Assembly (NCBI GenBank): GCA_001899765.1
Contig: MKWM01000011.1
Location: forward strand, 159,422-223,421
Direction: 5' to 3'
Origin: Thiobacillus sp. 63-78
GTDB taxonomy: Bacteria > Pseudomonadota > Gammaproteobacteria > Burkholderiales > Thiobacillaceae
Length of the DNA: 64,000 nucleotides
How positions within the stretch are numbered: position 1 is the stretch's first letter; every line of letters begins with the position of its first letter. Below the pieces are notes generated by a model. That model did no database searches and was not told where the DNA came from. It saw only the letters and a program-made list of their open reading frames with translations. A program made the translations under genes and the position numbers. Shown here in pieces: positions 1 to 64,000 of the stretch.

Positions 1-404
1 GCGGCCGTCGTGAGGATTATCCGGAAATCAACCTGATTCCATTCATCGACATCCTGCTCGTCATCGTGATTTTCCTCGCAGTGACCACGACCTATGCGCG
101 CTTTGCAGAACTCAAGATCAATCTGCCCACAAGCAGTGCCGCCCAGACTCCCAATCCACCCAAGCAGATCGAAGTCGCCGTCGCCGAGGACGGTCGCTAC
201 GAGGTCGACAACCAGGTCGTGAGCGATGCGTCGGTCGATGGCCTGGCCACTGCACTGAAGAACGCCGCTGCCAACGAGAACGAGCCCGTGGTGGTGATCA
301 ACGCCGATGCGCGGGCCACCCACCAGTCCGTGGTGAACGTGATGGAAGCGGCGCGCCGTGAGGGCCTGACCCGCATCACCTTTGCCACACAAACCGCCCA
401 GTAG
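1..404 (+). CDS. exbD: Biopolymer transport protein ExbD, 5' end outside window
   Basis: The frame is open from the first bases and ends with TAG at 402-404, so the gene starts upstream of the window. Visible are the end of the short cytoplasmic N-terminus (EINLIPFIDILLVIVIFL), which runs into the single membrane helix, and then a periplasmic domain of about 100 residues. The conserved Asp of the ExbD/TolR helix (PFIDILLV) is present. The family forms the proton channel with ExbB that energises TonB. lpxK follows after 8 bp, a common exbBD-lpxK arrangement in betaproteobacteria, so co-transcription is likely. ExbD is favoured over TolR by the EINLIPFID motif and by the neighbourhood. Confidence 0.9.
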   Translation, partial: GRREDYPEINLIPFIDILLVIVIFLAVTTTYARFAELKINLPTSSAAQTPNPPKQIEVAVAEDGRYEVDNQVVSDASVDGLATALKNAAANENEPVVVINADARATHQSVVNVMEAARREGLTRITFATQTAQ

Positions 405-412
405 CCGGCTTC

Positions 413-1402
413 ATGTTTTTTCTTCGGCATGTCTGGGTACGCACGGGCGTGCTCACCCTGCTGCTTCTGCCATTATCGACACTGTTCGCGGCCGTATCCG
501 GGCTGCGCCGCCTGGCCTATCGATACGGCTGGCTGCGCACAGTATCGGTCGGCGTACCGGTGATCGTGGTCGGTAATATCACGGCCGGCGGCAGCGGCAA
601 GACCCCGCTGGTCATCTGGCTGGCAAACTGGCTGCGCAGCCAGGGTCATCGACCCGGCGTGATCAGTCGCGGCTATGGCGGCACGGCGCGCGGCTGCGTC
701 GAGGTGCAGACCGACAGTGCGCCGGCATGGGTGGGCGACGAGCCCGCGCTGATTCGCCTCAAAACGGAGGCTCCCGTGGTGATCGGGCGCGATCGGGCGG
801 GGGCGGCATGCATGCTGCGGGCGCAGCATCCCGAGGTGGATGTGATCGTCTCCGATGACGGCCTGCAGCATTACCGTCTGCATCGCGACATCGAACTGGC
901 TGTCATCGATGCCGCGACCGGGCTGGGAAATGGCTGGCTGCTGCCGGCCGGCCCGTTGCGCGAACCAAGGAGCCGGCTGCTGGATGTGGATGCAGTCGTC
1001 CAGGTGGTACGGGGAGCCGTTCAGCCGCACGCGCTGGATTCGGTCGTGAGCTGGCGCGCCGATTTCAGTACCGTACAGGCCTACAGGCTGAACGCACCGC
1101 AAGAGAGAAAGATGATGCGCGATCTGCCACGGCACGACTGGCTGGCCGTCACCGGCATTGGCCAGCCGCAGGGGTTTTTTGCCATGCTCGATGCGCACGG
1201 TTTGCGCTACCGCCCGCGCGCATTTCCGGATCATCATGTTTTCCGGCCAGCGGACATCCCTGCCGGCGAGGCGGTGCTGATGACTGAAAAAGACGCGGTA
1301 AAATGCAGGGGCTTCGCCGGGCCGGACTGGTGGGTCGTGGAGTTGGACGTCACCCCCGATCAGGGGTTCGTTCGCTGGCTGGACGCACGCCTCAAACAAT
1401 AG
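413..1402 (+). CDS. lpxK: Tetraacyldisaccharide 4'-kinase LpxK
   Basis: A 329-residue protein, the usual LpxK length. It phosphorylates the 4' position of the lipid A disaccharide at the inner membrane. The N-terminus has a hydrophobic anchor (about residues 8-25), then the P-loop GNITAGGSGKTPLV near residue 60, SRGYGG, and the DDGLQHYRL motif near residue 145, all characteristic of LpxK. A C-terminal MTEKDAVK motif is also present. It starts 8 bp after exbD, and the lipid A/Kdo pathway continues with kdsB downstream. In many relatives the small YcaR/Trm112 gene follows lpxK directly; here a diguanylate cyclase lies between them. Confidence 0.96.
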   Translation: MFFLRHVWVRTGVLTLLLLPLSTLFAAVSGLRRLAYRYGWLRTVSVGVPVIVVGNITAGGSGKTPLVIWLANWLRSQGHRPGVISRGYGGTARGCVEVQTDSAPAWVGDEPALIRLKTEAPVVIGRDRAGAACMLRAQHPEVDVIVSDDGLQHYRLHRDIELAVIDAATGLGNGWLLPAGPLREPRSRLLDVDAVVQVVRGAVQPHALDSVVSWRADFSTVQAYRLNAPQERKMMRDLPRHDWLAVTGIGQPQGFFAMLDAHGLRYRPRAFPDHHVFRPADIPAGEAVLMTEKDAVKCRGFAGPDWWVVELDVTPDQGFVRWLDARLKQ

Positions 1403-1436
1403 CAAAACCGCGGGTGCGCATCTGAGGGAGGGATCG

Positions 1437-2519
1437 ATGGGAATTAAATACTCGGGCTGGAGCGATCGTCGGCATCCCTGCCATTGGGAAGCCGAAAGCG
1501 AAGAAGCCGGCTTCTGGATGCCTGATCGCTCCGAGATCATCACCCAGTTTTTTACCCGCTATCTGTTCTTTTCGCTGGCGGTCATTTATTTCTCCACGCT
1601 GGAGAGTGTGCGTCCGGTGCTGTTCAGCATCGAGCAGCTTCTGCTCGTGCTGGGCGTGTATTTTTTTCTCAATAGCTGGTTTTTCCGGCAGGCGCTGCAG
1701 AAAGTCACGCTGTTGAGGATCCGCAGCGCCATGAGCGCCGATCTGATCATCGTCACCCTGTGCGTGATCCACGATCCCAATCCGATTCCGCCTTCGGCCC
1801 TGGCCTTCCTGATGGTGCTGCTGGGCAACGGCATGCGCTACGGCATGCGCTTGTTCGCCGAAGTGCTGGGCGGCGCGTTTCTGGGCATGGCGATCGCCTT
1901 TGCCCTGCGTTATCGCGCAGGCGGATTCGAAGGGAGTGCGGGCGACGTGTTTTTTGGGGTGTTCTGGGTCACTCTGGCCTTGTACGCTTACATCCTGATG
2001 GGGCGCATCGAAGAACAACGCAGCCAGCTCGATTACCGCAGCCGTTTCGATACGCTGACCGGCCTGCTCAACCGCCATGGTCTTCTGGCGGCGGCAGACA
2101 GCGTCTTCGGCAGGGCGAATGCGGACACCCCGGCCACGGTACTGTTCGCAGACCTGAATCAGTTCAAGGCGGTCAACGATCACTATGGCCATGGTGTGGG
2201 CGACCGTGTGCTGGCCGAATTCGCGCAAATCTTCAATGAATCGGCCGAAATGGGCGTGTGCGGTCGCTGGGGGGGCGATGAATTCGTCGCGCTTCTGCCG
2301 CTGCGTGACGATGCCGCCATCCGGCAGATTTTCGAACGCATCGAGACGCGCACCCGAGTCTGGGGCGCCAGCAACGGCCTGCCGATGGCGGTGAGCCTGG
2401 GTGTCAGCCACGCGCCGCGCGACGGCAACGATCTGGTGACCCTGCTGTCGGTCGCCGACATCCATCTTTATCAAAACAAGTCGCAGCAGTCCGAACCGGC
2501 CGTTGCCTCCCCGTTATAA
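1437..2519 (+). CDS. Membrane-anchored GGDEF diguanylate cyclase
   Basis: A 360-residue protein. Residues about 35-200 contain several hydrophobic segments that look like five or six membrane helices. A GGDEF domain follows, from about residue 200, with [12 protein letters not shown], the metal-binding [12 protein letters not shown] and the active-site loop GRWGGDEF. It should make cyclic di-GMP from two GTP. No RxxD inhibitory site is visible just before GGDEF (the sequence there is EMGVCGRW), so product inhibition through that site is probably absent. A GGGAGGG ribosome-binding site precedes the ATG. The sensory input is unknown. It interrupts the lpxK-ycaR-kdsB order. Confidence 0.9.
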
Positions 2520-2533
2520 CAGGACATCTCCCA

Positions 2534-2719
2534 ATGAACCCCAAGCTTCTCGAAATTCTGGTCTGTCCGGTCTGCAAGGGCCCGCTCGAGTGGAAGAAGC
2601 CCGCGCATGAACTGGTATGCCGGGCCTGCCGCCTGGCCTATCCCATTCGCGACGACATTCCCGTGATGCTGCCGGAAGAGGCGCGCGCACTGTCGCCCGA
2701 CGAGATTCACGGCAAATAA
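2534..2719 (+). CDS. ycaR: Trm112/YcaR family small zinc-ribbon protein
   Basis: A 61-residue protein with the pattern [16 protein letters not shown] ... [21 protein letters not shown], a zinc-ribbon-like fold with CxxC and CxxC pairs. This is the Trm112p-like family found next to kdsB and lpxK in many proteobacteria. Its exact role in bacteria is unsettled; the eukaryotic relative activates methyltransferases. It lies 6 bp before kdsB and is probably in the same transcript. Confidence 0.93.
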
Positions 2720-2725
2720 TCTCCG

Positions 2726-3496
2726 ATGCGATCAGGCATGCATTTCCGCGTCGTGATTCCCGCGCGATATGCGTCGAGCCGTCTGCCGGGCAAGCCGCTG
2801 GCGGATATCGGCGGGCGCCCGATGGTGCTGCACGTGCTGGAGCGTGCCTTGCAGGCAGGCGCCGAATCGGTAACGGTGGCCACTGACGATGTCCGCGTGC
2901 AACGGGTGGTCGAAGCAGCCGGCTATCAGGCCTTGCTGACTTCGCCGGACCATCAGTCGGGCACCGAACGCCTGGTCGAAGTCGCCGAGACCCTGGACTG
3001 GCCGGATGACGCCCTGGTGGTGAACGTGCAGGGCGATGAGCCGCTCATCGATCCGGCGCTGATCCGCGAAGCTGCGCGTCAACTGGTGCTGCACGACGAT
3101 GCGGTTATGGCCACGCTGGCGCACCCGATCCACGATCATGCCGACTTCGTCAATCCCAACGTCGTCAAGGTCGTGCCCGACGAAGCCGGCTATGCGCTGT
3201 ATTTCAGCCGTGCGCCCATCCCCTGGCCGCGCGACGCATTTTCTGCCCGGCAACCCATGCCGCATGAATTCGGCGCGTTGCGCCACATCGGCCTGTATGC
3301 CTACCGTGCCGGTTTCCTGCGTATCTATGCTAGCCTTGGCCGGTCGCCGCTGGAACGTCATGAGATGCTCGAGCAGCTTCGAGTGCTATGGCATGGCTAC
3401 CGCATCAGCCTGGGCGTGACACCGATCGCGCCGGCTCCCGGCGTCGATACGCCGGAAGATCTGGAGCGGGTACGCGCGCTGTTTCAGGCTGCATAG
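2726..3496 (+). CDS. kdsB: 3-deoxy-manno-octulosonate cytidylyltransferase KdsB
   Basis: A 256-residue protein. It activates Kdo with CTP to CMP-Kdo for inner-core LPS synthesis. Key motifs are [17 protein letters not shown] (nucleotide-binding N-terminus), [15 protein letters not shown] and HIGLYAYR, typical of KdsB. The start may be ATG 2726 or ATG 2738 ([10 protein letters not shown]); the second fits the family better, and the first adds four residues. It lies 6 bp after the Trm112-like gene. Confidence 0.96.
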
Positions 3497-3572
3497 CAGC
3501 CTCTTGAATCCGTCAATAAAATTTTTTAAGTGTTGTTCGAATCGCGCTTGGCTTAGGCTAGGGCGGTTTTGA

Positions 3573-4253
<681 letters not shown>

Positions 4254-4289
4254 TTGAGACCACGCTGATTCGAACAGGCTGATTGTCCG

Positions 4290-4655
4290 ATGCCGCAGCA
4301 GATTCATCCGATGACCGACACCGAGCGCTGGATCGTCTCCAGCGCGGTGAAGGAACGCTACGGCCGCGACGTCGAGATTCAGGACGTCGAAACCGAGATT
4401 CGCCTGTACATCGATGATCGCGAGTTGACACTGTGTCCGGGCTTCTACTGGAACGAGCACGGCTGTCACTTCGTGTTGTCGAAGACGGGCGATTCGCGCT
4501 ATCGCAGCATGTTTTTCTATCGGGTCCGCGACCGCTTCAGTACCGGGCGCGAGGAATACGACGATATCGGCGACTGTGTCACCATGCTGCTGAAAATGCA
4601 GGCCGACGAGGAAGTTCAGCGTCTGGCCGGGAGCGAGGCGTCCGGCAATAGTTAA
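4290..4655 (+). CDS. Conserved hypothetical protein, 121 aa
   Basis: A small soluble acidic protein with no signal peptide or membrane segment. It contains DTERWIVSSAVKERYG, YIDDRELTLCPGFYWNEHGC and FSTGREEYDDIGDCVTMLLK. I do not recognise a named domain. The coding pattern is good, with frame-consistent GC3. It sits between adk and a strong terminator and probably ends the lpxK-adk transcript. A second in-frame ATG lies at 4311. Confidence 0.75.
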   Translation: MPQQIHPMTDTERWIVSSAVKERYGRDVEIQDVETEIRLYIDDRELTLCPGFYWNEHGCHFVLSKTGDSRYRSMFFYRVRDRFSTGREEYDDIGDCVTMLLKMQADEEVQRLAGSEASGNS

Positions 4656-4660
4656 AACCA

Positions 4661-4699
4661 AGCCAGCACTGTTTTCAATTAACACAGTGCTGGCTTTTT
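4661..4699 (+). terminator. Rho-independent terminator
   Basis: Perfect 12-bp arms (AGCCAGCACTGT at 4661-4672 and ACAGTGCTGGCT at 4683-4694) are followed by a run of T. It ends the transcript that includes adk and the 121-residue gene and separates it from pfp. Confidence 0.9.
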
Positions 4700-4755
4700 G
4701 TTATGCCGTTCCGGCTCGCCGGATTTCATCAAGAAAATATAAGGGAAGCACCAAC

Positions 4756-6012
4756 ATGGCGAAAAAAATGAACGCCTTCTATGCACAGTCCGGTGGCGTG
4801 ACCGCGGTCATCAACGCCTCGGCCTGCGGCGTGATCGAAACCGCGCGCAAGCACAAGGACAAGATCGGCAAGGTCTACGCCGGCCGCAACGGCATCATCG
4901 GCGCGCTCACCGAAGACCTGATCGACACCACCAAGGAATCCGCCACCGCGATCGCCGCACTGCGTTCCACGCCGTCGGGCGCGTTCGGCTCGTGCCGCTT
5001 CAAGCTGAAGTCGCTGGAGGCCAACAAGCGCGAATACGAACGCCTGATCGAGGTGTTCAAGGCGCACAACATCGGCTACTTCTTCTACAACGGCGGCGGC
5101 GACTCGGCCGACACCTGCTTCAAGGTCAGCCAGTTGTCCGAGCAGATGGGCTATCCCATCCAGGCCATCCACGTGCCGAAGACCGTCGACAACGACCTGC
5201 CGATCACCGACTGCTGCCCGGGTTTCGGCTCGGTCGCCAAATACATCGCGGTGTCCGCGCTGGAAGCCAGCTTCGACGTGCGCTCGATGGCCAAGACCTC
5301 GACCAAGGTGTTCGTACTCGAAGTGATGGGCCGTCACGCCGGCTGGATCGCCGCCGCCGGCGGCCTGATCGAGGATCAGGGCATTCCGGTGGTGATCCTG
5401 TTTCCCGAGATCGAGTTTGATCAGAAGAAATTTCTCGCCCGCGTCGACAAGCTGGTGAAGGAACACGGCTACTGCACCGTGGTGGTGTCCGAAGGCTGCC
5501 ATTACCCGGACGGCCGCTTCCTCGCCGAGCAGGGCACCCGCGATGCCTTCGGCCACGCGCAACTGGGCGGCGCCGCCCCGGTGGTCGCCAACATGATCAA
5601 GGACGCGCTCGGCCACAAGTTCCACTGGGCGGTCGCCGACTATCTGCAGCGCGCCGCGCGCCACATCGCCTCGAAGACCGACGTCAAACAGGCCTACGAG
5701 CTGGGCAAGAAGGCGGTCGAACTGGCGATCAAGGGGTACAACTCGGTCATGCCCACGGTCGACCGTCTGTCCGATTCGCCTTACAAGTACAAGATCGGCA
5801 TGGCGCCGCTGTCCAAGGTCGCCAACGTCGAGAAGTTCATGCCGCGCGACTACATTACCCGGGACGGCTTCGGCATCACGGAAAAGTGCAAGCGCTATCT
5901 GGTGCCGCTGATCCAGGGCGAGGACTATCCGAAGTACAAGGACGGCCTGCCGGTGTACGTGACGTTGAAGAACATTGCGGTGGCGAAGAAGCTGCCGACG
6001 TTCAAGCTCTGA
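4756..6012 (+). CDS. pfp: Pyrophosphate-dependent 6-phosphofructokinase
   Basis: A 418-residue phosphofructokinase family protein. The N-terminus has AQSGGVTAVINASACG, then FFYNGGGDSADT and the catalytic PKTVDNDLPITD, with the later GRHAGWIAA. The GGDS after the glycine-rich loop, instead of GGDG, fits the PPi-using group known from methanotrophs and thiobacilli (family knowledge, recalled). The enzyme runs reversibly between fructose-6-P plus PPi and fructose-1,6-bisP plus Pi, and in some autotrophs also acts on sedoheptulose phosphates of the Calvin cycle. The start ATG 4756 has an upstream AAGGGAAG. The nearby H+-pyrophosphatase suggests a PPi-based energy module. Confidence 0.92.
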   Translation: MAKKMNAFYAQSGGVTAVINASACGVIETARKHKDKIGKVYAGRNGIIGALTEDLIDTTKESATAIAALRSTPSGAFGSCRFKLKSLEANKREYERLIEVFKAHNIGYFFYNGGGDSADTCFKVSQLSEQMGYPIQAIHVPKTVDNDLPITDCCPGFGSVAKYIAVSALEASFDVRSMAKTSTKVFVLEVMGRHAGWIAAAGGLIEDQGIPVVILFPEIEFDQKKFLARVDKLVKEHGYCTVVVSEGCHYPDGRFLAEQGTRDAFGHAQLGGAAPVVANMIKDALGHKFHWAVADYLQRAARHIASKTDVKQAYELGKKAVELAIKGYNSVMPTVDRLSDSPYKYKIGMAPLSKVANVEKFMPRDYITRDGFGITEKCKRYLVPLIQGEDYPKYKDGLPVYVTLKNIAVAKKLPTFKL

Positions 6013-6128
6013 TAGGGATCAGGATTCAGGGGCCAGGGGTCAGGGAAGGTGCGGCTGCGCCGCGCATTGAATCGAGGAACGCGGGCGTGCCCGCTCATTC
6101 CCTGAATCCCGACCCCTGGCCCCTCAAA
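6013..6128 (+). repeat. Long inverted intergenic repeat, family A copy 1
   Basis: Arm AGGGGCCAGGGGTC at 6028-6041 pairs with GACCCCTGGCCCCT at 6111-6124, and a second GGATTCAGG/CCTGAATCC pair flanks it, giving a roughly 97-nt hairpin. The loop is not conserved with copy 2 at 41076-41185. The two copies share the GGGGCCAGG and CAGGATTCAGGG arm sequences, so this is a dispersed family. It fills almost the whole gap between pfp and the next gene. Confidence 0.85.
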
Positions 6129-6130
6129 AA

Positions 6131-6343
6131 ATGACACTCGACCGCGCCAGACAACTGCTCAAGGTACAGGCCGACTTCGGCGGCTTCTACAACGGCAATT
6201 CAGCCAAGCTGATCCTGTCCGAGGTGCAGCGTGAGCATGGACAGGATGCGGTCGATCAGCTCATCCGGGATCTTGAGCTTGACCGGATATTCGGGTTCGA
6301 GCCCGGCACCCGATTCGAGGGTGGGCTGGCAATGGGTAAATAG
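6131..6343 (+). CDS. Small conserved hypothetical protein, 70 aa
   Basis: A 70-residue soluble protein beginning [31 protein letters not shown] (first part only described here), with a helical centre and a C-terminus [13 protein letters not shown] do not recognise a domain. It sits between the PPi-phosphofructokinase and the H+-pyrophosphatase in the same direction. A link to PPi metabolism is only a guess from position. Confidence 0.6.
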
Positions 6344-6407
6344 GTGGGCGGCAGCCCCGGTTGCCGTTTTATTTTCGGGCGTAGTAACAACGATACAAGG
6401 AGTCGTG

Positions 6408-8450
6408 ATGGAGACGCAGTTGATGTGGATTGTGGCCAGTGCCGTGCTGGCCCTGTTATACGGAGTGCTGTCGATCGGCTGGATTCTGAAAAAACCGGCC
6501 GGCAATTCGCGCATGCAGGAAATCGCGCTGGCGGTGCAGCAGGGGGCGCAGGCGTATCTCAACCGCCAGTACACCACCATCGGCATGGTGGGCGTGGTGC
6601 TGTTTGTGGCCTTGTGGCTGGCACTTGGCAGCTACACCGCGATCGGCTTCCTGATCGGTGCGGTGCTTTCCGGCGCGGCGGGCTTCATCGGCATGAACGT
6701 GTCGGTGCGTGCCAACGTGCGTACCGCCGAAGCGGCGTCGCACGGCCTGAATGCGGCGCTCAACGTCGCCTTCAAGGGCGGCGCCATCACCGGCATGCTG
6801 GTGGTCGGGCTCGGTCTCCTGGGCGTGGCCGGTTACTACGCCGTGCTGACCGCGATGGGATCGAGCAGTGAAGAAGCGATCCATGCGCTGGTCGGACTCG
6901 GCTTCGGCGGCTCGCTGATTTCCATCTTCGCGCGTCTCGGCGGCGGCATCTTCACCAAGGGTGCCGACGTTGGCGCCGACCTGGTGGGCAAGGTCGAAGC
7001 CGGCATCCCCGAGGACGATCCGCGCAACCCGGCGGTGATTGCCGACAACGTCGGCGACAACGTCGGCGACTGCGCCGGTATGGCGGCCGACCTGTTCGAA
7101 ACCTATGCAGTGACGCTGGTCGCCACCATGCTGCTGGGCGTGCTGATGGCGGGCCAGGCGGGCAGCGGCGCGGTGATCTACCCGCTGGCGCTGGGCGCGG
7201 TGTCGATCATCGCCTCCATCGTCGGTTCGTTCTTCGTCAAGGCACGCGAAGGCGGCAAGATCATGAATGCGCTGTATCGCGGTCTCGCGGTGGCGGGCGG
7301 CCTGAGCCTGATCGCCTTCTACCCGGTGACGACGATGCTGATCGGCGACGGCCTGCAGATGAACGATGGTTCGGTGATCCCGGCGATGAATCTGTATTAC
7401 GCCGCACTGATCGGTCTCGGCCTCACCGCCGCGATGGTCGTCATCACCGAGTACTACACTGCGACCGAGTACGCGCCGGTGCGCCACATTGCGCAGGCCT
7501 CGACTACCGGTCACGGCACCAACATCATTGCCGGTCTCGGTGTGTCGATGAAATCCACCGCGGCGCCGGTACTGGCCGTGTGTCTGGCGATCTGGGCTTC
7601 GTATGAGCTGGCCGGTCTGTATGGCATCGCCGTCGCTGCCACGGCGATGTTGTCGATGACCGGTATCATCGTCGCGCTCGACGCTTACGGCCCGATCACC
7701 GATAACGCCGGCGGCATCGCCGAAATGGCCGAACTGCCGAGCGCCATCCGCGACATCACCGATCCGCTCGACGCCGTGGGTAACACCACCAAGGCGGTGA
7801 CCAAAGGCTACGCCATCGGCTCGGCCGGCCTCGCCGCGCTGGTGCTGTTCGCCGACTACACGCATGCGCTGCAGGCCAAGACCGGCGGCGTCACGCTGTT
7901 CGATCTGTCCGACCACATGGTCATCATCGGCCTCTTCATCGGCGGCATGGTGCCCTATCTGTTCGGTGCGATGGGCATGGAAGCGGTCGGCCGCGCAGCC
8001 GGTTCGGTGGTGGTCGAAGTGCGCCGCCAGTTCAAGGAAATCCCCGGCATCATGGCGGGCACGGCCAAGCCTGATTATTCGCGCGCGGTCGACATGCTGA
8101 CCAAGGCGGCGATCAAGGAAATGATCGTGCCGTCGCTGCTGCCGGTGCTGGTTCCGGTGCTGGTCGGCCTGATCCTCGGACCCAAGGCGCTCGGCGGTGT
8201 GCTGCTCGGCACCATCATCACCGGTATTTTCGTGGCGATTTCGATGACCACCGGCGGCGGTGCATGGGACAACGCCAAGAAGTACATCGAGGAAGGCAAC
8301 TTCGGCGGTAAGGGATCGGAAGCGCACAAGGCCGCCGTCACCGGCGACACCGTGGGCGATCCCTACAAGGACACCGCCGGTCCAGCCGTCAACCCGCTGA
8401 TCAAGATCATCAACATCGTGGCGTTGCTGATCGTACCGTTGATTGGGTGA
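6408..8450 (+). CDS. hppA: Membrane H+-translocating inorganic pyrophosphatase
   Basis: A 680-residue polytopic protein that couples PPi hydrolysis to proton transport across the inner membrane. The substrate-binding segment has [20 protein letters not shown] and [19 protein letters not shown]. The later stretch [16 protein letters not shown] carries Lys where K+-dependent members have Ala, so this is the K+-independent class. The start is ATG 6408, preceded by AAGGAG; the upstream in-frame extension overlaps the 70-residue gene and is unlikely. Next to the PPi-phosphofructokinase, it can recover or supply PPi energy. Confidence 0.96.
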
Positions 8451-8469
8451 ATTGCGTTAAACTTCGCCG

Positions 8470-8501
8470 CCATGCCTTCCCGCGTGTCAGGGAGGGCATG
8501 G
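8470..8501 (+). other. Hairpin downstream of hppA
   Basis: Arms CCATGCCTTCCC (8470-8481) and GGGAGGGCATGG (8490-8501) pair over 12 bp with one G-T pair. There is no T run, so it may be an mRNA-end stabiliser or a weak terminator rather than a classical one. Confidence 0.5.
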
Positions 8502-8546
8502 CAGAGCGAGCAATCGCGCACATTCAATCAAACAAAAGGAGGGGAC

Positions 8547-8753
8547 ATGGCAAAAAACGTCGGTGGTGCTGATCGTATTGTCCGCGCAGTAATCGGAATC
8601 GCGCTCATTGGGTATGCGATGTCGAATTTGCCGGGCGCCGAGAACTGGATGGTTCCAGCGGGTATCGTGGGTTTTGTTGTCCTGCTGACCGCCATCTTCG
8701 GATTTTGTCCGGCCTACCTGCCGTTCGGCATCAAAACCTGCAAAACCAAATAA
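8547..8753 (+). CDS. DUF2892 (YgaP-like) membrane protein
   Basis: A 68-residue protein: [20 protein letters not shown], a first helix, a short turn, a second helix ([19 protein letters not shown]), then [12 protein letters not shown]. This is the DUF2892 pattern, the membrane part of YgaP-type rhodaneses, here standing alone. The two Cys at the C-terminal end are typical. A strong AGGAGGGG precedes ATG 8547, and a terminator follows directly, so it is probably monocistronic. Confidence 0.85.
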
Positions 8754-8779
8754 ACTTTCGCCTTTCTGTGGAGTCATGC

Positions 8780-8809
8780 AAAGTGCGCCTTTCAGGCGCA
8801 CTTTTTTTT
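8780..8809 (+). terminator. Rho-independent terminator
   Basis: Stem AGTGCGCCT / AGGCGCACT with a TTC loop (8782-8802) is followed by eight T. It ends the DUF2892 gene and lies only about 10 bp before the lolA start. Confidence 0.93.
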
Positions 8810-8818
8810 GGAGTCCTC

Positions 8819-9427
8819 ATGCGTTTATTGTTCCTGCTGTTCACGCTGGCTCTCACCGGCGTTACTCATGCCGCCGGCATCGACCGCCTGAAAGCCTTTA
8901 TCCACGGCGCCAGGACGGCCGAGGCGGACTTCGTCCAGACCGTTTCCGACAAGAATGGCCGAGTCACCCAGCAGGCCAGCGGGCAGATGGCATTTGCCCG
9001 GCCCGGTAAATTCCGCTGGGACTACCACGCACCCTATGAGCAAGTGATCGTCGGTGACGGCAGCAAGCTCTGGCTGTACGACGCCGACCTCGATCAGGTC
9101 ACCGTCAAACCACTCGGCGATATGATCGCGGGCACGCCCGCTGCCCTGCTGGCCGGCGACAACGCCATCGAAAAATATTTCAGCCTGAAAAACGCAGGCG
9201 ACAGCGACGGTCTGGAGTGGCTGGAGGCTACGCCCAAGAACCGTGATACCACCTTCGAGCGCATCCGCATGGGCTTCAAGGGCGATATCCTGGTGCAGAT
9301 GGAACTGTTCGACCAGTTCGGTCAGCACACCACGCTCAAGCTGACGCATTTCGTGCGCAATCCGTCCATTGCGCCGTCGCGCTTCACCTTCACCCCGCCG
9401 AAAGGGGCGGATGTGATTGGGGAATAG
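8819..9427 (+). CDS. lolA: Outer-membrane lipoprotein carrier protein LolA
   Basis: A 202-residue periplasmic chaperone that carries lipoproteins from LolCDE to LolB. A signal peptide is visible ([18 protein letters not shown], cleavage after Ala18). The mature part has [24 protein letters not shown] and the C-terminal beta-sheet motif [14 protein letters not shown], diagnostic for LolA. ATG 8819 was chosen because the signal peptide starts there. rarA follows, as in many proteobacteria (lolA-rarA pair). Confidence 0.95.
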
Positions 9428-9488
9428 TGAGTGGTGAACCGCTTACTGCTCACCGCTTCCGGCTTGCCAATGTGATAATTGGGGACAA

Positions 9489-10820
9489 ATGATCTCCCAG
9501 GACCTTTTCCAGAGTGCAGCGCCCGAGCCGGCGCGTGACGACTCCCGTGCGCCGCTGGCCGAGCGTCTGCGCCCGCATACCCTGGCCGACGTCGTCGGGC
9601 AAACGCACTTATTGGGCCCCGGCAAGCCGCTGCGGCTCGCCTTCGATTCCGGCAAGCTGCATTCGATGATCCTGTGGGGACCGCCCGGGGTCGGCAAGAC
9701 CACCCTCGCGCGGCTCACCGCGCAGGCCTTCGGCGCCGACTTCATCGCCATTTCCGCGGTGCTCTCCGGCGTCAAGGACATCCGCGAAGCGGTCGAGCGC
9801 GCACGTGCGAACCAGAGCCTCGGTCGCGCCACCATCCTCTTCGTCGATGAAGTCCATCGCTTCAACAAGTCGCAGCAGGACGCCTTTTTGCCACACGTCG
9901 AATCCGGGCTGTTCACCTTCATCGGCGCCACCACCGAGAACCCCTCGTTCGAGGTCGTCGGCGCGCTGTTGTCGCGCGCCCAGGTCTACGTGCTGAAATC
10001 GCTCACCCCCGACGAGCTCGGTCAGCTGATGCGGCGCGCGTTGACCGAACTGCCGGATTTGAAGCTGGGGGAGGGCATTGACACCTTGCTGGCCGCCTAC
10101 GCCGATGGCGATGCCAGGAAGCTGCTCAACCTGCTGGAACAACTCGACACCGCTGCCCACACCGCGCAGGCGAAGGAAGTCGACGCCGGCTTCGTCGAGA
10201 ACGCGCTGGCGCAGTCGCTGCGCCGCTTCGACAAGGGCGGCGAGGCGTTCTACGACCAGATTTCCGCGCTGCACAAAAGCGTGCGCGGCTCGGATCCCGA
10301 CGCTTCGCTGTACTGGCTGGTGCGCATGCTCGACGGCGGCGCCGATCCGCGCTACCTCGGCCGCCGCCTGATCCGCATGGCGAGCGAAGACATCGGCCTG
10401 GCCGACCCGCGCGCGCTGCGATTGAGCCTCGACGCGGTCGAAACCTATGAACGCCTCGGCACCCCGGAAGGCGAACTGGCGCTGGCCGAAGCCTGCCTCT
10501 ATCTCGCCTGCGCGCCCAAGAGCAACGCCGCCTACGTCGCCTACAACGCCGCGCGCGCCTTCGTGCAGTCCAATCCTTCCAGTGACGTGCCCATCCACTT
10601 GCGCAACGCGCCCACCAAATTGATGAAGGAACTCGGCTACGGCCGCGCCTACCGCTACGCCCACGACGAGCCCGACGCCTACGCCGCCGGCGAACGCTAC
10701 TTCCCCGACGACATCGCGGAACAGCAGTTCTACGCACCCACCTCGCGCGGGCTCGAAGGCAGGATCGCGGAGAAGCTGGCGCATCTACGCAAGCTGGATG
10801 AGGCAGCCGAAGGCGACTGA
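9489..10820 (+). CDS. rarA: Replication-associated recombination protein RarA (MgsA)
   Basis: A 443-residue AAA+ ATPase related to the clamp loader and to eukaryotic WRNIP1. It acts at stalled replication forks. Motifs: [17 protein letters not shown] at the N-terminus, Walker [13 protein letters not shown], Walker [15 protein letters not shown], sensor [10 protein letters not shown] and the C-terminal tetramerisation part with KYPNDI-like YFPDDI. Length and adjacency to lolA agree with the family. Confidence 0.96.
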
Positions 10821-10865
10821 AACGGTTCGCCTTCGGCGTTCAGAAGGAAATCCACAAGCGCCGGT

Positions 10866-12170
10866 TCAGGCCGCTTGTTGCTTGTACTCCGCCCACTTCG
10901 CGGCCTGCTCGTCCCAGTCGTCGGAGCGGAAGTAGGGATTGGCACGCGGCTGGCTGATCATGTTGGGATCGATCGGGAGGTCCATGCCTTCGAGGAAGTT
11001 GGCCAGCCCGATGCGCTCGATCATTTCGCCGGTCCGTTCGTGATCCAGCGCGTTTTCCGCAAAGAAATCGAGAATATTGCGCGCCAGCTCGTTCAGCTTG
11101 TCGAAGTCCTCGTCGGTTTCCAGTTTCATGAACGGAATGATCACGCTGCCCATGGTGGCGCCGATTTTCAGCACGCCCTTGCCGCCCACCAGGATGGTCA
11201 CGCCCTTGTCCTTGCCGGGCAAAAGACCGCCGGGGATGACGTTGAGGCAGTGCATGCAGCGCACGCAGTTCTTGTTGTCGATGCACAGGGTGTTGCCGTC
11301 GCCGAGGTTGGCAGCGGAGACATGCGCGCTGGCCTTGAATTGGCCGGACGGCACCACCGTAATGGCCTTGGTCGGACAGCGGCCGACCACGTCGTTGTAG
11401 AGGTCGTGCATGCCGTGCACCCTGTAGTAATCCTGCACCAGGGCTTCGTTGACGCGGATGTTGTCGCGCCAGGTGCCGATGGTGGCCATGTCGGAACGCT
11501 GGATGGCGTTGACGCAGTCGTTCGGGCAGCCCGAGAACTTGAACTTGAACTTGTAGGGCAGGGACGGGCGGTGCATGTCGTCGAGGTTGTTGTTGATGAC
11601 GGTACGCAGCGCACGCGTTTCGTCGTAGCACGACATTTCACAGCGTGCCGAGCCGACGCAGGACATCGAGGTGCGCAGCGCGGGGCCGGCGCCGCCGAGG
11701 TCGAAGCCAATTTCGTTGAGGCCGTTGAACACCGCCTGCACGTTCGCGCTGCTGACGCCCTGGAACATGATGTCGCCGGACTGGCCGTGGAAGGCGATCA
11801 GGCCCGAGCCGCCGTTGTCGACCCAGACATCGCACAGCTTGCGCAAGAGGTCGGAGGTGTAATGCATGCCGGCCGGCGGCTGCACGCGCAGGGTGTGGAA
11901 TTCGGCCGCTTCGGGGAACAGCGGCTTGCCGGATGCATCCTTCAGTTCGGTAAATCGCGGAATGATGCCGCCGCCGTAACCGAATACGCCGACGGTGCCG
12001 CCTTTCCAGTAGCCCTTGCGGTTTGCGTAGGAGGTTTCGAGCTGAGCCAGCATGTCAGCCATCATGCCGTTATCCTTGGCCAGGCGTTTGAGGCCGGTCA
12101 CGAAACTGGGCCACGGGCCACTTTCGAGCTGATCGAGCAGGGGGGTGTCAGGAAGGGTACGGGTAGACAT
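10866..12170 (-). CDS. dsrA: Dissimilatory sulfite reductase alpha subunit, unpaired
   Basis: 434 residues, starting at ATG 12170 with GGAG six bases upstream. DsrA carries siroheme and 4Fe-4S clusters and in sulfur oxidisers works in reverse, oxidising stored sulfur to sulfite. Siroheme-cluster ligands are Cys171/Cys177 (CVGSARC) and Cys215/Cys219 (CPNDC). The inserted ferredoxin domain shows Cys265 and CVRCMHC (302-308). Family motifs include LESGPWPSFV, GVFGYGGG, GFDLGGAG and HRPSLPYKFKFKF. No dsrB, dsrC or dsrEFH lies on either side, which is unusual because DsrA works as an alpha2beta2 enzyme. From memory, CPNDC is more typical of the reductive type; that needs a tree. Confidence 0.92.
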   Translation of the reverse strand: MSTRTLPDTPLLDQLESGPWPSFVTGLKRLAKDNGMMADMLAQLETSYANRKGYWKGGTVGVFGYGGGIIPRFTELKDASGKPLFPEAAEFHTLRVQPPAGMHYTSDLLRKLCDVWVDNGGSGLIAFHGQSGDIMFQGVSSANVQAVFNGLNEIGFDLGGAGPALRTSMSCVGSARCEMSCYDETRALRTVINNNLDDMHRPSLPYKFKFKFSGCPNDCVNAIQRSDMATIGTWRDNIRVNEALVQDYYRVHGMHDLYNDVVGRCPTKAITVVPSGQFKASAHVSAANLGDGNTLCIDNKNCVRCMHCLNVIPGGLLPGKDKGVTILVGGKGVLKIGATMGSVIIPFMKLETDEDFDKLNELARNILDFFAENALDHERTGEMIERIGLANFLEGMDLPIDPNMISQPRANPYFRSDDWDEQAAKWAEYKQQAA

Positions 12171-12278
12171 TGCGGTCTCCAATTAAGAGAAGACACCTCC
12201 CAGTCTAGACAATACCTGAGCGATTTTGTCGGGATTACCCATTTGGGTAGGTGCCCCTTGAATTCAGGCCTGGCAGGT

Positions 12279-12300
12279 GATATATAACATGGTATATATC
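12279..12300. promoter_or_regulatory. Palindromic operator-like site before vapBC
   Basis: Arms GATATATA and TATATATC surround a 6-bp centre, 22 bp before the vapB start. VapBC complexes usually repress their own promoter through such an AT-rich palindrome, so this is the likely binding site. It lies in the roughly 150-bp gap shared with divergent dsrA. Confidence 0.6.
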
Positions 12301-12321
12301 TGTCGTTTGAAGGGGTGAACC

Positions 12322-12579
12322 ATGCAAACCGCAAAGCTGTTCAAGAACGGCCGCAGCCAGGCCGTGCGTCTGCCGGCTGAATATCGGTTCGAGGGGGACG
12401 AGGTTCTGATCCGCCGCGATCCGCTTACCGGCGACATCATCCTCAGTCCGCGCAACAGGACATTCGAAGATTGGGTCAAGCTGCGCGACAGGCTGCTACC
12501 CCGCATTCCGAAAGAAGACCTGGACGTTCTCGACGACCTGCGCGACAGCGCTCTCCACACCGAACGCGACTGGCCATGA
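12322..12579 (+). CDS. vapB: Antitoxin VapB, AbrB/SpoVT type
   Basis: 85 residues. The N-terminal swapped-hairpin DNA-binding domain has [20 protein letters not shown] and [14 protein letters not shown], as in VapB antitoxins of the MazE/AbrB superfamily. The C-terminal part ([11 protein letters not shown] onward) would block the toxin active site. The stop overlaps the vapC start (ATGA), a translationally coupled pair. Confidence 0.92.
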
Positions 12580-12983
12580 GTGCTGTGTGGATGCTGGACA
12601 CCCACGCGGTTTCTGCCCTCGTCAAGGGGCAGGCGGATCGCCTGGGCAACACACTGGAACAGCGTGCCTTTTGCATCTCCGTCATCACCGAAGCGGAACT
12701 GCGCTTCGGTTTGGCGCGCAGGCCCGTCAATGCAGATCTGCGCAGCATCATTGAGAGTCTGCTGCGGGCAACCGACATCCGCCCCTGGAACGCCACCTGT
12801 GCAGCGCGCTATGGGCATTTGCGTGCCGAGCTCGACGCACTCGGCAAGCCGCTGGGCCCGATGGACCTGCTCATCGCCACGCAGGCTCTGGCGGAAGACT
12901 GCTGCCTGGTCAGCGCTGACCGGGCATTCGCTCAGGTTCCGGGTCTCAGGATATTGGACTGGACCGCGGTGCCGCCCAACTGA
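12576..12983 (+). CDS. vapC: Toxin VapC, PIN-domain ribonuclease
   Basis: 135 residues from ATG 12576, which overlaps the vapB stop by four bases. PIN-domain acidic residues are visible: Asp in [13 protein letters not shown], Glu in [10 protein letters not shown], and Asp in [12 protein letters not shown] followed by VSADRAF. The family cleaves tRNA or rRNA in a Mg2+-dependent manner. The pair is complete with an operator upstream and looks intact. Confidence 0.93.
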
Positions 12984-13072
12984 ATAGCCTGATATCGCCC
13001 ACCCCGCGTGGCCCGGCAAAAGGCCCATAATCGCGCTGTCGCCACTTCATTACGCCATCACCGGACCGGGCA

Positions 13073-14266
13073 ATGAGCACATCCCCGCACAATACGATCA
13101 ACGCGCAGGCGAGTCCGCCCGATTCCATGGCCGAACTGCTGGGCACGCTGGTAGCGCATCCCAGCCGCGCAGGCGTGGATGCTCCCGAACCGGTGCTGCG
13201 GGTGATCGCGGACTGGCTGCACGCGCACGCGATCCCGCACGCCTGGCTGCGCGATGCGGCGGGCCAACCGCTCGGCCTGTGGGGCGAGATCGCGGGCGCG
13301 CGGCCGGGGCCGGCCTATCTGCTGGATGCCACCGCGGACACCGCGCCCTTCGGCGATCCGCAGGCCTGGCGCCATCCGCCCGACCGGGCCACGATCGAGG
13401 ACGGCTGGATGTACGGGCGCGGCGCAGCGGACAGCAAGGCGGGGATCGCCGTGTTCTGCCATGTGCTGGCCGAACTGCTGCCGCAGATGCCGCGGCTCGC
13501 CGGCACACTGTGTTTCGTGTTCGACGCGGAGGAGCACAGTGGCAGTTTCGCCGGCATCCGCCGCTACATGGACGTGCGCGGTGGCGCACCGCTGGCCGGC
13601 GCGATGATCGGCTATCCCGGCAACGACCGCCTGATCACGGGCGCGCGCGGCTTCCTGCGCGCCCGTCTCGCCATTCACGGCATGGGCGCGCATTCGGGTG
13701 CGTCCGGCCATCGCGGCGTCAACGCCATCGATCGCGCCCGCCTGCTGCTGCAAGACCTGGCCGACGCGCCGCTGCCGGCAGCGGATGCGCATTTTCCGCT
13801 GCCGCCGAGGATCACCCCGACGAGCATCCGCGGCGGCGGCAGCTTTACCCTGGTGCCCGATCGCTGCGAGCTTGAACTCGACATGCGCCTGACCCCCGCG
13901 TTCGACGATGCCGGCGCACGCCGCACCCTGCAGGACGCCGTGGCGCGTCTCGACGCCGACCGCAGCGCGCCCGCCACCCGCATCGAATGGCTGCCCGGCT
14001 GGCCGGCCTGCCAGCTCGATCCCGATACGCCCATGGTGCGGGCGCTGGTGCACGCGGCCAGCGCAGCCTTCGGCCATCCGGTACCGACTGCGGTGGCCGG
14101 GCCGTCCAGCATCGCCAATTACCTGGCCACCCTGGGCATTCCCGCCACCGCCGGCCTTGGCGTCAGCTACCGCAACATCCATGCGCCGGATGAAGCAGTC
14201 GAACTCGCCACGCTGGAACCCACCTTCCGCGCCTACCGCAATGCGCTGATCCGCCTGCTGACCTAG
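13073..14266 (+). CDS. M20-family metallopeptidase (ArgE/DapE-like)
   Basis: 397 residues. The M20 fold is recognisable from YGRGAADSKAGIAVF (metal-binding Asp), FDAEEHSGSF (catalytic and metal-binding Glu pair), a dimerisation insert with HGMGAHSG, and the C-terminal IHAPDEAVEL. Members remove acyl or amino-acid groups. The usual first metal His (HxD) is replaced by LLDATADTAPFG, where DATAD stands in place of HGHxD. That departure could mean a changed metal site or an inactive enzyme. The substrate cannot be named. The patatin gene follows 39 bp later. Confidence 0.82.
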   Translation: MSTSPHNTINAQASPPDSMAELLGTLVAHPSRAGVDAPEPVLRVIADWLHAHAIPHAWLRDAAGQPLGLWGEIAGARPGPAYLLDATADTAPFGDPQAWRHPPDRATIEDGWMYGRGAADSKAGIAVFCHVLAELLPQMPRLAGTLCFVFDAEEHSGSFAGIRRYMDVRGGAPLAGAMIGYPGNDRLITGARGFLRARLAIHGMGAHSGASGHRGVNAIDRARLLLQDLADAPLPAADAHFPLPPRITPTSIRGGGSFTLVPDRCELELDMRLTPAFDDAGARRTLQDAVARLDADRSAPATRIEWLPGWPACQLDPDTPMVRALVHAASAAFGHPVPTAVAGPSSIANYLATLGIPATAGLGVSYRNIHAPDEAVELATLEPTFRAYRNALIRLLT

Positions 14267-14305
14267 ACGCCCGCATTCACGCACCACAACGATCCGGAGA
14301 CCGCC

Positions 14306-17302
14306 ATGCCTGCCCCCCAGCCCCCTGTTTCGACCAGGGTCTTTCACGAACAGGAGCTGCGCATCGCCCTGGTGATGAACGGCGGAGTCAGTCTGGCGAT
14401 CTGGATCGGCGGGGTCAGCCAGGAAATCAACCGCCTGGTGCGCGGCGAAACGGTCTACCGGCGGCTGTGCGACGCGTTGAGCCTGCGCCCGCGCGTCGAC
14501 ATCATCAGCGGCACCAGCGCCGGCGGCATCAACGGCGCGCTGCTTGCGCTGGCGATGAGCCAGGGCAAGTCGCTCGATCCGCTGCGCGACATCTGGCTCG
14601 ACAAGGGCGACCTTCTCACGCTGCTGCGGCAGCCCACGCAGTCGGATGCGCCCTCGCTGCTGGACGGCGGCTACTTCTACAAGGCCATGGTGGAAGGCTT
14701 CCAGACAATCCGCGACCAGCAGGGTGCGGGGCTGCAGCCGCCCGCCAGCCTGCCGATCGAGCTTACCCTGACCACCACCGTGCTGTGCGGCGAAGTGCGC
14801 GATTTTCCCGACGACCTCGGCACGGTGATCCGCGACGTCACCCATCGCGGCCAGCTCAGGTTCAGCCGCGGGCCCGACGTGCCGGTCGACCATTTTGCCG
14901 CGCCCGACATCGTGGCCAGGCTGGCCGCCGCCGCGCGCGCCACGGCGTCTTTCCCCGCCGCCTTCGAGCCGTTCTACCTGCCGGGCGCGAAAGAGAAGGT
15001 GAGCGCGGGTGGGGTGCCGGTGCCCTGTCTGCAAGACCACGCCAACTTCAACGCCGGATGGGAAACGGGCCGCTTCGTCGTCGATGGCGGCGTGCTCGAC
15101 AACAATCCGCTGGAGTCCGCCATCGATGCGGTATTCCGTCAGCGTGCCGAGGGCGAGGTGCGGCGCGTGCTCGCCTATGTGGTGCCCGACCCCGGCCATA
15201 TCCCGGACCCGCCGTCCGAAGACCCGGAGCGGATTCCCACCCTGATCGGCACCGCGCTGGCCGCCCTGGTCAGCATTCCGCGGGTGGAGTCGGTGTCCGA
15301 CCAGTTGCGCGCGATTACCCGGCACAACCAGGAGGTTTCGCGTCAGCGCGACACGCGCCTGCTGGTGGCGCGCTCGCTGCAGGACGGGAGGGAGGTGGCC
15401 GAGGCTGTCTTCCCCGGCTATCGGCTGCGCCGCGCCCAGAGTGCGGCGGATTACATCGCCGCCGCCCTCGTCGAAGGGGCGGCCCGTCACCGTGACGAAA
15501 CCGCGCCGGATGTCGCGCTCGGGCGCCGCGCGCGCCAGCGCATTGCCGAAACGCTGCTGCTGGCGCGCGACATGCCCTGGCTGCCCAACAGCTATGCCGA
15601 TGCGGCCGATCAGACGCACTGGCACTGGGGCATTTTCACCCTGGTAAACGTCATGTCCGCCGTGCTCGACCTGCTGCGCCGGGGGGTGGGGCTGGTGCCG
15701 GCGCGCCGCACCGACAGCACCGACGCCTGCTGGCAGGCGCTGATGGCGGCGCGCAAAACCGCCTACGACCTGGTGGCCGAACTTGCCCGTCTGCGCCGTC
15801 TCGACCAGCAGCACTGGCTGGAACGCGGCACCGAACTGGCGCCCCGGCTGACGCAACTCGATCATGAGGGAAGCGACGCGCAGCTGGCTGCACTGTTGCA
15901 CGCCGAAATGCGTGCCTGGGTGCGGCTGTACGATCCCGATTTTGGCGACGAAGAAGCGCTGCGGCCGCCGCGCGCCTTCACGCGGATGGCGCAGCAAATC
16001 GGCGCGCTGTTCCTGGAGAGCATGCCGCTGCTGCGAAAGGTGCTGGCGCTCGGCGTACCGCCGCGCGGCACCGAGCGCTACGCCGAACTGCGCACTCTGG
16101 TGGATTTTCTGCAGCCGCAGCAGGCCGACCTGCCGGGCGCCTGGCAGCGCCTGCTGACGCTGGAAGTGGTGCAATACGCCTTTGGCGCCGACACCACCCG
16201 GGACCAGTATCTGGAACTCGTCCAGTTCAGCGCCAACGTGCCCACTTCATTTGGCGGCCCCTACGCGCTGGAACAGAAACTGGCCGGCGTGCAGGTGGCG
16301 CATTTCGGCGCCTTCTACAAACGCTCGTGGCGCATCAACGACTGGATGTTCGGCCGCCTCGACGGTGCCGAGCGCCTCGTCCACATTCTGCTCGATCCCG
16401 CCCGCCTGGCCCGTCTGTACGGGCAGGAATCGATCAACCCCGGCGAGTCTGAAGCGGGCGCCGACGCCGTGCTGGATCAGCTGCGCGGCGCCGTACTCGA
16501 CGATCTGACGCGCGCCGACGACCACGCGCTGCTGGCGTCGCGCTGGGACAAGCGGCTGCCCGCCATGCGCCGCGAGCTGGCTTTTCTGCACGCCGCCACC
16601 GGCCTGCCCGAACAACTGCCCGAATGCGCCGCCATGGTGCTGGAACGGCTGCATCTGGACATCCTGCGGCACGAACTGCCCGCGCTCGCCGACGCCGTGG
16701 GCGACGACGAACTCGACGGCGCCGATCCCGGCAGCAACGGCCCCAAGTTCCTCAAACGCTTTCGCGGCGCGATGTTTCCCGATTCCGCGAAACGGAGCTG
16801 GGGACAGCGCCGTTTCACCCATGCGCCCGACCTGCCCGCAGCGCAACTGATCGAACTGTTCAAGGGCGCCAGGGTCGGCGAGGAAAAACTCCTGGCGGAA
16901 GCGGGCACCGACCGTTTTACCGTCATGGCCACGCGCTCCGCGGCGGTGGCAGTGTCCGCGCTGTCGGGCAAGGGGTCCGGCATCCGCTGGCTGCGCGGGG
17001 TGTTCGCCGCGGTGCGCGCGCCGCTGGTGGCGCTGGACATCCTGGTGCGCGCGCTGATGAAAAAAGGGCGGGTCTTTGTCAGCCTGTACGCCATGGCCAT
17101 GGCCGCCAGTGCCACCGTGCTGCTGGCGGGGCCGCTGGCCGATGCCCGCTGGAACGGCAGCGTCACCGGCATCGCCGCCTTCATCCTCGGTGCCGGTGTG
17201 CTGGTCCTGCTGCGCCGCCATCCCCGGCTGCTGATCGGCCTGGCGCTGCTGGTCCTGCTGATCGCGTTTGGCGTGCCCGCCCTCCGCAACGGCCTCGGCT
17301 AA
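14306..17302 (+). CDS. Large patatin-like phospholipase with DUF3376-type C-terminus
   Basis: 998 residues. The patatin catalytic core is at the N-terminus: glycine-rich oxyanion loop MNGGVSLAIWIGGV (about residues 24-37), nucleophile Ser71 in GTSAGG, and catalytic Asp in VDGGVLDNNPL near residue 260. The long middle is helical and resembles the patatin-related proteins with DUF3376 (recalled family). The last roughly 75 residues contain about three hydrophobic helices separated by RRHPR, so the enzyme is probably anchored in the inner membrane. It should be a lipid acyl hydrolase. No partner gene is evident beyond the M20 peptidase upstream. Confidence 0.85.
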   Translation: MPAPQPPVSTRVFHEQELRIALVMNGGVSLAIWIGGVSQEINRLVRGETVYRRLCDALSLRPRVDIISGTSAGGINGALLALAMSQGKSLDPLRDIWLDKGDLLTLLRQPTQSDAPSLLDGGYFYKAMVEGFQTIRDQQGAGLQPPASLPIELTLTTTVLCGEVRDFPDDLGTVIRDVTHRGQLRFSRGPDVPVDHFAAPDIVARLAAAARATASFPAAFEPFYLPGAKEKVSAGGVPVPCLQDHANFNAGWETGRFVVDGGVLDNNPLESAIDAVFRQRAEGEVRRVLAYVVPDPGHIPDPPSEDPERIPTLIGTALAALVSIPRVESVSDQLRAITRHNQEVSRQRDTRLLVARSLQDGREVAEAVFPGYRLRRAQSAADYIAAALVEGAARHRDETAPDVALGRRARQRIAETLLLARDMPWLPNSYADAADQTHWHWGIFTLVNVMSAVLDLLRRGVGLVPARRTDSTDACWQALMAARKTAYDLVAELARLRRLDQQHWLERGTELAPRLTQLDHEGSDAQLAALLHAEMRAWVRLYDPDFGDEEALRPPRAFTRMAQQIGALFLESMPLLRKVLALGVPPRGTERYAELRTLVDFLQPQQADLPGAWQRLLTLEVVQYAFGADTTRDQYLELVQFSANVPTSFGGPYALEQKLAGVQVAHFGAFYKRSWRINDWMFGRLDGAERLVHILLDPARLARLYGQESINPGESEAGADAVLDQLRGAVLDDLTRADDHALLASRWDKRLPAMRRELAFLHAATGLPEQLPECAAMVLERLHLDILRHELPALADAVGDDELDGADPGSNGPKFLKRFRGAMFPDSAKRSWGQRRFTHAPDLPAAQLIELFKGARVGEEKLLAEAGTDRFTVMATRSAAVAVSALSGKGSGIRWLRGVFAAVRAPLVALDILVRALMKKGRVFVSLYAMAMAASATVLLAGPLADARWNGSVTGIAAFILGAGVLVLLRRHPRLLIGLALLVLLIAFGVPALRNGLG

Positions 17303-17322
17303 TGTAGGGTCGTGTGAGGTTA

Positions 17323-17601
17323 GGGCCTGTTAACACTATTTTCAGGTCTGCGTTGCTGCGAGAAAGCGATGGATGCAAGGCGCGTCGCGCCGGCAAGGGT
17401 CGTTCCCTTGCCAAGCGGCGCAACGCCGCAGACGCGCTTTCTCGCGGCAACCCGGAGGGACGGGCCGGCCGTGGTGAATCCAGCCGGGCGCATCCCTTTG
17501 TCGCAGCCCGCTTGCTGTGCCCGCACAGCGGCGCGGCCTGCTTCGCGGGCTGCATCCCGAATCGGCCTCGCCGCAGACCTGAAAATAGCGTTAACAGGCC
17601 C
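17323..17601. mobile_element. MITE-like element with 30-bp terminal inverted repeats
   Basis: The 279-bp segment begins with GGGCCTGTTAACACTATTTT (first 20 of 30 bases) at 17323-17352 and ends with its reverse complement at 17572-17601; 29 of 30 bases match. A further internal pair, GCGAGAAAGCG near 17359 and CGCTTTCTCGC near 17437, allows extensive folding. No target-site duplication is clear. Short frames on both strands lack coding character. It fills the otherwise gene-free stretch 17303-17685. Confidence 0.8.
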
Positions 17602-17685
17602 CAGCCCGACACACCCTTGCCAAAAGTCCATTAATGGACTAATTTACTGTTATATGTTCATTTAGGTACTGTCATGGAGGGTGCG

Positions 17686-18102
17686 ATGCAACCCACGGCA
17701 CACGCCGTCAAGGCCCCGCCCACACCCGGCCGCCGCGAACTGTCCGCCGCCGGCCTGCGCGCCTTCTTCAACATCGCGCGCGACTGGGGGCTCAACACCG
17801 ACGAGCAGATGGTGTTGCTGGGCGCGCCGGGCCGCTCGACCTTCTTCAAGTGGAAATCCGCCCCCGAGTCGGCCGACCTCAGACGCGACACGCTCGAACG
17901 CCTGTCCTGCATTCTGGGCATCTACAAGGCGCTGCAGATCCTGCTGCCCGACGCCGCGGCGGCCGACGCCTGGGTGAAAAAACCCAACAGCGCGCCGGGT
18001 TTCGGCGGCCAGCGCGCGCTTGATCGCATGCTCGGCGGCAACGTCGCCGACCTGGTGGCGGTGCGCCAGTACCTCGACGCCCGCCGCGGCGGCTGGGCTT
18101 GA
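17686..18102 (+). CDS. Xre/MbcA/ParS-type antitoxin (DUF2384)
   Basis: 138 residues. ATG 17686 is preferred over ATG 17674 because GGAGGG lies four bases before it. The central region (ARDWGLNTDEQMVLLGAPGR) and RSTFFKWK fit the Xre-like HTH of RES-linked antitoxins. The C-terminal part with ALQILLP, GFGGQRALDRMLGGN and VRQYLDARRGGWA is the DUF2384 toxin-binding module. It overlaps the RES toxin by four bases. An AT-rich promoter region lies between the MITE and the start. Confidence 0.9.
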   Translation: MQPTAHAVKAPPTPGRRELSAAGLRAFFNIARDWGLNTDEQMVLLGAPGRSTFFKWKSAPESADLRRDTLERLSCILGIYKALQILLPDAAAADAWVKKPNSAPGFGGQRALDRMLGGNVADLVAVRQYLDARRGGWA

Positions 18103-18779
18103 GCTACCCGACCGCGCGCCTGAACTGGAACCCGGCCTGGCGCGTCATCCCCAGCCGCTTTCCCGCCGTCGGCCTGTTCGAGCGCGTCGCGCGGCCCGAG
18201 GATTTCGACGCCCTCTACGCGCTGGAGGCGATGAGCAACGACCGCCTGCGCGACGAAATCGGCGAGATCGCTCTGGTGCCGCCGCAAGAGCGCCTGTTCG
18301 GCCCCGGCAGCACCTGCATCATGGCCGCCTTCACCCACCTCAACCCGCACGGCAGCCGCTTCAGCGACGGCAGCTATGGCGTGTTCTACTGCGCCCGCCA
18401 CCGCGCCACCGCCATCGCCGAAACCCGCCATCATTCGGCCCTCTTCATGGCGGCCACCGGCGAGCCGCCGATGCGATTGCAGATGCGGCTCTACAGCGTG
18501 AAAGCGAAGGGCGAAGTGGCCGACTTCCGCGCAGCCAGCCAGACCGACCCGGGCATCGTCGATCCCGACGACTACGGCCATAGCCAGGGCATCGGCCGCA
18601 AGCTCCGGTCCGACGGCGTGCGCGGCATTCTGTACCCGTCGGTGCGGCACCCCACCGGCGTATGCCTGGCTGCCTTCAGCACTGCGTTACTGAAAAACTG
18701 CCTGCACGCCGCCTACCTCGAATACGACTGGAACGGGCAGGGGATCGATGCGGTGTTCGAGGTGAACCGGGTGTTGTGA
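18099..18779 (+). CDS. RES-domain toxin
   Basis: 226 residues from TTG 18099, overlapping the antitoxin stop. The RES fold is seen in YGVFYCARHRATAIAETRHH (conserved Arg and Glu), R-rich start FPAVGLFERVA and the Ser/His-containing VRGILYPSVRHPTG. RES toxins degrade NAD+ or ADP-ribosylate targets, related to ADP-ribosyltransferases. With the preceding DUF2384 protein this is a standard Xre-RES type II pair. Confidence 0.9.
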   Translation: MSYPTARLNWNPAWRVIPSRFPAVGLFERVARPEDFDALYALEAMSNDRLRDEIGEIALVPPQERLFGPGSTCIMAAFTHLNPHGSRFSDGSYGVFYCARHRATAIAETRHHSALFMAATGEPPMRLQMRLYSVKAKGEVADFRAASQTDPGIVDPDDYGHSQGIGRKLRSDGVRGILYPSVRHPTGVCLAAFSTALLKNCLHAAYLEYDWNGQGIDAVFEVNRVL

Positions 18780-18994
18780 AGCTGAAAACAGCAGACTCCA
18801 GCGCCGTCGCCTGGACACGTCATCCTGCGGCCAGGCGGAAGACCTGCCGGAAATCCGGGAATACCGATGCGCTTTCCGGCGCCCCGTTGCTACACTGATT
18901 TTTCCTGTCAACGCATGCACGATCAGCCCGCCATGAAAATCACCCCGCGCATCATCCGGACCGCCTCTTCTTTCTGCCGCCGGACGATCGCGCG

Positions 18995-19999
18995 ATGAAC
19001 AGTTTCGCCTCGCACTACGCGCTGTTTCTCGCCGAAGCCGTCACCGTCGTGGCGGCGATTCTCGCCATCGCCGCCGGACTGGTTCTGCTGTCGCGTCGCA
19101 AGGCCCGGCACGCCGGCCATGTCGAGGTGAGCGACGTCAACCGCCAGTTCGAAGCCGCCGGCGACGCCATCGATGCCCTGCGCCTGCCGAAACCGGCGCA
19201 CAAGACCCTGCTCAAGCGACGCAAGACCGAACAGAAAGCGCGGCGCGAGCAGGCCGAGGTGCGGCCCTGTACCTATCTGCTCGACTTCAGGGGCGACATC
19301 CGCGCTTCCGCCATCGCGGCGCTGCGCGAGGAAGTCAGCGCCATCCTGCAGGTCGCCCAGCCGGGCGACGCCGTGCTGCTGCGGCTGGAGAGCCCGGGCG
19401 GCATGGTCAACCGCTACGGCCTCGCCGCCGCCCAGCTGCTGCGGCTGCGCGACGCTAAACTGCCGCTCACCGCCATGGTCGACAGCGTCGCCGCCAGCGG
19501 CGGCTACCTGATGGCCGCCGCCGCCGACCGCATCGTCGCTTCGCCCTTCGCGCTGGTCGGTTCCATCGGCGTCATCGCGCAGATTCCCAATTTCCACCGC
19601 TGGCTGCAGGCGCGCGACATCGACTGGGAACAGTTCACCGCCGGCCAGTACAAGCGCACCGTCACCGTGTTCGGCGAAAACACCGACGCCGGCCGCGCCA
19701 AGCTGCGCGAGGAACTGGAGACCATCCACACACACTTCCGCGATTTCGTGCAGACGCGCCGCGCCCGGCTCGACATCGACAAGGTCGGCACCGGCGAGGC
19801 CTGGCTCGGCAGCCAGGCGCTGGAACTGGGGCTGGTCGACGAACTCGCCACCAGCGACGACATCGTCCGTGCCGCCTGCGCGCGGGGCCGGGTGCTGCAC
19901 ATCCGCTACCGGCGCAAGCTCACGCTGCCCGAGCGGATGCGGATGTCGGCGCAGGCGGCGTGGGATGGGATCTGGCAGCCGCCTTCACCGTTGGGTTGA
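18995..19999 (+). CDS. sohB: SohB-like inner-membrane signal peptide peptidase
   Basis: 334 residues of the S49 (SppA/SohB) family. An N-terminal membrane helix covers about residues 12-32. A basic linker follows, then the Ser-Lys protease: LESPGGMVNRYG, nucleophile Ser in DSVAASGGYLMAAAADRIVA, and the Lys in AGQYKRTVTVFGENT. Length and single domain match SohB rather than two-domain SppA. It faces the periplasm and cuts membrane peptides in the family. It is followed at 63 bp by hsdR with no obvious functional link. Confidence 0.9.
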   Translation: MNSFASHYALFLAEAVTVVAAILAIAAGLVLLSRRKARHAGHVEVSDVNRQFEAAGDAIDALRLPKPAHKTLLKRRKTEQKARREQAEVRPCTYLLDFRGDIRASAIAALREEVSAILQVAQPGDAVLLRLESPGGMVNRYGLAAAQLLRLRDAKLPLTAMVDSVAASGGYLMAAAADRIVASPFALVGSIGVIAQIPNFHRWLQARDIDWEQFTAGQYKRTVTVFGENTDAGRAKLREELETIHTHFRDFVQTRRARLDIDKVGTGEAWLGSQALELGLVDELATSDDIVRAACARGRVLHIRYRRKLTLPERMRMSAQAAWDGIWQPPSPLG

Positions 20000-20062
20000 T
20001 CGTGTCCAGTCGATAACCGACGACCTATGCGAAAATCCCCCTGATACAAACAAGGGGGCGTT

Positions 20063-23000
20063 TTGGCACCACAGCCGGAACAACAAGCGAGGGGAAATAT
20101 CGATGTGCTGCTGGAGGCGGCAGGCTGGCATGTCTGCGATGCCTCCGCCGCCAACATCCACGCCGCGCGCGGCGTCGCTATCCGTGAATTTCCGCTGCCC
20201 GGCTACGGCTTCGCCGACTACCTCTTATATGTGGACGGCAAAGCGGCCGGGGTGATCGAAGCCAAGAAGGAAGGCGTCACCCTCACCGGCGTCGAAACCC
20301 AGTCCGATAAATACACCAAGGGCCTGCCGCCGGGCCTGCCGCGCTGGCACAACCCGCTGCCGTTCGCCTACCAGACTACCGGAATCGAAACCCGTTTCAC
20401 CAACGGCCTTGACCCTACGCCGCGCTCGCGGCCGGTGTTTGCTTTCCACAAGCCCGAACTTCTCGCCAACTGGCTGGGCTATGCGCCCGCCGTGCAGCCG
20501 GGGCAGGGTAACGCCGGAGAAACCGCCGCCACCTTCCTCGCCAAGCTGCAATCCATGCCGCCGCTCAAGGAAGAAGGCCTGTGGCCCGCCCAGATCACCG
20601 CGATCCGCAACCTGGAAAAATCCCTCAAGGAAAACCGCCCCCGCGCCCTGATCCAGATGGCCACCGGATCGGGCAAGACCTTCACCTCGATTTCCTTCAT
20701 CTACCGGCTGATCAAGTTCGCCGGGGCGCGGCGCATCCTGTTCCTGGTCGACCGCGGCAACCTCGCCGACCAGACCCTCAAGGAATTCCAGCAATACGTC
20801 TCGCCCTACAACAACTTCAAGTTCAGCGAGGAATACATCGTCCAGCGCCTGCAGGGCAACCAGATCGACACCACCGCCCGCGTCTGCATCTGCACCCTCC
20901 AGCGCATGTACTCCATGCTCAAGGGCAAAGAGCTGCCGGTCGACCTGGAAGAAGAATCCGTGGATCAATTGGGCAAGCTCCTCAAAGAACCCGAGCCCAT
21001 CGAATACAACCCCAGCATCCCCATCGAAACCTTCGACATCATCGTCACCGACGAAGCCCACCGCTCCATCTACAACCTGTGGGCGCAGGTGCTGGAATAC
21101 TTCGACGCCTACCTCGTCGGCCTTACCGCCACGCCCGGCAAGCAGACCTTCGGCTTCTTCCACCAGAACCTGGTGATGGAATACAACCACGAGATGGCGG
21201 TGGCCGACGGCGTCAACGTCAACTACGACGTCTACCGCATCAAGACCGCCATCACCGAGGCCGGCTCCAGGGTCGAAGCCGGCTACTACGTCGAAAAACA
21301 GGAACGCGACACCCGCAAAACCCGCTGGGAAGAACTCGACGACGACTTCGCCTATGACCCCAACCAGCTCGACCGCGACGTCGTCACCCCCGACCAGATC
21401 CGCACCATCGTACGCACCTTCCGCGACAAACTCTTCAGCGAAATCTTCCCCGGCCGCACCGAAGTGCCCAAGACTCTCATCTTCGCCAAGGACGACAACC
21501 ACGCCGAAAACATCGTCGAAATCCTGCGCGAGGAATTCGGCAAGGGCAACGAATTCGCCCAGAAGATCACCTACCGCAGCTACTTACCAGGCAAGGGGGG
21601 CGCCACGCCCAAGGAACTCATCTCGGCCTTCCGCAACAGCTACCACCCGCGCGTCGCCGTCACCGTCGACATGATCGCCACCGGCACCGACATCAAACCG
21701 GTCGAAATCGTCTTCTTCATGCGCGCCGTCAAATCGCGCGGCTTCTTCGAGCAGATGAAAGGCCGCGGCGTGCGCGTCATCAAGCCCGACGACCTCAAGG
21801 CCGTCACCCCCGACGCCAAGGCCAAGGACCATTTCGTCATCATCGACGCCGTCGGCGTGTGCGAGCAGGACAAAACCGACGCCCGCCCCATGGAGAAAAA
21901 GCCCAGCGTCAGCTTCGAGCGCCTGCTGCAAGCCGTCGCCTTCGGCAACACCGAAGACGACGTCATCACCAGCATCGCCGGCCGCCTGGCCCGGATGGAA
22001 CACCGCATCAGCGCCGAAGACGACGCCAGAATCCGCATTGCCAGCGGCGGCCTCGGCCTGAAAGACCTCGCCCACCAGTTGGTAGCTGCACTTTCGCCCG
22101 ATCCCGTAGAAGCGGCGTCCCGCCGCTTACCAATGGAAACCGCTGACAATTACGCGGGATACGGCTTCCTAGACCCCAATGCTCCTATCGAGATGCAGCG
22201 CGCCAATCTTCCACACTGGCGGCAGGATGAGGCCAGCTATTTCGTCACCTTCCGTCTGGCGGATTCGTTACCCAAACAACGTCTCATCGCTTGGCGGGAG
22301 GCACGTGCCGACTGGCTGACGCGCAACCCACACCCGTGGTCAGCCGCGCAGGAAACCGACTATACAGAGCGCTTTTCCGCCCGCATCGAGTCCTGGCTGG
22401 ACGCCGGTGTGGGAAGCTGCGCTCTGGCAAACCCTCAGGCACGCGAGCTGATGGAGACGGCATTGAGGCATTTCGACGGAGAACGCTACCGGCTCGGAAA
22501 ATATGTGGTGGCCGCCAACCATGTCCACGCGATCGTCACGCCGCTGCCGGGGCACGAACTCTCTGAAATCCTGCATAGCTGGAAAAGCTACACGGCCAAA
22601 CAGATATTGCAGTTAGAAGCGGCGTCCGGCCGCTTGTCGGAAGGCACGATCTCAATCTGGCAAAAGGAATCCTACGACCGTATCGTACGCTCGCCCGAAG
22701 AACTGTTTCGCATTGAACAATATATACAGCGGCATTCCGAATACGAATTGAGCGCGGCGGACAAGCGGCGAGACGCCGCTTCCACGGCGATGCAGCAGGC
22801 GCGGATACTCGCCGCCAAACCCCTATGCGACCCCGCCCTGCGCCAGCTCATCCTCGACATCAAAGCCAAAAACGAACTCACCATCGACCACGTCAGCCAG
22901 GATCAGGTCATCGAAGCCGGCTTCAGCCAGGCCGCCCTCGACCGCGCCAAAGGCCTCGTCCAATCCTTCGAGCGATTCATCGCCGACCACAAAGACGAAA

Positions 23001-23524
23001 TCACCGCCCTGCAAATCCTCTACGCCAAGCCCTACAAACAGCGCCTCACCTTCGATGCCGTGAAAGAACTCGCCGACGCCATCGAAAAGCCGCCCTACCT
23101 GTGGAACGAATCCCAGCTCTGGCAAGCCTACGCCGCGCTGGAAGCCAGCAAGGTCAAAGGCGCCAGCGGCAAACGCATCCTCACCGATCTGGTCTCGCTG
23201 GTCCGCTTTGCCATCCATCAGGACAACGAACTCGTGCCGTTCCCCGAGCGCGTCAACGCCAACTTCAAGGTATGGGTGGAAGCGGCGTCCCGCCGCTTGG
23301 CCGAAACAAAGCGGCAAGATGCCGCTTCTACGGGCTTCACTACTGAACAGATGAAATGGCTCGAAATGATCCGCGACCACATTGCCGCCAACCTCGGCAT
23401 CGAACCGGACGACTTCGAATACGCCCCCTTCGCCCAGGAAGGCGGCCTCGGCAAGGTCTACCAGCTCTTCGGCGACGAACTCAACACCCTCATCGAGCAA
23501 CTGAACGAAACCCTGGCCGCATGA
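20063..23524 (+). CDS. hsdR: Type I restriction enzyme R subunit with in-frame RAYT and REP insertions
   Basis: 1153 residues, starting at TTG 20063 with AGGGGG upstream. The N-terminal nuclease has the PD-ExK signature (GYGFADYLL ... VIEAKK). The translocase follows with Walker A MATGSGKTFTS, TDEAHRS and RGVRVIK. The C-terminal helical part from about residue 910 (LCDPALRQLILDIKAKNEL) normally binds the methylase core. Between ALSPDP and that part, residues about 682-907 are a REP-flanked tyrosine transposase read in the same frame. A REP doublet adds about 19 residues near 1073-1090. Without the inserts the length is near that of normal EcoEI-type HsdR. Whether the enzyme still cuts is unknown. 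Confidence 0.9.
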   Translation: MAPQPEQQARGNIDVLLEAAGWHVCDASAANIHAARGVAIREFPLPGYGFADYLLYVDGKAAGVIEAKKEGVTLTGVETQSDKYTKGLPPGLPRWHNPLPFAYQTTGIETRFTNGLDPTPRSRPVFAFHKPELLANWLGYAPAVQPGQGNAGETAATFLAKLQSMPPLKEEGLWPAQITAIRNLEKSLKENRPRALIQMATGSGKTFTSISFIYRLIKFAGARRILFLVDRGNLADQTLKEFQQYVSPYNNFKFSEEYIVQRLQGNQIDTTARVCICTLQRMYSMLKGKELPVDLEEESVDQLGKLLKEPEPIEYNPSIPIETFDIIVTDEAHRSIYNLWAQVLEYFDAYLVGLTATPGKQTFGFFHQNLVMEYNHEMAVADGVNVNYDVYRIKTAITEAGSRVEAGYYVEKQERDTRKTRWEELDDDFAYDPNQLDRDVVTPDQIRTIVRTFRDKLFSEIFPGRTEVPKTLIFAKDDNHAENIVEILREEFGKGNEFAQKITYRSYLPGKGGATPKELISAFRNSYHPRVAVTVDMIATGTDIKPVEIVFFMRAVKSRGFFEQMKGRGVRVIKPDDLKAVTPDAKAKDHFVIIDAVGVCEQDKTDARPMEKKPSVSFERLLQAVAFGNTEDDVITSIAGRLARMEHRISAEDDARIRIASGGLGLKDLAHQLVAALSPDPVEAASRRLPMETADNYAGYGFLDPNAPIEMQRANLPHWRQDEASYFVTFRLADSLPKQRLIAWREARADWLTRNPHPWSAAQETDYTERFSARIESWLDAGVGSCALANPQARELMETALRHFDGERYRLGKYVVAANHVHAIVTPLPGHELSEILHSWKSYTAKQILQLEAASGRLSEGTISIWQKESYDRIVRSPEELFRIEQYIQRHSEYELSAADKRRDAASTAMQQARILAAKPLCDPALRQLILDIKAKNELTIDHVSQDQVIEAGFSQAALDRAKGLVQSFERFIADHKDEITALQILYAKPYKQRLTFDAVKELADAIEKPPYLWNESQLWQAYAALEASKVKGASGKRILTDLVSLVRFAIHQDNELVPFPERVNANFKVWVEAASRRLAETKRQDAASTGFTTEQMKWLEMIRDHIAANLGIEPDDFEYAPFAQEGGLGKVYQLFGDELNTLIEQLNETLAA
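22106..22785 (+). mobile_element. RAYT transposase gene between inverted REPs, inside hsdR
   Basis: The left REP (AAGCGGCG TCC CGCCGCTT, 22110-22128) and the right REP (AAGCGGCG AGA CGCCGCTT, 22763-22781) bound a gene whose own start would be ATG 22133. The product matches the Y1/transposase-17 type REP-associated tyrosine transposase: YGFLDPNAPIEMQRANLPHW, YFVTFRLADSLP, the metal-binding HVH in NHVHAIVTPLPG, LHSWKSYTAK and the probable catalytic Tyr in WQKESYDRIVR. The usual C-terminal YIxxNP segment is altered to YIQRHSEYEL before the right REP. The frame is continuous with hsdR on both sides. Confidence 0.88.
22617..22635. repeat. Solo REP inside the RAYT gene
   Basis: AAGCGGC GTCCG GCCGCTT, a variant of the left REP with one changed base, lies within the transposase reading frame and is translated EAASGRL, just before the WQKESYDR motif. 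It has no right partner. Confidence 0.75.
23280..23327. repeat. REP doublet in frame near the hsdR 3' end
   Basis: Left palindrome AAGCGGCGTCCCGCCGCTT (23280-23298) and right palindrome AAGCGGCAAGATGCCGCTT (23309-23327) with a 10-bp spacer. It is read as EAASRRL-AET-KRQDAAST and interrupts the HsdR segment between VNANFKVWV and GFTTEQMKWLEMIRD. Confidence 0.88.
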
Positions 23525-23579
23525 CGAGCGAAATAAAGACTAAAATAATGACCAGATTAATGGTTTGAAGGAGCCTGCG

Positions 23580-23825
23580 ATGGAACTGCTCTACACCAAC
23601 GCCTCGGTCAGCATCAGCGAACTGAAGAAGAATCCCACCGCCGTCATCGACGAGGCGGACGGCTTCCCCGTCGCCGTGCTCAACCACAACAAACCCGCCG
23701 CCTACCTGGTGCCCGCCGCCGCCTTCGAAGCCATGATGGAAAAGCTCGACGACATCGAACTCGCCAAGCTGGTGAAGGAACGCGAGCACGAGCCCACCGT
23801 CAAGGTCGACCCGAATGACCTATAG
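23580..23825 (+). CDS. Phd/YefM-type antitoxin
   Basis: 81 residues from ATG 23580, preceded by AAGGAG. It has the Phd/RelB-like N-terminus SVSISELKKNPTAVIDEADG, AVLNHNKPAAYLVPAAAFEAMM and an acidic C-terminus (EREHEPTVKVDPNDL) that would wrap the toxin. It overlaps relE by 11 bases. The pair lies between hsdR and hsdS of the type I system. Confidence 0.9.
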   Translation: MELLYTNASVSISELKKNPTAVIDEADGFPVAVLNHNKPAAYLVPAAAFEAMMEKLDDIELAKLVKEREHEPTVKVDPNDL

Positions 23826-24102
23826 CCTCGAATTCCGGGAGAGCGCCTGGAAGGAGTGGCAGAAACTCGACCGCCCTCTGCGCGAGCAATTCAAGGCCAA
23901 GCTGCTGGAGCGGCTGGACAACCCCCGCGTCGAATCCGCCCGCCTGTCCGGCATGCCCGACTGCTACAAGATCAAGCTGCGCGCCGCCGGCTACCGGCTG
24001 GTGTACCAGGTCTTCGACGAGCGGGTGGTGGTCGTCGTCGTGGCCGTGGGCAAGCGGGAGGACAGCGCGGTGTATCGCAAGGCCAAGGGGCGGACGAAGT
24101 GA
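23815..24102 (+). CDS. relE: RelE/StbE-family toxin
   Basis: 95 residues with the RelE fold: YSLEFRESAWKEWQKLDRPLREQFKAKL, the basic active face GMPDCYKIKLRAAGYRLVYQV, and C-terminal VVVVAVGKREDSAVYRKA. The catalytic Arg/Lys set of ribosome-dependent mRNases is present. The start overlaps the antitoxin, and the stop TGA (24100-24102) overlaps the GTG start of hsdS, so toxin and specificity subunit translation are coupled. Confidence 0.92.
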   Translation: MTYSLEFRESAWKEWQKLDRPLREQFKAKLLERLDNPRVESARLSGMPDCYKIKLRAAGYRLVYQVFDERVVVVVVAVGKREDSAVYRKAKGRTK

Positions 24103-25538
24103 GTCGTGACCGCATTTTGAAGGCTGAAGAAGCACGAGCCGATTACGCGAAAGACACCCTTGTCCGGACTGAACATGGCGAGTGGCAGGTCTTAGCCATC
24201 GGAGAAGTGGCTGACGTGAATCCGCGCGTAGACAAAGCCGTGATACCAGACGACTTGCCGGTTTCGTTCGTTCCTATGCCAGCAGTCGGCGCTGGAGATG
24301 GCTCAATTCGCGTTGAGGAAACCTGCCCGGCGGGCGCGGTAAAAAAGGGCTTTACCGCCTTCCGCGAGGGCGACGTCCTGTTTGCCAAGATCACGCCGTG
24401 TATGGAAAACGGAAAGATGGCCGTAGTCCCTAAGCTGGCTAATGGTTATGGCTTCGGTTCCACTGAATTCCATGTCCTCCGGCCTAAACCGGGCATGGAC
24501 GCCAAATACATTTATTACTACGTTTCGAGCCAAGCGTTTCGTAGCGAGGCTGAGCGGTACATGACCGGGGCTGTGGGACAGAAGCGTGTGTCCACGACCT
24601 ACTTGAAACAAAGCACGATTCCCGTCGCCCCCCTCGACCAACAAAAACGCATCGTTGCGGAGATCGAAAAACAATTCTCCCGCCTCGACGAAGCCGTCGC
24701 CAACCTCAAGCGCGTCAAGGCCAACCTCAAGCGCTACAAAGCCGCCGTCCTCAAAGCCGCCGTCGAAGGCCGCCTCGTCGAAACCGAAGCCGAACTCGCC
24801 CGCCGCGAAGGCCGCAGCTACGAGACCGGCGAGCAACTCCTGCAACGCATCCTCGAAATCCGCCGCAGTCAGTGGTTTATCTCTGGTAGGGGGCAAGGCA
24901 AGGGCAAATACAAGGAACCCGCCGAGCCCAACACCACCGACCTGCCCGAATTGCCGGAGGGGTGGGTGTGGGCCAATGTTGATCAGCTATCAGAAGTGGG
25001 CACCGGGGCGACACCAAAACGTGATCAGGCCAGGTACTACGGCGGGGAGATTCCTTGGGTGACCAGCGCGGTTGTGAACGATGCCTTTGTCGATCATGCG
25101 GATGAGTTTGTGACAAGTGACGCATTAGCTGAAACCAACCTTACGCTTTATCCACCTGGCACCTTGTTGGTCGCGATGTACGGCGAGGGAAAGACCCGCG
25201 GCAAGTGTTCCGAGTTGCGAATCGCAGCAACAACTAATCAAGCGCTTGCGGCTCTGCAAGCCGACGAGGACGTTCGGAAATACCTAAAACAGTTCCTCGA
25301 ATTCAACTATGAGCAAATGCGCAAAGTCGCGTCGGGTGGTGTCCAGCCAAACCTGAACCTCTCGCTAGTTCGCGCTGTTTGTGTGCCGTTGCCACCGATG
25401 GCCGAACAAAACCGCATCGTCGCCGAAGTTGACCGCCGCCTCACCCTCCTGCACGAAACCGAGGCCCAGGTGGACGCCAACCTCCAGCGCGCCGGGCGCC
25501 TGCGCCAGTCCATTTTGCAGCGCGCTTTCAGCCCGTGA
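24099..25538 (+). CDS. hsdS: Type I restriction-modification specificity subunit HsdS
   Basis: 479 residues from GTG 24099, which overlaps the relE stop. Two target-recognition domains (about residues 25-180 and 285-435) each end in the conserved helix start: LDQQKRIVAEIEKQFSRLDEAV and MAEQNRIVAEVDRRLTLLHETE. These long helices space the two half sites. The DNA target cannot be read from the sequence. The usual adjacency with hsdM is broken; hsdM lies 4 kb downstream. Its last codons overlap the next gene (GTGA). Confidence 0.93.
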   Translation: MSRDRILKAEEARADYAKDTLVRTEHGEWQVLAIGEVADVNPRVDKAVIPDDLPVSFVPMPAVGAGDGSIRVEETCPAGAVKKGFTAFREGDVLFAKITPCMENGKMAVVPKLANGYGFGSTEFHVLRPKPGMDAKYIYYYVSSQAFRSEAERYMTGAVGQKRVSTTYLKQSTIPVAPLDQQKRIVAEIEKQFSRLDEAVANLKRVKANLKRYKAAVLKAAVEGRLVETEAELARREGRSYETGEQLLQRILEIRRSQWFISGRGQGKGKYKEPAEPNTTDLPELPEGWVWANVDQLSEVGTGATPKRDQARYYGGEIPWVTSAVVNDAFVDHADEFVTSDALAETNLTLYPPGTLLVAMYGEGKTRGKCSELRIAATTNQALAALQADEDVRKYLKQFLEFNYEQMRKVASGGVQPNLNLSLVRAVCVPLPPMAEQNRIVAEVDRRLTLLHETEAQVDANLQRAGRLRQSILQRAFSP

Positions 25539-26467
25539 AGCTCGACCCGTTTGCCTCGCCATTGGCCGAGTTTCGCGCCCGGCTGGGCTGGGCGCTGGAT
25601 CACGAAACAATCCATGCCCAACCGGCGTGGCAGAGCATCCGGTTTATACCCGAATTTGCCGGTTGCAATCCCGCCGTCTTGGATAGCAATACCGGCATCG
25701 TCTGGGATGTGCTGGAACTGTTCGCCTCCGCGCAGCGGCCGGGAGGCCACCAAGTGTTGAACAGCGATTGCGGTTATCCGCCGGACGTGGGGATCGAGGA
25801 GCCGGTGTTTGTCAGCCACCCCGATGCAGGTACCGTGGTGTGGGAGATCGACGCGCTGGCGCTGGCCCCGGCGCTGGCGCCGGAATGGGCGGGACGCGCC
25901 GGTTTCGTTCGGCTGATGTTCGAGCGCGAGACGTACGAGCACGATATTTGCGCCATGCTGGATGCTATTCGCGCTGCGGGCAGCCCGGAACTGCCGGTGG
26001 ATGAGCTTGAACCTGACGGGCGGGGCATGGCATTCGAACGCGCATTGGCTCTGGATTGTGCGCAACTCAGGATGCGTGAGCCGATCTTGCCGCCGAACAC
26101 GCTGCTCGAATTCGGCTTTTCCGGCAGCCATCTGCTTGCCATCAATGGAGAGCCGGACCGAGGCTGGCCTGTTCGCCTGTTTCCACGCTGGTCGGTTTAC
26201 GCCTGTTTTCAGGAATGGTTGCGGTTTGCTTGTCGGGGTTATGCACTGCGCTACGCGTTGGAAGGTATGGAGGCGGACTGGTCGGATTTCAGCACAGAGG
26301 CTGTATGGAATGATTTTTTTCTCTTGCGCGAATCTGATCGCGCGGCCTGCGACCGGGCGGGTGAGGCGTTGGCCCGGTCGTTGAAGGCCGCTTTCGATGA
26401 AGGCGGTGCCGCGCCTGGTGTCGAGGTCGTGTACCGCCCTTGTGCTTGCCGCGCGGTCTTGGAGTGA
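25535..26467 (+). CDS. Hypothetical protein coupled to hsdS
   Basis: 310 residues from GTG 25535, overlapping the hsdS stop. I do not recognise a domain. The sequence is soluble and acidic, with motifs such as SNTGIVWDVLELFAS, VVWEIDALALAPALAPEWAG, FERALALDCAQLRMREP, a tryptophan-rich middle and a C-terminal CxC (RPCACRAV). The overlap makes translation depend on hsdS. The base use matches its neighbours. It may be a passenger of the restriction island with a defence-related role, but nothing here shows that. Confidence 0.6.
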   Translation: MKLDPFASPLAEFRARLGWALDHETIHAQPAWQSIRFIPEFAGCNPAVLDSNTGIVWDVLELFASAQRPGGHQVLNSDCGYPPDVGIEEPVFVSHPDAGTVVWEIDALALAPALAPEWAGRAGFVRLMFERETYEHDICAMLDAIRAAGSPELPVDELEPDGRGMAFERALALDCAQLRMREPILPPNTLLEFGFSGSHLLAINGEPDRGWPVRLFPRWSVYACFQEWLRFACRGYALRYALEGMEADWSDFSTEAVWNDFFLLRESDRAACDRAGEALARSLKAAFDEGGAAPGVEVVYRPCACRAVLE

Positions 26468-26542
26468 CAGAAGGAAATTAACGGGCCAGGCCCGGATTTC
26501 TCACCGCGTTTTTATTGGCCCTGTAAACACCCATGAATATCC

Positions 26543-26592
26543 TTGACTATCAATGGGGTTGCGCAATATATTCTCTATTCGCGAATAGAGAA
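26543..26592 (+). promoter_or_regulatory. Promoter with perfect palindromic operator
   Basis: TTGACT (26543-26548) and TATATT (26567-26572) are 18 bp apart, close to a sigma-70 consensus. Directly downstream a perfect 22-bp palindrome (TTCTCTATTCG / CGAATAGAGAA, 26571-26592) overlaps the expected start of transcription, eight bases before ATG 26600. This fits autoregulation by the winged-helix product. Confidence 0.75.
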
Positions 26593-26599
26593 TAACGCC

Positions 26600-27145
26600 A
26601 TGTCAAGAGCCAAATCCAATCCTCAGGTAGTCCTTCGCCCCCAGGATCTGGTGGTGCTGTTGCGCCTGTCGATGGAGAAGGGCGCTGCGCCAACGTATGC
26701 TGCGCTGGCATCCGAACTGAGCCTGACGGCATCGGAAATTCATGCGTGCGTGGAACGGGCGGTGCTTGCACAGTTGGCCCGCAAAGACAAGTCTGGCAAG
26801 GCCACGGTGGTGCGTGAGGCTTTGCGCCAGTTTGTGCGGAACGGGGCGCGCTATGCCTTTCCTGCCACGCGTGGTGGCATGTCGCGGGGCATGCCGACGG
26901 GGTATGCCGCACCGCCGCTTGCCGACAAAATTGTGCAGCCCAATGAACCAGCGCCGGTGTGGCCGCACAAGAACGGCACGGCGCGCGGCGAGGCGTTTTA
27001 TCCGCTTTACCCCACGGTGCCCGAGTCGGCTGGCCGCAACCCTGCGCTTTACGAGTTGCTGGTGCTGTTCGACGCGGTGCGCGGCGGCAGCCCTCGCGAG
27101 CGGGCGCTGGCGCTGCCGCTGCTGGACGAGCGGTTGGCGGGATGA
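26600..27145 (+). CDS. Winged-helix protein, antitoxin/regulator-like
   Basis: 181 residues from ATG 26600. The N-terminal 80 residues read as a winged helix: VVLRPQDLVVLLRLSMEKGAAPTYAALASELSLTASEIHACVERA. The rest is basic, then Pro-rich, with no clear family. It overlaps the nucleotidyltransferase gene by four bases. The arrangement regulator plus nucleotidyltransferase resembles AbiE-type type IV toxin-antitoxin pairs, but this is by analogy, not by sequence match. Confidence 0.75.
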   Translation: MSRAKSNPQVVLRPQDLVVLLRLSMEKGAAPTYAALASELSLTASEIHACVERAVLAQLARKDKSGKATVVREALRQFVRNGARYAFPATRGGMSRGMPTGYAAPPLADKIVQPNEPAPVWPHKNGTARGEAFYPLYPTVPESAGRNPALYELLVLFDAVRGGSPRERALALPLLDERLAG

Positions 27146-27846
27146 ATCCCAACGACATCAATGTGCTGATGCTGGAATCGGTCGCCCAGCGGTTGGGCGA
27201 CGATCTGCTGGGCGAACTGGTGTTCATCGGTGGCGCGGTCGCGGGCTTGCTAATTACCGACCCGGCCATGCCGGCGATCCGTCCCACGGAGGATGTGGAC
27301 CTGCTGGCCCAGGCGCTGACGCTGGCGGACTATCATCGTGTCGAGAAAACCCTGGCTGAACGGGGATTCGAGCACGACATGAGCCCGGATGCGCCAATCT
27401 GTCGTTGGCGGGTGGGCGGCGTGGCGGTGGATGTGATGCCGGCGCTGGAAGGCGTTCTCGGTTTTTCCAACCCTTGGTACCCGTTGGCGCTCGATACTGC
27501 CGAGCGCCTGGCTTTGCCAAGCGGCACGGTGATCCGCCTGGTGGCGGCGCCGGTTTTTCTGGCCACCAAACTGGAGGCTTTTTCCGGACGTGGCAGGGGC
27601 GATTATTTGTTCAGCCATGATCTGGGCGATTTTCTGGCGGTAATCGATGGGCGGGACAGCCTGGTCGACGAATGCCGGTCGAGCAATGCCGAGCTGCGGG
27701 CGTATCTGCGTGAGCGAGTTACAGGTTTGCTTGCCACATCGGCCTTTATCGATGCGCTGCCAGGACATTTGCCGGGGGACGCGGCCAGCCAGGAGCGCCT
27801 GCCGGACCTTGAAGACAAACTGCGTGCGCTGGCACGTTTGGAGTAA
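27142..27846 (+). CDS. Nucleotidyltransferase-fold protein (AbiEii/DUF1814-like)
   Basis: 234 residues from ATG 27142. The nucleotidyltransferase signature is present: FIGGAVAGLLI (GG motif) and TEDVDLLAQ (Asp pair), followed by a third acidic position in VDVMPALEGVLGF. The helical C-terminal half is typical of DUF1814/AbiEii proteins. AbiEii toxins transfer nucleotides to tRNA or other targets. With the preceding winged-helix gene it could be a toxin of an abortive-infection pair inside the restriction island. Confidence 0.78.
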   Translation: MNPNDINVLMLESVAQRLGDDLLGELVFIGGAVAGLLITDPAMPAIRPTEDVDLLAQALTLADYHRVEKTLAERGFEHDMSPDAPICRWRVGGVAVDVMPALEGVLGFSNPWYPLALDTAERLALPSGTVIRLVAAPVFLATKLEAFSGRGRGDYLFSHDLGDFLAVIDGRDSLVDECRSSNAELRAYLRERVTGLLATSAFIDALPGHLPGDAASQERLPDLEDKLRALARLE

Positions 27847-27930
27847 AGCTTGAACACCAATACCATCGTCCAGAAACTCTGGAACTACTGCAACGTCCTG
27901 CGCGACGACGGCATGAGCTACGGCGACTAC

Positions 27931-27958
27931 CCTTCGACTCCGCTCAGGGCAGGCTCCA
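27931..27958. repeat. Short CTTCGACTCCGCTCAGG-type repeat in the broken hsdM
   Basis: Bases 27931-27958 (CCTTCGACTCCGCTCAGGGC and onward) replace GTCGAGCAG of the intact gene. On the minus strand it reads ACPERSRRV, the hallmark of a repeat seen in proteins of many bacteria. It is related to the piece in intact hsdM near 30975. Confidence 0.75.
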
Positions 27959-28168
27959 CTCACCTATCTGCTGTTCCTGAAGATGGCCGACGAGCGTAGC
28001 CGGCCGCCCTATAACCAAGCCAGCCCGGTGCTCACCGGCTATGACTGGCCCAGTCTTGTGAAGAAGGACGGCGACGAGCTGTTCGACCACTACCGCCACA
28101 CGCTGGAGAAACTGGGCAAGCAGAAAGGCTTGCTCGGCCTGATCTTCACCAAGTCGCAGAACAAGTTT

Positions 28169-28239
28169 GAATCGCGCCGCTTTATTGCGGCGCTCACCCT
28201 GCGGGCGCCTATCGGCGTCCAATCTTCAGTAGAGATCGT
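28169..28239. repeat. 71-bp double-hairpin insertion in the broken hsdM
   Basis: Found by comparison with intact hsdM, where AAGTTT joins directly to CAGGACCC. The insert holds GCGCCGC TTTATT GCGGCGC and an imperfect GGGCGCC/GGCGTCC pair. It is a different palindrome family from the AAGCGGCG REPs. Confidence 0.8.
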
Positions 28240-28368
28240 CAGGACCCGGCCAAACTGCGGCGGCCGCGCAAGGTTTGGGTTTGTCCGATTTTGCAAACCC
28301 TGGGTTTGCATTTATTCGTAAATCCAAACTGGCCGAACCCCTGCGGCAGGCTCGCAGGCTTCAATCGG

Positions 28369-28411
28369 CCGGCCAATAAGGTTTCAATTGGCCGGATACC
28401 TTTGTTACAAT
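28369..28411 (+). promoter_or_regulatory. Inverted repeat and promoter before the ATPase gene
   Basis: CCGGCCAAT (28369-28377) and ATTGGCCGG (28387-28395) form perfect 9-bp arms with a 9-bp spacer. A TTTCAA (28382) and TACAAT (28406-28411) pair with 18-bp spacing overlaps it. ATG 28419 is only seven bases after the -10 box, so the transcript may have almost no leader. Confidence 0.5.
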
Positions 28412-28418
28412 CAGCCGC

Positions 28419-29657
28419 ATGCCTCCCCAACCCCTGATTACCCGTTTTATCCGCCCACGGCTGATCGAGGCGCTTGCCGATACGCCTGTGGTCCTGGTGC
28501 ATGGTCCCCGCCAGTGCGGCAAGTCGACACTGGCGCAAACGGTGAAGGGGTACGCTTACATCACGTTCGATGATGCGGTGCAACTTGCGGCGGCCAAGGC
28601 CGACCCTGTGGGCTTTGTGGCGGACCTTCCGGACAAGGTGATTCTGGACGAAGTGCAGCGAGTGCCGGAGTTGTTCGCGTCGTTGAAGGCGGCGGTGGAT
28701 CGCGACCGGCGCCCTGGGCGTTTCATCCTGACCGGCTCGGCCAATGTGCTGCTGGCGCCGAAGTTGTCGGACTCGCTGGCGGGGCGGATGGAGCTGCTGC
28801 GCCTGTATCCGCTGGCACAGTGTGAGCTGGCAGGGGTCAAGAGTGGTTTCATCGACGCCTTGTTCTCGCGCGCTTTCAAGGCGAAAGCGCATGGGCGCCT
28901 TGGTGCGGAGCTTGCCGAACGTATTGTCGCCGGGGGCTATCCTGCTGCATTGGCACGCGCCGCCGGGCGTCGGCGGCGCGACTGGTATCGCGCCTATCTC
29001 GAAACGCTGGTGCAGCGCGATGTGCGCGAACTGGCGCGCATCAGTTCGCTGGACGCCTTGCCGCGGCTGCTGCAGATGGCCGCGGGGCAGACGGCGCGGC
29101 TGCTGAATGTCAGCGAGCTGGCTGCACCGTTTCAATTGAGCCGTCCGACCATTCGTGACTATGTGACGCTGCTGGAACGCATTTTTCTGATCGAGTTGCT
29201 GCCGCCCTGGCACAGCAATCGGCTGAGCCGTCTGGTGAAGACGCCGAAGCTGCATCTGGGTGACACCGGCCTGGCTTCGAGCCTGCTCGGCGTGGATGCA
29301 GGCGCATTGGCCAGGGATCGCCCACTGCTCGGACAACTGCTGGAAACCTTTGTGTTGCAGGAGTTGCGCCGCCAGGCCAGCTGGCACGATGACGCCATCG
29401 GCTTTCACCACTTCCGCGACAAGGACGGCTACGAGGTGGACATCGTGCTGGAACGCGAAGGGCGCGAACTCGCCGGCGTGGAGGTGAAGGCGGCGGCGAC
29501 GGTCACAGAATCGGATTTCAGGGGCTTGCGCAAACTCAAGGATGCAAGCGGCGTGCGCTTTGCGAGCGGCGTGGTGCTCTATGACGGCGAGAGCACGGTG
29601 CGCTTCGCCGAGGATTTGTTCGCGGTGCCGATCAAGGCACTTTGGAGTTTGAAATGA
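28419..29657 (+). CDS. AAA-family ATPase with DUF4143 domain
   Basis: 412 residues. The N-terminal AAA_14 ATPase has Walker A HGPRQCGKSTLAQ and Walker B VILDEVQRVPELF, sensor LTGSANVLL. The C-terminal DUF4143 part contains LARISSLDALPRLLQMAAGQ and a PD-ExK-like set in DGYEVDIVLEREG ... AGVEVKA, suggesting a nuclease-like fold. The role of the family is poorly known. It overlaps the hsdM start (ATGA) and lies between the broken and intact hsdM copies, so it looks like a module inserted into the restriction operon. Confidence 0.88.
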   Translation: MPPQPLITRFIRPRLIEALADTPVVLVHGPRQCGKSTLAQTVKGYAYITFDDAVQLAAAKADPVGFVADLPDKVILDEVQRVPELFASLKAAVDRDRRPGRFILTGSANVLLAPKLSDSLAGRMELLRLYPLAQCELAGVKSGFIDALFSRAFKAKAHGRLGAELAERIVAGGYPAALARAAGRRRRDWYRAYLETLVQRDVRELARISSLDALPRLLQMAAGQTARLLNVSELAAPFQLSRPTIRDYVTLLERIFLIELLPPWHSNRLSRLVKTPKLHLGDTGLASSLLGVDAGALARDRPLLGQLLETFVLQELRRQASWHDDAIGFHHFRDKDGYEVDIVLEREGRELAGVEVKAAATVTESDFRGLRKLKDASGVRFASGVVLYDGESTVRFAEDLFAVPIKALWSLK

Positions 29658-31252
29658 ACACAGCCACCATCGTCCAGAAACTCTGGAACTACTGCAATGT
29701 CCTGCGCGACGACGGCATGAGCTACGGCGACTACGTCGAGCAGCTCACCTATCTGCTGTTCCTGAAGATGGCCGACGAGCGCAGCCGGCCGCCCTATAAT
29801 CAGGCGAGCCCGGTGCCTGCCGGCTATGACTGGGCGAGCCTTACGAAGAAGGACGGCGACGAGCTGTTCGACCACTACCGCCACACGCTGGAGGAACTGG
29901 GCAAGCAGAAAGGCTTGCTCGGGCTGATCTTCACCAAGTCGCAGAACAAGTTTCAGGACCCGGCCAAGCTGCGGCGGCTGATCGCGGACCTGATCGACAA
30001 GGAAACCTGGGTGTCGATGAGCGCCGACGTGAAGGGCGACGCCTACGAGGGCCTGCTGGAGAAGAACGCGCAGGACACCAAGTCCGGCGCGGGCCAGTAC
30101 TTCACGCCGCGCCCGCTGATCCAGGCGATTGTCGATGCCATGGCGCCGCGGCCCGGCGAGACCATCTCAGACCCGGCCTGCGGCACCGGCGGCTTTCTGC
30201 TGGCGGCACACGACTATGTGGTGAAGCACTATCCCAACATGACGTCGGCGGAGAAGAAGAAACTGCGCGGGGAAAGCTTCAAGGGCTGGGAGCTGGTGCA
30301 GGCCACCGCCCGGCTGTGTGCGATGAACATGCTGCTGCACGGCATCGGCAGCGTAGAAGCGGCGTCCCGCCGCTTGGAGGCGTCAGATAAGCGGCAAGAT
30401 GCCGCTTCCACCGTACCCATCGTGGTGGGCGATTCGCTGGCCGCCGATCCCGGCGAGCGCTTCGACGCGGTGCTGACCAATCCGCCCTTCGGCAAGAAGA
30501 GCAGCACGACGATTGTTGGAGAAGAGGGCAAGGTCAGCAAGGAACGCGACACCGTCGAGCGCGACGACTTCTGGGCCACCACCGCGAACAAGCAGCTCAA
30601 CTTTGTCCAGCACGTGAAGACGCTGCTGAAGCAGAACGGCCGCGCCGCCCTGGTGCTGCCGGACAACGTGCTGTTCGAAGGCGGGGCGGGCGAGACGATC
30701 CGCAGGAAGTTACTGCACGACTGCGACGTCCACACCCTGCTGCGCCTACCCACCGGCCTGTTCTACGCCCAGGGCGTGAAGGCGAACGTGCTGTTCTTCG
30801 ACAAGAAGCCCGCCGCCGAAACCCCGTGGACCAGGAAGCTGTGGATCTACGACCTGCGCACCAATATGCACTTCACGCTCAAGACCAACCCCTTGAAGCG
30901 CGAAGACCTGGATGAGTTCGTGCAGTGCTACAACCCGGCGAACCGGCATGATCGGAAGGCGACGTGGAGTGCAGACGCGGAAAGCGCTTCGACAGGCTCA
31001 GCGCGAACGGGGCTTGAGGGCCGCTGGCGTGCTTATGACTACGATGAACTGATCAGCCGCGACAAGGCGAGTCTGGATATTTTCTGGCTGAAGGATGAAT
31101 CGCTGTCCGACTCCGACAATCTGCCTGCACCGGAGGTGATTGCGCAGGAAATCGTCGACGACCTGGAGACGGCGTTGGAACAGTTCCGGGAGATTCTGGC
31201 CGATATGAGGGCCGAAGAGGCTGATGCCCAGATTGAATGTGTATCCAGATAA
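29654..31252 (+). CDS. hsdM: Type I DNA methyltransferase subunit HsdM
   Basis: 532 residues from ATG 29654. N-terminal HsdM_N helices come first, then the N6-adenine methylase: SAM-binding DPACGTGGFLLAAHDY and catalytic NPPFG. Protective adenine methylation occurs with HsdS. Two repeat pieces are in frame: a REP doublet giving VEAASRRLEASDKRQDAAST just before VPIVVGDSLAADPGE, and ESASTGSARTGLEG near residue 445. Both lie on likely surface loops, since the motifs around them are intact. A partial copy lies 1.4 kb upstream. Confidence 0.93.
   Translation: MNTATIVQKLWNYCNVLRDDGMSYGDYVEQLTYLLFLKMADERSRPPYNQASPVPAGYDWASLTKKDGDELFDHYRHTLEELGKQKGLLGLIFTKSQNKFQDPAKLRRLIADLIDKETWVSMSADVKGDAYEGLLEKNAQDTKSGAGQYFTPRPLIQAIVDAMAPRPGETISDPACGTGGFLLAAHDYVVKHYPNMTSAEKKKLRGESFKGWELVQATARLCAMNMLLHGIGSVEAASRRLEASDKRQDAASTVPIVVGDSLAADPGERFDAVLTNPPFGKKSSTTIVGEEGKVSKERDTVERDDFWATTANKQLNFVQHVKTLLKQNGRAALVLPDNVLFEGGAGETIRRKLLHDCDVHTLLRLPTGLFYAQGVKANVLFFDKKPAAETPWTRKLWIYDLRTNMHFTLKTNPLKREDLDEFVQCYNPANRHDRKATWSADAESASTGSARTGLEGRWRAYDYDELISRDKASLDIFWLKDESLSDSDNLPAPEVIAQEIVDDLETALEQFREILADMRAEEADAQIECVSR
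30357..30407. repeat. REP doublet in frame in hsdM
   Basis: Left palindrome (30357-30375) and right palindrome (30389-30407) are base-identical to those of the hsdR doublet at 23280-23327; the spacer is 13 bp. It is read EAASRRL-EASD-KRQDAAST between the SAM-binding and the catalytic motifs. Confidence 0.9.
30975..31012. repeat. TTCGACAGGCTCAG-type repeat in frame in hsdM
   Basis: GCTTCGACAGGCTCAGCGCG with a GAACGGGG tail adds ESASTGSARTG to HsdM. The motif is a widespread bacterial interspersed repeat (from memory); a diverged piece sits in the broken hsdM copy. Confidence 0.7.
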
Positions 31253-31267
31253 GGAATTCGCGTAGTT

Positions 31268-32287
31268 ATGCTTTTGAAATCAGCAGACAGGAAAGATGAG
31301 CAGATTGCGGAGCTTGAGCGGTTGGCATCAATCGCGCCAGCAGACCGAAGAGCCAAAATCGAACAAGCGTTGCGCGCCGTTCGTGCGGGCTTGAAAGCCG
31401 AACAGGAAGCAGCCTATTTCATCGACTTTCATCTGAAGGACTCGAAGAACACACTGGTCATTCACGACCTGCGCCTTGATGTGGGTGGGCGGGTTGCTCA
31501 GATAGACCATTTGCTGCTGCATCGCTCGCTCACGGCCTTTGTGCTGGAGACGAAGAGTTTTCACGCGGGGGTCAAGATCACCGATGATGGGGAGTTCCTG
31601 CGCTGGAATGACTACAAGAAAACCTATGAGGGCATGGCCTCGCCAGTTGCCCAAAACGAGCGGCATGTTGTTGTTCTGAAGGATGCGTTTAAGCAGCTCG
31701 ACATGCCAACACGATTGGGTATGCGTCTGTCGCCCACCTTCGAGCCTTACGTTCTGGTATCGCCCAACTCGAGGGTCGACCGGCCCAAGAAGCATGAAAC
31801 AAGTCGTGTTCTAAAGGCGGATATGCTGATTGATGCGATAGGCAAGCGATTCGAGAAAGAGGGTGTTCTGGAGACCGTGGCCGCCATGGCCAAGTTTGTT
31901 TCGACTGACACGCTGCTGGACATCGGACGTCAGTTGGTTCGCCGGCATCAGCCGATCAAATTCGATTACGCCGCCAAATTCGGCCTTTCCGGGATGGCCG
32001 CGACTACGTCAGTGGTCGAAGAGCCTGCACCGGCAGCTTATGTCGCAGACAGGGAGCAAACAACCGAGAAACCAAGATGCCGTAACTGCTCAAGTGAAAA
32101 GCTGTCGATCCAGTACGGCAAGTATGGCTATTACTTCAAGTGTGCCGATTGCGATGGCAATACCCCGATCAAAATCGGCTGCGGGAAGGAGGGGCATAAG
32201 GAACGCATCCGCAAGGAGGGCCTCAAGTTTTTCCGTGAATGCGAACAGTGCAATTCAAGTGTGCTCTATTTCGTCAATTCCAATTGA
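31268..32287 (+). CDS. NERD-domain protein with C-terminal zinc-finger region
   Basis: 339 residues. A helical start is followed by the NERD nuclease-related domain (about residues 50-150) with VAQIDHLLLH and FVLETKSFHAGVKI, the acidic and Lys positions of the PD-ExK-like fold. The C-terminus has CRNCSSEKL ... YYFKCADCDGN and further CGKEGH ... CEQCN, topoisomerase-type zinc fingers that could bind DNA. It lies 15 bp after hsdM and is probably co-transcribed. NERD proteins often occur in defence islands; its action here is unknown. Confidence 0.82.
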   Translation: MLLKSADRKDEQIAELERLASIAPADRRAKIEQALRAVRAGLKAEQEAAYFIDFHLKDSKNTLVIHDLRLDVGGRVAQIDHLLLHRSLTAFVLETKSFHAGVKITDDGEFLRWNDYKKTYEGMASPVAQNERHVVVLKDAFKQLDMPTRLGMRLSPTFEPYVLVSPNSRVDRPKKHETSRVLKADMLIDAIGKRFEKEGVLETVAAMAKFVSTDTLLDIGRQLVRRHQPIKFDYAAKFGLSGMAATTSVVEEPAPAAYVADREQTTEKPRCRNCSSEKLSIQYGKYGYYFKCADCDGNTPIKIGCGKEGHKERIRKEGLKFFRECEQCNSSVLYFVNSN

Positions 32288-32381
32288 TCAAGGCTCGATG
32301 GATCCGATCTCGGTTCAGCTGTGTCCATCTCTCGCAGACTGAGAGGATGGGGCGGCACCGCGAGCGATCCGGGAATGGCAA

Positions 32382-33119
32382 ATGAGCGCTGTGTCTGACC
32401 CCTGCGCCCGCATCTTCCTGCTGAGCCACATGCGCGCCTGCACCAGCCTGGCGGGGCACATTCTCGGCTCGCATCCGCAGATCAACGGCTATTACGAGAT
32501 GCACCTCGGCTATGAGGAGCCTGCTGCGCTGGATCGGCAGCTTGAGGTGTTCCGGCAGGGCGATGCGCTCAAGCCGGGCAGCCGCTATCTCTTCGACAAG
32601 CTGCTGCACAACGATTACCCGTTACGGCCCGAGCGGCTGGGGCTGGCCGATATCAAGATTCTGGTTGTGCTGGCGGAGCCGGCGCACACGATCCGGAGCA
32701 TCGTGCATCTGTTTCGGCAGAAACCGGAACCGGACCTGTATGCCTCGCCGGTCGCGGCGGCGAACTACTATGTCGAACGGGTACGGGCGCTGGCCGAATT
32801 CTGCTGCACGACCGGCTGGCCGTATTGCTATTTCGACGCCGAGCTGTGGCAGCGCGCGCCGGAACGGCTGCTGCCCCGGCTGACGGCCTGGCTGGAACTG
32901 GACGCGCCGCTGAGCGAGCGCTACGCGGTGTTCAGCCGCACCGGCACGGCGCGCCGTGGGGATACGTCGGCGCGCATGGGAAGCGGGCGCATCGACCGGA
33001 CGCGCAGCGATTATTCGCAGATAGAGGTTCCGCAGGAGGCGCTGGAAGCGGCGCAGGCGGCGTACCGGGAATGCCGCGAACGGATTGTTGCCGGGGCGGC
33101 GGATTCGGTCATCCTTTGA
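32382..33119 (+). CDS. Sulfotransferase-like protein
   Basis: 245 residues. The N-terminal IFLLSHMRACTSLAGHILGSHPQ resembles the PAPS 5'-phosphosulfate loop of the sulfotransferase family (SxxRxGTSxL pattern), and ILVVLAEPAHTIRSI would hold the 3'-phosphate contact Arg/Ser. YCYFDAELWQRAPERLL is typical of the following helix. The acceptor cannot be named. The gene stands alone between the restriction island and the ParE pair. An overlapping shorter start at another ATG is not favoured. Confidence 0.75.
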   Translation: MSAVSDPCARIFLLSHMRACTSLAGHILGSHPQINGYYEMHLGYEEPAALDRQLEVFRQGDALKPGSRYLFDKLLHNDYPLRPERLGLADIKILVVLAEPAHTIRSIVHLFRQKPEPDLYASPVAAANYYVERVRALAEFCCTTGWPYCYFDAELWQRAPERLLPRLTAWLELDAPLSERYAVFSRTGTARRGDTSARMGSGRIDRTRSDYSQIEVPQEALEAAQAAYRECRERIVAGAADSVIL

Positions 33120-33192
33120 AACGGCTGGTGTCGCGGGAGGCCACTCCGGGCCGATTGCGGGCGGGAGATGACGCAAGGGCGCTATGCGTCGC

Positions 33193-33486
33193 TTATTCCA
33201 CCCCAAAGCCGGGCGGCCATTTGCGCGCAGTGTGGAACACGCGCAGGATTTCCACGCGCTGCGCTTTGACGCGATAGGGAATGATGCAGGGAAAGTGCGG
33301 CAGGACGAGTTCGCGGGTTCCCGGCACCCGGCCCGGTCGCCCCATGTCGGGATGCTGCGCGAGCAAACGGGTGGCGGCGTCGGCCTCCGTGACAAGGGCT
33401 GCGGCGGCACGGGGATCGTCCTGCGCAATCCAGGCCGCTTCCTGCTCGAGGTTGAGCAGGGCACGCCGCAGCCATTTAACCTGCAT
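33193..33486 (-). CDS. parE: ParE/RelE-family toxin
   Basis: 97 residues: VKWLRRALLNLEQEAAWIAQDDPRAAAAL, PDMGRPGRVPGTRELVLPHFP, IIPYRVKAQRVEILRVFHTARKWP. This is the ParE pattern, toxins that usually poison DNA gyrase. It overlaps the end of the RHH antitoxin by 11 bases. Confidence 0.92.
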   Translation of the reverse strand: MQVKWLRRALLNLEQEAAWIAQDDPRAAAALVTEADAATRLLAQHPDMGRPGRVPGTRELVLPHFPCIIPYRVKAQRVEILRVFHTARKWPPGFGVE

Positions 33487-33712
33487 GCTTCTTCAACAGG
33501 TCCGCCAAGTCGGACGGACTCGCGAAATCTCCCCGGTCGGCTTCCTCGATCGCCTGCTCGATTTCACCGACCTGCCAGGCCTCCAGGTCGAGGTAGCGCG
33601 CGATGGCCTCTTCCGCCAGCCAGGATTTGGACCGGTGCGTGGCTTGAGCCAGCTTGTCGAGCTTGGCCTTGGTTTCTTCGGGGATGCGCAGGGTAAGGAT
33701 AGCCGTGGCCAT
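33476..33712 (-). CDS. RHH (CopG-type) antitoxin
   Basis: 78 residues from ATG 33712; the longer frame upstream lacks a good start. The ribbon-helix-helix is clear: ATAILTLRIPEETKAKLDKLAQATHRSKSWLAEEAI. The C-terminal acidic helix would bind the ParE toxin. The pair is intact. Confidence 0.9.
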   Translation of the reverse strand: MATAILTLRIPEETKAKLDKLAQATHRSKSWLAEEAIARYLDLEAWQVGEIEQAIEEADRGDFASPSDLADLLKKHAG

Positions 33713-33895
33713 GAACCGCTCCTGTGTGACGATGTATACATTCGCAGCATAGCACGAGTCCAATCGCGCCGAGGCGCCTTGTTGGGAGACATGGAATCCT
33801 CTACGGGTTGTGCCGGAATGCGCAACATTGCGCATGTGGGTTTGGGCGCGGATTTGGGTAGCTCCCTCGCCCCTTTGGGGGGAGGCGCGTCATCT

Positions 33896-35776
33896 TCAGA
33901 ACAGGCTGTCCCAGGCATCCCGCTCGGCGCGGTAATTCATCAGGGCTTCGACGATCTGCCGCTTGCGCTGCGCGCGATGCTCGGCGGACTGGATCTGGCG
34001 CCAGGCGGGCGCGCACGCGCCGAAGTTGCGCTCGATGTTGTCGATGAAGGCGCGCACCTGCTGCAGGGCGGCCGCGAGTTCGGGTGCGTGGAGCCACCAA
34101 TGGCCGGCGTTGAAGACGAGGTCGTCGAGCTGCCGGCTGCGCTCGACGATGGCGTCGTGCTTCTGCTGGTACAGCGCCAGCAGTTCGGCTTCCTTCTCGC
34201 CGACGACGGCTTCGACCGCGTCGCGCGCGAAGGGCTGGGTCACGTCGGCGCGCTTCACCAGCTGTTCGGTGGCAAACAGCATCAGGTCGCCGAAGAACTG
34301 GCGCTCGAATTCGTCGGACAGGTCGACGCTCGTATCGCCCATTTCCACGCCGGGGCGAAAGTCGTCGGCCAGCCCGGCTTCGGTGGTGCGGCGGTGCAGG
34401 TTGGGCAGGTTGGCGGAGGCGAAGCGCGCGCCGATCTCGGCGGCGATCAGCCGGCCGGCGGTGGGGCCGGACATGCGCAGGCGCAGGTGGCCGAAGGGGA
34501 TGAGGTATTTGAGCCCGGCGTGGTTGACCACGTAATTGCCGGGGTAGACGGTGCGTGCGGGGGCGAGTTCGGCAAAGCCCGGGCCATAGCCGAACCAGGT
34601 CTTGCGCGTGAGGTGCTCGCCGAAGAAGAAGGCGTCGAGCCGCTGCGTGAAGTCGGCCAGGCAGGCACCGTGGTCGTGGTCGCCGGCGAGGCGGCAGGCG
34701 TAGGGGTAGCTGGCGGCCTGATTGTCGAAGCCAAACAGCGAGGCGTGGTCGTGGTAGGCGGCGTTGCCGGCCAGCGGACCCGGCGCGCCGTGGAAGGTGC
34801 AGGCCGCGCGCGCGGCCAGGGCGGCCATCCGGCTGAAGAAGGCGGCGACGTCGTCGAGAAAATTGGCCGCCATCACCGCCGGCGACACCGGCGGGTCGCC
34901 GACCATCTTGCCGGTGAGCATCAGCGTATCGGTGCTGCGGAAAATGCGGTCGATGACGTGGAAGTAGGGCAGCGCATGGACGACTTCCTCGCCGGCCGCG
35001 GTCTGCCGGTTCAGGCACAGCGACTGGTCGCTGTCGATCAGGTAATACAGCGTGTTGTGCCGGTTTTCGCTCAGCTGCAGAAACTTCAGGTAGCTGAGGT
35101 TGCGGTTGGCGGCCTGCCCCTTGAGATAGAAGCGCTCTTTCGGCTGGGAGGTGAGCAGCCCGCCCAGCCGTTCGCGCGTGGGCGGCGGCAGGGCGTGCAG
35201 CAGTTCGTACTGCTCGGCCAGACCGTAATGAATGACGTTGAGGCCGCGCCGCCGGTATGCCTCGACCAGTTCGATGTGTCGGCGGATGTTGGCTTCGTCG
35301 CGGCTGTCCTCGGCGACGACGACGGTGATCCTGTCCCAGTTGCCGGACGCGTGGCCGCCGTAGTCGAACAGGGTGCAGACCTGGACGATACTTTCGAGGC
35401 AGGCGCGCAGGTGCGGCGGGCGATCCGCCACCGGGATGCCGAGGATGAAGTGGTGGCGGTCGTCCTCGCCGCGCTGCCGGATCAGCGCCTCCTGTTCGCG
35501 GAACAGCGCCTGGTAGCTCGCCAGCAGCGGGTGGAAGTCGGCCCCGGCGGCCCACATGGCGTGTTCCAGCAAGTGGGCGCACTGTTCGTGGAGATCGATC
35601 AGCGCGTCGGTGTCGCGGCTGGCGGCGAGCCGCTCGCCGAGTTCGGCGAGACCGGGAATCGCGGCGGCGTGGCGTGCGAGGCACGCCTGCAGGCACGCGT
35701 TGGCGGGCGCGGGCAAGGCGTGCGCGTCCGGGGGCTCCGGCAAGCGGGGGGGGCGTTCAGGCTGCGGTCGGTTCAT
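33896..35776 (-). CDS. Probable glycosyltransferase-like protein
   Basis: 626 residues from ATG 35776; GTG 35782 would add two. The middle begins [23 protein letters not shown], a GT-A type entry into a nucleotide-sugar fold. [15 protein letters not shown] follows, and then [13 protein letters not shown], a DxD-like metal site. The C-terminal roughly 150 residues are helical. I do not recognise a named family, and the sugar and acceptor are unknown. No other polysaccharide gene is nearby. The coding signature on the minus strand is clear, and the long plus-strand frame is its shadow. Confidence 0.65.
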
Positions 35777-35916
35777 CGGCACGGGGCGGGTGCGCGGGCT
35801 CGCTGCGGGGCAGAGGCGTAATAGTACCCGCCCGCGCGTCCAATCCGGGTGGCCAGGGTGCCGAGGCGGCGGCGGGTCGTCCAGCCAGCCAGCACCTGCT
35901 TATTGCGGCGATCTCT

Positions 35917-36171
35917 TCATGCGCGCAGCCGCACCCGCCGCTCCACCGTCAGCACCTCGCCCGCCGCGTCGACCACCGCATACAGCCTCGGTTGCGGACG
36001 CCCCGCCCAGGACGGGGCGGGCGCGGGGCTGTCCAGGTACACCACGCGGGCGCCGTCGAACTGCTTTTCGACCTGGCCGCGGGCGAGCAGATCGTTGAGA
36101 GTGGCGATGGAAATCCCGCGCTGCTTCATGCGGCTGAAGGCGAGCGGGCTGATTTTTCCAAGTTTCATCAT
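35917..36171 (-). CDS. DUF4258-like small protein divergent from lexA
   Basis: 84 residues (ATG 36171 or 36168) with AGGAG nine to twelve bases upstream. [21 protein letters not shown] and the closing [19 protein letters not shown] match the DUF4258 pattern (small RNase-toxin-like folds). The start is 64 bp from a LexA box shared with lexA, so it is likely SOS-controlled. No antitoxin is visible beside it. Confidence 0.7.
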
Positions 36172-36234
36172 GAGGCTTCTCCTGCGTGCGTATGGCGTTT
36201 TCCGGATCCGGTATTTATACTGGTTACACACACA

Positions 36235-36250
36235 CTGTACATGCATACAG
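36235..36250. promoter_or_regulatory. LexA box
   Basis: CTGT ACATGCAT ACAG, the CTGT-N8-ACAG consensus without mismatch, 18 bp before the lexA start and 64 bp before the divergent DUF4258 gene. Confidence 0.92.
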
Positions 36251-36267
36251 TATCCGGAGGAAGCCCC

Positions 36268-36870
36268 ATGCGTGACCTGACCCGCCGCCAGGAAGAAATT
36301 TTCAAGCTCATCCGCGAGTGGATCGAGACCACCGGCCTGCCGCCGACGCGCGCGGAGATTGCGCAGCGCTTCGGCTTCAGTTCGCCGAACGCCGCCGAGC
36401 AGCATCTCAAGGCGCTGGCGAAAAAAGGCGTGCTGGAACTGGTGCCGGGGGCGTCGCGCGGCATCCGCCTTGCGGACGGCGGCGGCCTGCCGCTCGTCGG
36501 CCAGGTGGCGGCGGGCAGTCCGATCCTGGCGCAGGAGAACATCGAGCGGCACTACCAGCTCGACGCCGCCCTGTTTTCACCGCGCGCGGATTACCTGCTC
36601 AAGGTGCGCGGCATGAGCATGAAGGACGCCGGCATCCTCGACGGCGATCTGCTTGCGGTGCATCGCAGCGCCGAAGCCAGGGCTGGGCAGGTGGTGGTGG
36701 CGCGCATCGGCGACGAGGTCACGGTGAAGCGCTTCCAGAAACGAGGCCACACGGTGCGGCTCTTGCCGGAAAACCCTGATTTCGAGCCGATCGCGGTCGA
36801 CCTGGCGCGTCAGGATTTCGCGATCGAAGGCATCGCGGTCGGGGTGATACGCAATGGAAATGGCTGGTGA
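36268..36870 (+). CDS. lexA: SOS repressor LexA
   Basis: 200 residues from ATG 36268, with CGGAGGA upstream. The winged-helix N-terminus is [29 protein letters not shown] with [14 protein letters not shown] as recognition part. The Ala-Gly self-cleavage site is in VAAGSPI, catalytic Ser in [10 protein letters not shown] and Lys in DEVTVKRF. It represses its own gene through the box at 36235. suhB is convergent, 17 bp downstream. Confidence 0.96.
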
Positions 36871-36887
36871 GCAGGCGGGCGAACGGG

Positions 36888-37694
36888 TCAGGTCTTGAGA
36901 TCCGGCGGCAGATGCGGGGCAATGACCTGGAGCATCTGGCCGAATATTTTCGGGCTGGCGGCGACGATATTGCCGGATTCAAGGAAGCCTTCGTCGCCCA
37001 TGAAGTTGCCGACCAGGGCGCCGGCTTCCTGCGCGATCAGGCTGCCGGCGGCGATGTCCCACGGGCTCAGGCGCATTTCCCAGAAGCCGTCGTAGCGGCC
37101 GCACGCGACGTAACACAAGTCAAGCGCGGCGGAACCGGGGCGGCGCAGCCCCGAGGTGGCGTGCATCATGTCGCGGAACATGTTGAGGTAGGCTTCGGCG
37201 AAGCTGAAATCGCGGAAGGGGAAGCCGGTGCCGATCAGGCATTCGGAAAGTTTGCTGCGCTTGCTGGCGCGGATGCGGCGGTCATTGAGCAGGGCACCGC
37301 GGCCGCGGGAGGCGGTGAAAAGCTCGTTGCGTGCCGGATCGTAGACCACGGCCTGGGTGATCTGGCCCTTGTGTTTGAGGGCGATTGAAACGGAATACTG
37401 CTGCAGGCCATGCAGGAAGTTGGTCGTGCCGTCCAGCGGGTCGATGATCCACTCGTAGTCCTCGCCATTTTTGGCATCGGCGGCGCCGGACTCCTCTGCT
37501 AAAATCCCGTGGTTTGGGTAGGCGCCGAGCAAGGTTTCGATGATGGCACGCTCGGCCATCTGGTCGACTTCGCTGACGTAATCACGGTCCTGTTTGCTCC
37601 GTACGGTGAGCTGGTCGAGATCGAGCGAGGCGCGATTGATGATCGCCCCGGCTTTGCGAGCGGCTTTCACCGCCGTATTGAGCATGGGATGCAT
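36888..37694 (-). CDS. suhB: Inositol-1-monophosphatase SuhB
   Basis: 268 residues. Metal sites are visible: EESG near residue 68, [15 protein letters not shown] near 82 and the C-terminal [14 protein letters not shown]. SuhB dephosphorylates inositol-1-phosphate and in E. coli also joins rRNA antitermination complexes. It is divergent from trmJ with a 45-bp gap. Confidence 0.96.
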
Positions 37695-37739
37695 GATGTC
37701 TGGCTATGGATTCAAAGAACGAGCCGCCTATTTTACTGG

Positions 37740-38504
37740 ATGACCACAGCCGATCCTCAACTTCTCGCCAATATTCGTATCGTTCTGACACGCACCAGCC
37801 ATCCCGGCAACATTGGCGCGGCGGCACGGGCGATGAAGACAATGGAGCTCACCCGGCTCTATCTGGTCGATCCTGCCGTGTTTCCCAACAGCCAGGCCGA
37901 CGCCATGGCGTCGGGCGCGGCCGACCTGCTGACGCAGGCAACGGTATGCGCCACGCTGGCCGAGGCGCTCGCCGACGCCACGTTCGCACTCGGCGTGACG
38001 GCACGCCGGCGCGACATCGCGTTCGAAGTGCTGACCCCGCCCGAGGCCTCGATTCGTCTGTTGGCCGAAGCGCAGGCCGGCCCGGTGGCGCTGGTGTTCG
38101 GCAACGAAACCAGCGGCCTGTCGAATGAGGAGCTAAGCCTCTGCCAGGGGCTGGTCACGATCGCGGCCAACCCGGCATACAGTTCGCTCAACCTGGCGGC
38201 AGCGGTTCAGGTCTTGAGCCATGAAATCCGTCAGACCTGGCTGGGGCATGCGAGTTGGCCCAAAGCGGAACTGGATGCGGCGACGGGTGATGAAATGGAA
38301 CGCTTCTACGGCCATCTGGAAACCGCATTGGCCGAACTGGAATTCCTCAATCCCGGTTCGCCCGGCAAGCTGATGCTGAAACTGCGGCGCCTGTTTGCGC
38401 GCACCCGGCTGGCGAAGGAGGAAGTGAACATTTTGCGCGGCATCCTGACGGCGGCGCAGGAAGCTAAACAGAAGGCACATGGCACGCGGAACCACGGTGC
38501 ATAA
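37740..38504 (+). CDS. trmJ: tRNA (cytidine/uridine-2'-O-)-methyltransferase TrmJ
   Basis: 254 residues from ATG 37740. The SPOUT knot motifs are NIRIVLTRTSHPGNIGAAARAM, ALVFGNETSGLSNEEL and the C-terminal YSSLNLAAAVQVLSHE. TrmJ methylates position 32 of several tRNAs. In gammaproteobacteria the gene often precedes iscR; here cysE lies between. The stop codon overlaps the first IscR-type site. Confidence 0.95.
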   Translation: MTTADPQLLANIRIVLTRTSHPGNIGAAARAMKTMELTRLYLVDPAVFPNSQADAMASGAADLLTQATVCATLAEALADATFALGVTARRRDIAFEVLTPPEASIRLLAEAQAGPVALVFGNETSGLSNEELSLCQGLVTIAANPAYSSLNLAAAVQVLSHEIRQTWLGHASWPKAELDAATGDEMERFYGHLETALAELEFLNPGSPGKLMLKLRRLFARTRLAKEEVNILRGILTAAQEAKQKAHGTRNHGA

Positions 38505-38528
38505 TAGTTGACTAAAATACTCGGATAA
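38504..38528 (+). promoter_or_regulatory. IscR type 1-like site before cysE
   Basis: ATAGTTGACT AAAAT A followed by CTCGGATAA fits the 25-bp IscR type 1 pattern (ATASYYGACTRWWWYAGTC...) at about 22 positions. It lies 16 bp before cysE. Confidence 0.65.
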
Positions 38529-38543
38529 AGCATTCTCAAACGC

Positions 38544-39302
38544 ATGAATCTGTTCAGCCAATTCAAGGAAGACATCGCCGTCGTGTTCGACCGGGATCCG
38601 GCGGCGCGCACGACCTTCGAGGTCGTCACGACCTACCCCGGCTTCCACGCGATGGTGATCCACCGTCTGGCGCACAAGCTGTGGCGCATGGAATGGAAAT
38701 GGCTGGCGCGCTTCACCTCGCATATCGGCCGCTGGCTCACCGGCATCGAGATCCACCCGGGCGCCACCATCGGCCGCCGCGTCTTCATCGACCACGGCAT
38801 GGGGGTGGTGGTGGGCGAGACGGCGGAAATCGGCGATGACTGCACGCTGTATCACGGGGTGACGCTCGGCGGCACCTCATGGAACAAGGGCAAGCGCCAT
38901 CCGACCCTGATGCCCGGCGTGGTGGTCGGCGCGGGCGCCAAGATCCTGGGTCCGATCACCATCGGCTCGAATGCCCGCGTGGGCTCCAACGCCGTGGTGG
39001 TGAAGGATGTGCCGGACAATGCGACGGCGGTGGGCATCCCGGCGCGTATTCTGGACAGCGCAGCCGAAAAGCAGCGTAACCAGCAAGCGGAAAAACTCGG
39101 ATTCTCGGCCTATGCCATTTCAGCCGACATGAACGATCCGATGGTGAAAGCGATCCACGGCCTGGTCGACCATTCGGCGCATATCGATCACCGTCTGGAG
39201 ATGATCATGGCGCAACTGCAGAAGCTGGGGATGGCGTTGCCGATGGATCAGGACAAGCCCGACGATTTCGACCCGAACTATTTGAACAAAATAGTTGACT
39301 GA
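38544..39302 (+). CDS. cysE: Serine O-acetyltransferase CysE
   Basis: 252 residues. The left-handed beta-helix with hexapeptide repeats holds [35 protein letters not shown] and [19 protein letters not shown]. It makes O-acetylserine for cysteine, the sulfur source of IscS. The C-terminus is longer than in the minimal form, ending [10 protein letters not shown]. It sits directly before iscR, an order common in betaproteobacteria. Confidence 0.96.
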
Positions 39303-39343
39303 ATTGCTAAGGTAAGCAATAGTTGACTAAATTGCTCGGGAAT
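39291..39343 (+). promoter_or_regulatory. Tandem IscR type 1-like sites before iscR
   Basis: Two copies beginning ATAGTTGACT, at 39291-39315 (overlapping the cysE stop) and 39319-39343 (with CTCGGGAAT), share their half sites with the cysE site at 38504. A 28-bp period puts them on nearly the same DNA face two and a half turns apart. Confidence 0.7.
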
Positions 39344-39378
39344 TTTATAGTTCGAGCGACATTTCAGGAGAACGAGCC

Positions 39379-39840
39379 ATGAGATTGACCACCAAGGGTA
39401 GATTCGCTGTCACCGCCATGCTGGATCTGGCCCTGCGCGGCGGCAAAAGTCCGGTGACGCTGGCCGGAATCAGCGAGCGCCAGGACATATCCCTGTCGTA
39501 TCTGGAGCAGCTTTTCAGCCGCCTGCGCCGGCATGAACTGGTCGAAAGCGTGCGCGGACCGGGTGGGGGTTATTATCTCGCCCGCGCGCTCGATGATGTC
39601 AGCGTCGCCGACATCATCCGGGCGGTGGATGAACCCATCGACGCCACCCAGTGCGGCGGCAAGGAAAACTGCCACGACGAGCACCGCTGCCTGACGCATG
39701 ACTTGTGGACCGGACTCAACGCCCATATCTACGATTACCTGGACAACGTCACGCTGGCCGCGCTGGTGGCCAAGCAGGACGAGTGCAAGGACAAGGTGAT
39801 GCAGGACCGCCGCGCATCGAAGATGACGCTGGTTGCTTGA
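39379..39840 (+). CDS. iscR: Iron-sulfur cluster regulator IscR
   Basis: 153 residues of the Rrf2 family. The winged-helix N-terminus is [19 protein letters not shown] with [20 protein letters not shown]. Three Cys for the 2Fe-2S cluster are in [13 protein letters not shown]. The holo form represses isc through type 1 sites. ATG 39379 follows AGGAGAACG. Confidence 0.96.
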
Positions 39841-39862
39841 ACGACTCAATCAGGACAGACAA

Positions 39863-41071
39863 ATGAAAACACTGTATTTCGATTACTCCGCCACCACGCC
39901 GGTCGATCCCCGTGTGGCTGAAAAGATGATTCCTTATCTGACCGAGCATTTCGGCAACCCGGCGTCGCGTTCCCATCCGTTTGGCTGGGAAGCTGAAAAG
40001 GCAGTGGAAGACGCGCGTGCCCAGGTGGCTGCGCTGGTTGGCGCCGACGCCAAGGAAATCGTGTTCACTTCCGGTGCCACCGAATCGAACAACCTCGCCA
40101 TCAAGGGCGCGGGACATTTCTACTCGGCCACCAAGGGCAAGCACATCATTACCGTGCGCACCGAACACAAGGCCGTCCTCGACACCGTGCGCGAAATGGA
40201 ACGCCAGGGCTTCGAGGCGACCTATCTGAACGTCAAGGAAAACGGCCTGCTCGATCTGGATGAATTCCGTGCTGCGATTCGCCCCGACACCGTGCTGGCG
40301 TCGGTGATGGCGGTCAACAATGAAATCGGCGTGATCCAGGATATCGAGGCCCTTGGCCGGATCTGCCGTGAAAAAGGCGTGGTCTTTCATGTCGATGCCG
40401 CGCAGGCGACCGGCAAGATGCCGATCGATCTGGCCAAGCTGCCGGTCGACCTGATGTCGTTCTCGGCGCACAAGACCTATGGCCCCAAGGGGATCGGCGC
40501 GCTGTACGTACGCCGCAAGCCGCGCATCCGCCTGGAAGCACAGATGCACGGCGGCGGCCACGAGCGCGGCATGCGCTCGGGTACCCTGGCGACGCATCAG
40601 ATCGTCGGCATGGGCGAAGCCTTCCGTATCGCCCGCGAAGAAATGGCGACCGAGAACGAGCGCATCCGCATGCTGCGCGACCGTCTCTACAACGGCCTCA
40701 AGGACATCGAGGAAGTACATCTGAACGGCGACATGGAGCAGCGTGTGCCGCACAACCTCAACGTCAGCTTCAACTTCGTCGAGGGCGAGTCGCTCATCAT
40801 GGCGATCAAGGATCTGGCGGTGTCTTCGGGTTCCGCCTGCACCTCGGCCAGCCTCGAGCCGTCCTACGTGCTGCGCGCGCTGGGCCGCAGCGACGAACTG
40901 GCACACAGCTCGATCCGCTTCTCCATCGGCCGCTTCACTACCGAGGAAGAAGTCGATTACGCCATCAAGCTGCTGCACGAGAAGATCGGCAAGCTGCGCG
41001 AGCTGTCCCCGCTGTGGGAAATGTTCAAGGAAGGCGTCGACCTGAATTCCGTGCAGTGGGCTGCACATTGA
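39863..41071 (+). CDS. iscS: Cysteine desulfurase IscS
   Basis: 402 residues from ATG 39863. PLP-binding Lys lies in [16 protein letters not shown], the catalytic Cys loop in [21 protein letters not shown]. The start [12 protein letters not shown] is typical. It takes sulfur from cysteine for IscU, TusA and others. Confidence 0.97.
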
Positions 41072-41075
41072 TTTT

Positions 41076-41185
41076 AGGGGCCAGGATTCAGGGATCAGGA
41101 TTCAGGGAATGTACGGCCTGTGGCCGCGCCAAATTGAAAAGCGCGAAGCACTGTCCCTGACCCCTGGCCCCTGAATCCTGACCCC
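41076..41185 (-). repeat. Long inverted intergenic repeat, family A copy 2
   Basis: Left arm AGGGGCCAGGATTCAGGGAT and onward (41076-41108) pairs with TCCCTGACCCCTGGCCCCTG and onward (41154-41185). The right arm reversed matches the left arm of copy 1 at 6013 closely, so the copies point in opposite directions. It separates iscS from iscU inside the operon. Confidence 0.85.
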
Positions 41186-41208
41186 AAGCGACTGAAAGGA
41201 GCAATACC

Positions 41209-41595
41209 ATGTCTTACAGCGATAAAGTACTTGAGCATTACGAAAATCCTCGCAACGTGGGGTCTTTCACCAAGGATGACGATGGCGTCGGGACCGGCAT
41301 GGTCGGTGCGCCGGCCTGCGGCGACGTGATGAAATTGCAGATCAAGGTCGGTGCCGATGGGCGCATCGAGGATGCCAGGTTCAAGACCTACGGCTGCGGC
41401 TCGGCGATCGCCTCGTCCTCGCTGGTGACTGAATGGGTCAAGGGCAAGACGCTCGACCAGGCGATGGAAATCAAGAACACGGCCATTGCCGAGGAATTGG
41501 CGTTGCCGCCGGTGAAGATCCACTGCTCGATCCTGGCGGAAGACGCGATCAAGGCCGCGGTGGCTGACTACAAACAGAAAAAAGGTCTGGAGTAA
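41209..41595 (+). CDS. iscU: Iron-sulfur scaffold protein IscU
   Basis: 128 residues. Cluster Cys are in GAPACGDVMK, TYGCGSAIASSS and HCSILAEDAI; the HscA-binding LPPVK motif is present. AAAGGAGC precedes the ATG. It assembles 2Fe-2S clusters with IscS sulfur and passes them on with HscA/HscB. Confidence 0.97.
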   Translation: MSYSDKVLEHYENPRNVGSFTKDDDGVGTGMVGAPACGDVMKLQIKVGADGRIEDARFKTYGCGSAIASSSLVTEWVKGKTLDQAMEIKNTAIAEELALPPVKIHCSILAEDAIKAAVADYKQKKGLE

Positions 41596-41598
41596 GTG

Positions 41599-41922
41599 AT
41601 GGCGGTGACTCTGTCAGAACGTGCAGCGCGACACGTGGTCGACTATCTTGCCAAACGCGGCAAGGGGATCGGCATTCGTCTTGGCGTGCGTACCACCGGT
41701 TGTTCCGGGATGGCCTACAAGCTGGAGTTCGCCGATGAGACGCCCGAGGGCGATGAGGTGTTCACCAGTCGCGGCGTCACCGTGTTCGTCGATCCCAAGA
41801 GCCTGACCTATCTCGACGGCACCGAACTGGATTATGCACGCGAGGGCTTGAATGAAGGCTTCAAGTTCAACAACCCGAACGTCAAGAACGAGTGCGGCTG
41901 CGGCGAGTCGTTTAACGTTTGA
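41599..41922 (+). CDS. iscA: A-type iron-sulfur carrier IscA
   Basis: 107 residues. ATG 41599 is chosen over GTG 41596 for spacing from GGAG. The Cys triad is in [13 protein letters not shown] and the C-terminal ECGCGESF. It transfers clusters, mainly for 4Fe-4S targets. Confidence 0.96.
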
Positions 41923-42040
41923 TCGTTTCCCGGCCCGCCCCTGATCGGTAGCCGGGGTATTTTAAAGGCCCTGAGCCGCGCGTTATGACACGAAAGGGTG
42001 CGGCAAGCGCCAGCTTGGGCCCCGGTTCCAGCACCTGATC

Positions 42041-42568
42041 ATGGACTTTTCCCAGACCTACTTCGAGCTTTTCGGCCTGCCGCAATCCTACGCGCTGGAT
42101 CGGAACAGGCTCGATACTGCCTATCGTGAGCTGCAGAACACGGTGCATCCAGACCGTTTCGCCGCGCAGCCGGAAGCCGATCAACGGGTGGCGATGCAAT
42201 GGGCCACTCAAGTCAATGAGGCGTATCAGACGCTCAGACATTCGGTGAGCCGCGGCGTGTATCTGCTGAAACTGCAGGGAATCGATGCGTTCGATGCCGC
42301 CAACACCAAAATGGCTCCTGCTTTTCTGATGCGGCAGATTGAATGGCGCGAGGCGCTCGATGATGCGCGTAGCGAGAAGCGTATCGATGCACTGGATGCC
42401 TTGTCCGACGATTTGCGTGCCGAACATCGCCGCATCGAGGCGCACCTGGCTGAATTGATCGACCATGCGCATGACTTTGAAATGGCCTGCGAAGCTGTGC
42501 GCCAACTGCGTTTCATGGATAAACTCATCGCTGAAGCGGGCGACGTGTACGAAGAACTGGAAAGTTAA
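42041..42568 (+). CDS. hscB: Co-chaperone HscB
   Basis: 175 residues. The J-domain has NTVHPDRFA (HPD) after the FFELFGLPQSYALD-like start; the C-terminal three-helix part binds IscU. It stimulates the HscA ATPase. hscA follows at 3 bp. Confidence 0.95.
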   Translation: MDFSQTYFELFGLPQSYALDRNRLDTAYRELQNTVHPDRFAAQPEADQRVAMQWATQVNEAYQTLRHSVSRGVYLLKLQGIDAFDAANTKMAPAFLMRQIEWREALDDARSEKRIDALDALSDDLRAEHRRIEAHLAELIDHAHDFEMACEAVRQLRFMDKLIAEAGDVYEELES

Positions 42569-42571
42569 GAC

Positions 42572-44434
42572 ATGGCTCTCTTGCAGATTTCCGAACCCGG
42601 GCTCTCCACCGCGCCTCACCAGCATCGGCTGGCGGTCGGCATCGATCTCGGCACGACCAATTCGCTGGTGGCGACCGTGCGCTCCGGCCTGTCCGTCGTA
42701 CTGGACGATGAAACCGGCCATTCGTTGCTGCCTTCGGTCGTGCGCTATCACCCGGACTGCCGGGTGGACGTGGGCTACTCCGCGCAGTCTGCACAAAACA
42801 GCGATCCCCATAACACCATTGCATCGGTCAAGCGTTTCATGGGGCGCGGGATAACCGATATCGAGGATATCTCCAGCCTGCCGTATCGTTTCATCGATGC
42901 GCCCGGCATGGTCCAGTTGAAAACCGTCGCGGGCGTGAAAAGCCCCGTCGAGGTGTCGGCAGAAATCCTCAGGGCATTGCGCGGGCGCGCCGAAGCCGCC
43001 CTCGGCGGCGAACTGGTCGGCGCGGTGATCACCGTCCCGGCTTATTTCGACGATGCGCAGCGCCAGGCCACCAAGGACGCCGCGCAATTAGCCGGGCTCA
43101 ACGTGTTACGACTGCTCAACGAACCCACCGCGGCCGCGATCGCCTATGGCCTCGACAACGCGTCCGAAGGCGTCTACGCGGTGTACGACCTCGGTGGCGG
43201 CACCTTCGACATTTCCATCCTCAGATTGTCCAAGGGCGTATTCGAGGTACTGTCCACCCATGGCGATACCGCACTGGGCGGTGACGACTTCGATCAGCGC
43301 ATCTTCTGCTGGATGCTCGAGCAGGGCCGGTTTGCGCCGCTGTCGGCGGGCGATGCGCGGCTGCTGCTGACCAAGGCGCGCGACGCCAAGGAAGCACTGA
43401 CCGAACACCCCGACGTGCGCGTCACGGTCGTGCTGTCGACCGGCGAAATGATGGACGCGACGCTGACGCAGGCCGCGTTCAACGCCATGACGGCCAGCCT
43501 CGTCAACAAAACGCTGATTCCCATCCGCAAGGCGCTGCGCGACGCAGGGCTGGCCGCACACGAGATCAAGGGGGTCGTGATGGTTGGCGGCTCGACACGG
43601 ACACCCTGCGTGCGCCAGGCGGTCGCCGATTTCTTCAAGCAGACGCCTCTCACCAATCTCGACCCCGACAAGGTGGTCGCGCTGGGCGCCGCCATGCAGG
43701 CCGACGTGCTGGCCGGCAACCGGGCCGATGACGACTGGCTGCTGCTCGATGTCATCCCCCTGTCGCTGGGTCTCGAGACCATGGGCGGGCTGACCGAGAA
43801 AGTCATCCCGCGCAACACCACGATCCCCACCGCGCGGGCGCAGGATTTCACCACGTTCAAGGACGGCCAGACGGCGATGAGTGTCCACGTCCTGCAGGGC
43901 GAACGCGAACTGGCGTCCGACTGTCGCTCGCTTGCGCGTTTCGATCTGCGCGGCATTCCACCGATGGTCGCGGGGGCGGCGCGTATCCGCGTCACCTTCC
44001 AGGTCGATGCCGACGGGCTGCTGTCGGTGTCGGCACGCGAACAGAGCCGCGGCATCGAGGCGAGCGTGCAGGTCAAGCCTTCTTATGGTCTGAGCGACGA
44101 TGAAGTCACCCGCATGTTGAAGGATGCCTTCACTCACGCCAAGGACGACATGTATGCACGCGCGCTGAACGAGCAGATCGTCGATGCACAGGGCCTGATC
44201 GCGGCCATCCGCGCAGCCATGAGCGAAGATGCCGCACTGCTCGACGCGGGTGAAACCGAGGCGATCGAGGCCAGTATCGCCGGGCTTGAAAAGCTGATCG
44301 CGGGTCCCGATCATCAGGCCATCAAGCGTGGTATCGAAGCGCTGAATGCGGCCACTACCCAGTTTGCCCAGCGCCGCATGGACCAGAATGTGCGCAAGGC
44401 GATGGCCGGACAAAAACTGGAAACCTTCAACTGA
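42572..44434 (+). CDS. hscA: Fe-S chaperone HscA (Hsp70 family)
   Basis: 620 residues. Nucleotide-binding domain: [37 protein letters not shown]; substrate domain from about residue 390. It releases the cluster from IscU by binding its LPPVK loop. Tightly coupled with hscB. Confidence 0.96.
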
Positions 44435-44572
44435 TCACCGTGCAACGGATCATGTTGAATACCGATTCCACTACCCGCTGTACGTTCGTTTTCATCGCCA
44501 GCGGCCATTCGCATGCCGCCGCGATGCCGAGCCAATTCTCCCAAGCTGCCTGACCGGAACCTGAATCACATC

Positions 44573-44911
44573 ATGCCTCAACTCATCGTACTTCCTCATG
44601 TCGAACTCTGTCCGGAAGGGACCGTGATCGACGCCAAGCCTGGCGATACCATTTGCGATACACTGCTTGCCAATGGCGTCGAGATCGAGCACGCCTGCGA
44701 AAAATCATGCGCGTGTACAACCTGCCACGTCATCGTGCGCGAAGGATTCAATTCGCTGGAGTCCTCCACTGAAGAAGAGGATGATTTGCTGGACAAGGCC
44801 TGGGGGCTTGAGCCGCAGTCGCGGTTATCGTGCCAGGCGCGTGTGAAGGACAGCGACCTGGTGATCGAAATTCCAAAATACACCATCAATATGGTCAAGG
44901 AAGGACATTGA
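44573..44911 (+). CDS. fdx: 2Fe-2S ferredoxin of the isc operon
   Basis: 112 residues from ATG 44573. The cluster loop CEKSCACTTCHVIV and the later LSCQARV give four Cys ligands of an adrenodoxin-type ferredoxin. It supplies electrons for cluster assembly. The 138-bp gap before it holds no gene that I can support. Confidence 0.96.
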   Translation: MPQLIVLPHVELCPEGTVIDAKPGDTICDTLLANGVEIEHACEKSCACTTCHVIVREGFNSLESSTEEEDDLLDKAWGLEPQSRLSCQARVKDSDLVIEIPKYTINMVKEGH

Positions 44912-44912
44912 T

Positions 44913-45107
44913 ATGAAGTGGACGGACTCCCTCGACATCGCCATTGAACTCGCCGAGGCCCACCCCGAAATCGACCCGCGTACCATCCGCTTCACCGATC
45001 TGCACAACTGGGTGATGGAACTGCCTGATTTCGACGATGACCCGGATCATTCCGGCGAGAAGATTCTCGAAGCGATCCAGATGGCATGGATCGACGAAGT
45101 GAGTTGA
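44913..45107 (+). CDS. iscX: IscX (YfhJ) regulator of cluster assembly
   Basis: 64 residues: MKWTDSLDIAIELAEAHPEIDPRTIRFTDL (start) and the acidic LPDFDDDPDHSGEKILEAIQMAW, typical of IscX, which binds IscS and iron. One base after fdx; the last gene before the terminator. Confidence 0.95.
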   Translation: MKWTDSLDIAIELAEAHPEIDPRTIRFTDLHNWVMELPDFDDDPDHSGEKILEAIQMAWIDEVS

Positions 45108-45132
45108 TAGGCCCTGCGGACGCCAGGCAATG

Positions 45133-45159
45133 AAAAGGGGGCTTCCCGCCCCCTTTTTT
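45133..45159. terminator. Terminator between isc operon and outer-membrane protein gene
   Basis: GGGGGC TTCCC GCCCCC flanked by AAAA and TTTTTT. The symmetry lets it serve both converging transcripts. Confidence 0.93.
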
Positions 45160-45186
45160 CGTCGTGCTGATGGCGTTACGAATGCA

Positions 45187-45768
45187 TCAGAACTTGTAGA
45201 CCACGCCAGCGGAGATCAGGTCAACGTCGGCTTCGCCGGTGCCACCATTGAACGCGGGGCTACCGGCTTCGAAATAGCGCTCCCATTCCACGCGGAGCCC
45301 CACTGCCTTGGTGAAGTTGTACTGAGCCCCCACACCGGCGGACCAAACGATGTCCGTGTCTTCCGCACGGCCACTGGCGCCGGCGACGGCGCCTTTGACG
45401 TCGGTCTTCAGAAAGTTCATCCCGCCACGGGCGAGCAGGGTGAAGCTGGGATTCAGCGCATACGTTCCGAGTAGCTGCACGATGACGCCATGGGTGTCCC
45501 GCGTGCCCGCCGGCGCGCTGTAGTCGACCGTTCCCAAATCGACATAGCCGGCTTCCATGGAAATGTATTCGTTCACTTCCAGACCACCGTATGCCTTCCA
45601 GGCAGTGTCCGTCTTATCGCATGTGCCCGTGATGCAGGAATCCGTATTCGATTGCCCGGCGCTTGCGCCGAGGTAGGGCGCCAGCGTGAAATCGAAGAAA
45701 CCGGCCGATGCCGGGGTAGAAAGGGCCATCGCCGAGGCGATGGCAGCGGCGAAACGTATTGTGCGCAT
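45187..45768 (-). CDS. Outer-membrane beta-barrel protein, OmpA/OmpX-like
   Basis: 193 residues. Signal peptide MRTIRFAAAIASAMALSTPASA, then alternating strands with aromatic ends: YLGASAGQSN, YGGLEVNEYISMEAGYVDLG, ending ISAGVVYKF with C-terminal Phe for BAM recognition. Probably an eight-stranded barrel of the OMP_b-brl type. One disulfide is possible between the Cys of DSCITGTC. Its function is unknown. The 240-bp gap 45769-46008 holds its AT-rich promoter region and a CTGATCCG/CGGATCAG hairpin (45937-45956). Confidence 0.88.
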   Translation of the reverse strand: MRTIRFAAAIASAMALSTPASAGFFDFTLAPYLGASAGQSNTDSCITGTCDKTDTAWKAYGGLEVNEYISMEAGYVDLGTVDYSAPAGTRDTHGVIVQLLGTYALNPSFTLLARGGMNFLKTDVKGAVAGASGRAEDTDIVWSAGVGAQYNFTKAVGLRVEWERYFEAGSPAFNGGTGEADVDLISAGVVYKF

Positions 45769-46008
45769 TTTTTAACTCCTCCAGAAAAGATTTATTGTGA
45801 TGTTTGGCGAGCCCGTATCCGATGCAGCCCGAAACGATGGGGCTGGACAAGGCCGCTGAAAGATTAATTGATTTGATTGATTTTAGATAGTCGATAGCAT
45901 AGTGACGAACCGCAGGGCTTGCTCCCATTTTCTCCCTGATCCGTCATCGGATCAGGCCGGAAAACCCGCTTCGCTTCGTGCTAGACTGCCCAAAAAATTG
46001 AGGCAAGC

Positions 46009-46875
46009 ATGGCCGAGGAGACAGATCTTTCGCGCACCGAACCCGCAAGCCCGAGGCGCCTGCGGCTGGCACGAAGCGCGGGCGACGTGCCGCGTTCCGC
46101 CGAACTCACGGCGTGGGCGGTATTGATGGCGACGCTGGGCATGCTGGGCTGGCTGGCGCCGCGCCTGCTCAATAGCTTGCAGGTATTGACCGAAGTGGCA
46201 TTCATTCATGCCACGCAACCACTTTCTCCCGTCTTTATCGATGCTGCCTGGGCGGCGCTCTGGGCCGTGCTGCCGGTACTCGGGATCATATTTGTCGCGG
46301 CCCTGGTTGCCCCGCTCCTGCTCTCGGGCTGGGTATTCGTACCACAGATCACCCAGGCTGATCTGACGCGCGCCCATCCGTTCAAACCGTTCGCACGCCT
46401 GTTTTCCGTTGAGTCCTTGTTCGACGGATCGTTGGTGTTGCTGAAACTGTCACTGGCCGCCGCCGCAGTGGGCTGGATGCTGACCAGCGGCTGGTCGGGA
46501 CTGCACAGCCTCGCTCGCAGCGAAATGAGCATGGCGCTCGACGCGACAGCCGCCTGGGTGGGTCGCGGGCTGCTGGCGTTGGCGGCGGCTCTGGCATTGG
46601 CGGCGGCGGCGGATGCCGGCTGGCGCTGGTGGCGCTACCTGCGCCGTCATGCGATGACCTGGCAGGAAGTATTGGCCGAAGCACGCGAGTCCGAGGTGCG
46701 TCCGGAAATACGGGCGCGACTGCGCGACCGTCGGCAGCGCTCCGGGCGGGGCGAGGCCGGCCCTCTCCCTTTATCCCCGAATGGGGACAACCCTCTCCCG
46801 CAAGCGGGGGAGTCCCCTGAAGGGCATAAAGGAGCGGACGCCAAGCCCACATCGATCAATGAGGTGATCGGGTGA
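46009..46875 (+). CDS. flhB: Flagellar export protein FlhB lacking its autocleavage domain
   Basis: 288 residues instead of about 360-380. The start TEPASPRRLRLARSAGDVPRSAEL and the membrane domain are FlhB-like, as is the linker YLRRHAMTWQEVLAEARESEVRPEIRARLRDRR. Then the frame runs into palindromic repeat DNA (GPLPLSPNGDNPLPQAGESPEG) and stops before the NPTH cleavage motif. The cytoplasmic domain that switches export from rod/hook to filament subunits is therefore missing. The GTGA overlap with flhA is intact. Either export is impaired or a separate FlhB C-terminal homologue exists elsewhere. Confidence 0.85.
   Translation: MAEETDLSRTEPASPRRLRLARSAGDVPRSAELTAWAVLMATLGMLGWLAPRLLNSLQVLTEVAFIHATQPLSPVFIDAAWAALWAVLPVLGIIFVAALVAPLLLSGWVFVPQITQADLTRAHPFKPFARLFSVESLFDGSLVLLKLSLAAAAVGWMLTSGWSGLHSLARSEMSMALDATAAWVGRGLLALAAALALAAAADAGWRWWRYLRRHAMTWQEVLAEARESEVRPEIRARLRDRRQRSGRGEAGPLPLSPNGDNPLPQAGESPEGHKGADAKPTSINEVIG
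46761..46830. repeat. CCCTCTCCCGC-type palindromic repeat in the flhB 3' end
   Basis: Contains CCCTCTCCCT, ATCCCC/GGGGA pairs and CCCTCTCCCGCAAGCGGGGG, then AGTCCCCTGAAGGGC. Its core is shared with the repeat in sdhE at 56107. It encodes the last part of FlhB. Confidence 0.8.
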
Positions 46876-48950
46876 ACGCGCAGGGCGTGATGGTGATGGG
46901 TTTTCCGGTGAGCAGGCTGGCGGTGCCGACGCTGGTATTGCTGATCCTGGCCATGATGGTGCTTCCCTTGCCCGCCTTCATGCTCGATGTGCTGCTCACG
47001 CTCAACATCGCCCTGTCGATGATCGTATTGCTGGTGAGCCTGAATGCCCGGCGGCCGCTGGATTTCTCGGTGTTCCCCACCGTCCTGCTGCTGACGACGC
47101 TGCTGCGCCTGTCGCTCAACGTGGCCTCCACCCGCATCATCCTGATGCAGGGCCATACCGGACCGGAAGCGGCAGGCAAGGTGATCGAGTCGTTCGGTAA
47201 TTTTCTGGTCGGCGGCAATATCGCGGTCGGTTTCGTGGTGTTCATCATCTTGATCATCATCAATTTCGTTGTCATCACCAAGGGCGCGGGGCGCATCGCC
47301 GAGGTCGCGGCACGCTTTACGCTGGACTCGATGCCGGGCAAGCAGCTGGCGGTCGATGCCGATCTGAGTGCCGGCTTTATCAATGAAGCCGAGGCGCGTA
47401 CGCGTCGCCACGACATTGGCCGCGAATCCGATTTCTATGGTGCGATGGACGGCGCCTCCAAATTTGTGCGTGGTGACGCCATCGCCGGCATGATCATCCT
47501 GGTGGTCAATCTGCTCGGCGGGGTTGCGGTGGGTCTGCTGCAGCACAACCTGGGGGTTTCCGAGGCACTCGGACGCTATGCGCTGCTGACCGTGGGTGAC
47601 GGGCTGGTGACGCAGATTCCCGCGCTGATCATTTCCACTGCGGCCGGCATCGTCGTGAGCCGCGCGTCGAGCGAGCAGGACCTGTCGCGTGAATTTTCCA
47701 CCCAGATTTTTGGCCGCCCGCAAACCTTGTACGTGGCTGCGGCCGTGCTGGGCGCGCTGGGGGTGATTCCGGGAACGCCTCATCTGGCCTTCCTGACCAT
47801 TGCCGCGCTATTGGGCGGGCTGGGCGCCTGGTTGATGCGCCGCCAGCGCACGGCCACATTCGACGTCGAACCGCTGGAGCGGATCGAAGTGGAGACCGCG
47901 CCGCTCGACGTCACCTGGGAGGACATCCCGCCGGTCGACGTGCTGGCGCTTGAGGTCGGCTACCGGCTGATTCCCCTCGTCGACCGCAATCAGGGGGGGG
48001 CGGCACTGAGCAAGATCACCGAGGCACGGCGGCGTTTTGCCGCCGACCTGGGATTGGTGGTCCCGCTCATCCGTGTGCGTGACAACCTGGATCTGAAACC
48101 CAACACTTACCGTATCACGCTCAAGGGCGTCGACGTGGCGCACGGCGAGATGCATGCGGGTCAGGTGCTGGCGGTCGACATGGGCGATGTACTCGGACAC
48201 CTCGACGGTGCGCCGGGGCTGGATCCGCTTACCGGACTGGCCGGCGTGTGGCTGGAAGCCAGCCGGGTGGAAGAAGCCGAATTGCGCGGGTTTGCCGTGC
48301 TGGAACCCGCCGAATTGATCGCGCGCCAGGTCGAAGCCGTCTTCCGCCAGCATGCCGCAGAACTGCTGGGCCGCACCGAAGTGCAGCAATTGCTCGACAC
48401 GCTGGCACGCAGCCATCCCGGACTGGTCGAGGACGTGACGCCGCGACATCTGCCGCTGACCAGTGTGCAGGCGGTGCTGCAGCAACTGATCGCGGAAAAT
48501 GTCTCGATCCGCGATACCCGAACGTTGTTCGAAACGCTGGCGGCGCGCGCGCCGAAAAGCCAGGCCATCGACGACCTGGTGGAAACCGTGCGCGCGGCAC
48601 TGGGACGCAGCATCGTCGACCGCCTGTTCGAAGGCGGCAATACGCTGCACGTGATTGGCCTGAATGCCATGACTGAAACCCGCCTGCTGAATGAAATGGG
48701 TGATGAGGGCGAGGCCCTGCTGTCGCCCGTTACGCTCGATGCATTGAACGAGGCCGCCGAGCGGGCGCTGGCCGCGCAGGAGGCTGCGGGCTATCCGCCG
48801 GTTCTGCTGACCTCGCCCGGCCTGCGTGCTGTGCTGTCACGCTTGCTGCGGCGCCATCTGCCGCAGCTTTCGGTGATTGCCTATGCCGAAGTGCCTGCCG
48901 ATAAAGTCGTCCGCATGAGCACGGAGCTGAACATCGGAGCGCGCGAATGA
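46872..48950 (+). CDS. flhA: Flagellar export gate protein FlhA
   Basis: 692 residues from GTG 46872. The N-terminal eight helices include LPLPAFMLDVLLTLNIALSM and the FHIPEP loop with VFPTVLLLTTLLRLSLNVASTR and KGAGRIAEVAARFTLDSMPGKQ. The C-terminal cytoplasmic domain (about 340-692) binds chaperones and substrates. It forms the nonameric ring of the export apparatus. Confidence 0.97.
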   Translation: MNAQGVMVMGFPVSRLAVPTLVLLILAMMVLPLPAFMLDVLLTLNIALSMIVLLVSLNARRPLDFSVFPTVLLLTTLLRLSLNVASTRIILMQGHTGPEAAGKVIESFGNFLVGGNIAVGFVVFIILIIINFVVITKGAGRIAEVAARFTLDSMPGKQLAVDADLSAGFINEAEARTRRHDIGRESDFYGAMDGASKFVRGDAIAGMIILVVNLLGGVAVGLLQHNLGVSEALGRYALLTVGDGLVTQIPALIISTAAGIVVSRASSEQDLSREFSTQIFGRPQTLYVAAAVLGALGVIPGTPHLAFLTIAALLGGLGAWLMRRQRTATFDVEPLERIEVETAPLDVTWEDIPPVDVLALEVGYRLIPLVDRNQGGAALSKITEARRRFAADLGLVVPLIRVRDNLDLKPNTYRITLKGVDVAHGEMHAGQVLAVDMGDVLGHLDGAPGLDPLTGLAGVWLEASRVEEAELRGFAVLEPAELIARQVEAVFRQHAAELLGRTEVQQLLDTLARSHPGLVEDVTPRHLPLTSVQAVLQQLIAENVSIRDTRTLFETLAARAPKSQAIDDLVETVRAALGRSIVDRLFEGGNTLHVIGLNAMTETRLLNEMGDEGEALLSPVTLDALNEAAERALAAQEAAGYPPVLLTSPGLRAVLSRLLRRHLPQLSVIAYAEVPADKVVRMSTELNIGARE

Positions 48951-50119
48951 ACACACGGGTCTTCATCGCGGCCAATGCGCGCGAGGGCTTGATGCGCGTA
49001 CGCAGGGAATTGGGCGACGATGCCGTCGTGCTGTCTACCCGGCCTCATCCCCAAGGCGTCGAGTTGCTGGCCAGCGCTTACGGCGATCTGGCCGTCCCGG
49101 CGATCGGCGAGATGCCTGACACGTCCGGCAGTTCACGTATTCTGGCCGAGCTTTCCCGTCTCCGCGGCTTGCTGCAAAACCAGTTGGCCGGCTTTGCCTG
49201 GGGGACGGCGCGACGGCGCGATCCGGTGAGGGTGGCCGTGCTGCAGACCCTGTTCGCGGCCGGTTTCGGCAGTTCGCTGGCCCGTACGCTGGCCGCGCAT
49301 CTACCGCGTGGGCTCGATATCGAGGCGGCGCAGCGCTGGTTGCGTCAGGTCCTGATACGCAATCTGCCGGTCGCGGGGCGAGAGGCCGACCCGATGACGG
49401 CGGGTGGGCACTATGCGCTGGTCGGTTCGACCGGTTCGGGCAAGACGACCACGATCGCCAAACTCGCCACCCGCGGCGTCGATGCTCACGGATCAGCCGA
49501 CGTGGCACTGGTGGCGGCCGATGCCTACCGTATCGGCGCCACCGCGCAATTGAGGATATACGCCGATCTGCTCGGTGTGTCGCTGCATGTATGTGACGAC
49601 CAGGCCGGGCTGGTGCGGCTGCTCCCCGAACTCAAGGCCAGAAAACTGGTATTGATCGATACCGCGGGGTTTGCGCCCTCCGATCCGCGGATTCGCGAGA
49701 GTCGGGCGCTCGATGCGCTGGGCGTGCGCCGTCTGGCAGTGATCGCCGCGAACCAGCAGGGAGCGGCGATCGAACAGGCGATGCAGCGCTTCGGCGAAGC
49801 GGCGGCCGCCTGCATTCTGACCAAGCTCGACGAAGCCCCCCAGCCGGGCGCTGCGCTCGACAGCCTGATTCGCCATCGGCTTCCGCTGGCCTATATTGCA
49901 GGCGGCCAGCGGGTGCCGGAAGATCTCCATGCCCCCAATGCCGCCTATCTCATTGACCGCGCGCTGAAAGGCGGACAGCTTGTCACCCCGTATGCGCTCG
50001 AGGCCGAAGACTGGCCGCTGTTTGCCGGGGTCGAGGCCGATCGCGCGGAACGGCATGGCCGGATGAGCATTGATCCCTTAAAGCGCATGAATATCCTGAA
50101 GGGCACAGGTGCCGGCTGA
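48947..50119 (+). CDS. flhF: Flagellar SRP-like GTPase FlhF
   Basis: 390 residues, ATGA overlap with flhA. N-terminal B domain MNTRVFIAANAREGLMRVRR; NG GTPase with P-loop GSTGSGKTTTIAKLATR, VAADAYRIGATAQLR, DTAGF and TKLDEA. It sets flagellar number and polar place, usually with FlhG. Confidence 0.95.
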   Translation: MNTRVFIAANAREGLMRVRRELGDDAVVLSTRPHPQGVELLASAYGDLAVPAIGEMPDTSGSSRILAELSRLRGLLQNQLAGFAWGTARRRDPVRVAVLQTLFAAGFGSSLARTLAAHLPRGLDIEAAQRWLRQVLIRNLPVAGREADPMTAGGHYALVGSTGSGKTTTIAKLATRGVDAHGSADVALVAADAYRIGATAQLRIYADLLGVSLHVCDDQAGLVRLLPELKARKLVLIDTAGFAPSDPRIRESRALDALGVRRLAVIAANQQGAAIEQAMQRFGEAAAACILTKLDEAPQPGAALDSLIRHRLPLAYIAGGQRVPEDLHAPNAAYLIDRALKGGQLVTPYALEAEDWPLFAGVEADRAERHGRMSIDPLKRMNILKGTGAG

Positions 50120-50759
50120 TCAGGCGGCAGGGTTGCGGCGGCGCTCACGTCCGGCAGGACAGACTGCGCGCCGACCATTGCAATTCATCCACTGCCTGTC
50201 AGCTTCCGCCGGCCTGGGCACGCGCCTGGCGCATGCCTTGCATCAAATCGGGCGGACGCTCCTGCTGATCGACACACAGGACCGCCTTTTTGCCGCGTCC
50301 TCGCCTCGCAGCCTGTTCGGCTGGAAGCAGCAGCTCGAGCGCGGGCAGCTGCATACCCTGCCCCAGGCATATGGAGAGGGCTGGCATGCGCCCGGCGTGC
50401 GGGCGGACGAGCCCGCCCTGACTCACATTGCAAGCGATTACGACCATGTAATATTCGATACGGCCTGGGGCCGCAGCGATCTCGCGCTGCTGCCGGGCGC
50501 CATGCACAGGCTGGTCATGGACATACGCCATCCCGACGAATCGGCGCGGGAGGCCTATAGGGTGCTCAAGACGCTTGCCTGCTCGGGCGTGGCGTTCGAC
50601 GCCAGCTTGCTGGGTGATCGGCGTGCCTGCGATCATGTCCGGGCGGCAAGCTGCCATTTCCTGGAACGGAGCGTTACGCATGCCATGGTCAATCTGGCCG
50701 GCGAGGACGATGCATTTGCGGCGCTAGCCGTTAGAATGGCGGACGAGGAGCGGGCCTGA
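50109..50759 (+). CDS. flhG: FlhG/MinD-like protein without a P-loop
   Basis: 216 residues from GTG 50109, overlapping flhF by 11 bases. Position and the segments FIHCLSASAGLGTRLAHALHQIGRTLLLIDTQ and DHVIFDTAWGRSDLAL align with MinD-type ATPases. However, the Walker A KGGxGKT is replaced by SASAGLGTRLA with no Lys. It is shorter than FlhG (about 270-300). It may be a non-hydrolysing relative that still binds FlhF or a membrane partner. fliA follows. Confidence 0.65.
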   Translation: MPADQAAGLRRRSRPAGQTARRPLQFIHCLSASAGLGTRLAHALHQIGRTLLLIDTQDRLFAASSPRSLFGWKQQLERGQLHTLPQAYGEGWHAPGVRADEPALTHIASDYDHVIFDTAWGRSDLALLPGAMHRLVMDIRHPDESAREAYRVLKTLACSGVAFDASLLGDRRACDHVRAASCHFLERSVTHAMVNLAGEDDAFAALAVRMADEERA

Positions 50760-50770
50760 CGGCTTGGCAG

Positions 50771-51517
50771 ATGTCAAGACATACTAAAGACAGGGAAACC
50801 CTGAACATGGCAGGCAAACCATCGTCGCAAGACGAGCAGATCACCAAGTATGCGCCGCTGGTCAAGCGCATTGCCTATCACATGATGGCGCGCTTGCCCG
50901 CCAGTGTCGAAGTGGATGACCTCATCCAGGTCGGACTGATCGGCCTGCTGGATGCGGTCGGGCGCTTTGACGGCACCCAGGGCGCGCAGTTTGAATCCTA
51001 TGCCACCCAGCGTATCCGCGGCGCCATGCTCGACGAACTGCGCGAGGCCGATTGGCTGCCGCGTCATGTGCGACAGAAATCGCGGCAGATCGAAGCCGCC
51101 ATCCACCGGCTGGAGCAGCGTCACGGCAAGTCGCCGACCGAACAGGAGATTTCCGCCGAGCTGGGGATGCCGATCGAGCAGTATCAATCCATGCTGGGCG
51201 ATGTGAAGTGTTCACAACTGCTGTATTACGAAGACTTCTCCGACGAGGACAGCACCAGCTTCCTGGAGCGCTATCTGGTCGACGGCAGCAATGACCCGCT
51301 GGCGGTACTCGAGGACGAAGGTTTCCGCGACAGCCTGATCGCCGCGATCCACCACCTGCCGGAACGCGAGCGCAGCATGATGGGCATGTACTACGAACAG
51401 GACATGAACCTGAAGGAAATCGGCGCGGTGCTCGGGGTCTCCGAATCGCGCGTATGCCAGCTGCATTCGCAGGCGGTGGCACGCCTGCGCGCCCAGCTCA
51501 AGATCTGGAAAGACTGA
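50771..51517 (+). CDS. fliA: Flagellar sigma factor FliA (sigma-28)
   Basis: 248 residues; ATG 50771 or 50807 (MAGKPSSQ) may start it. Region 2: YAPLVKRIAYHMMARLPASVEVDDLIQVGLIGLLDAVGRFD; region 4: LPERERSMMGMYYEQDMNLKEIGAVLGVSESRVCQLHSQA. It directs late flagellar and chemotaxis genes and is controlled by FlgM. Confidence 0.96.
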   Translation: MSRHTKDRETLNMAGKPSSQDEQITKYAPLVKRIAYHMMARLPASVEVDDLIQVGLIGLLDAVGRFDGTQGAQFESYATQRIRGAMLDELREADWLPRHVRQKSRQIEAAIHRLEQRHGKSPTEQEISAELGMPIEQYQSMLGDVKCSQLLYYEDFSDEDSTSFLERYLVDGSNDPLAVLEDEGFRDSLIAAIHHLPERERSMMGMYYEQDMNLKEIGAVLGVSESRVCQLHSQAVARLRAQLKIWKD

Positions 51518-51588
51518 CTGCGGAGGGCAGAACGCGGATAAATCCGCGATAATGACGGCTTGTTTATCCAGCCGTTATTCTTTGCCTC

Positions 51589-52833
51589 ATGAGCCAAGCC
51601 CCCCTCACAAAAAGCGCAGCCAGAAAAAAAGCCCTCGATTACCACCGCTTGCCCAAACCCGGCAAGCTCGAAGTCGTTTCGTCCAAACCCTGTTCCACCC
51701 AGACGGACCTGTCGCTCGCGTACACGCCGGGCGTGGCGCAACCGGTGCTGGAGATCGCAAAGAACCCCGCCAGAGCCTACGAATACACGAACAAGGGCAA
51801 TCTGGTCGCGGTGATCACCGACGGCACCGCGATCCTCGGCCTGGGCAATCGCGGCCCGCTCGCCGCGAAACCGGTGATGGAGGGCAAGGCTGTATTGTTC
51901 AAGCAGTTTGCCGGGATCGACGTCTACGACATCGAAGTCAACGCGAAGACGCCGCAGGATTTCATCCGGGTAGTGGAGGCCATCGCGCCCACCTTCGGCG
52001 GAATCAACCTCGAAGACATTGCGGCGCCGCACTGTTTCGAAATCGAGGCGGCGCTGAAGAAGAAGCTCGACATCCCGGTATTCCATGATGACCAGCACGG
52101 CACCGCCACCATCATCTGCGCGGGGCTGATCAATGCCCTGCACGTGCAGGGCAAGGCCCTGGAAAGCGCGAAGATCGTATGCCTGGGCGCTGGCGCGGCA
52201 GGCATCGCCTCGCTCAACCTGCTGGTCGCGATGGGCGCACGGAAGCGCAACATCCTGCTGGTCGATTCCAGAGGCGTGGTGCACAAGGGGCGTTCCGATC
52301 TCAACGGCTTCAAGAAAGCCTATGCACGCCAGACTCCGCTGCGCACGCTGGGCGAGGCGATGGTGGGCGCCGACGTCTTCGTCGGCGTGTCGGACGCCAA
52401 TCTGGTCAGCCCGGCAATGGTCAAAAGCATGGCGGACAAGCCCGTGGTGTTCGCGCTGGCCAATCCCGATCCGGAAATCCTGCCGCAAAAGGCCAAGGCG
52501 GCACGCAGCGATCTCATCATGGCGACCGGTCGATCCGACTTTCCCAACCAGGTGAATAACGTGCTGGGCTTCCCGTTCATTTTCCGTGGCGCGCTCGATG
52601 CGCGGGCAAGCCAGATCACCGAAGCCATGCTGATTGCCGCGGTGAACGCGCTGGCCGAACTGGCGCGCGAACCGGTGCCGGCATCGGTGCTGAAGGCCTA
52701 CAAGCTGAAGAAGCTCAAGTTCGGCCCGGATTACATCCTGCCGAAACCCTTCGATCCGCGCCTTGCCCAGCGTGTCCCCCAGGCCGTGGCCAGGGCGGCG
52801 AAAAAGATACCGCCGGGCAGCAAGCGCCGCTGA
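51589..52833 (+). CDS. maeB: NADP-dependent malic enzyme, short form
   Basis: 414 residues. Motifs: [53 protein letters not shown] and the NAD(P) fold [13 protein letters not shown]. It lacks the C-terminal phosphotransacetylase-like half of full MaeB, so it is the short type. It forms pyruvate and CO2 from malate and stands directly before the sdh operon. Confidence 0.93.
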
Positions 52834-52858
52834 TCGGTGTCTGGCTAGAGCCGAATCG

Positions 52859-53239
52859 ATGAAGCCGATCGCGCGCCCTGTTTACCTCGATCTGTTGCGC
52901 ATTCATTTGCCGCTGCCCGGCTGGGTGTCGATCCTGCACCGGGTGTCGGGGGTGCTGCTGTTTCTGGCGGTCCCGCTCGGGGTGTGGGTCTTGTCGCGGT
53001 CGCTGTCGGACGAGGCCGGTTTTCTGCGCATGCTCGATTGGGCGACTCGCCCGCCGGTCAAACTGCTGCTGCTGCTTGCGGTATGGGCATTCGCGCATCA
53101 TCTGTGTGCGGGTGTGCGACATCTGGCGCTCGATATCCACTGGGGCGTGAATCTCAAGCCCGCACGGCAGAGCAGCCTGGCAGTGATGCTGGCCGCGGGG
53201 CTGGTGACGCTGCTTGCCGCCTGGAAGCTGTTCGCATGA
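52859..53239 (+). CDS. sdhC: Succinate dehydrogenase cytochrome b subunit SdhC
   Basis: 126 residues from ATG 52859. RPVYLDLLRIHLPLPGWVSILHRVSG holds the quinone-site Ser/Arg, and HHLCAGVRHLALD holds the heme His. Three membrane helices. sdhD overlaps by four bases. Confidence 0.94.
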   Translation: MKPIARPVYLDLLRIHLPLPGWVSILHRVSGVLLFLAVPLGVWVLSRSLSDEAGFLRMLDWATRPPVKLLLLLAVWAFAHHLCAGVRHLALDIHWGVNLKPARQSSLAVMLAAGLVTLLAAWKLFA

Positions 53240-53576
53240 AACTGGCTGTCGGCGCGCATACCGGTACCGGGACCTGGTTGATGCAGCGTGCGACGGCCAT
53301 CGTGCTGTCGCTGGCCTTGCCCGGCTTGACGATTCATTTCATGCTGGCCTGGCCGGTTGATTTTGCCGGCTGGCAGGCGCTGTTCGCACCGCTCTGGATG
53401 CGCGTGCTGCTGCTCCTGACCGTACTGGCGCTGGCTTTGCATGCCTGGGTCGGCGTACGCGACATCCTGATGGACTATGTCCATTTTACGGGTCTGCGGC
53501 TGGCGCTGTACCTGGCCGTGATCATCACGCTGGCGGGCAGCGTCGCATGGCTGGCCGCCGTTTTGTGGAGCCAGGC

Positions 53577-53580
<4 letters not shown>
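53236..53580 (+). CDS. sdhD: Succinate dehydrogenase membrane anchor SdhD
   Basis: 114 residues with three helices. [11 protein letters not shown] and [16 protein letters not shown] carry the heme and quinone-site residues (His, Asp, Tyr). Overlaps sdhC and the GTG start of sdhA. Confidence 0.93.
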
Positions 53581-55345
<1,765 letters not shown>

Positions 55346-55346
<1 letters not shown>

Positions 55347-56041
55347 TGAAATTCCGCCTCTATCGCTACAACCCTGAATCCGGCAAGCAACCTTATATGC
55401 AGGATGTCGAGCTCGACATCGATCCGGCCGGCAGGATGCTGCTTGATGCCCTGCTGGCGATCAAGGCACGGGATGAAACCTTGTCCTTGCGCCGGTCCTG
55501 CCGCGAAGGCGTGTGCGGCTCGGATGCGATGAATGTGAATGGCAGGAACCGCCTGGCGTGCATCACGCCACTGGGTGAACTCAGCGAACCGATTGAGATC
55601 AGGCCGCTGCCGGGCCTGCCGGTGATCCGTGACCTGATCGTCGATATGGAGCCGTTCTACAGGCAATATCGTTCAATCAAGCCCTGGCTCATCAACGACG
55701 ACCCCGTGCCCGAAACGGAGCGGCCGCAGAGTCCGGAAGACCGCGCATTGCTCGATGGCGCCTACGAGTGCATCCTGTGTGCGTGCTGCACGACCGCGTG
55801 TCCGTCGTTCTGGTGGAACCCCGACAAGTTCGTCGGCCCCGCGGGCCTGCTGCAGGCCTATCGTTTCATCGCCGATTCGCGCGACGAGGCGATGGCCGCG
55901 CGGCTCGATAATCTCGAGGATCCTTATCGCCTGTATCGCTGCCGTGGCATCATGAATTGCGTCGATGCCTGCCCGAAAGGGCTGAATCCGACCGAGGCCA
56001 TCGGACGCATCAAGGCACTGCTGGTAAAACGGCGTGTCTGA
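55346..56041 (+). CDS. sdhB: Succinate dehydrogenase iron-sulfur subunit SdhB
   Basis: 231 residues from ATG 55346. The 2Fe-2S Cys are in SCREGVCGSDAM, the 4Fe-4S and 3Fe-4S ligands in CILCACCTTACPSFWW and CVDACPKGLNP. It links FAD to quinone. Overlaps sdhA and sdhE. Confidence 0.96.
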
Positions 56042-56426
56042 CCAATCCTTTCCCGTGATGCCCGCCGGGGTGCAACCCTCGTTGATCGGGGTGGGCCCAG
56101 CCGCATCCCCCTCTCCCGCTTGCGGGAGAGGGCGGGGAGAGGGCAGCGGGAGAGGGGACGAACGCCATGCCCAAACCGATAGAATGGCCTGGCGCTGCAG
56201 GCGCGGCTTGCTCGAGCTCGATCTCTGGCTGGGTGGCTTTCTGACAGCGCACCGCGCTACACTGCAACCTTGCGAGATGGCTGCGCTGGATCGGCTGCTG
56301 GAGTTGCCGGACATGGACATTATCGACCGCCTGCAAGGCCGGTCGCTCGCCGGCGATGCCGCGCAGCAAGCACTTGTTCAACGCCTGCAATACTTCCAGG
56401 CCGCAACATTTTTGGAATCACAATGA
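56034..56426 (+). CDS. sdhE: SDH flavinylation factor SdhE with repeat-derived N-terminus
   Basis: Up to 130 residues from GTG 56034; the conserved part starts at ATG 56184 ([20 protein letters not shown]), with the RGLLELD motif of SdhE, which helps attach FAD to SdhA. The N-terminal roughly 50 residues include [16 protein letters not shown], translated from palindromic repeat DNA, and are not part of the normal fold. Which start is used is open. The overlap with gltA (ATGA) is kept. Confidence 0.8.
56107..56157. repeat. CCCTCTCCCGC-type palindromic repeat in the sdhE 5' end
   Basis: CCCTCTCCCGCTTGCGGGAG with AGGGCGGGGAGAGGGC after it; a stem of CTCTCCCGC/GCGGGAGAG is perfect. Same core as the flhB repeat at 46761. 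Confidence 0.85.
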
Positions 56427-57718
56427 AAAAAACCGTCACCCTGACCTTTAGCGACGGCAGCCCCTCGATCGAACTCCCGATCGAGGAGGGCACTTACGGA
56501 AAGCCGGTCATCGATATCCGGGCACTGGGCGCGCACGGTTATTTTTCCCACGACCCCGGCTTCACGGCGACATCGAGCTGCACCTCGGCCATCACCTATA
56601 TCGATGGAGAGCAAGGCCTGCTGTATTACCGTGGATACCCGATCGAGGAGCTGGCCTACCAATCGGACTATATGGAAGTGAGCTATCTGCTGCTCCATGG
56701 CGAGTTGCCGACGCCCGAACAGAAAGTGGCGTTCGAACAATCGATCCGCCATCACACCCTGCTGCACGACCAGATCGAAAACGTGTTTCGCGGCTTCCGC
56801 CGCAGCGCCCATCCGATGGCGGTGATGATTGGCGTGACCGGGGCGATGTCGGCCTTCTATCACCGGGGGCTCGACAACTTCAATCCAGAGCACCGCGTGA
56901 TCGTTGCGCATCGGCTGATTGCGAAGGTGCCTACTGTCGCGGCCTGGGCATACAAGTTCAACGAGGGCCAGCCTTTCGTCTATCCGCAGAATCGCCTGGA
57001 CTATGCCGAGAACTTCATGCACATGATGTTCTCCAGCCCCTGCGAGCCCTACGAGCCGAATCCGGTACTGGCGCGCGCGCTCGATCGCATCTTCATCCTG
57101 CACGCCGATCACGAACAGAATGCCTCGACCTCGACCGTGCGCCTGGCGGGTTCCAGCGGCGCCAATCCTTACGCGTGCATCGCGAGCGGCATGGCCTCGC
57201 TATGGGGGCCGCTGCACGGCGGCGCCAACGAGGCAGTATTGCGAATGCTGGAAGAGATCGGCGACGTCGCCAAGATCCCGGAGTACATCAATCGTGCCAA
57301 GGACAAGTCGGATTCCTTCCGCCTGATGGGTTTCGGCCATCGCATCTACAAGAACATGGATCCGCGCGCCGCAATCATCCGCCAGACCTGCTACGAAGTG
57401 CTGGACGAGCTCGATCTGCGCGACGATCCGCAGTTCAGGATCGCGCTTGAGCTTGAGCGCATCGCACTGGAAGACGAATACTTCATCGCCAGAAAGCTCC
57501 ATCCCAACGTCGATTTCTATTCCGGCATCATCTTCCGGGCCATGGGCATTCCAACCAGCATGTTCACGGCGCTGTTCGCCATGGCGCGCACCGCGGGCTG
57601 GGTGGCGCAGTGGCACGAAATGCTGTCTGATCCGGCACACAAGATCGGCCGTCCGCGCCAGCTCTACACCGGCTCGGTGCGGCGCGAATTCGTCCCGCTT
57701 GCGCAGCGCAAGACCTGA
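56423..57718 (+). CDS. gltA: Citrate synthase (type II)
   Basis: 431 residues from ATG 56423. Catalytic set: [44 protein letters not shown]. The NADH-sensitive hexameric form is suggested by length and N-terminal domain. Overlaps sdhE by four bases. Confidence 0.97.
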
Positions 57719-57740
57719 CAGGCCGGGAATCGACCTTGCC

Positions 57741-60437
57741 ATGAGTGCATCCGACTGGCGTCAGACTTCACCCTTGTATGCCGGCAATGCGGCGTATCTC
57801 GAGCAGTTTGGCGACGACGCCCTGACATCCTGGCTGGCCCAGCCGCTGCCGGATGCGGCAGCCGGCGCGGATGCCGCACAGGTCGCGGTGCTGCGGCTGA
57901 TCAACGCCTACCGCTATCTGGGCGTGCGGCAGGCCGAGCTGGACCCCCTGCGGCGTTTCGAGCCGCCGCTGGCCCCCGAACTCGATCCTGCGCACTATGG
58001 CCTGACCGAAGCCGATCTGGCGCGCGAGTTCGAGACCGGTTCGCTGTTCGGAGTGGAACGGACCACGCTGGCCGATATTCTGCAACGCCTGGACAACGCC
58101 TATTGCGGCCATGTCGGGGTCGACTACATGCACATTACGGATGTGGCGCGCAAACGCTGGCTGCAGGAACGCATCGAGTCTGCCCGGGGGCGTTTCGGGG
58201 TATCCGGGAGCCTGAAAAAACAGTTATTGAAACGGCTGACCGATGCCGAGACGCTGGAAAAATTCCTGCATACGCGTCATGTGGGACAGAAACGTTTCTC
58301 GCTCGAGGGCGCGGAAAGCCTGATCCCGCTGCTCGACCAGGTGATTGCGCGCTGTGCCCGCCATGGCGCCAAGGAAATCGTGATGGGCATGGCGCACCGC
58401 GGGCGCATCAACGTGCTGGCCAATATCATGGGCTGCTCGCTGGAAAGCCTGTACGAAGAGCCGCGCAACGGTTATCCGGATTCGCCGCTGTCGGGCGACG
58501 TCAAATACCACCAGGGCTTCTCCTCCGACATCGCCACACCGTACGGGCCGGTGCACCTGGCGCTGGCGTTCAATCCCTCGCATCTCGAAGTCGTGCATCC
58601 GGTGGTGCGCGGCTCGGTACGCGCGCGCCAGGACCGGCGCGGCGACGTGCTCGGCTACGAGGTGGTGCCGGTGATCCTGCACGGCGATGCCGCGCTGTCG
58701 GGGCAGGGCGTGGTGATGGAAAGCCTCAACATGTCGCAGACGCGCGGCTTCCGGAACGGCGGCGCGATCCACATCGTGATCAACAACCAGATCGGCTTTA
58801 CCACCTCCGACCCGCGCGACGTGCGCTCGACGCTCTACTGCACCGACGTCGCCAAGATGGTCGAGGCGCCGGTGCTGCACGTCAACGGCGACGACCCCGA
58901 GGCGGTGGCCTTCGCGGTGCAGACGGCGGTGGATTTCCGCTATACCTTCCACAAGAACTGCTTCATCGACCTGGTGTGCTACCGCCGCCATGGCCACAAC
59001 GAACAGGACGAACCGCTCGCCACCCAGCCGCTGATGTACCGCCGCATCCAGGCCCATCCCAGTACGCGCGTCCTGTACGCCCAGCGGCTGGTCGAAGAAG
59101 GCGTGCTGACCCAGTCGCAGGTCGACGACATGGTGGACGACTGCCGCGAACGGCTGGAGCATGACGAATCGCTGAATTCGCCGGCCCTGTCCGATTTCAA
59201 GGCGACCTACGGCGTGGACTGGAGCCGCTTCAAGCATGGCGACCCGGGCGAGGTGCCGACCGCGATCTCGGCGAGCCGGCTGGATTTCCTCGGTGAGCGC
59301 ATCACCACGCTGCAGCATGAAATCGAACTGCATTCGCGGGTGCAGAAGGTGCTGGACGACCGCCGCAGGATGCGCGCGGGCGAGTTGCCGGTGGACTGGG
59401 GCTATGCGGAGAACCTGGCCTACGCCAGCCTGCTGGACGTCGGCTACAACGTTCGGGTGTCGGGCCAGGATTCGGCGCGCGGCACCTTCTTCCACCGCCA
59501 TGCCGTGTGGCACGACCAGAAGCGCGAGCGCCGCCAGAGCGGCGTCTATGTGCCGCTCGAACACGTCCAGGGCAGGCAGGGCGACTTCACCATCATCGAT
59601 TCGCTGCTGTCGGAAGAGGCCGTGCTGGCGTTCGAATACGGCTATGCCACGGCCGATCCCGATACGCTGGTAGTGTGGGAGGCGCAGTTTGGCGACTTCG
59701 CCAACGGCGCTCAGGTGGTGATCGACCAGTTCATCACCAGCGGCGAGGCCAAGTGGGGACGCCTGTGCGGCCTGACGCTGATGCTGCCGCATGGTTTCGA
59801 AGGACAGGGGCCGGAGCATTCCTCGGCGCGCCTCGAGCGTTATCTGCAGTTGTGCGCGCAGGACAACATCCAGGTCTGCGTGCCGACGCTGCCGGCGCAA
59901 ATGTTCCACCTGCTGCGGCGGCAGCTTGTGCGCCCGCTCAGAAAACCGCTGGTGATCATGAGCCCCAAGAGCCTGCTTCGTCACCCGGCCTCCACGTCAG
60001 CGCTGACGGATCTGAGCGATGGCGCATTCCTGCCAGTCATCGACGATCCCCGTGCCCCGCGTGAAGCCAGCCGCATCGTGGTGTGCAGCGGCCGCGTATG
60101 GTTTGACCTGGAAGCGGCGCGTGCGGCACGCGGACTCGAGACGGTCGCCCTGATACGGATCGAGCAGCTTTATCCTTTCCCTGAAGCCGGGTTCTGCGCC
60201 GTGCTGAACGCTTACCCGCGGGCCGCCACCTTCGTCTGGGCGCAGGAAGAACCGATGAACCAGGGCGCGTGGTACCAGACCCTGCATCATCTCAATCATT
60301 GCCTGCCCGGCGGCCGGCGCTTCCACTATGCCGGCCGGCCGCCGGCCGCCGCGCCGGCGTCGGGCTACGTGTCCCGCCACCGGGCGGAACTGGAAACCCT
60401 GCTGAACGATGCGCTGGAGACATCCTATGAAGCTTGA
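57741..60437 (+). CDS. sucA: 2-oxoglutarate dehydrogenase E1 (SucA)
   Basis: 898 residues from ATG 57741. [17 protein letters not shown] and the TPP site [12 protein letters not shown] ... INNQIGFTT are present, and [17 protein letters not shown]-like [13 protein letters not shown] follows. It decarboxylates 2-oxoglutarate and feeds the lipoyl arm of SucB. Overlaps sucB by 11 bases. Confidence 0.96.
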
Positions 60438-61512
60438 GGTGCGCGTCCCGACCCTGTCCGACTCGGTCGCCAGCGGCACGCTGCTGCCCTGGCACAAGCA
60501 GGTCGGCGAGACAGTGGCGCGCGACGAAACCCTGGTCGACCTGGAAACCGACAAGGTGATTCTGGAGATCCCGGCTCCGGCATCCGGCACGCTGGTCGAG
60601 CTGCGCCAGCCCGAAGGCGCCGTGGTCAAGGCCGACGAGGTGGTGGCCGTGATCGAAACCGGCGAGGCCATCGTGGTTCCCGGGCCGGCCGGGAAACCTA
60701 TCACGTCGGCCGCGCCTGCGACAGCCATACCGACCCCGACGGTTGTTGCGGTGCCATCCGTGTCCACCGTGCCGTTGCCCGTTGCGGCCCCGACGGCAGC
60801 GCCGGATACGCCTGACGCAAGCCGCCGCGAGCCGATGTCGCGCCTGCGCCAGCGTGTGGCAGAGCGTCTGCTGGCGGCGCAGCATACCGCCGCCTTGCTG
60901 ACCACCTTCAACGAGGTGAACATGCAGCCGGTGAACGAGCTGCGCCAGCGCTTCAAGGCCGAGTTCGAGGTCAGGCACGGCGTCAAGCTCGGCTACATGT
61001 CGTTCTTCGTGCGGGCGGTGTGTCAGGCGCTGCAGCAGTTTCCCGTCGTCAATGCCGCCATCGACGGTCACGACATCGTGTGGCAGGGCGACGCCGACAT
61101 CGGCATCGCGATCTCCAGCCCGCGCGGACTGGTGGTGCCGATTCTGCGCCGCGCCCAGACACTGTCGTCCGCCGGGATCGAGGTGGCCATCGCCGACTTC
61201 GCCCGCCGCGCGCGCGAGGCGAAGCTCACCCTGGAGGAACTCAGCGGCGGCACGTTCTCCATCACCAACGGCGGGGTATTCGGTTCGCTGCTCTCCACGC
61301 CCATCCTCAACCCCCCGCAGTCGGCGATTCTTGGCATGCACACCATCCAGGAGCGCCCCGTTGCGGAAAACGGCCAGGTCGTGATCCGTCCGATGATGTA
61401 TCTGGCGCTGACCTACGACCACCGCCTGATCGACGGGCGCGACGCGGTGCAGTTCCTAGTGGCGGTAAAAGCCGCGCTGGAAGCCCCCGACGCACTGTTG
61501 ACGGCGGTGTGA
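60427..61512 (+). CDS. sucB: Dihydrolipoyl succinyltransferase E2 without E3-binding domain
   Basis: 361 residues, some 40 shorter than usual. Lipoyl domain residues 1-78 with the target Lys in [12 protein letters not shown] Pro/Ala/Val-rich linker (about 85-135) leads straight into the catalytic domain ([14 protein letters not shown] ... [16 protein letters not shown], with His and Asp). The peripheral subunit-binding domain that normally holds E3 is not seen. No lpd gene follows. Confidence 0.93.
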
Positions 61513-61535
61513 CCTTGATTCAGGGATTACACGCC

Positions 61536-62402
61536 ATGCCTCCAGCCGTGATGGAACACCATACGCCGGACCGACCGCAGGACATGCTGGTCGAAATACG
61601 CGACCTGCATTTCTCGTACGGGCACAACACCGTCCTGAAGGGGGTCACGCTCGCCATCCCGCGCGGCAAGGTCGTGGCCATTCTGGGTGTCAGCGGCTGC
61701 GGCAAGACGACCTTGCTGCGCCACATAGGGGGGCAGCTCAAGCCATCGCGGGGCAGCGTGCGTTTCGATGGCCGGATCATCAACGAACTGGACAATACCC
61801 AGCTCTATGCGGTACGGCGTCAGATGGGAATGATGTTCCAGGTCAGCGGGCTGTTCAGCGATCTGTCGGTATTCGACAACATCGCCTATCCGATGCGCGA
61901 ACATACCGATCTCCCGGAAGACGTCATCCGCGATCTGGTGCTGATGAAACTGCACGCTGTCGGCCTGCGTGGCGCGCATGGCCTCAGAACCAGCGAACTG
62001 TCGGGCGGCATGGCGCGCCGGGTGGCGCTGGCCCGGGCCATCGCGCTCGATCCCGGGCTGATCATGTACGATGAACCCTTCGCCGGCCTCGACCCGATTT
62101 CGCTCAACACCGTTGCCAATCTGATCCGCAGGCTCAACGATGCGCTCGGCCTGACGTCGATCGTGGTGACGTATGACGTCTCGGAATCGCTGAAAGTGGC
62201 CGATTACGTCTATTTCATCCACAACGGCGTGGTGGTGGCCGAAGGAGAGGCTGCCGCGATGGAAGGCTCGACGGACCCCTTCGTCCATCAATTCGTCCAT
62301 GCCGAGCCCGATGGGCCGGTGGCCTTCCAGTATCCGAGCCAACCGTATGGCAGGGAACTGGCACTTTCCCTCCCTGCATCCGGGACAAAGCCTGCTTCCT
62401 GA
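61536..62402 (+). CDS. mlaF: ABC transporter ATP-binding protein MlaF-like
   Basis: 288 residues. Walker A GVSGCGKTTLLRH, signature ELSGGMARRVALARA, Walker B IMYDEPFAGLDP. The switch position reads VVTYDVSESLKVADY with Tyr where most ABC proteins have His; I recall this in other betaproteobacterial MlaF. MlaF drives phospholipid transport to or from the outer membrane with MlaE/MlaD. No mlaE is next to it. Starts at 61551 (MEHHTP) or TTG 61515 are possible. Confidence 0.82.
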   Translation: MPPAVMEHHTPDRPQDMLVEIRDLHFSYGHNTVLKGVTLAIPRGKVVAILGVSGCGKTTLLRHIGGQLKPSRGSVRFDGRIINELDNTQLYAVRRQMGMMFQVSGLFSDLSVFDNIAYPMREHTDLPEDVIRDLVLMKLHAVGLRGAHGLRTSELSGGMARRVALARAIALDPGLIMYDEPFAGLDPISLNTVANLIRRLNDALGLTSIVVTYDVSESLKVADYVYFIHNGVVVAEGEAAAMEGSTDPFVHQFVHAEPDGPVAFQYPSQPYGRELALSLPASGTKPAS

Positions 62403-62522
62403 CGGGGCTGGAGCCCGCTCAAGGTTCAGTTGAGCGAATAATCGTCGTTATTCCATGGAATAGACCCCATCTATGGAAAACACGATGAAGCATGTCGAGT
62501 GTTCAGACCGCGGGGCTCAGGG

Positions 62523-64000
62523 ATGAGCATGCCGCCGACCCCGGATAGCGATGATTTCATCGACTACGGATCCTTGCGTGCGCTGGTGGTGGACGATTCT
62601 CCCGGCATGCGCAATGCCCTGAGGCTGACCCTCTCGAACTTTGGAATCACCAGAATCCAGATGGTGGCCAATGCGGCCGAGGCCATTTTCCAGATCAAGA
62701 ACCGCTCCTATGACTTCATCCTGTGCGATTTCAATCTGGGCGAGGGGCGCGACGGCCAGCAATTACTCGAGGAATTGCGCCATGGCAACCTGATCTCGCT
62801 GGAGAGCGTCTTCATGATGGTCACGGCGGAGTCCCATTATGAGAAGGTGGTCGCCACGGCTGAACTGGCGCCGGACGACTACATGATCAAGCCTTTCAGC
62901 GCAGAGCTTCTGTGCAGCCGGCTGACGGGCATCCTGCTGCGCAAGCGGGCATTCCGGGACGTCTACTGGAATTTTCAGGAACAGGATCTGAACGCCGCGA
63001 TCGCGGCTTGCGATACGCTCATTCTCGGCAAGCCGAAGTACGCAGTGGATGCCATGCGTTTCAAGGGAGAGCTGCTGGTTGCGCTTGGCCGCTTCGAGGA
63101 TGCCGAAAACCTGTACCGGCAGGTCGTCTCGATGCGCGCCATTCCGTGGGCACGGCTGGGTCTTGCCAGATCCTTGCATTTGCAGAAAAAGCATGATGCC
63201 GCCGAAGAGGAACTGCGCGACGTTCTGGAGCAGGCACCTGAAATGGTGGTCGCCTACGATCTGCTGTCCGATGTCCATCTGGAAAAAAAGGACACGGTCG
63301 CCGCACAGGAAGCCCTGGAAAAAGGCGTGGCCATTTCGGGAAAAACCGTTCGCCGGCAGCAAAAGCTTGGGGAGATTGCCTACGGCAACGGCGATCTCGA
63401 TGCTGCGAGCGCAGCGTTCGACAATGTGCTGGAAAAGGGACGCCATTCCATTTTCGTCACCCCCGCCGATTTCGGCAATCTGTGCCGGGTTCAACTGGAG
63501 CAGGGCGACCTGGAGGCGGTGGCCGACACGTTGAAAAAAAACAAAAGCACGCTGCAGGCGAATCCCGAAGGGCAGCTTGTGATGGCCGTCACCCAGAGCA
63601 TGGTGCATACCCGGACCGGCAACCAGCAGGCCGCCGTCAAGGCCCTGGATATGGCGGCAAGCCTGCGTGCCGGGGGCGCGCGCGGGGATGCGCAATTGAT
63701 GCTGGATCTGGCCGGCGCCTGCATGACCAATGGCCGGAACGAGGAGGCGGACGCCGTCGTGGCCGAGGTGGCGCGCAATGCACACGACAGCGAGGCGTTG
63801 CTGGCCAAGGCGAAACGGCTCTACGATGAAGCGGGGCGGGCGGACGTCGGCACCGGTGTGCTGGCCACGGCGACTGGCGACGTGCGCAAGCTCAATAACG
63901 AGGGGGTGGTGCTGGCACAGCGAGGCGACTACAAGACCGCTGTGGAGAAATTGCTGACGGCCTGCGATGAAGCCCCCTACAATCCGCGCATCCTCATGAA
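62523..64000 (+). CDS. Response regulator with TPR repeats, 3' end outside window
   Basis: 492 codons are visible and the frame is still open at the window edge. Receiver domain about residues 15-140: ALVVDDSPGMR, phospho-acceptor Asp in FILCDFNLGEGRDG, and Lys in DDYMIKPF. Helical repeats follow from about 150, such as KFKGELLVALGRFEDAENLYRQV-like units, typical of TPR. No DNA-binding or enzyme domain is seen so far. Similar CheY-TPR proteins occur near motility genes. The ATG at 62523 or 62529 starts it. Confidence 0.88.
   Translation, partial: MSMPPTPDSDDFIDYGSLRALVVDDSPGMRNALRLTLSNFGITRIQMVANAAEAIFQIKNRSYDFILCDFNLGEGRDGQQLLEELRHGNLISLESVFMMVTAESHYEKVVATAELAPDDYMIKPFSAELLCSRLTGILLRKRAFRDVYWNFQEQDLNAAIAACDTLILGKPKYAVDAMRFKGELLVALGRFEDAENLYRQVVSMRAIPWARLGLARSLHLQKKHDAAEEELRDVLEQAPEMVVAYDLLSDVHLEKKDTVAAQEALEKGVAISGKTVRRQQKLGEIAYGNGDLDAASAAFDNVLEKGRHSIFVTPADFGNLCRVQLEQGDLEAVADTLKKNKSTLQANPEGQLVMAVTQSMVHTRTGNQQAAVKALDMAASLRAGGARGDAQLMLDLAGACMTNGRNEEADAVVAEVARNAHDSEALLAKAKRLYDEAGRADVGTGVLATATGDVRKLNNEGVVLAQRGDYKTAVEKLLTACDEAPYNPRILM

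Follow-up and report, generated by a model that had tools for sequence, protein, structure and literature searches.

How can a complete transposase gene be read through inside the frame of a restriction enzyme, and in what way does it live there? The question is raised by hsdR in a stretch of 64,000 nucleotides from Thiobacillus sp. 63-78 (contig MKWM01000011.1), the whole of which is called the window below. The first-pass annotation described a complete tyrosine transposase of the REP-associated family (RAYT), bounded by inverted REPs, that is read within this gene without a stop or a shift and lies between the translocase and the methylase-binding helices. These points are borne out by the measurements given below. 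At a probability of about three in four, the REP-flanked RAYT (REPtron) is read here as a non-splicing, intein-like guest domain of HsdR.

The hsdR frame and the element inside it

The gene hsdR is a single open frame of 1153 codons on the forward strand (20063-23524) with a TTG start. Its product has the parts of a type I HsdR, namely nuclease, motor and C-terminal domain, and hsdM and hsdS are found nearby. In one chain, the Pfam matches follow each other as HSDR_N, ResIII, Helicase_C, Y1_Tnp and EcoEI_R_C (residues 965-1151), and the HsdR motifs EAKKEG (residue 66), ATGSGKT (200), DEAH (330) and QMKGRGVR (564) are intact. The element, taken from GTAG to CCAC, is exactly 22106-22785, i.e., residues 682-908 (682-907 had been estimated), and is placed in the linker between the HsdR motor and EcoEI_R_C. 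It opens with a left REP with a GTAG foot (22106-22128, forward strand), translated as VEAASRR, and closes with an inverted right REP with a GTGG foot (22763-22785, reverse strand), translated as KRRDAAST; both are 8-bp hairpins (z -4.5 and -4.3). The RAYT guest domain between them (22133-22757, forward strand) is a Y1/HUH transposase without a stop codon. Its HUH motif NHVH (22517-22528, residues 819-822), a degenerate REP in frame (22613-22635) and the codon of the catalytic tyrosine (22721-22723, residue 887 by alignment) follow each other on the same strand. The N, H and H of the HUH motif are invariant in 40 of 40 rows of alignment A3. The insert stretch contains no stop in the reading frame and 4-7 in each of the five other frames, and 4 of 5000 base shuffles of it stay open.

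The Y1_Tnp match covers residues 806-890 (E 4e-5, 24.1 bits vs. a cut-off of 23). By sequence alone, no solved relative of the insert was found. Searching the PDB with its predicted fold gave 30 matches at E<=0.001, all of them Y1 transposases, including the RAYT 4er8. The AlphaFold model of the RAYT alone (40 rows) has a pLDDT of 83.5 and a pTM of 0.75. The model of the whole chain is weak (pLDDT 66, pTM 0.35) and gives no usable domain placement; in it, ten-residue blocks from 721 to 890 have a mean pLDDT of 59-90, and values below 50 are seen at 681-695 and 893-906. With the HUH motif, the tyrosine, the Y1 fold and inverted flanking REPs with GT[AG]G feet, the insert has the characters of a RAYT.

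The same fusion of HsdR and RAYT is found in five genomes, the window's included, with pairwise identities of 51-94% for HsdR and 54-97% for RAYT. The other carriers are the isolate Sulfuriferula multivorans TTN (L042, G419) and three MAGs, assigned to Sulfurimicrobium (L043), to Pseudomonadota of the window's family (G303, L023/L044) and to Verrucomicrobiota (L045). A sequencing or assembly error that joined the frames, named in the first-pass annotation as a refuting case, is rejected, since the fusion recurs at this linker in the genome of an independent isolate and in three MAGs. In insert-free HsdRs (L024, L031, L034, L168, L169, L172, L173, L176, L178), this linker is often filled by other repeat-like peptides, APAQAGAQ being one of them, which may be translated DNA repeats. 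None of the other inserts seen at this position is as large as the RAYT element. Since insert-free HsdRs hold other in-frame peptides at this position, the HsdR linker looks like a general landing place for in-frame inserts.

REPs without a RAYT are found in the same system. An inverted REP pair (REPIN, no strand assigned) lies in frame in hsdR at 23276-23331, and another such REPIN lies in frame at 30353-30411 in hsdM (29642-31252, forward strand; Pfam N6_Mtase and HsdM_N). The hsdS gene (23856-25538, forward strand, putative start) has two Methylase_S stretches by Pfam. The pattern GTRGAAGCGGCN5GCCGCTT was scanned with at most one mismatch in the five fusion genomes and three insert-free relatives. 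It gave 7 copies in the window's genome (G000), 7 in G419, 4 in G420, 8 in G303 and 7 in G418, and none in the three insert-free relatives. By position and reading, all 33 copies are in hsdR, hsdM and one hsdS (in G303, HsdS by eye). The genome-wide REP population that is usual for RAYTs, though it does not define them, is absent in the window's genome, where the 7 copies are confined to hsdR and hsdM. A second copy in that genome as the source of the RAYT was rejected, as no other RAYT match was found there and REPs of this type occur in these two genes only.

A REP pair occupies one and the same hsdM site in the window, S. multivorans, G303 and the Verrucomicrobiota MAG; G420 has none outside hsdR, and the pairing is thus seen in four of the five genomes. 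In the 13 other genomes of the family with this site covered, none of them with an HsdR guest (hsdR being partial or unseen in some), the hsdM REPIN is absent throughout: 11 read LLHGIGSQ[ED]FEPI, one is slightly different, and L214 has a short unrelated insert. HsdM of the window and that of L045 are 65% identical, while their REPs differ at few positions. This near-constancy of the REPs would fit continued recognition by the RAYT. The rule that REPs are always read in one frame was rejected: it is true for the five RAYT elements and the window's own REPINs but fails in L045 for the REPs of hsdM and of the N-terminal part of hsdR.

Two other features accompany the operon. The gap between hsdR and hsdS (window 23565-24102) contains two small ORFs, by eye a putative antitoxin-toxin pair of the RelB/RelE type. 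A shortened copy of the hsdM 5' end lies at 27837-28168 (88% and 93% identical to 29641-29734 and 29744-29953) and is separated from the full hsdM by an AAA_14/DUF4143 gene (28419-29657).

Embedded RAYTs in other host proteins

Three RAYTs (A1), used as queries in a scan, gave 165 matching stretches, of which 99 were confirmed and 80 kept. Hosts were assigned by comparing the parts left and right of the RAYT with ten representative frames, all Pfam-annotated loci. By this measure, 51 of the 80 RAYTs are in frames of host proteins of eight types: MetH (21), IspG (14), HsdR (4), Eco57I-type methylase (4), B12/radical-SAM DUF4080 protein (4), uracil-DNA glycosylase (UDG; 2), DinG-like helicase (1) and MmeI-like protein (1). 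The proportion is not a general rate, because the query came from embedded RAYTs, and "free" for the other 29 means that no such host was seen, because ten representative frames only were compared. Among the 51, L071 and L096 are cut by contig ends, and the left side of L048 consists of repeat-coded residues only. The frame of L068 is broken inside the guest: in this MmeI-like gene, on a low-coverage contig, the RAYT is split over two frames by a sequencing error or by decay. On either side of the cyanobacterial methylase guests L047, L048 and L049 lie arrays of VTQASSLSEKNTQDG-like repeats, also in frame.

A profile of 40 RAYTs, run at E<=1e-15 against 299 genomes of the window's phylum, gave 19 matches in 17 genomes. 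Only two of these matches are in frames longer than 400 aa, that of the window and L212 (G568), the latter with 1243 aa and by eye a DUF1156-like methylase. Within the window's order, RAYTs of six further genomes lie in a uracil-DNA glycosylase frame, the host being assigned by Pfam in L008 and by eye in L009-L012 and L014.

Further hosts come from stretches of the genomes that hold these loci: CarB (2), LeuRS (3), AlaRS (3), PriA, CinA (with its guest at the C-terminal end and not between host domains), a second HsdR type, an Eco57I-type protein and a DUF1156 protein. BLAST gave the AlaRS guests; in one of the three, Y1_Tnp is recognized by Pfam. Two RAYTs are present in one MetH (L062, L064) and in one IspG (L066). 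LeuRS and AlaRS are essential enzymes. The sole LeuRS found in G411, G413 and G417 carries a guest, as does the sole AlaRS found in G410, G416 and G418; in the other genomes searched, these enzymes, where whole, are in shorter frames without a guest. G413 (locus L077) is Luteolibacter pohnpeiensis KCTC 22041 and has a guest in IspG too. In G411, a 12.6-Mb assembly, RAYTs are in frame in IspG (twice), CarB, LeuRS, HsdR and an Eco57I-type protein (L066, L195, L196, L197, L206). The IspG frame of L143 (G507) is 1213 aa long, with about 320 extra residues ahead of the usual IspG start. A frame of 1974 aa around a RAYT in G420 was discarded as a fusion, since that RAYT is a free ORF of 230 aa.

The catalytic residues of these guests are kept. 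In the first alignment, the HUH motif and the tyrosine are present in 56 of 57 embedded rows (the motif table left out L068, L090, L100 and minus-strand matches), and L083 lacks the tyrosine. A second set without L083 and L071 has both in 72 of 72 embedded rows, 69 with NHxH and the three AlaRS guests with DHxH. The flanks of the L083 guest, in IspG, are simple-repeat peptides (SQPSTS, TTAAT), as if decaying.

Histories of guest and host

A first tree, of 84 RAYTs, has one group each for guests of HsdR (support 95), the radical-SAM protein (100), UDG (96), IspG (93) and MetH (49), and two groups for the Eco57I guests. A tree of 94 rows, which left out L071, L083 and the free rows L085, L091, L105, L112 and L118, separates the guests of MetH site 1 (92) from those of site 2 (100) even within one protein. 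CarB (99), AlaRS (96), UDG (95), HsdR (83) and IspG (78) guests are again grouped; those of LeuRS, DUF1156 and Eco57I are not single groups. Host and site together require 20 changes for 18 labels, the minimum being 17 and the shuffled mean 63. This clustering is partly the kinship of the hosts.

The single guest group per host or site, seen for most hosts, is what plain inheritance would leave: one ancient insertion for each host site, many losses and no homing, with the RAYT kept for some host benefit. We regard this as rather unlikely, though it is the strongest of the alternatives. Each loss would have to restore a working linker, and identities are mismatched: the window and L023 share 80% of HsdR and 62% of RAYT, the window and L045 52% and 54%. 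The HsdR host tree has 38 rows, five of them with the RAYT, whose presence needs three changes, forced by the starred branches; a single clade is rejected by the AU test, both for the four rows from Pseudomonadota (p 8e-56) and when all five are taken together (p 1e-4). In the IspG tree (39 rows after ten duplicate or partial ones were dropped; 23 with a guest, mostly best-scoring loci), presence needs nine changes, of which at least six are forced, and the host and guest identities have a correlation of 0.13. In the family of G409, a single match runs through IspG and guest in at least 15 of the 141 genomes with a match (145 searched), among the matches listed.

Synonymous divergence was compared in 16 pairs, ten of which were taken into a significance test. 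The guest is less diverged than the host in six of these ten; the pairs were mostly picked as close on the RAYT tree, a choice that favours young guests. The six are window/L042 (p 2e-5), window/L043 (0.002) and L042/L043 (9e-7), which involve the same three sequences and are not independent, as well as L088/L093 (p 3e-14, pS 0.07 vs. 0.40), L078/L084 (6e-6) and L047/L049 (7e-4). This is at odds with plain inheritance, whereas the remaining pairs agree with it: the guest is the more diverged partner in window/L044 (p 1e-9) and L076/L080 (0.03), divergence is not different in L103/L106 and L065/L083, and a lower guest dS is found in none of the six further pairs. The dN/dS of the guest is 0.04-0.31 in those 14 of the 16 pairs for which it could be computed. 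The discordance in both directions says that the histories of guest and host differ, and it fits homing as well as gene conversion by ordinary recombination.

On the reading of the RAYT as an intein-like guest, we infer homing at moderate strength. The element would, with moderate confidence, be mobile between those copies of a gene that have it and those that lack it, much as an intein is but without ever splicing out, and its RAYT would, with similar confidence, still bind and cut its GTAG REPs in single-stranded DNA. The same REPs without the RAYT are inserted in frame in hsdM, and in hsdS of one genome, within the same system. As proposed here, the survivors would be in-frame copies in linkers only, because other insertions break the host protein. 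Expression would come from the host protein, which would be damaged in turn if the guest were lost imprecisely. Mobility of the RAYT is testable, since relatives have the same gene both with and without the guest, and some of the alleles with it are in cultured isolates.

Translation of the guest and its place among known elements

Translation of the fusion is strongly indicated: the cell would, with high confidence, make a single HsdR-RAYT-HsdR chain with an independently folding RAYT. The first-pass annotation left the choice between such a fusion and an internal start that gives free transposase; the fusion is now favoured. An internal start at ATG 22133, with a RAYT product besides or instead of the fusion, is improbable. 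This ATG is kept in the window's copy, and in the 50 codons that precede the conserved LPHW, an ATG is present in 12 of 49 embedded copies, compared with 24 of 29 free ones (p 5.7e-7; L068 and L096 removed from the free group). However, a REP hairpin precedes ATG 22133, with no Shine-Dalgarno sequence seen before it, and L044 (G303) and L045 have no ATG there. Shine-Dalgarno-like sequences accompany such ATGs in 0 of 49 embedded copies vs. 5 of 29 free ones, and GTG and TTG, common upstream of LPHW, have none in embedded copies. At the right end, the embedded frames continue into the host without a stop, so that a product of the internal start would still carry the HsdR C-terminus. With no stop before the host and mostly no start codon, embedded RAYTs are probably made only as part of their hosts.

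An intron, an intein or translational bypass that takes the insert out before it has any effect might explain why the essential hosts LeuRS and AlaRS tolerate a guest. Such removal is very improbable, as no Rfam match at E<=1 was obtained in 20000-23700, no intein domain is among the Pfam hits of the fusion and the scanned relatives, and the frame is open through both junctions, which would be needless if the insert were removed. The dN/dS against S. multivorans (L042) is 0.126 for HsdR-N, 0.146 for RAYT and 0.113 for HsdR-C; host and guest are both under purifying selection, not drift. The other refuting case of the first-pass annotation, a dead hsdR that drifts as a pseudogene, here with a frame open by chance, has a negligible probability despite the REP insertions piled up in this operon, because the HsdR parts that flank the insert are under purifying selection, the motifs are intact, the M and S genes are present, few shuffles stay open, and the isolate genome has the same open frame. 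At the level of sequence, then, a RAYT is read through with its catalytic residues present, both its REPs are read in frame as linkers, and purifying selection acts on host and guest. The strongest claim, that of a non-splicing, intein-like transposase, rests on comparative evidence.

Inteins are in-frame guests that are specific to a host gene and site, patchy in distribution and present in essential proteins. The embedded RAYTs are alike in all these respects; unlike inteins, they show no intein domain among the Pfam hits and would stay in the protein, and their nuclease is of the Y1/HUH type. IS200/IS605 elements are free genes with their own ends. The Y1 transposase fold is common to both, whereas the present element carries REPs in place of such ends and is present once in the window's genome. 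Prior work reportedly includes Bertels et al. 2017.

By its features, the insert resembles RAYT subclass 2.4 (RAYT group 4): the Y1/HUH fold, the NHVH, WQ and YI motifs and inverted GT[AG]G REPs are shared, and a REP in frame between HUH and tyrosine, frequent in the subclass, is present in the window's RAYT. Known members are free genes, whereas the present RAYT is one domain within a different protein. In the parts of Quentin et al. 2018 (PMC6006769) that concern it, subclass 2.4 is described as free genes, with 194 in the table, read as the median number of residues; a few proteins that were longer than expected are stated there to have been discarded as gene fusions or annotation errors. 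Parts of PMC8049555 also belong to the prior work. In the relevant parts of Di Nocera et al. 2013 (PMC3733652), REPs inside ORFs are described, many of them in replication and repair genes, and Rickettsia elements are mentioned; over half of the inserts encode 20-30 residues, the largest named there encode 43-82, and no transposase appears among them in those parts. The hsdR and hsdM REPINs, as palindromic in-frame inserts in protein genes, are intragenic REPs in this sense. Intragenic REPs and the Rickettsia palindromic elements are alike in being palindromes in frame in proteins, including repair enzymes and tRNA synthetases, possibly in linkers; unlike them, the host protein here contains the mobilising enzyme itself. 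In-frame REPs are already known, and what appears to be new is a whole RAYT embedded in host proteins. Searches of a literature with few subscription papers and no bioRxiv preprints gave no account of a complete RAYT lying within a host protein. To this extent the earlier claim that a transposase embedded in a restriction enzyme is undescribed stands; its scope was too narrow, because embedding is a recurring way of life with many other hosts.

A wider proposal is put forward tentatively, at somewhat less than even odds. The embedded RAYTs may form a class of mobile elements that are permanent, translated, non-splicing domains without their own start and stop, locked to one host protein and site. 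They would home into empty alleles within and between phyla, be held by valued or essential enzymes, and be able to raise a private, operon-confined family of in-frame REPs, of which this restriction-modification locus would be an example.

RAYTs have so far been studied as free, "domesticated" genes. Relatives of this RAYT lie in many bacterial proteins, essential ones among them, which suggests that mobile DNA can live within proteins in a manner that has been little noticed. If many RAYTs live in host proteins, gene finders and surveys that drop long hits have missed this lifestyle of a transposase. If true, it would be a non-splicing counterpart of inteins and would account for some of the unusual linkers found in enzymes of bacteria.
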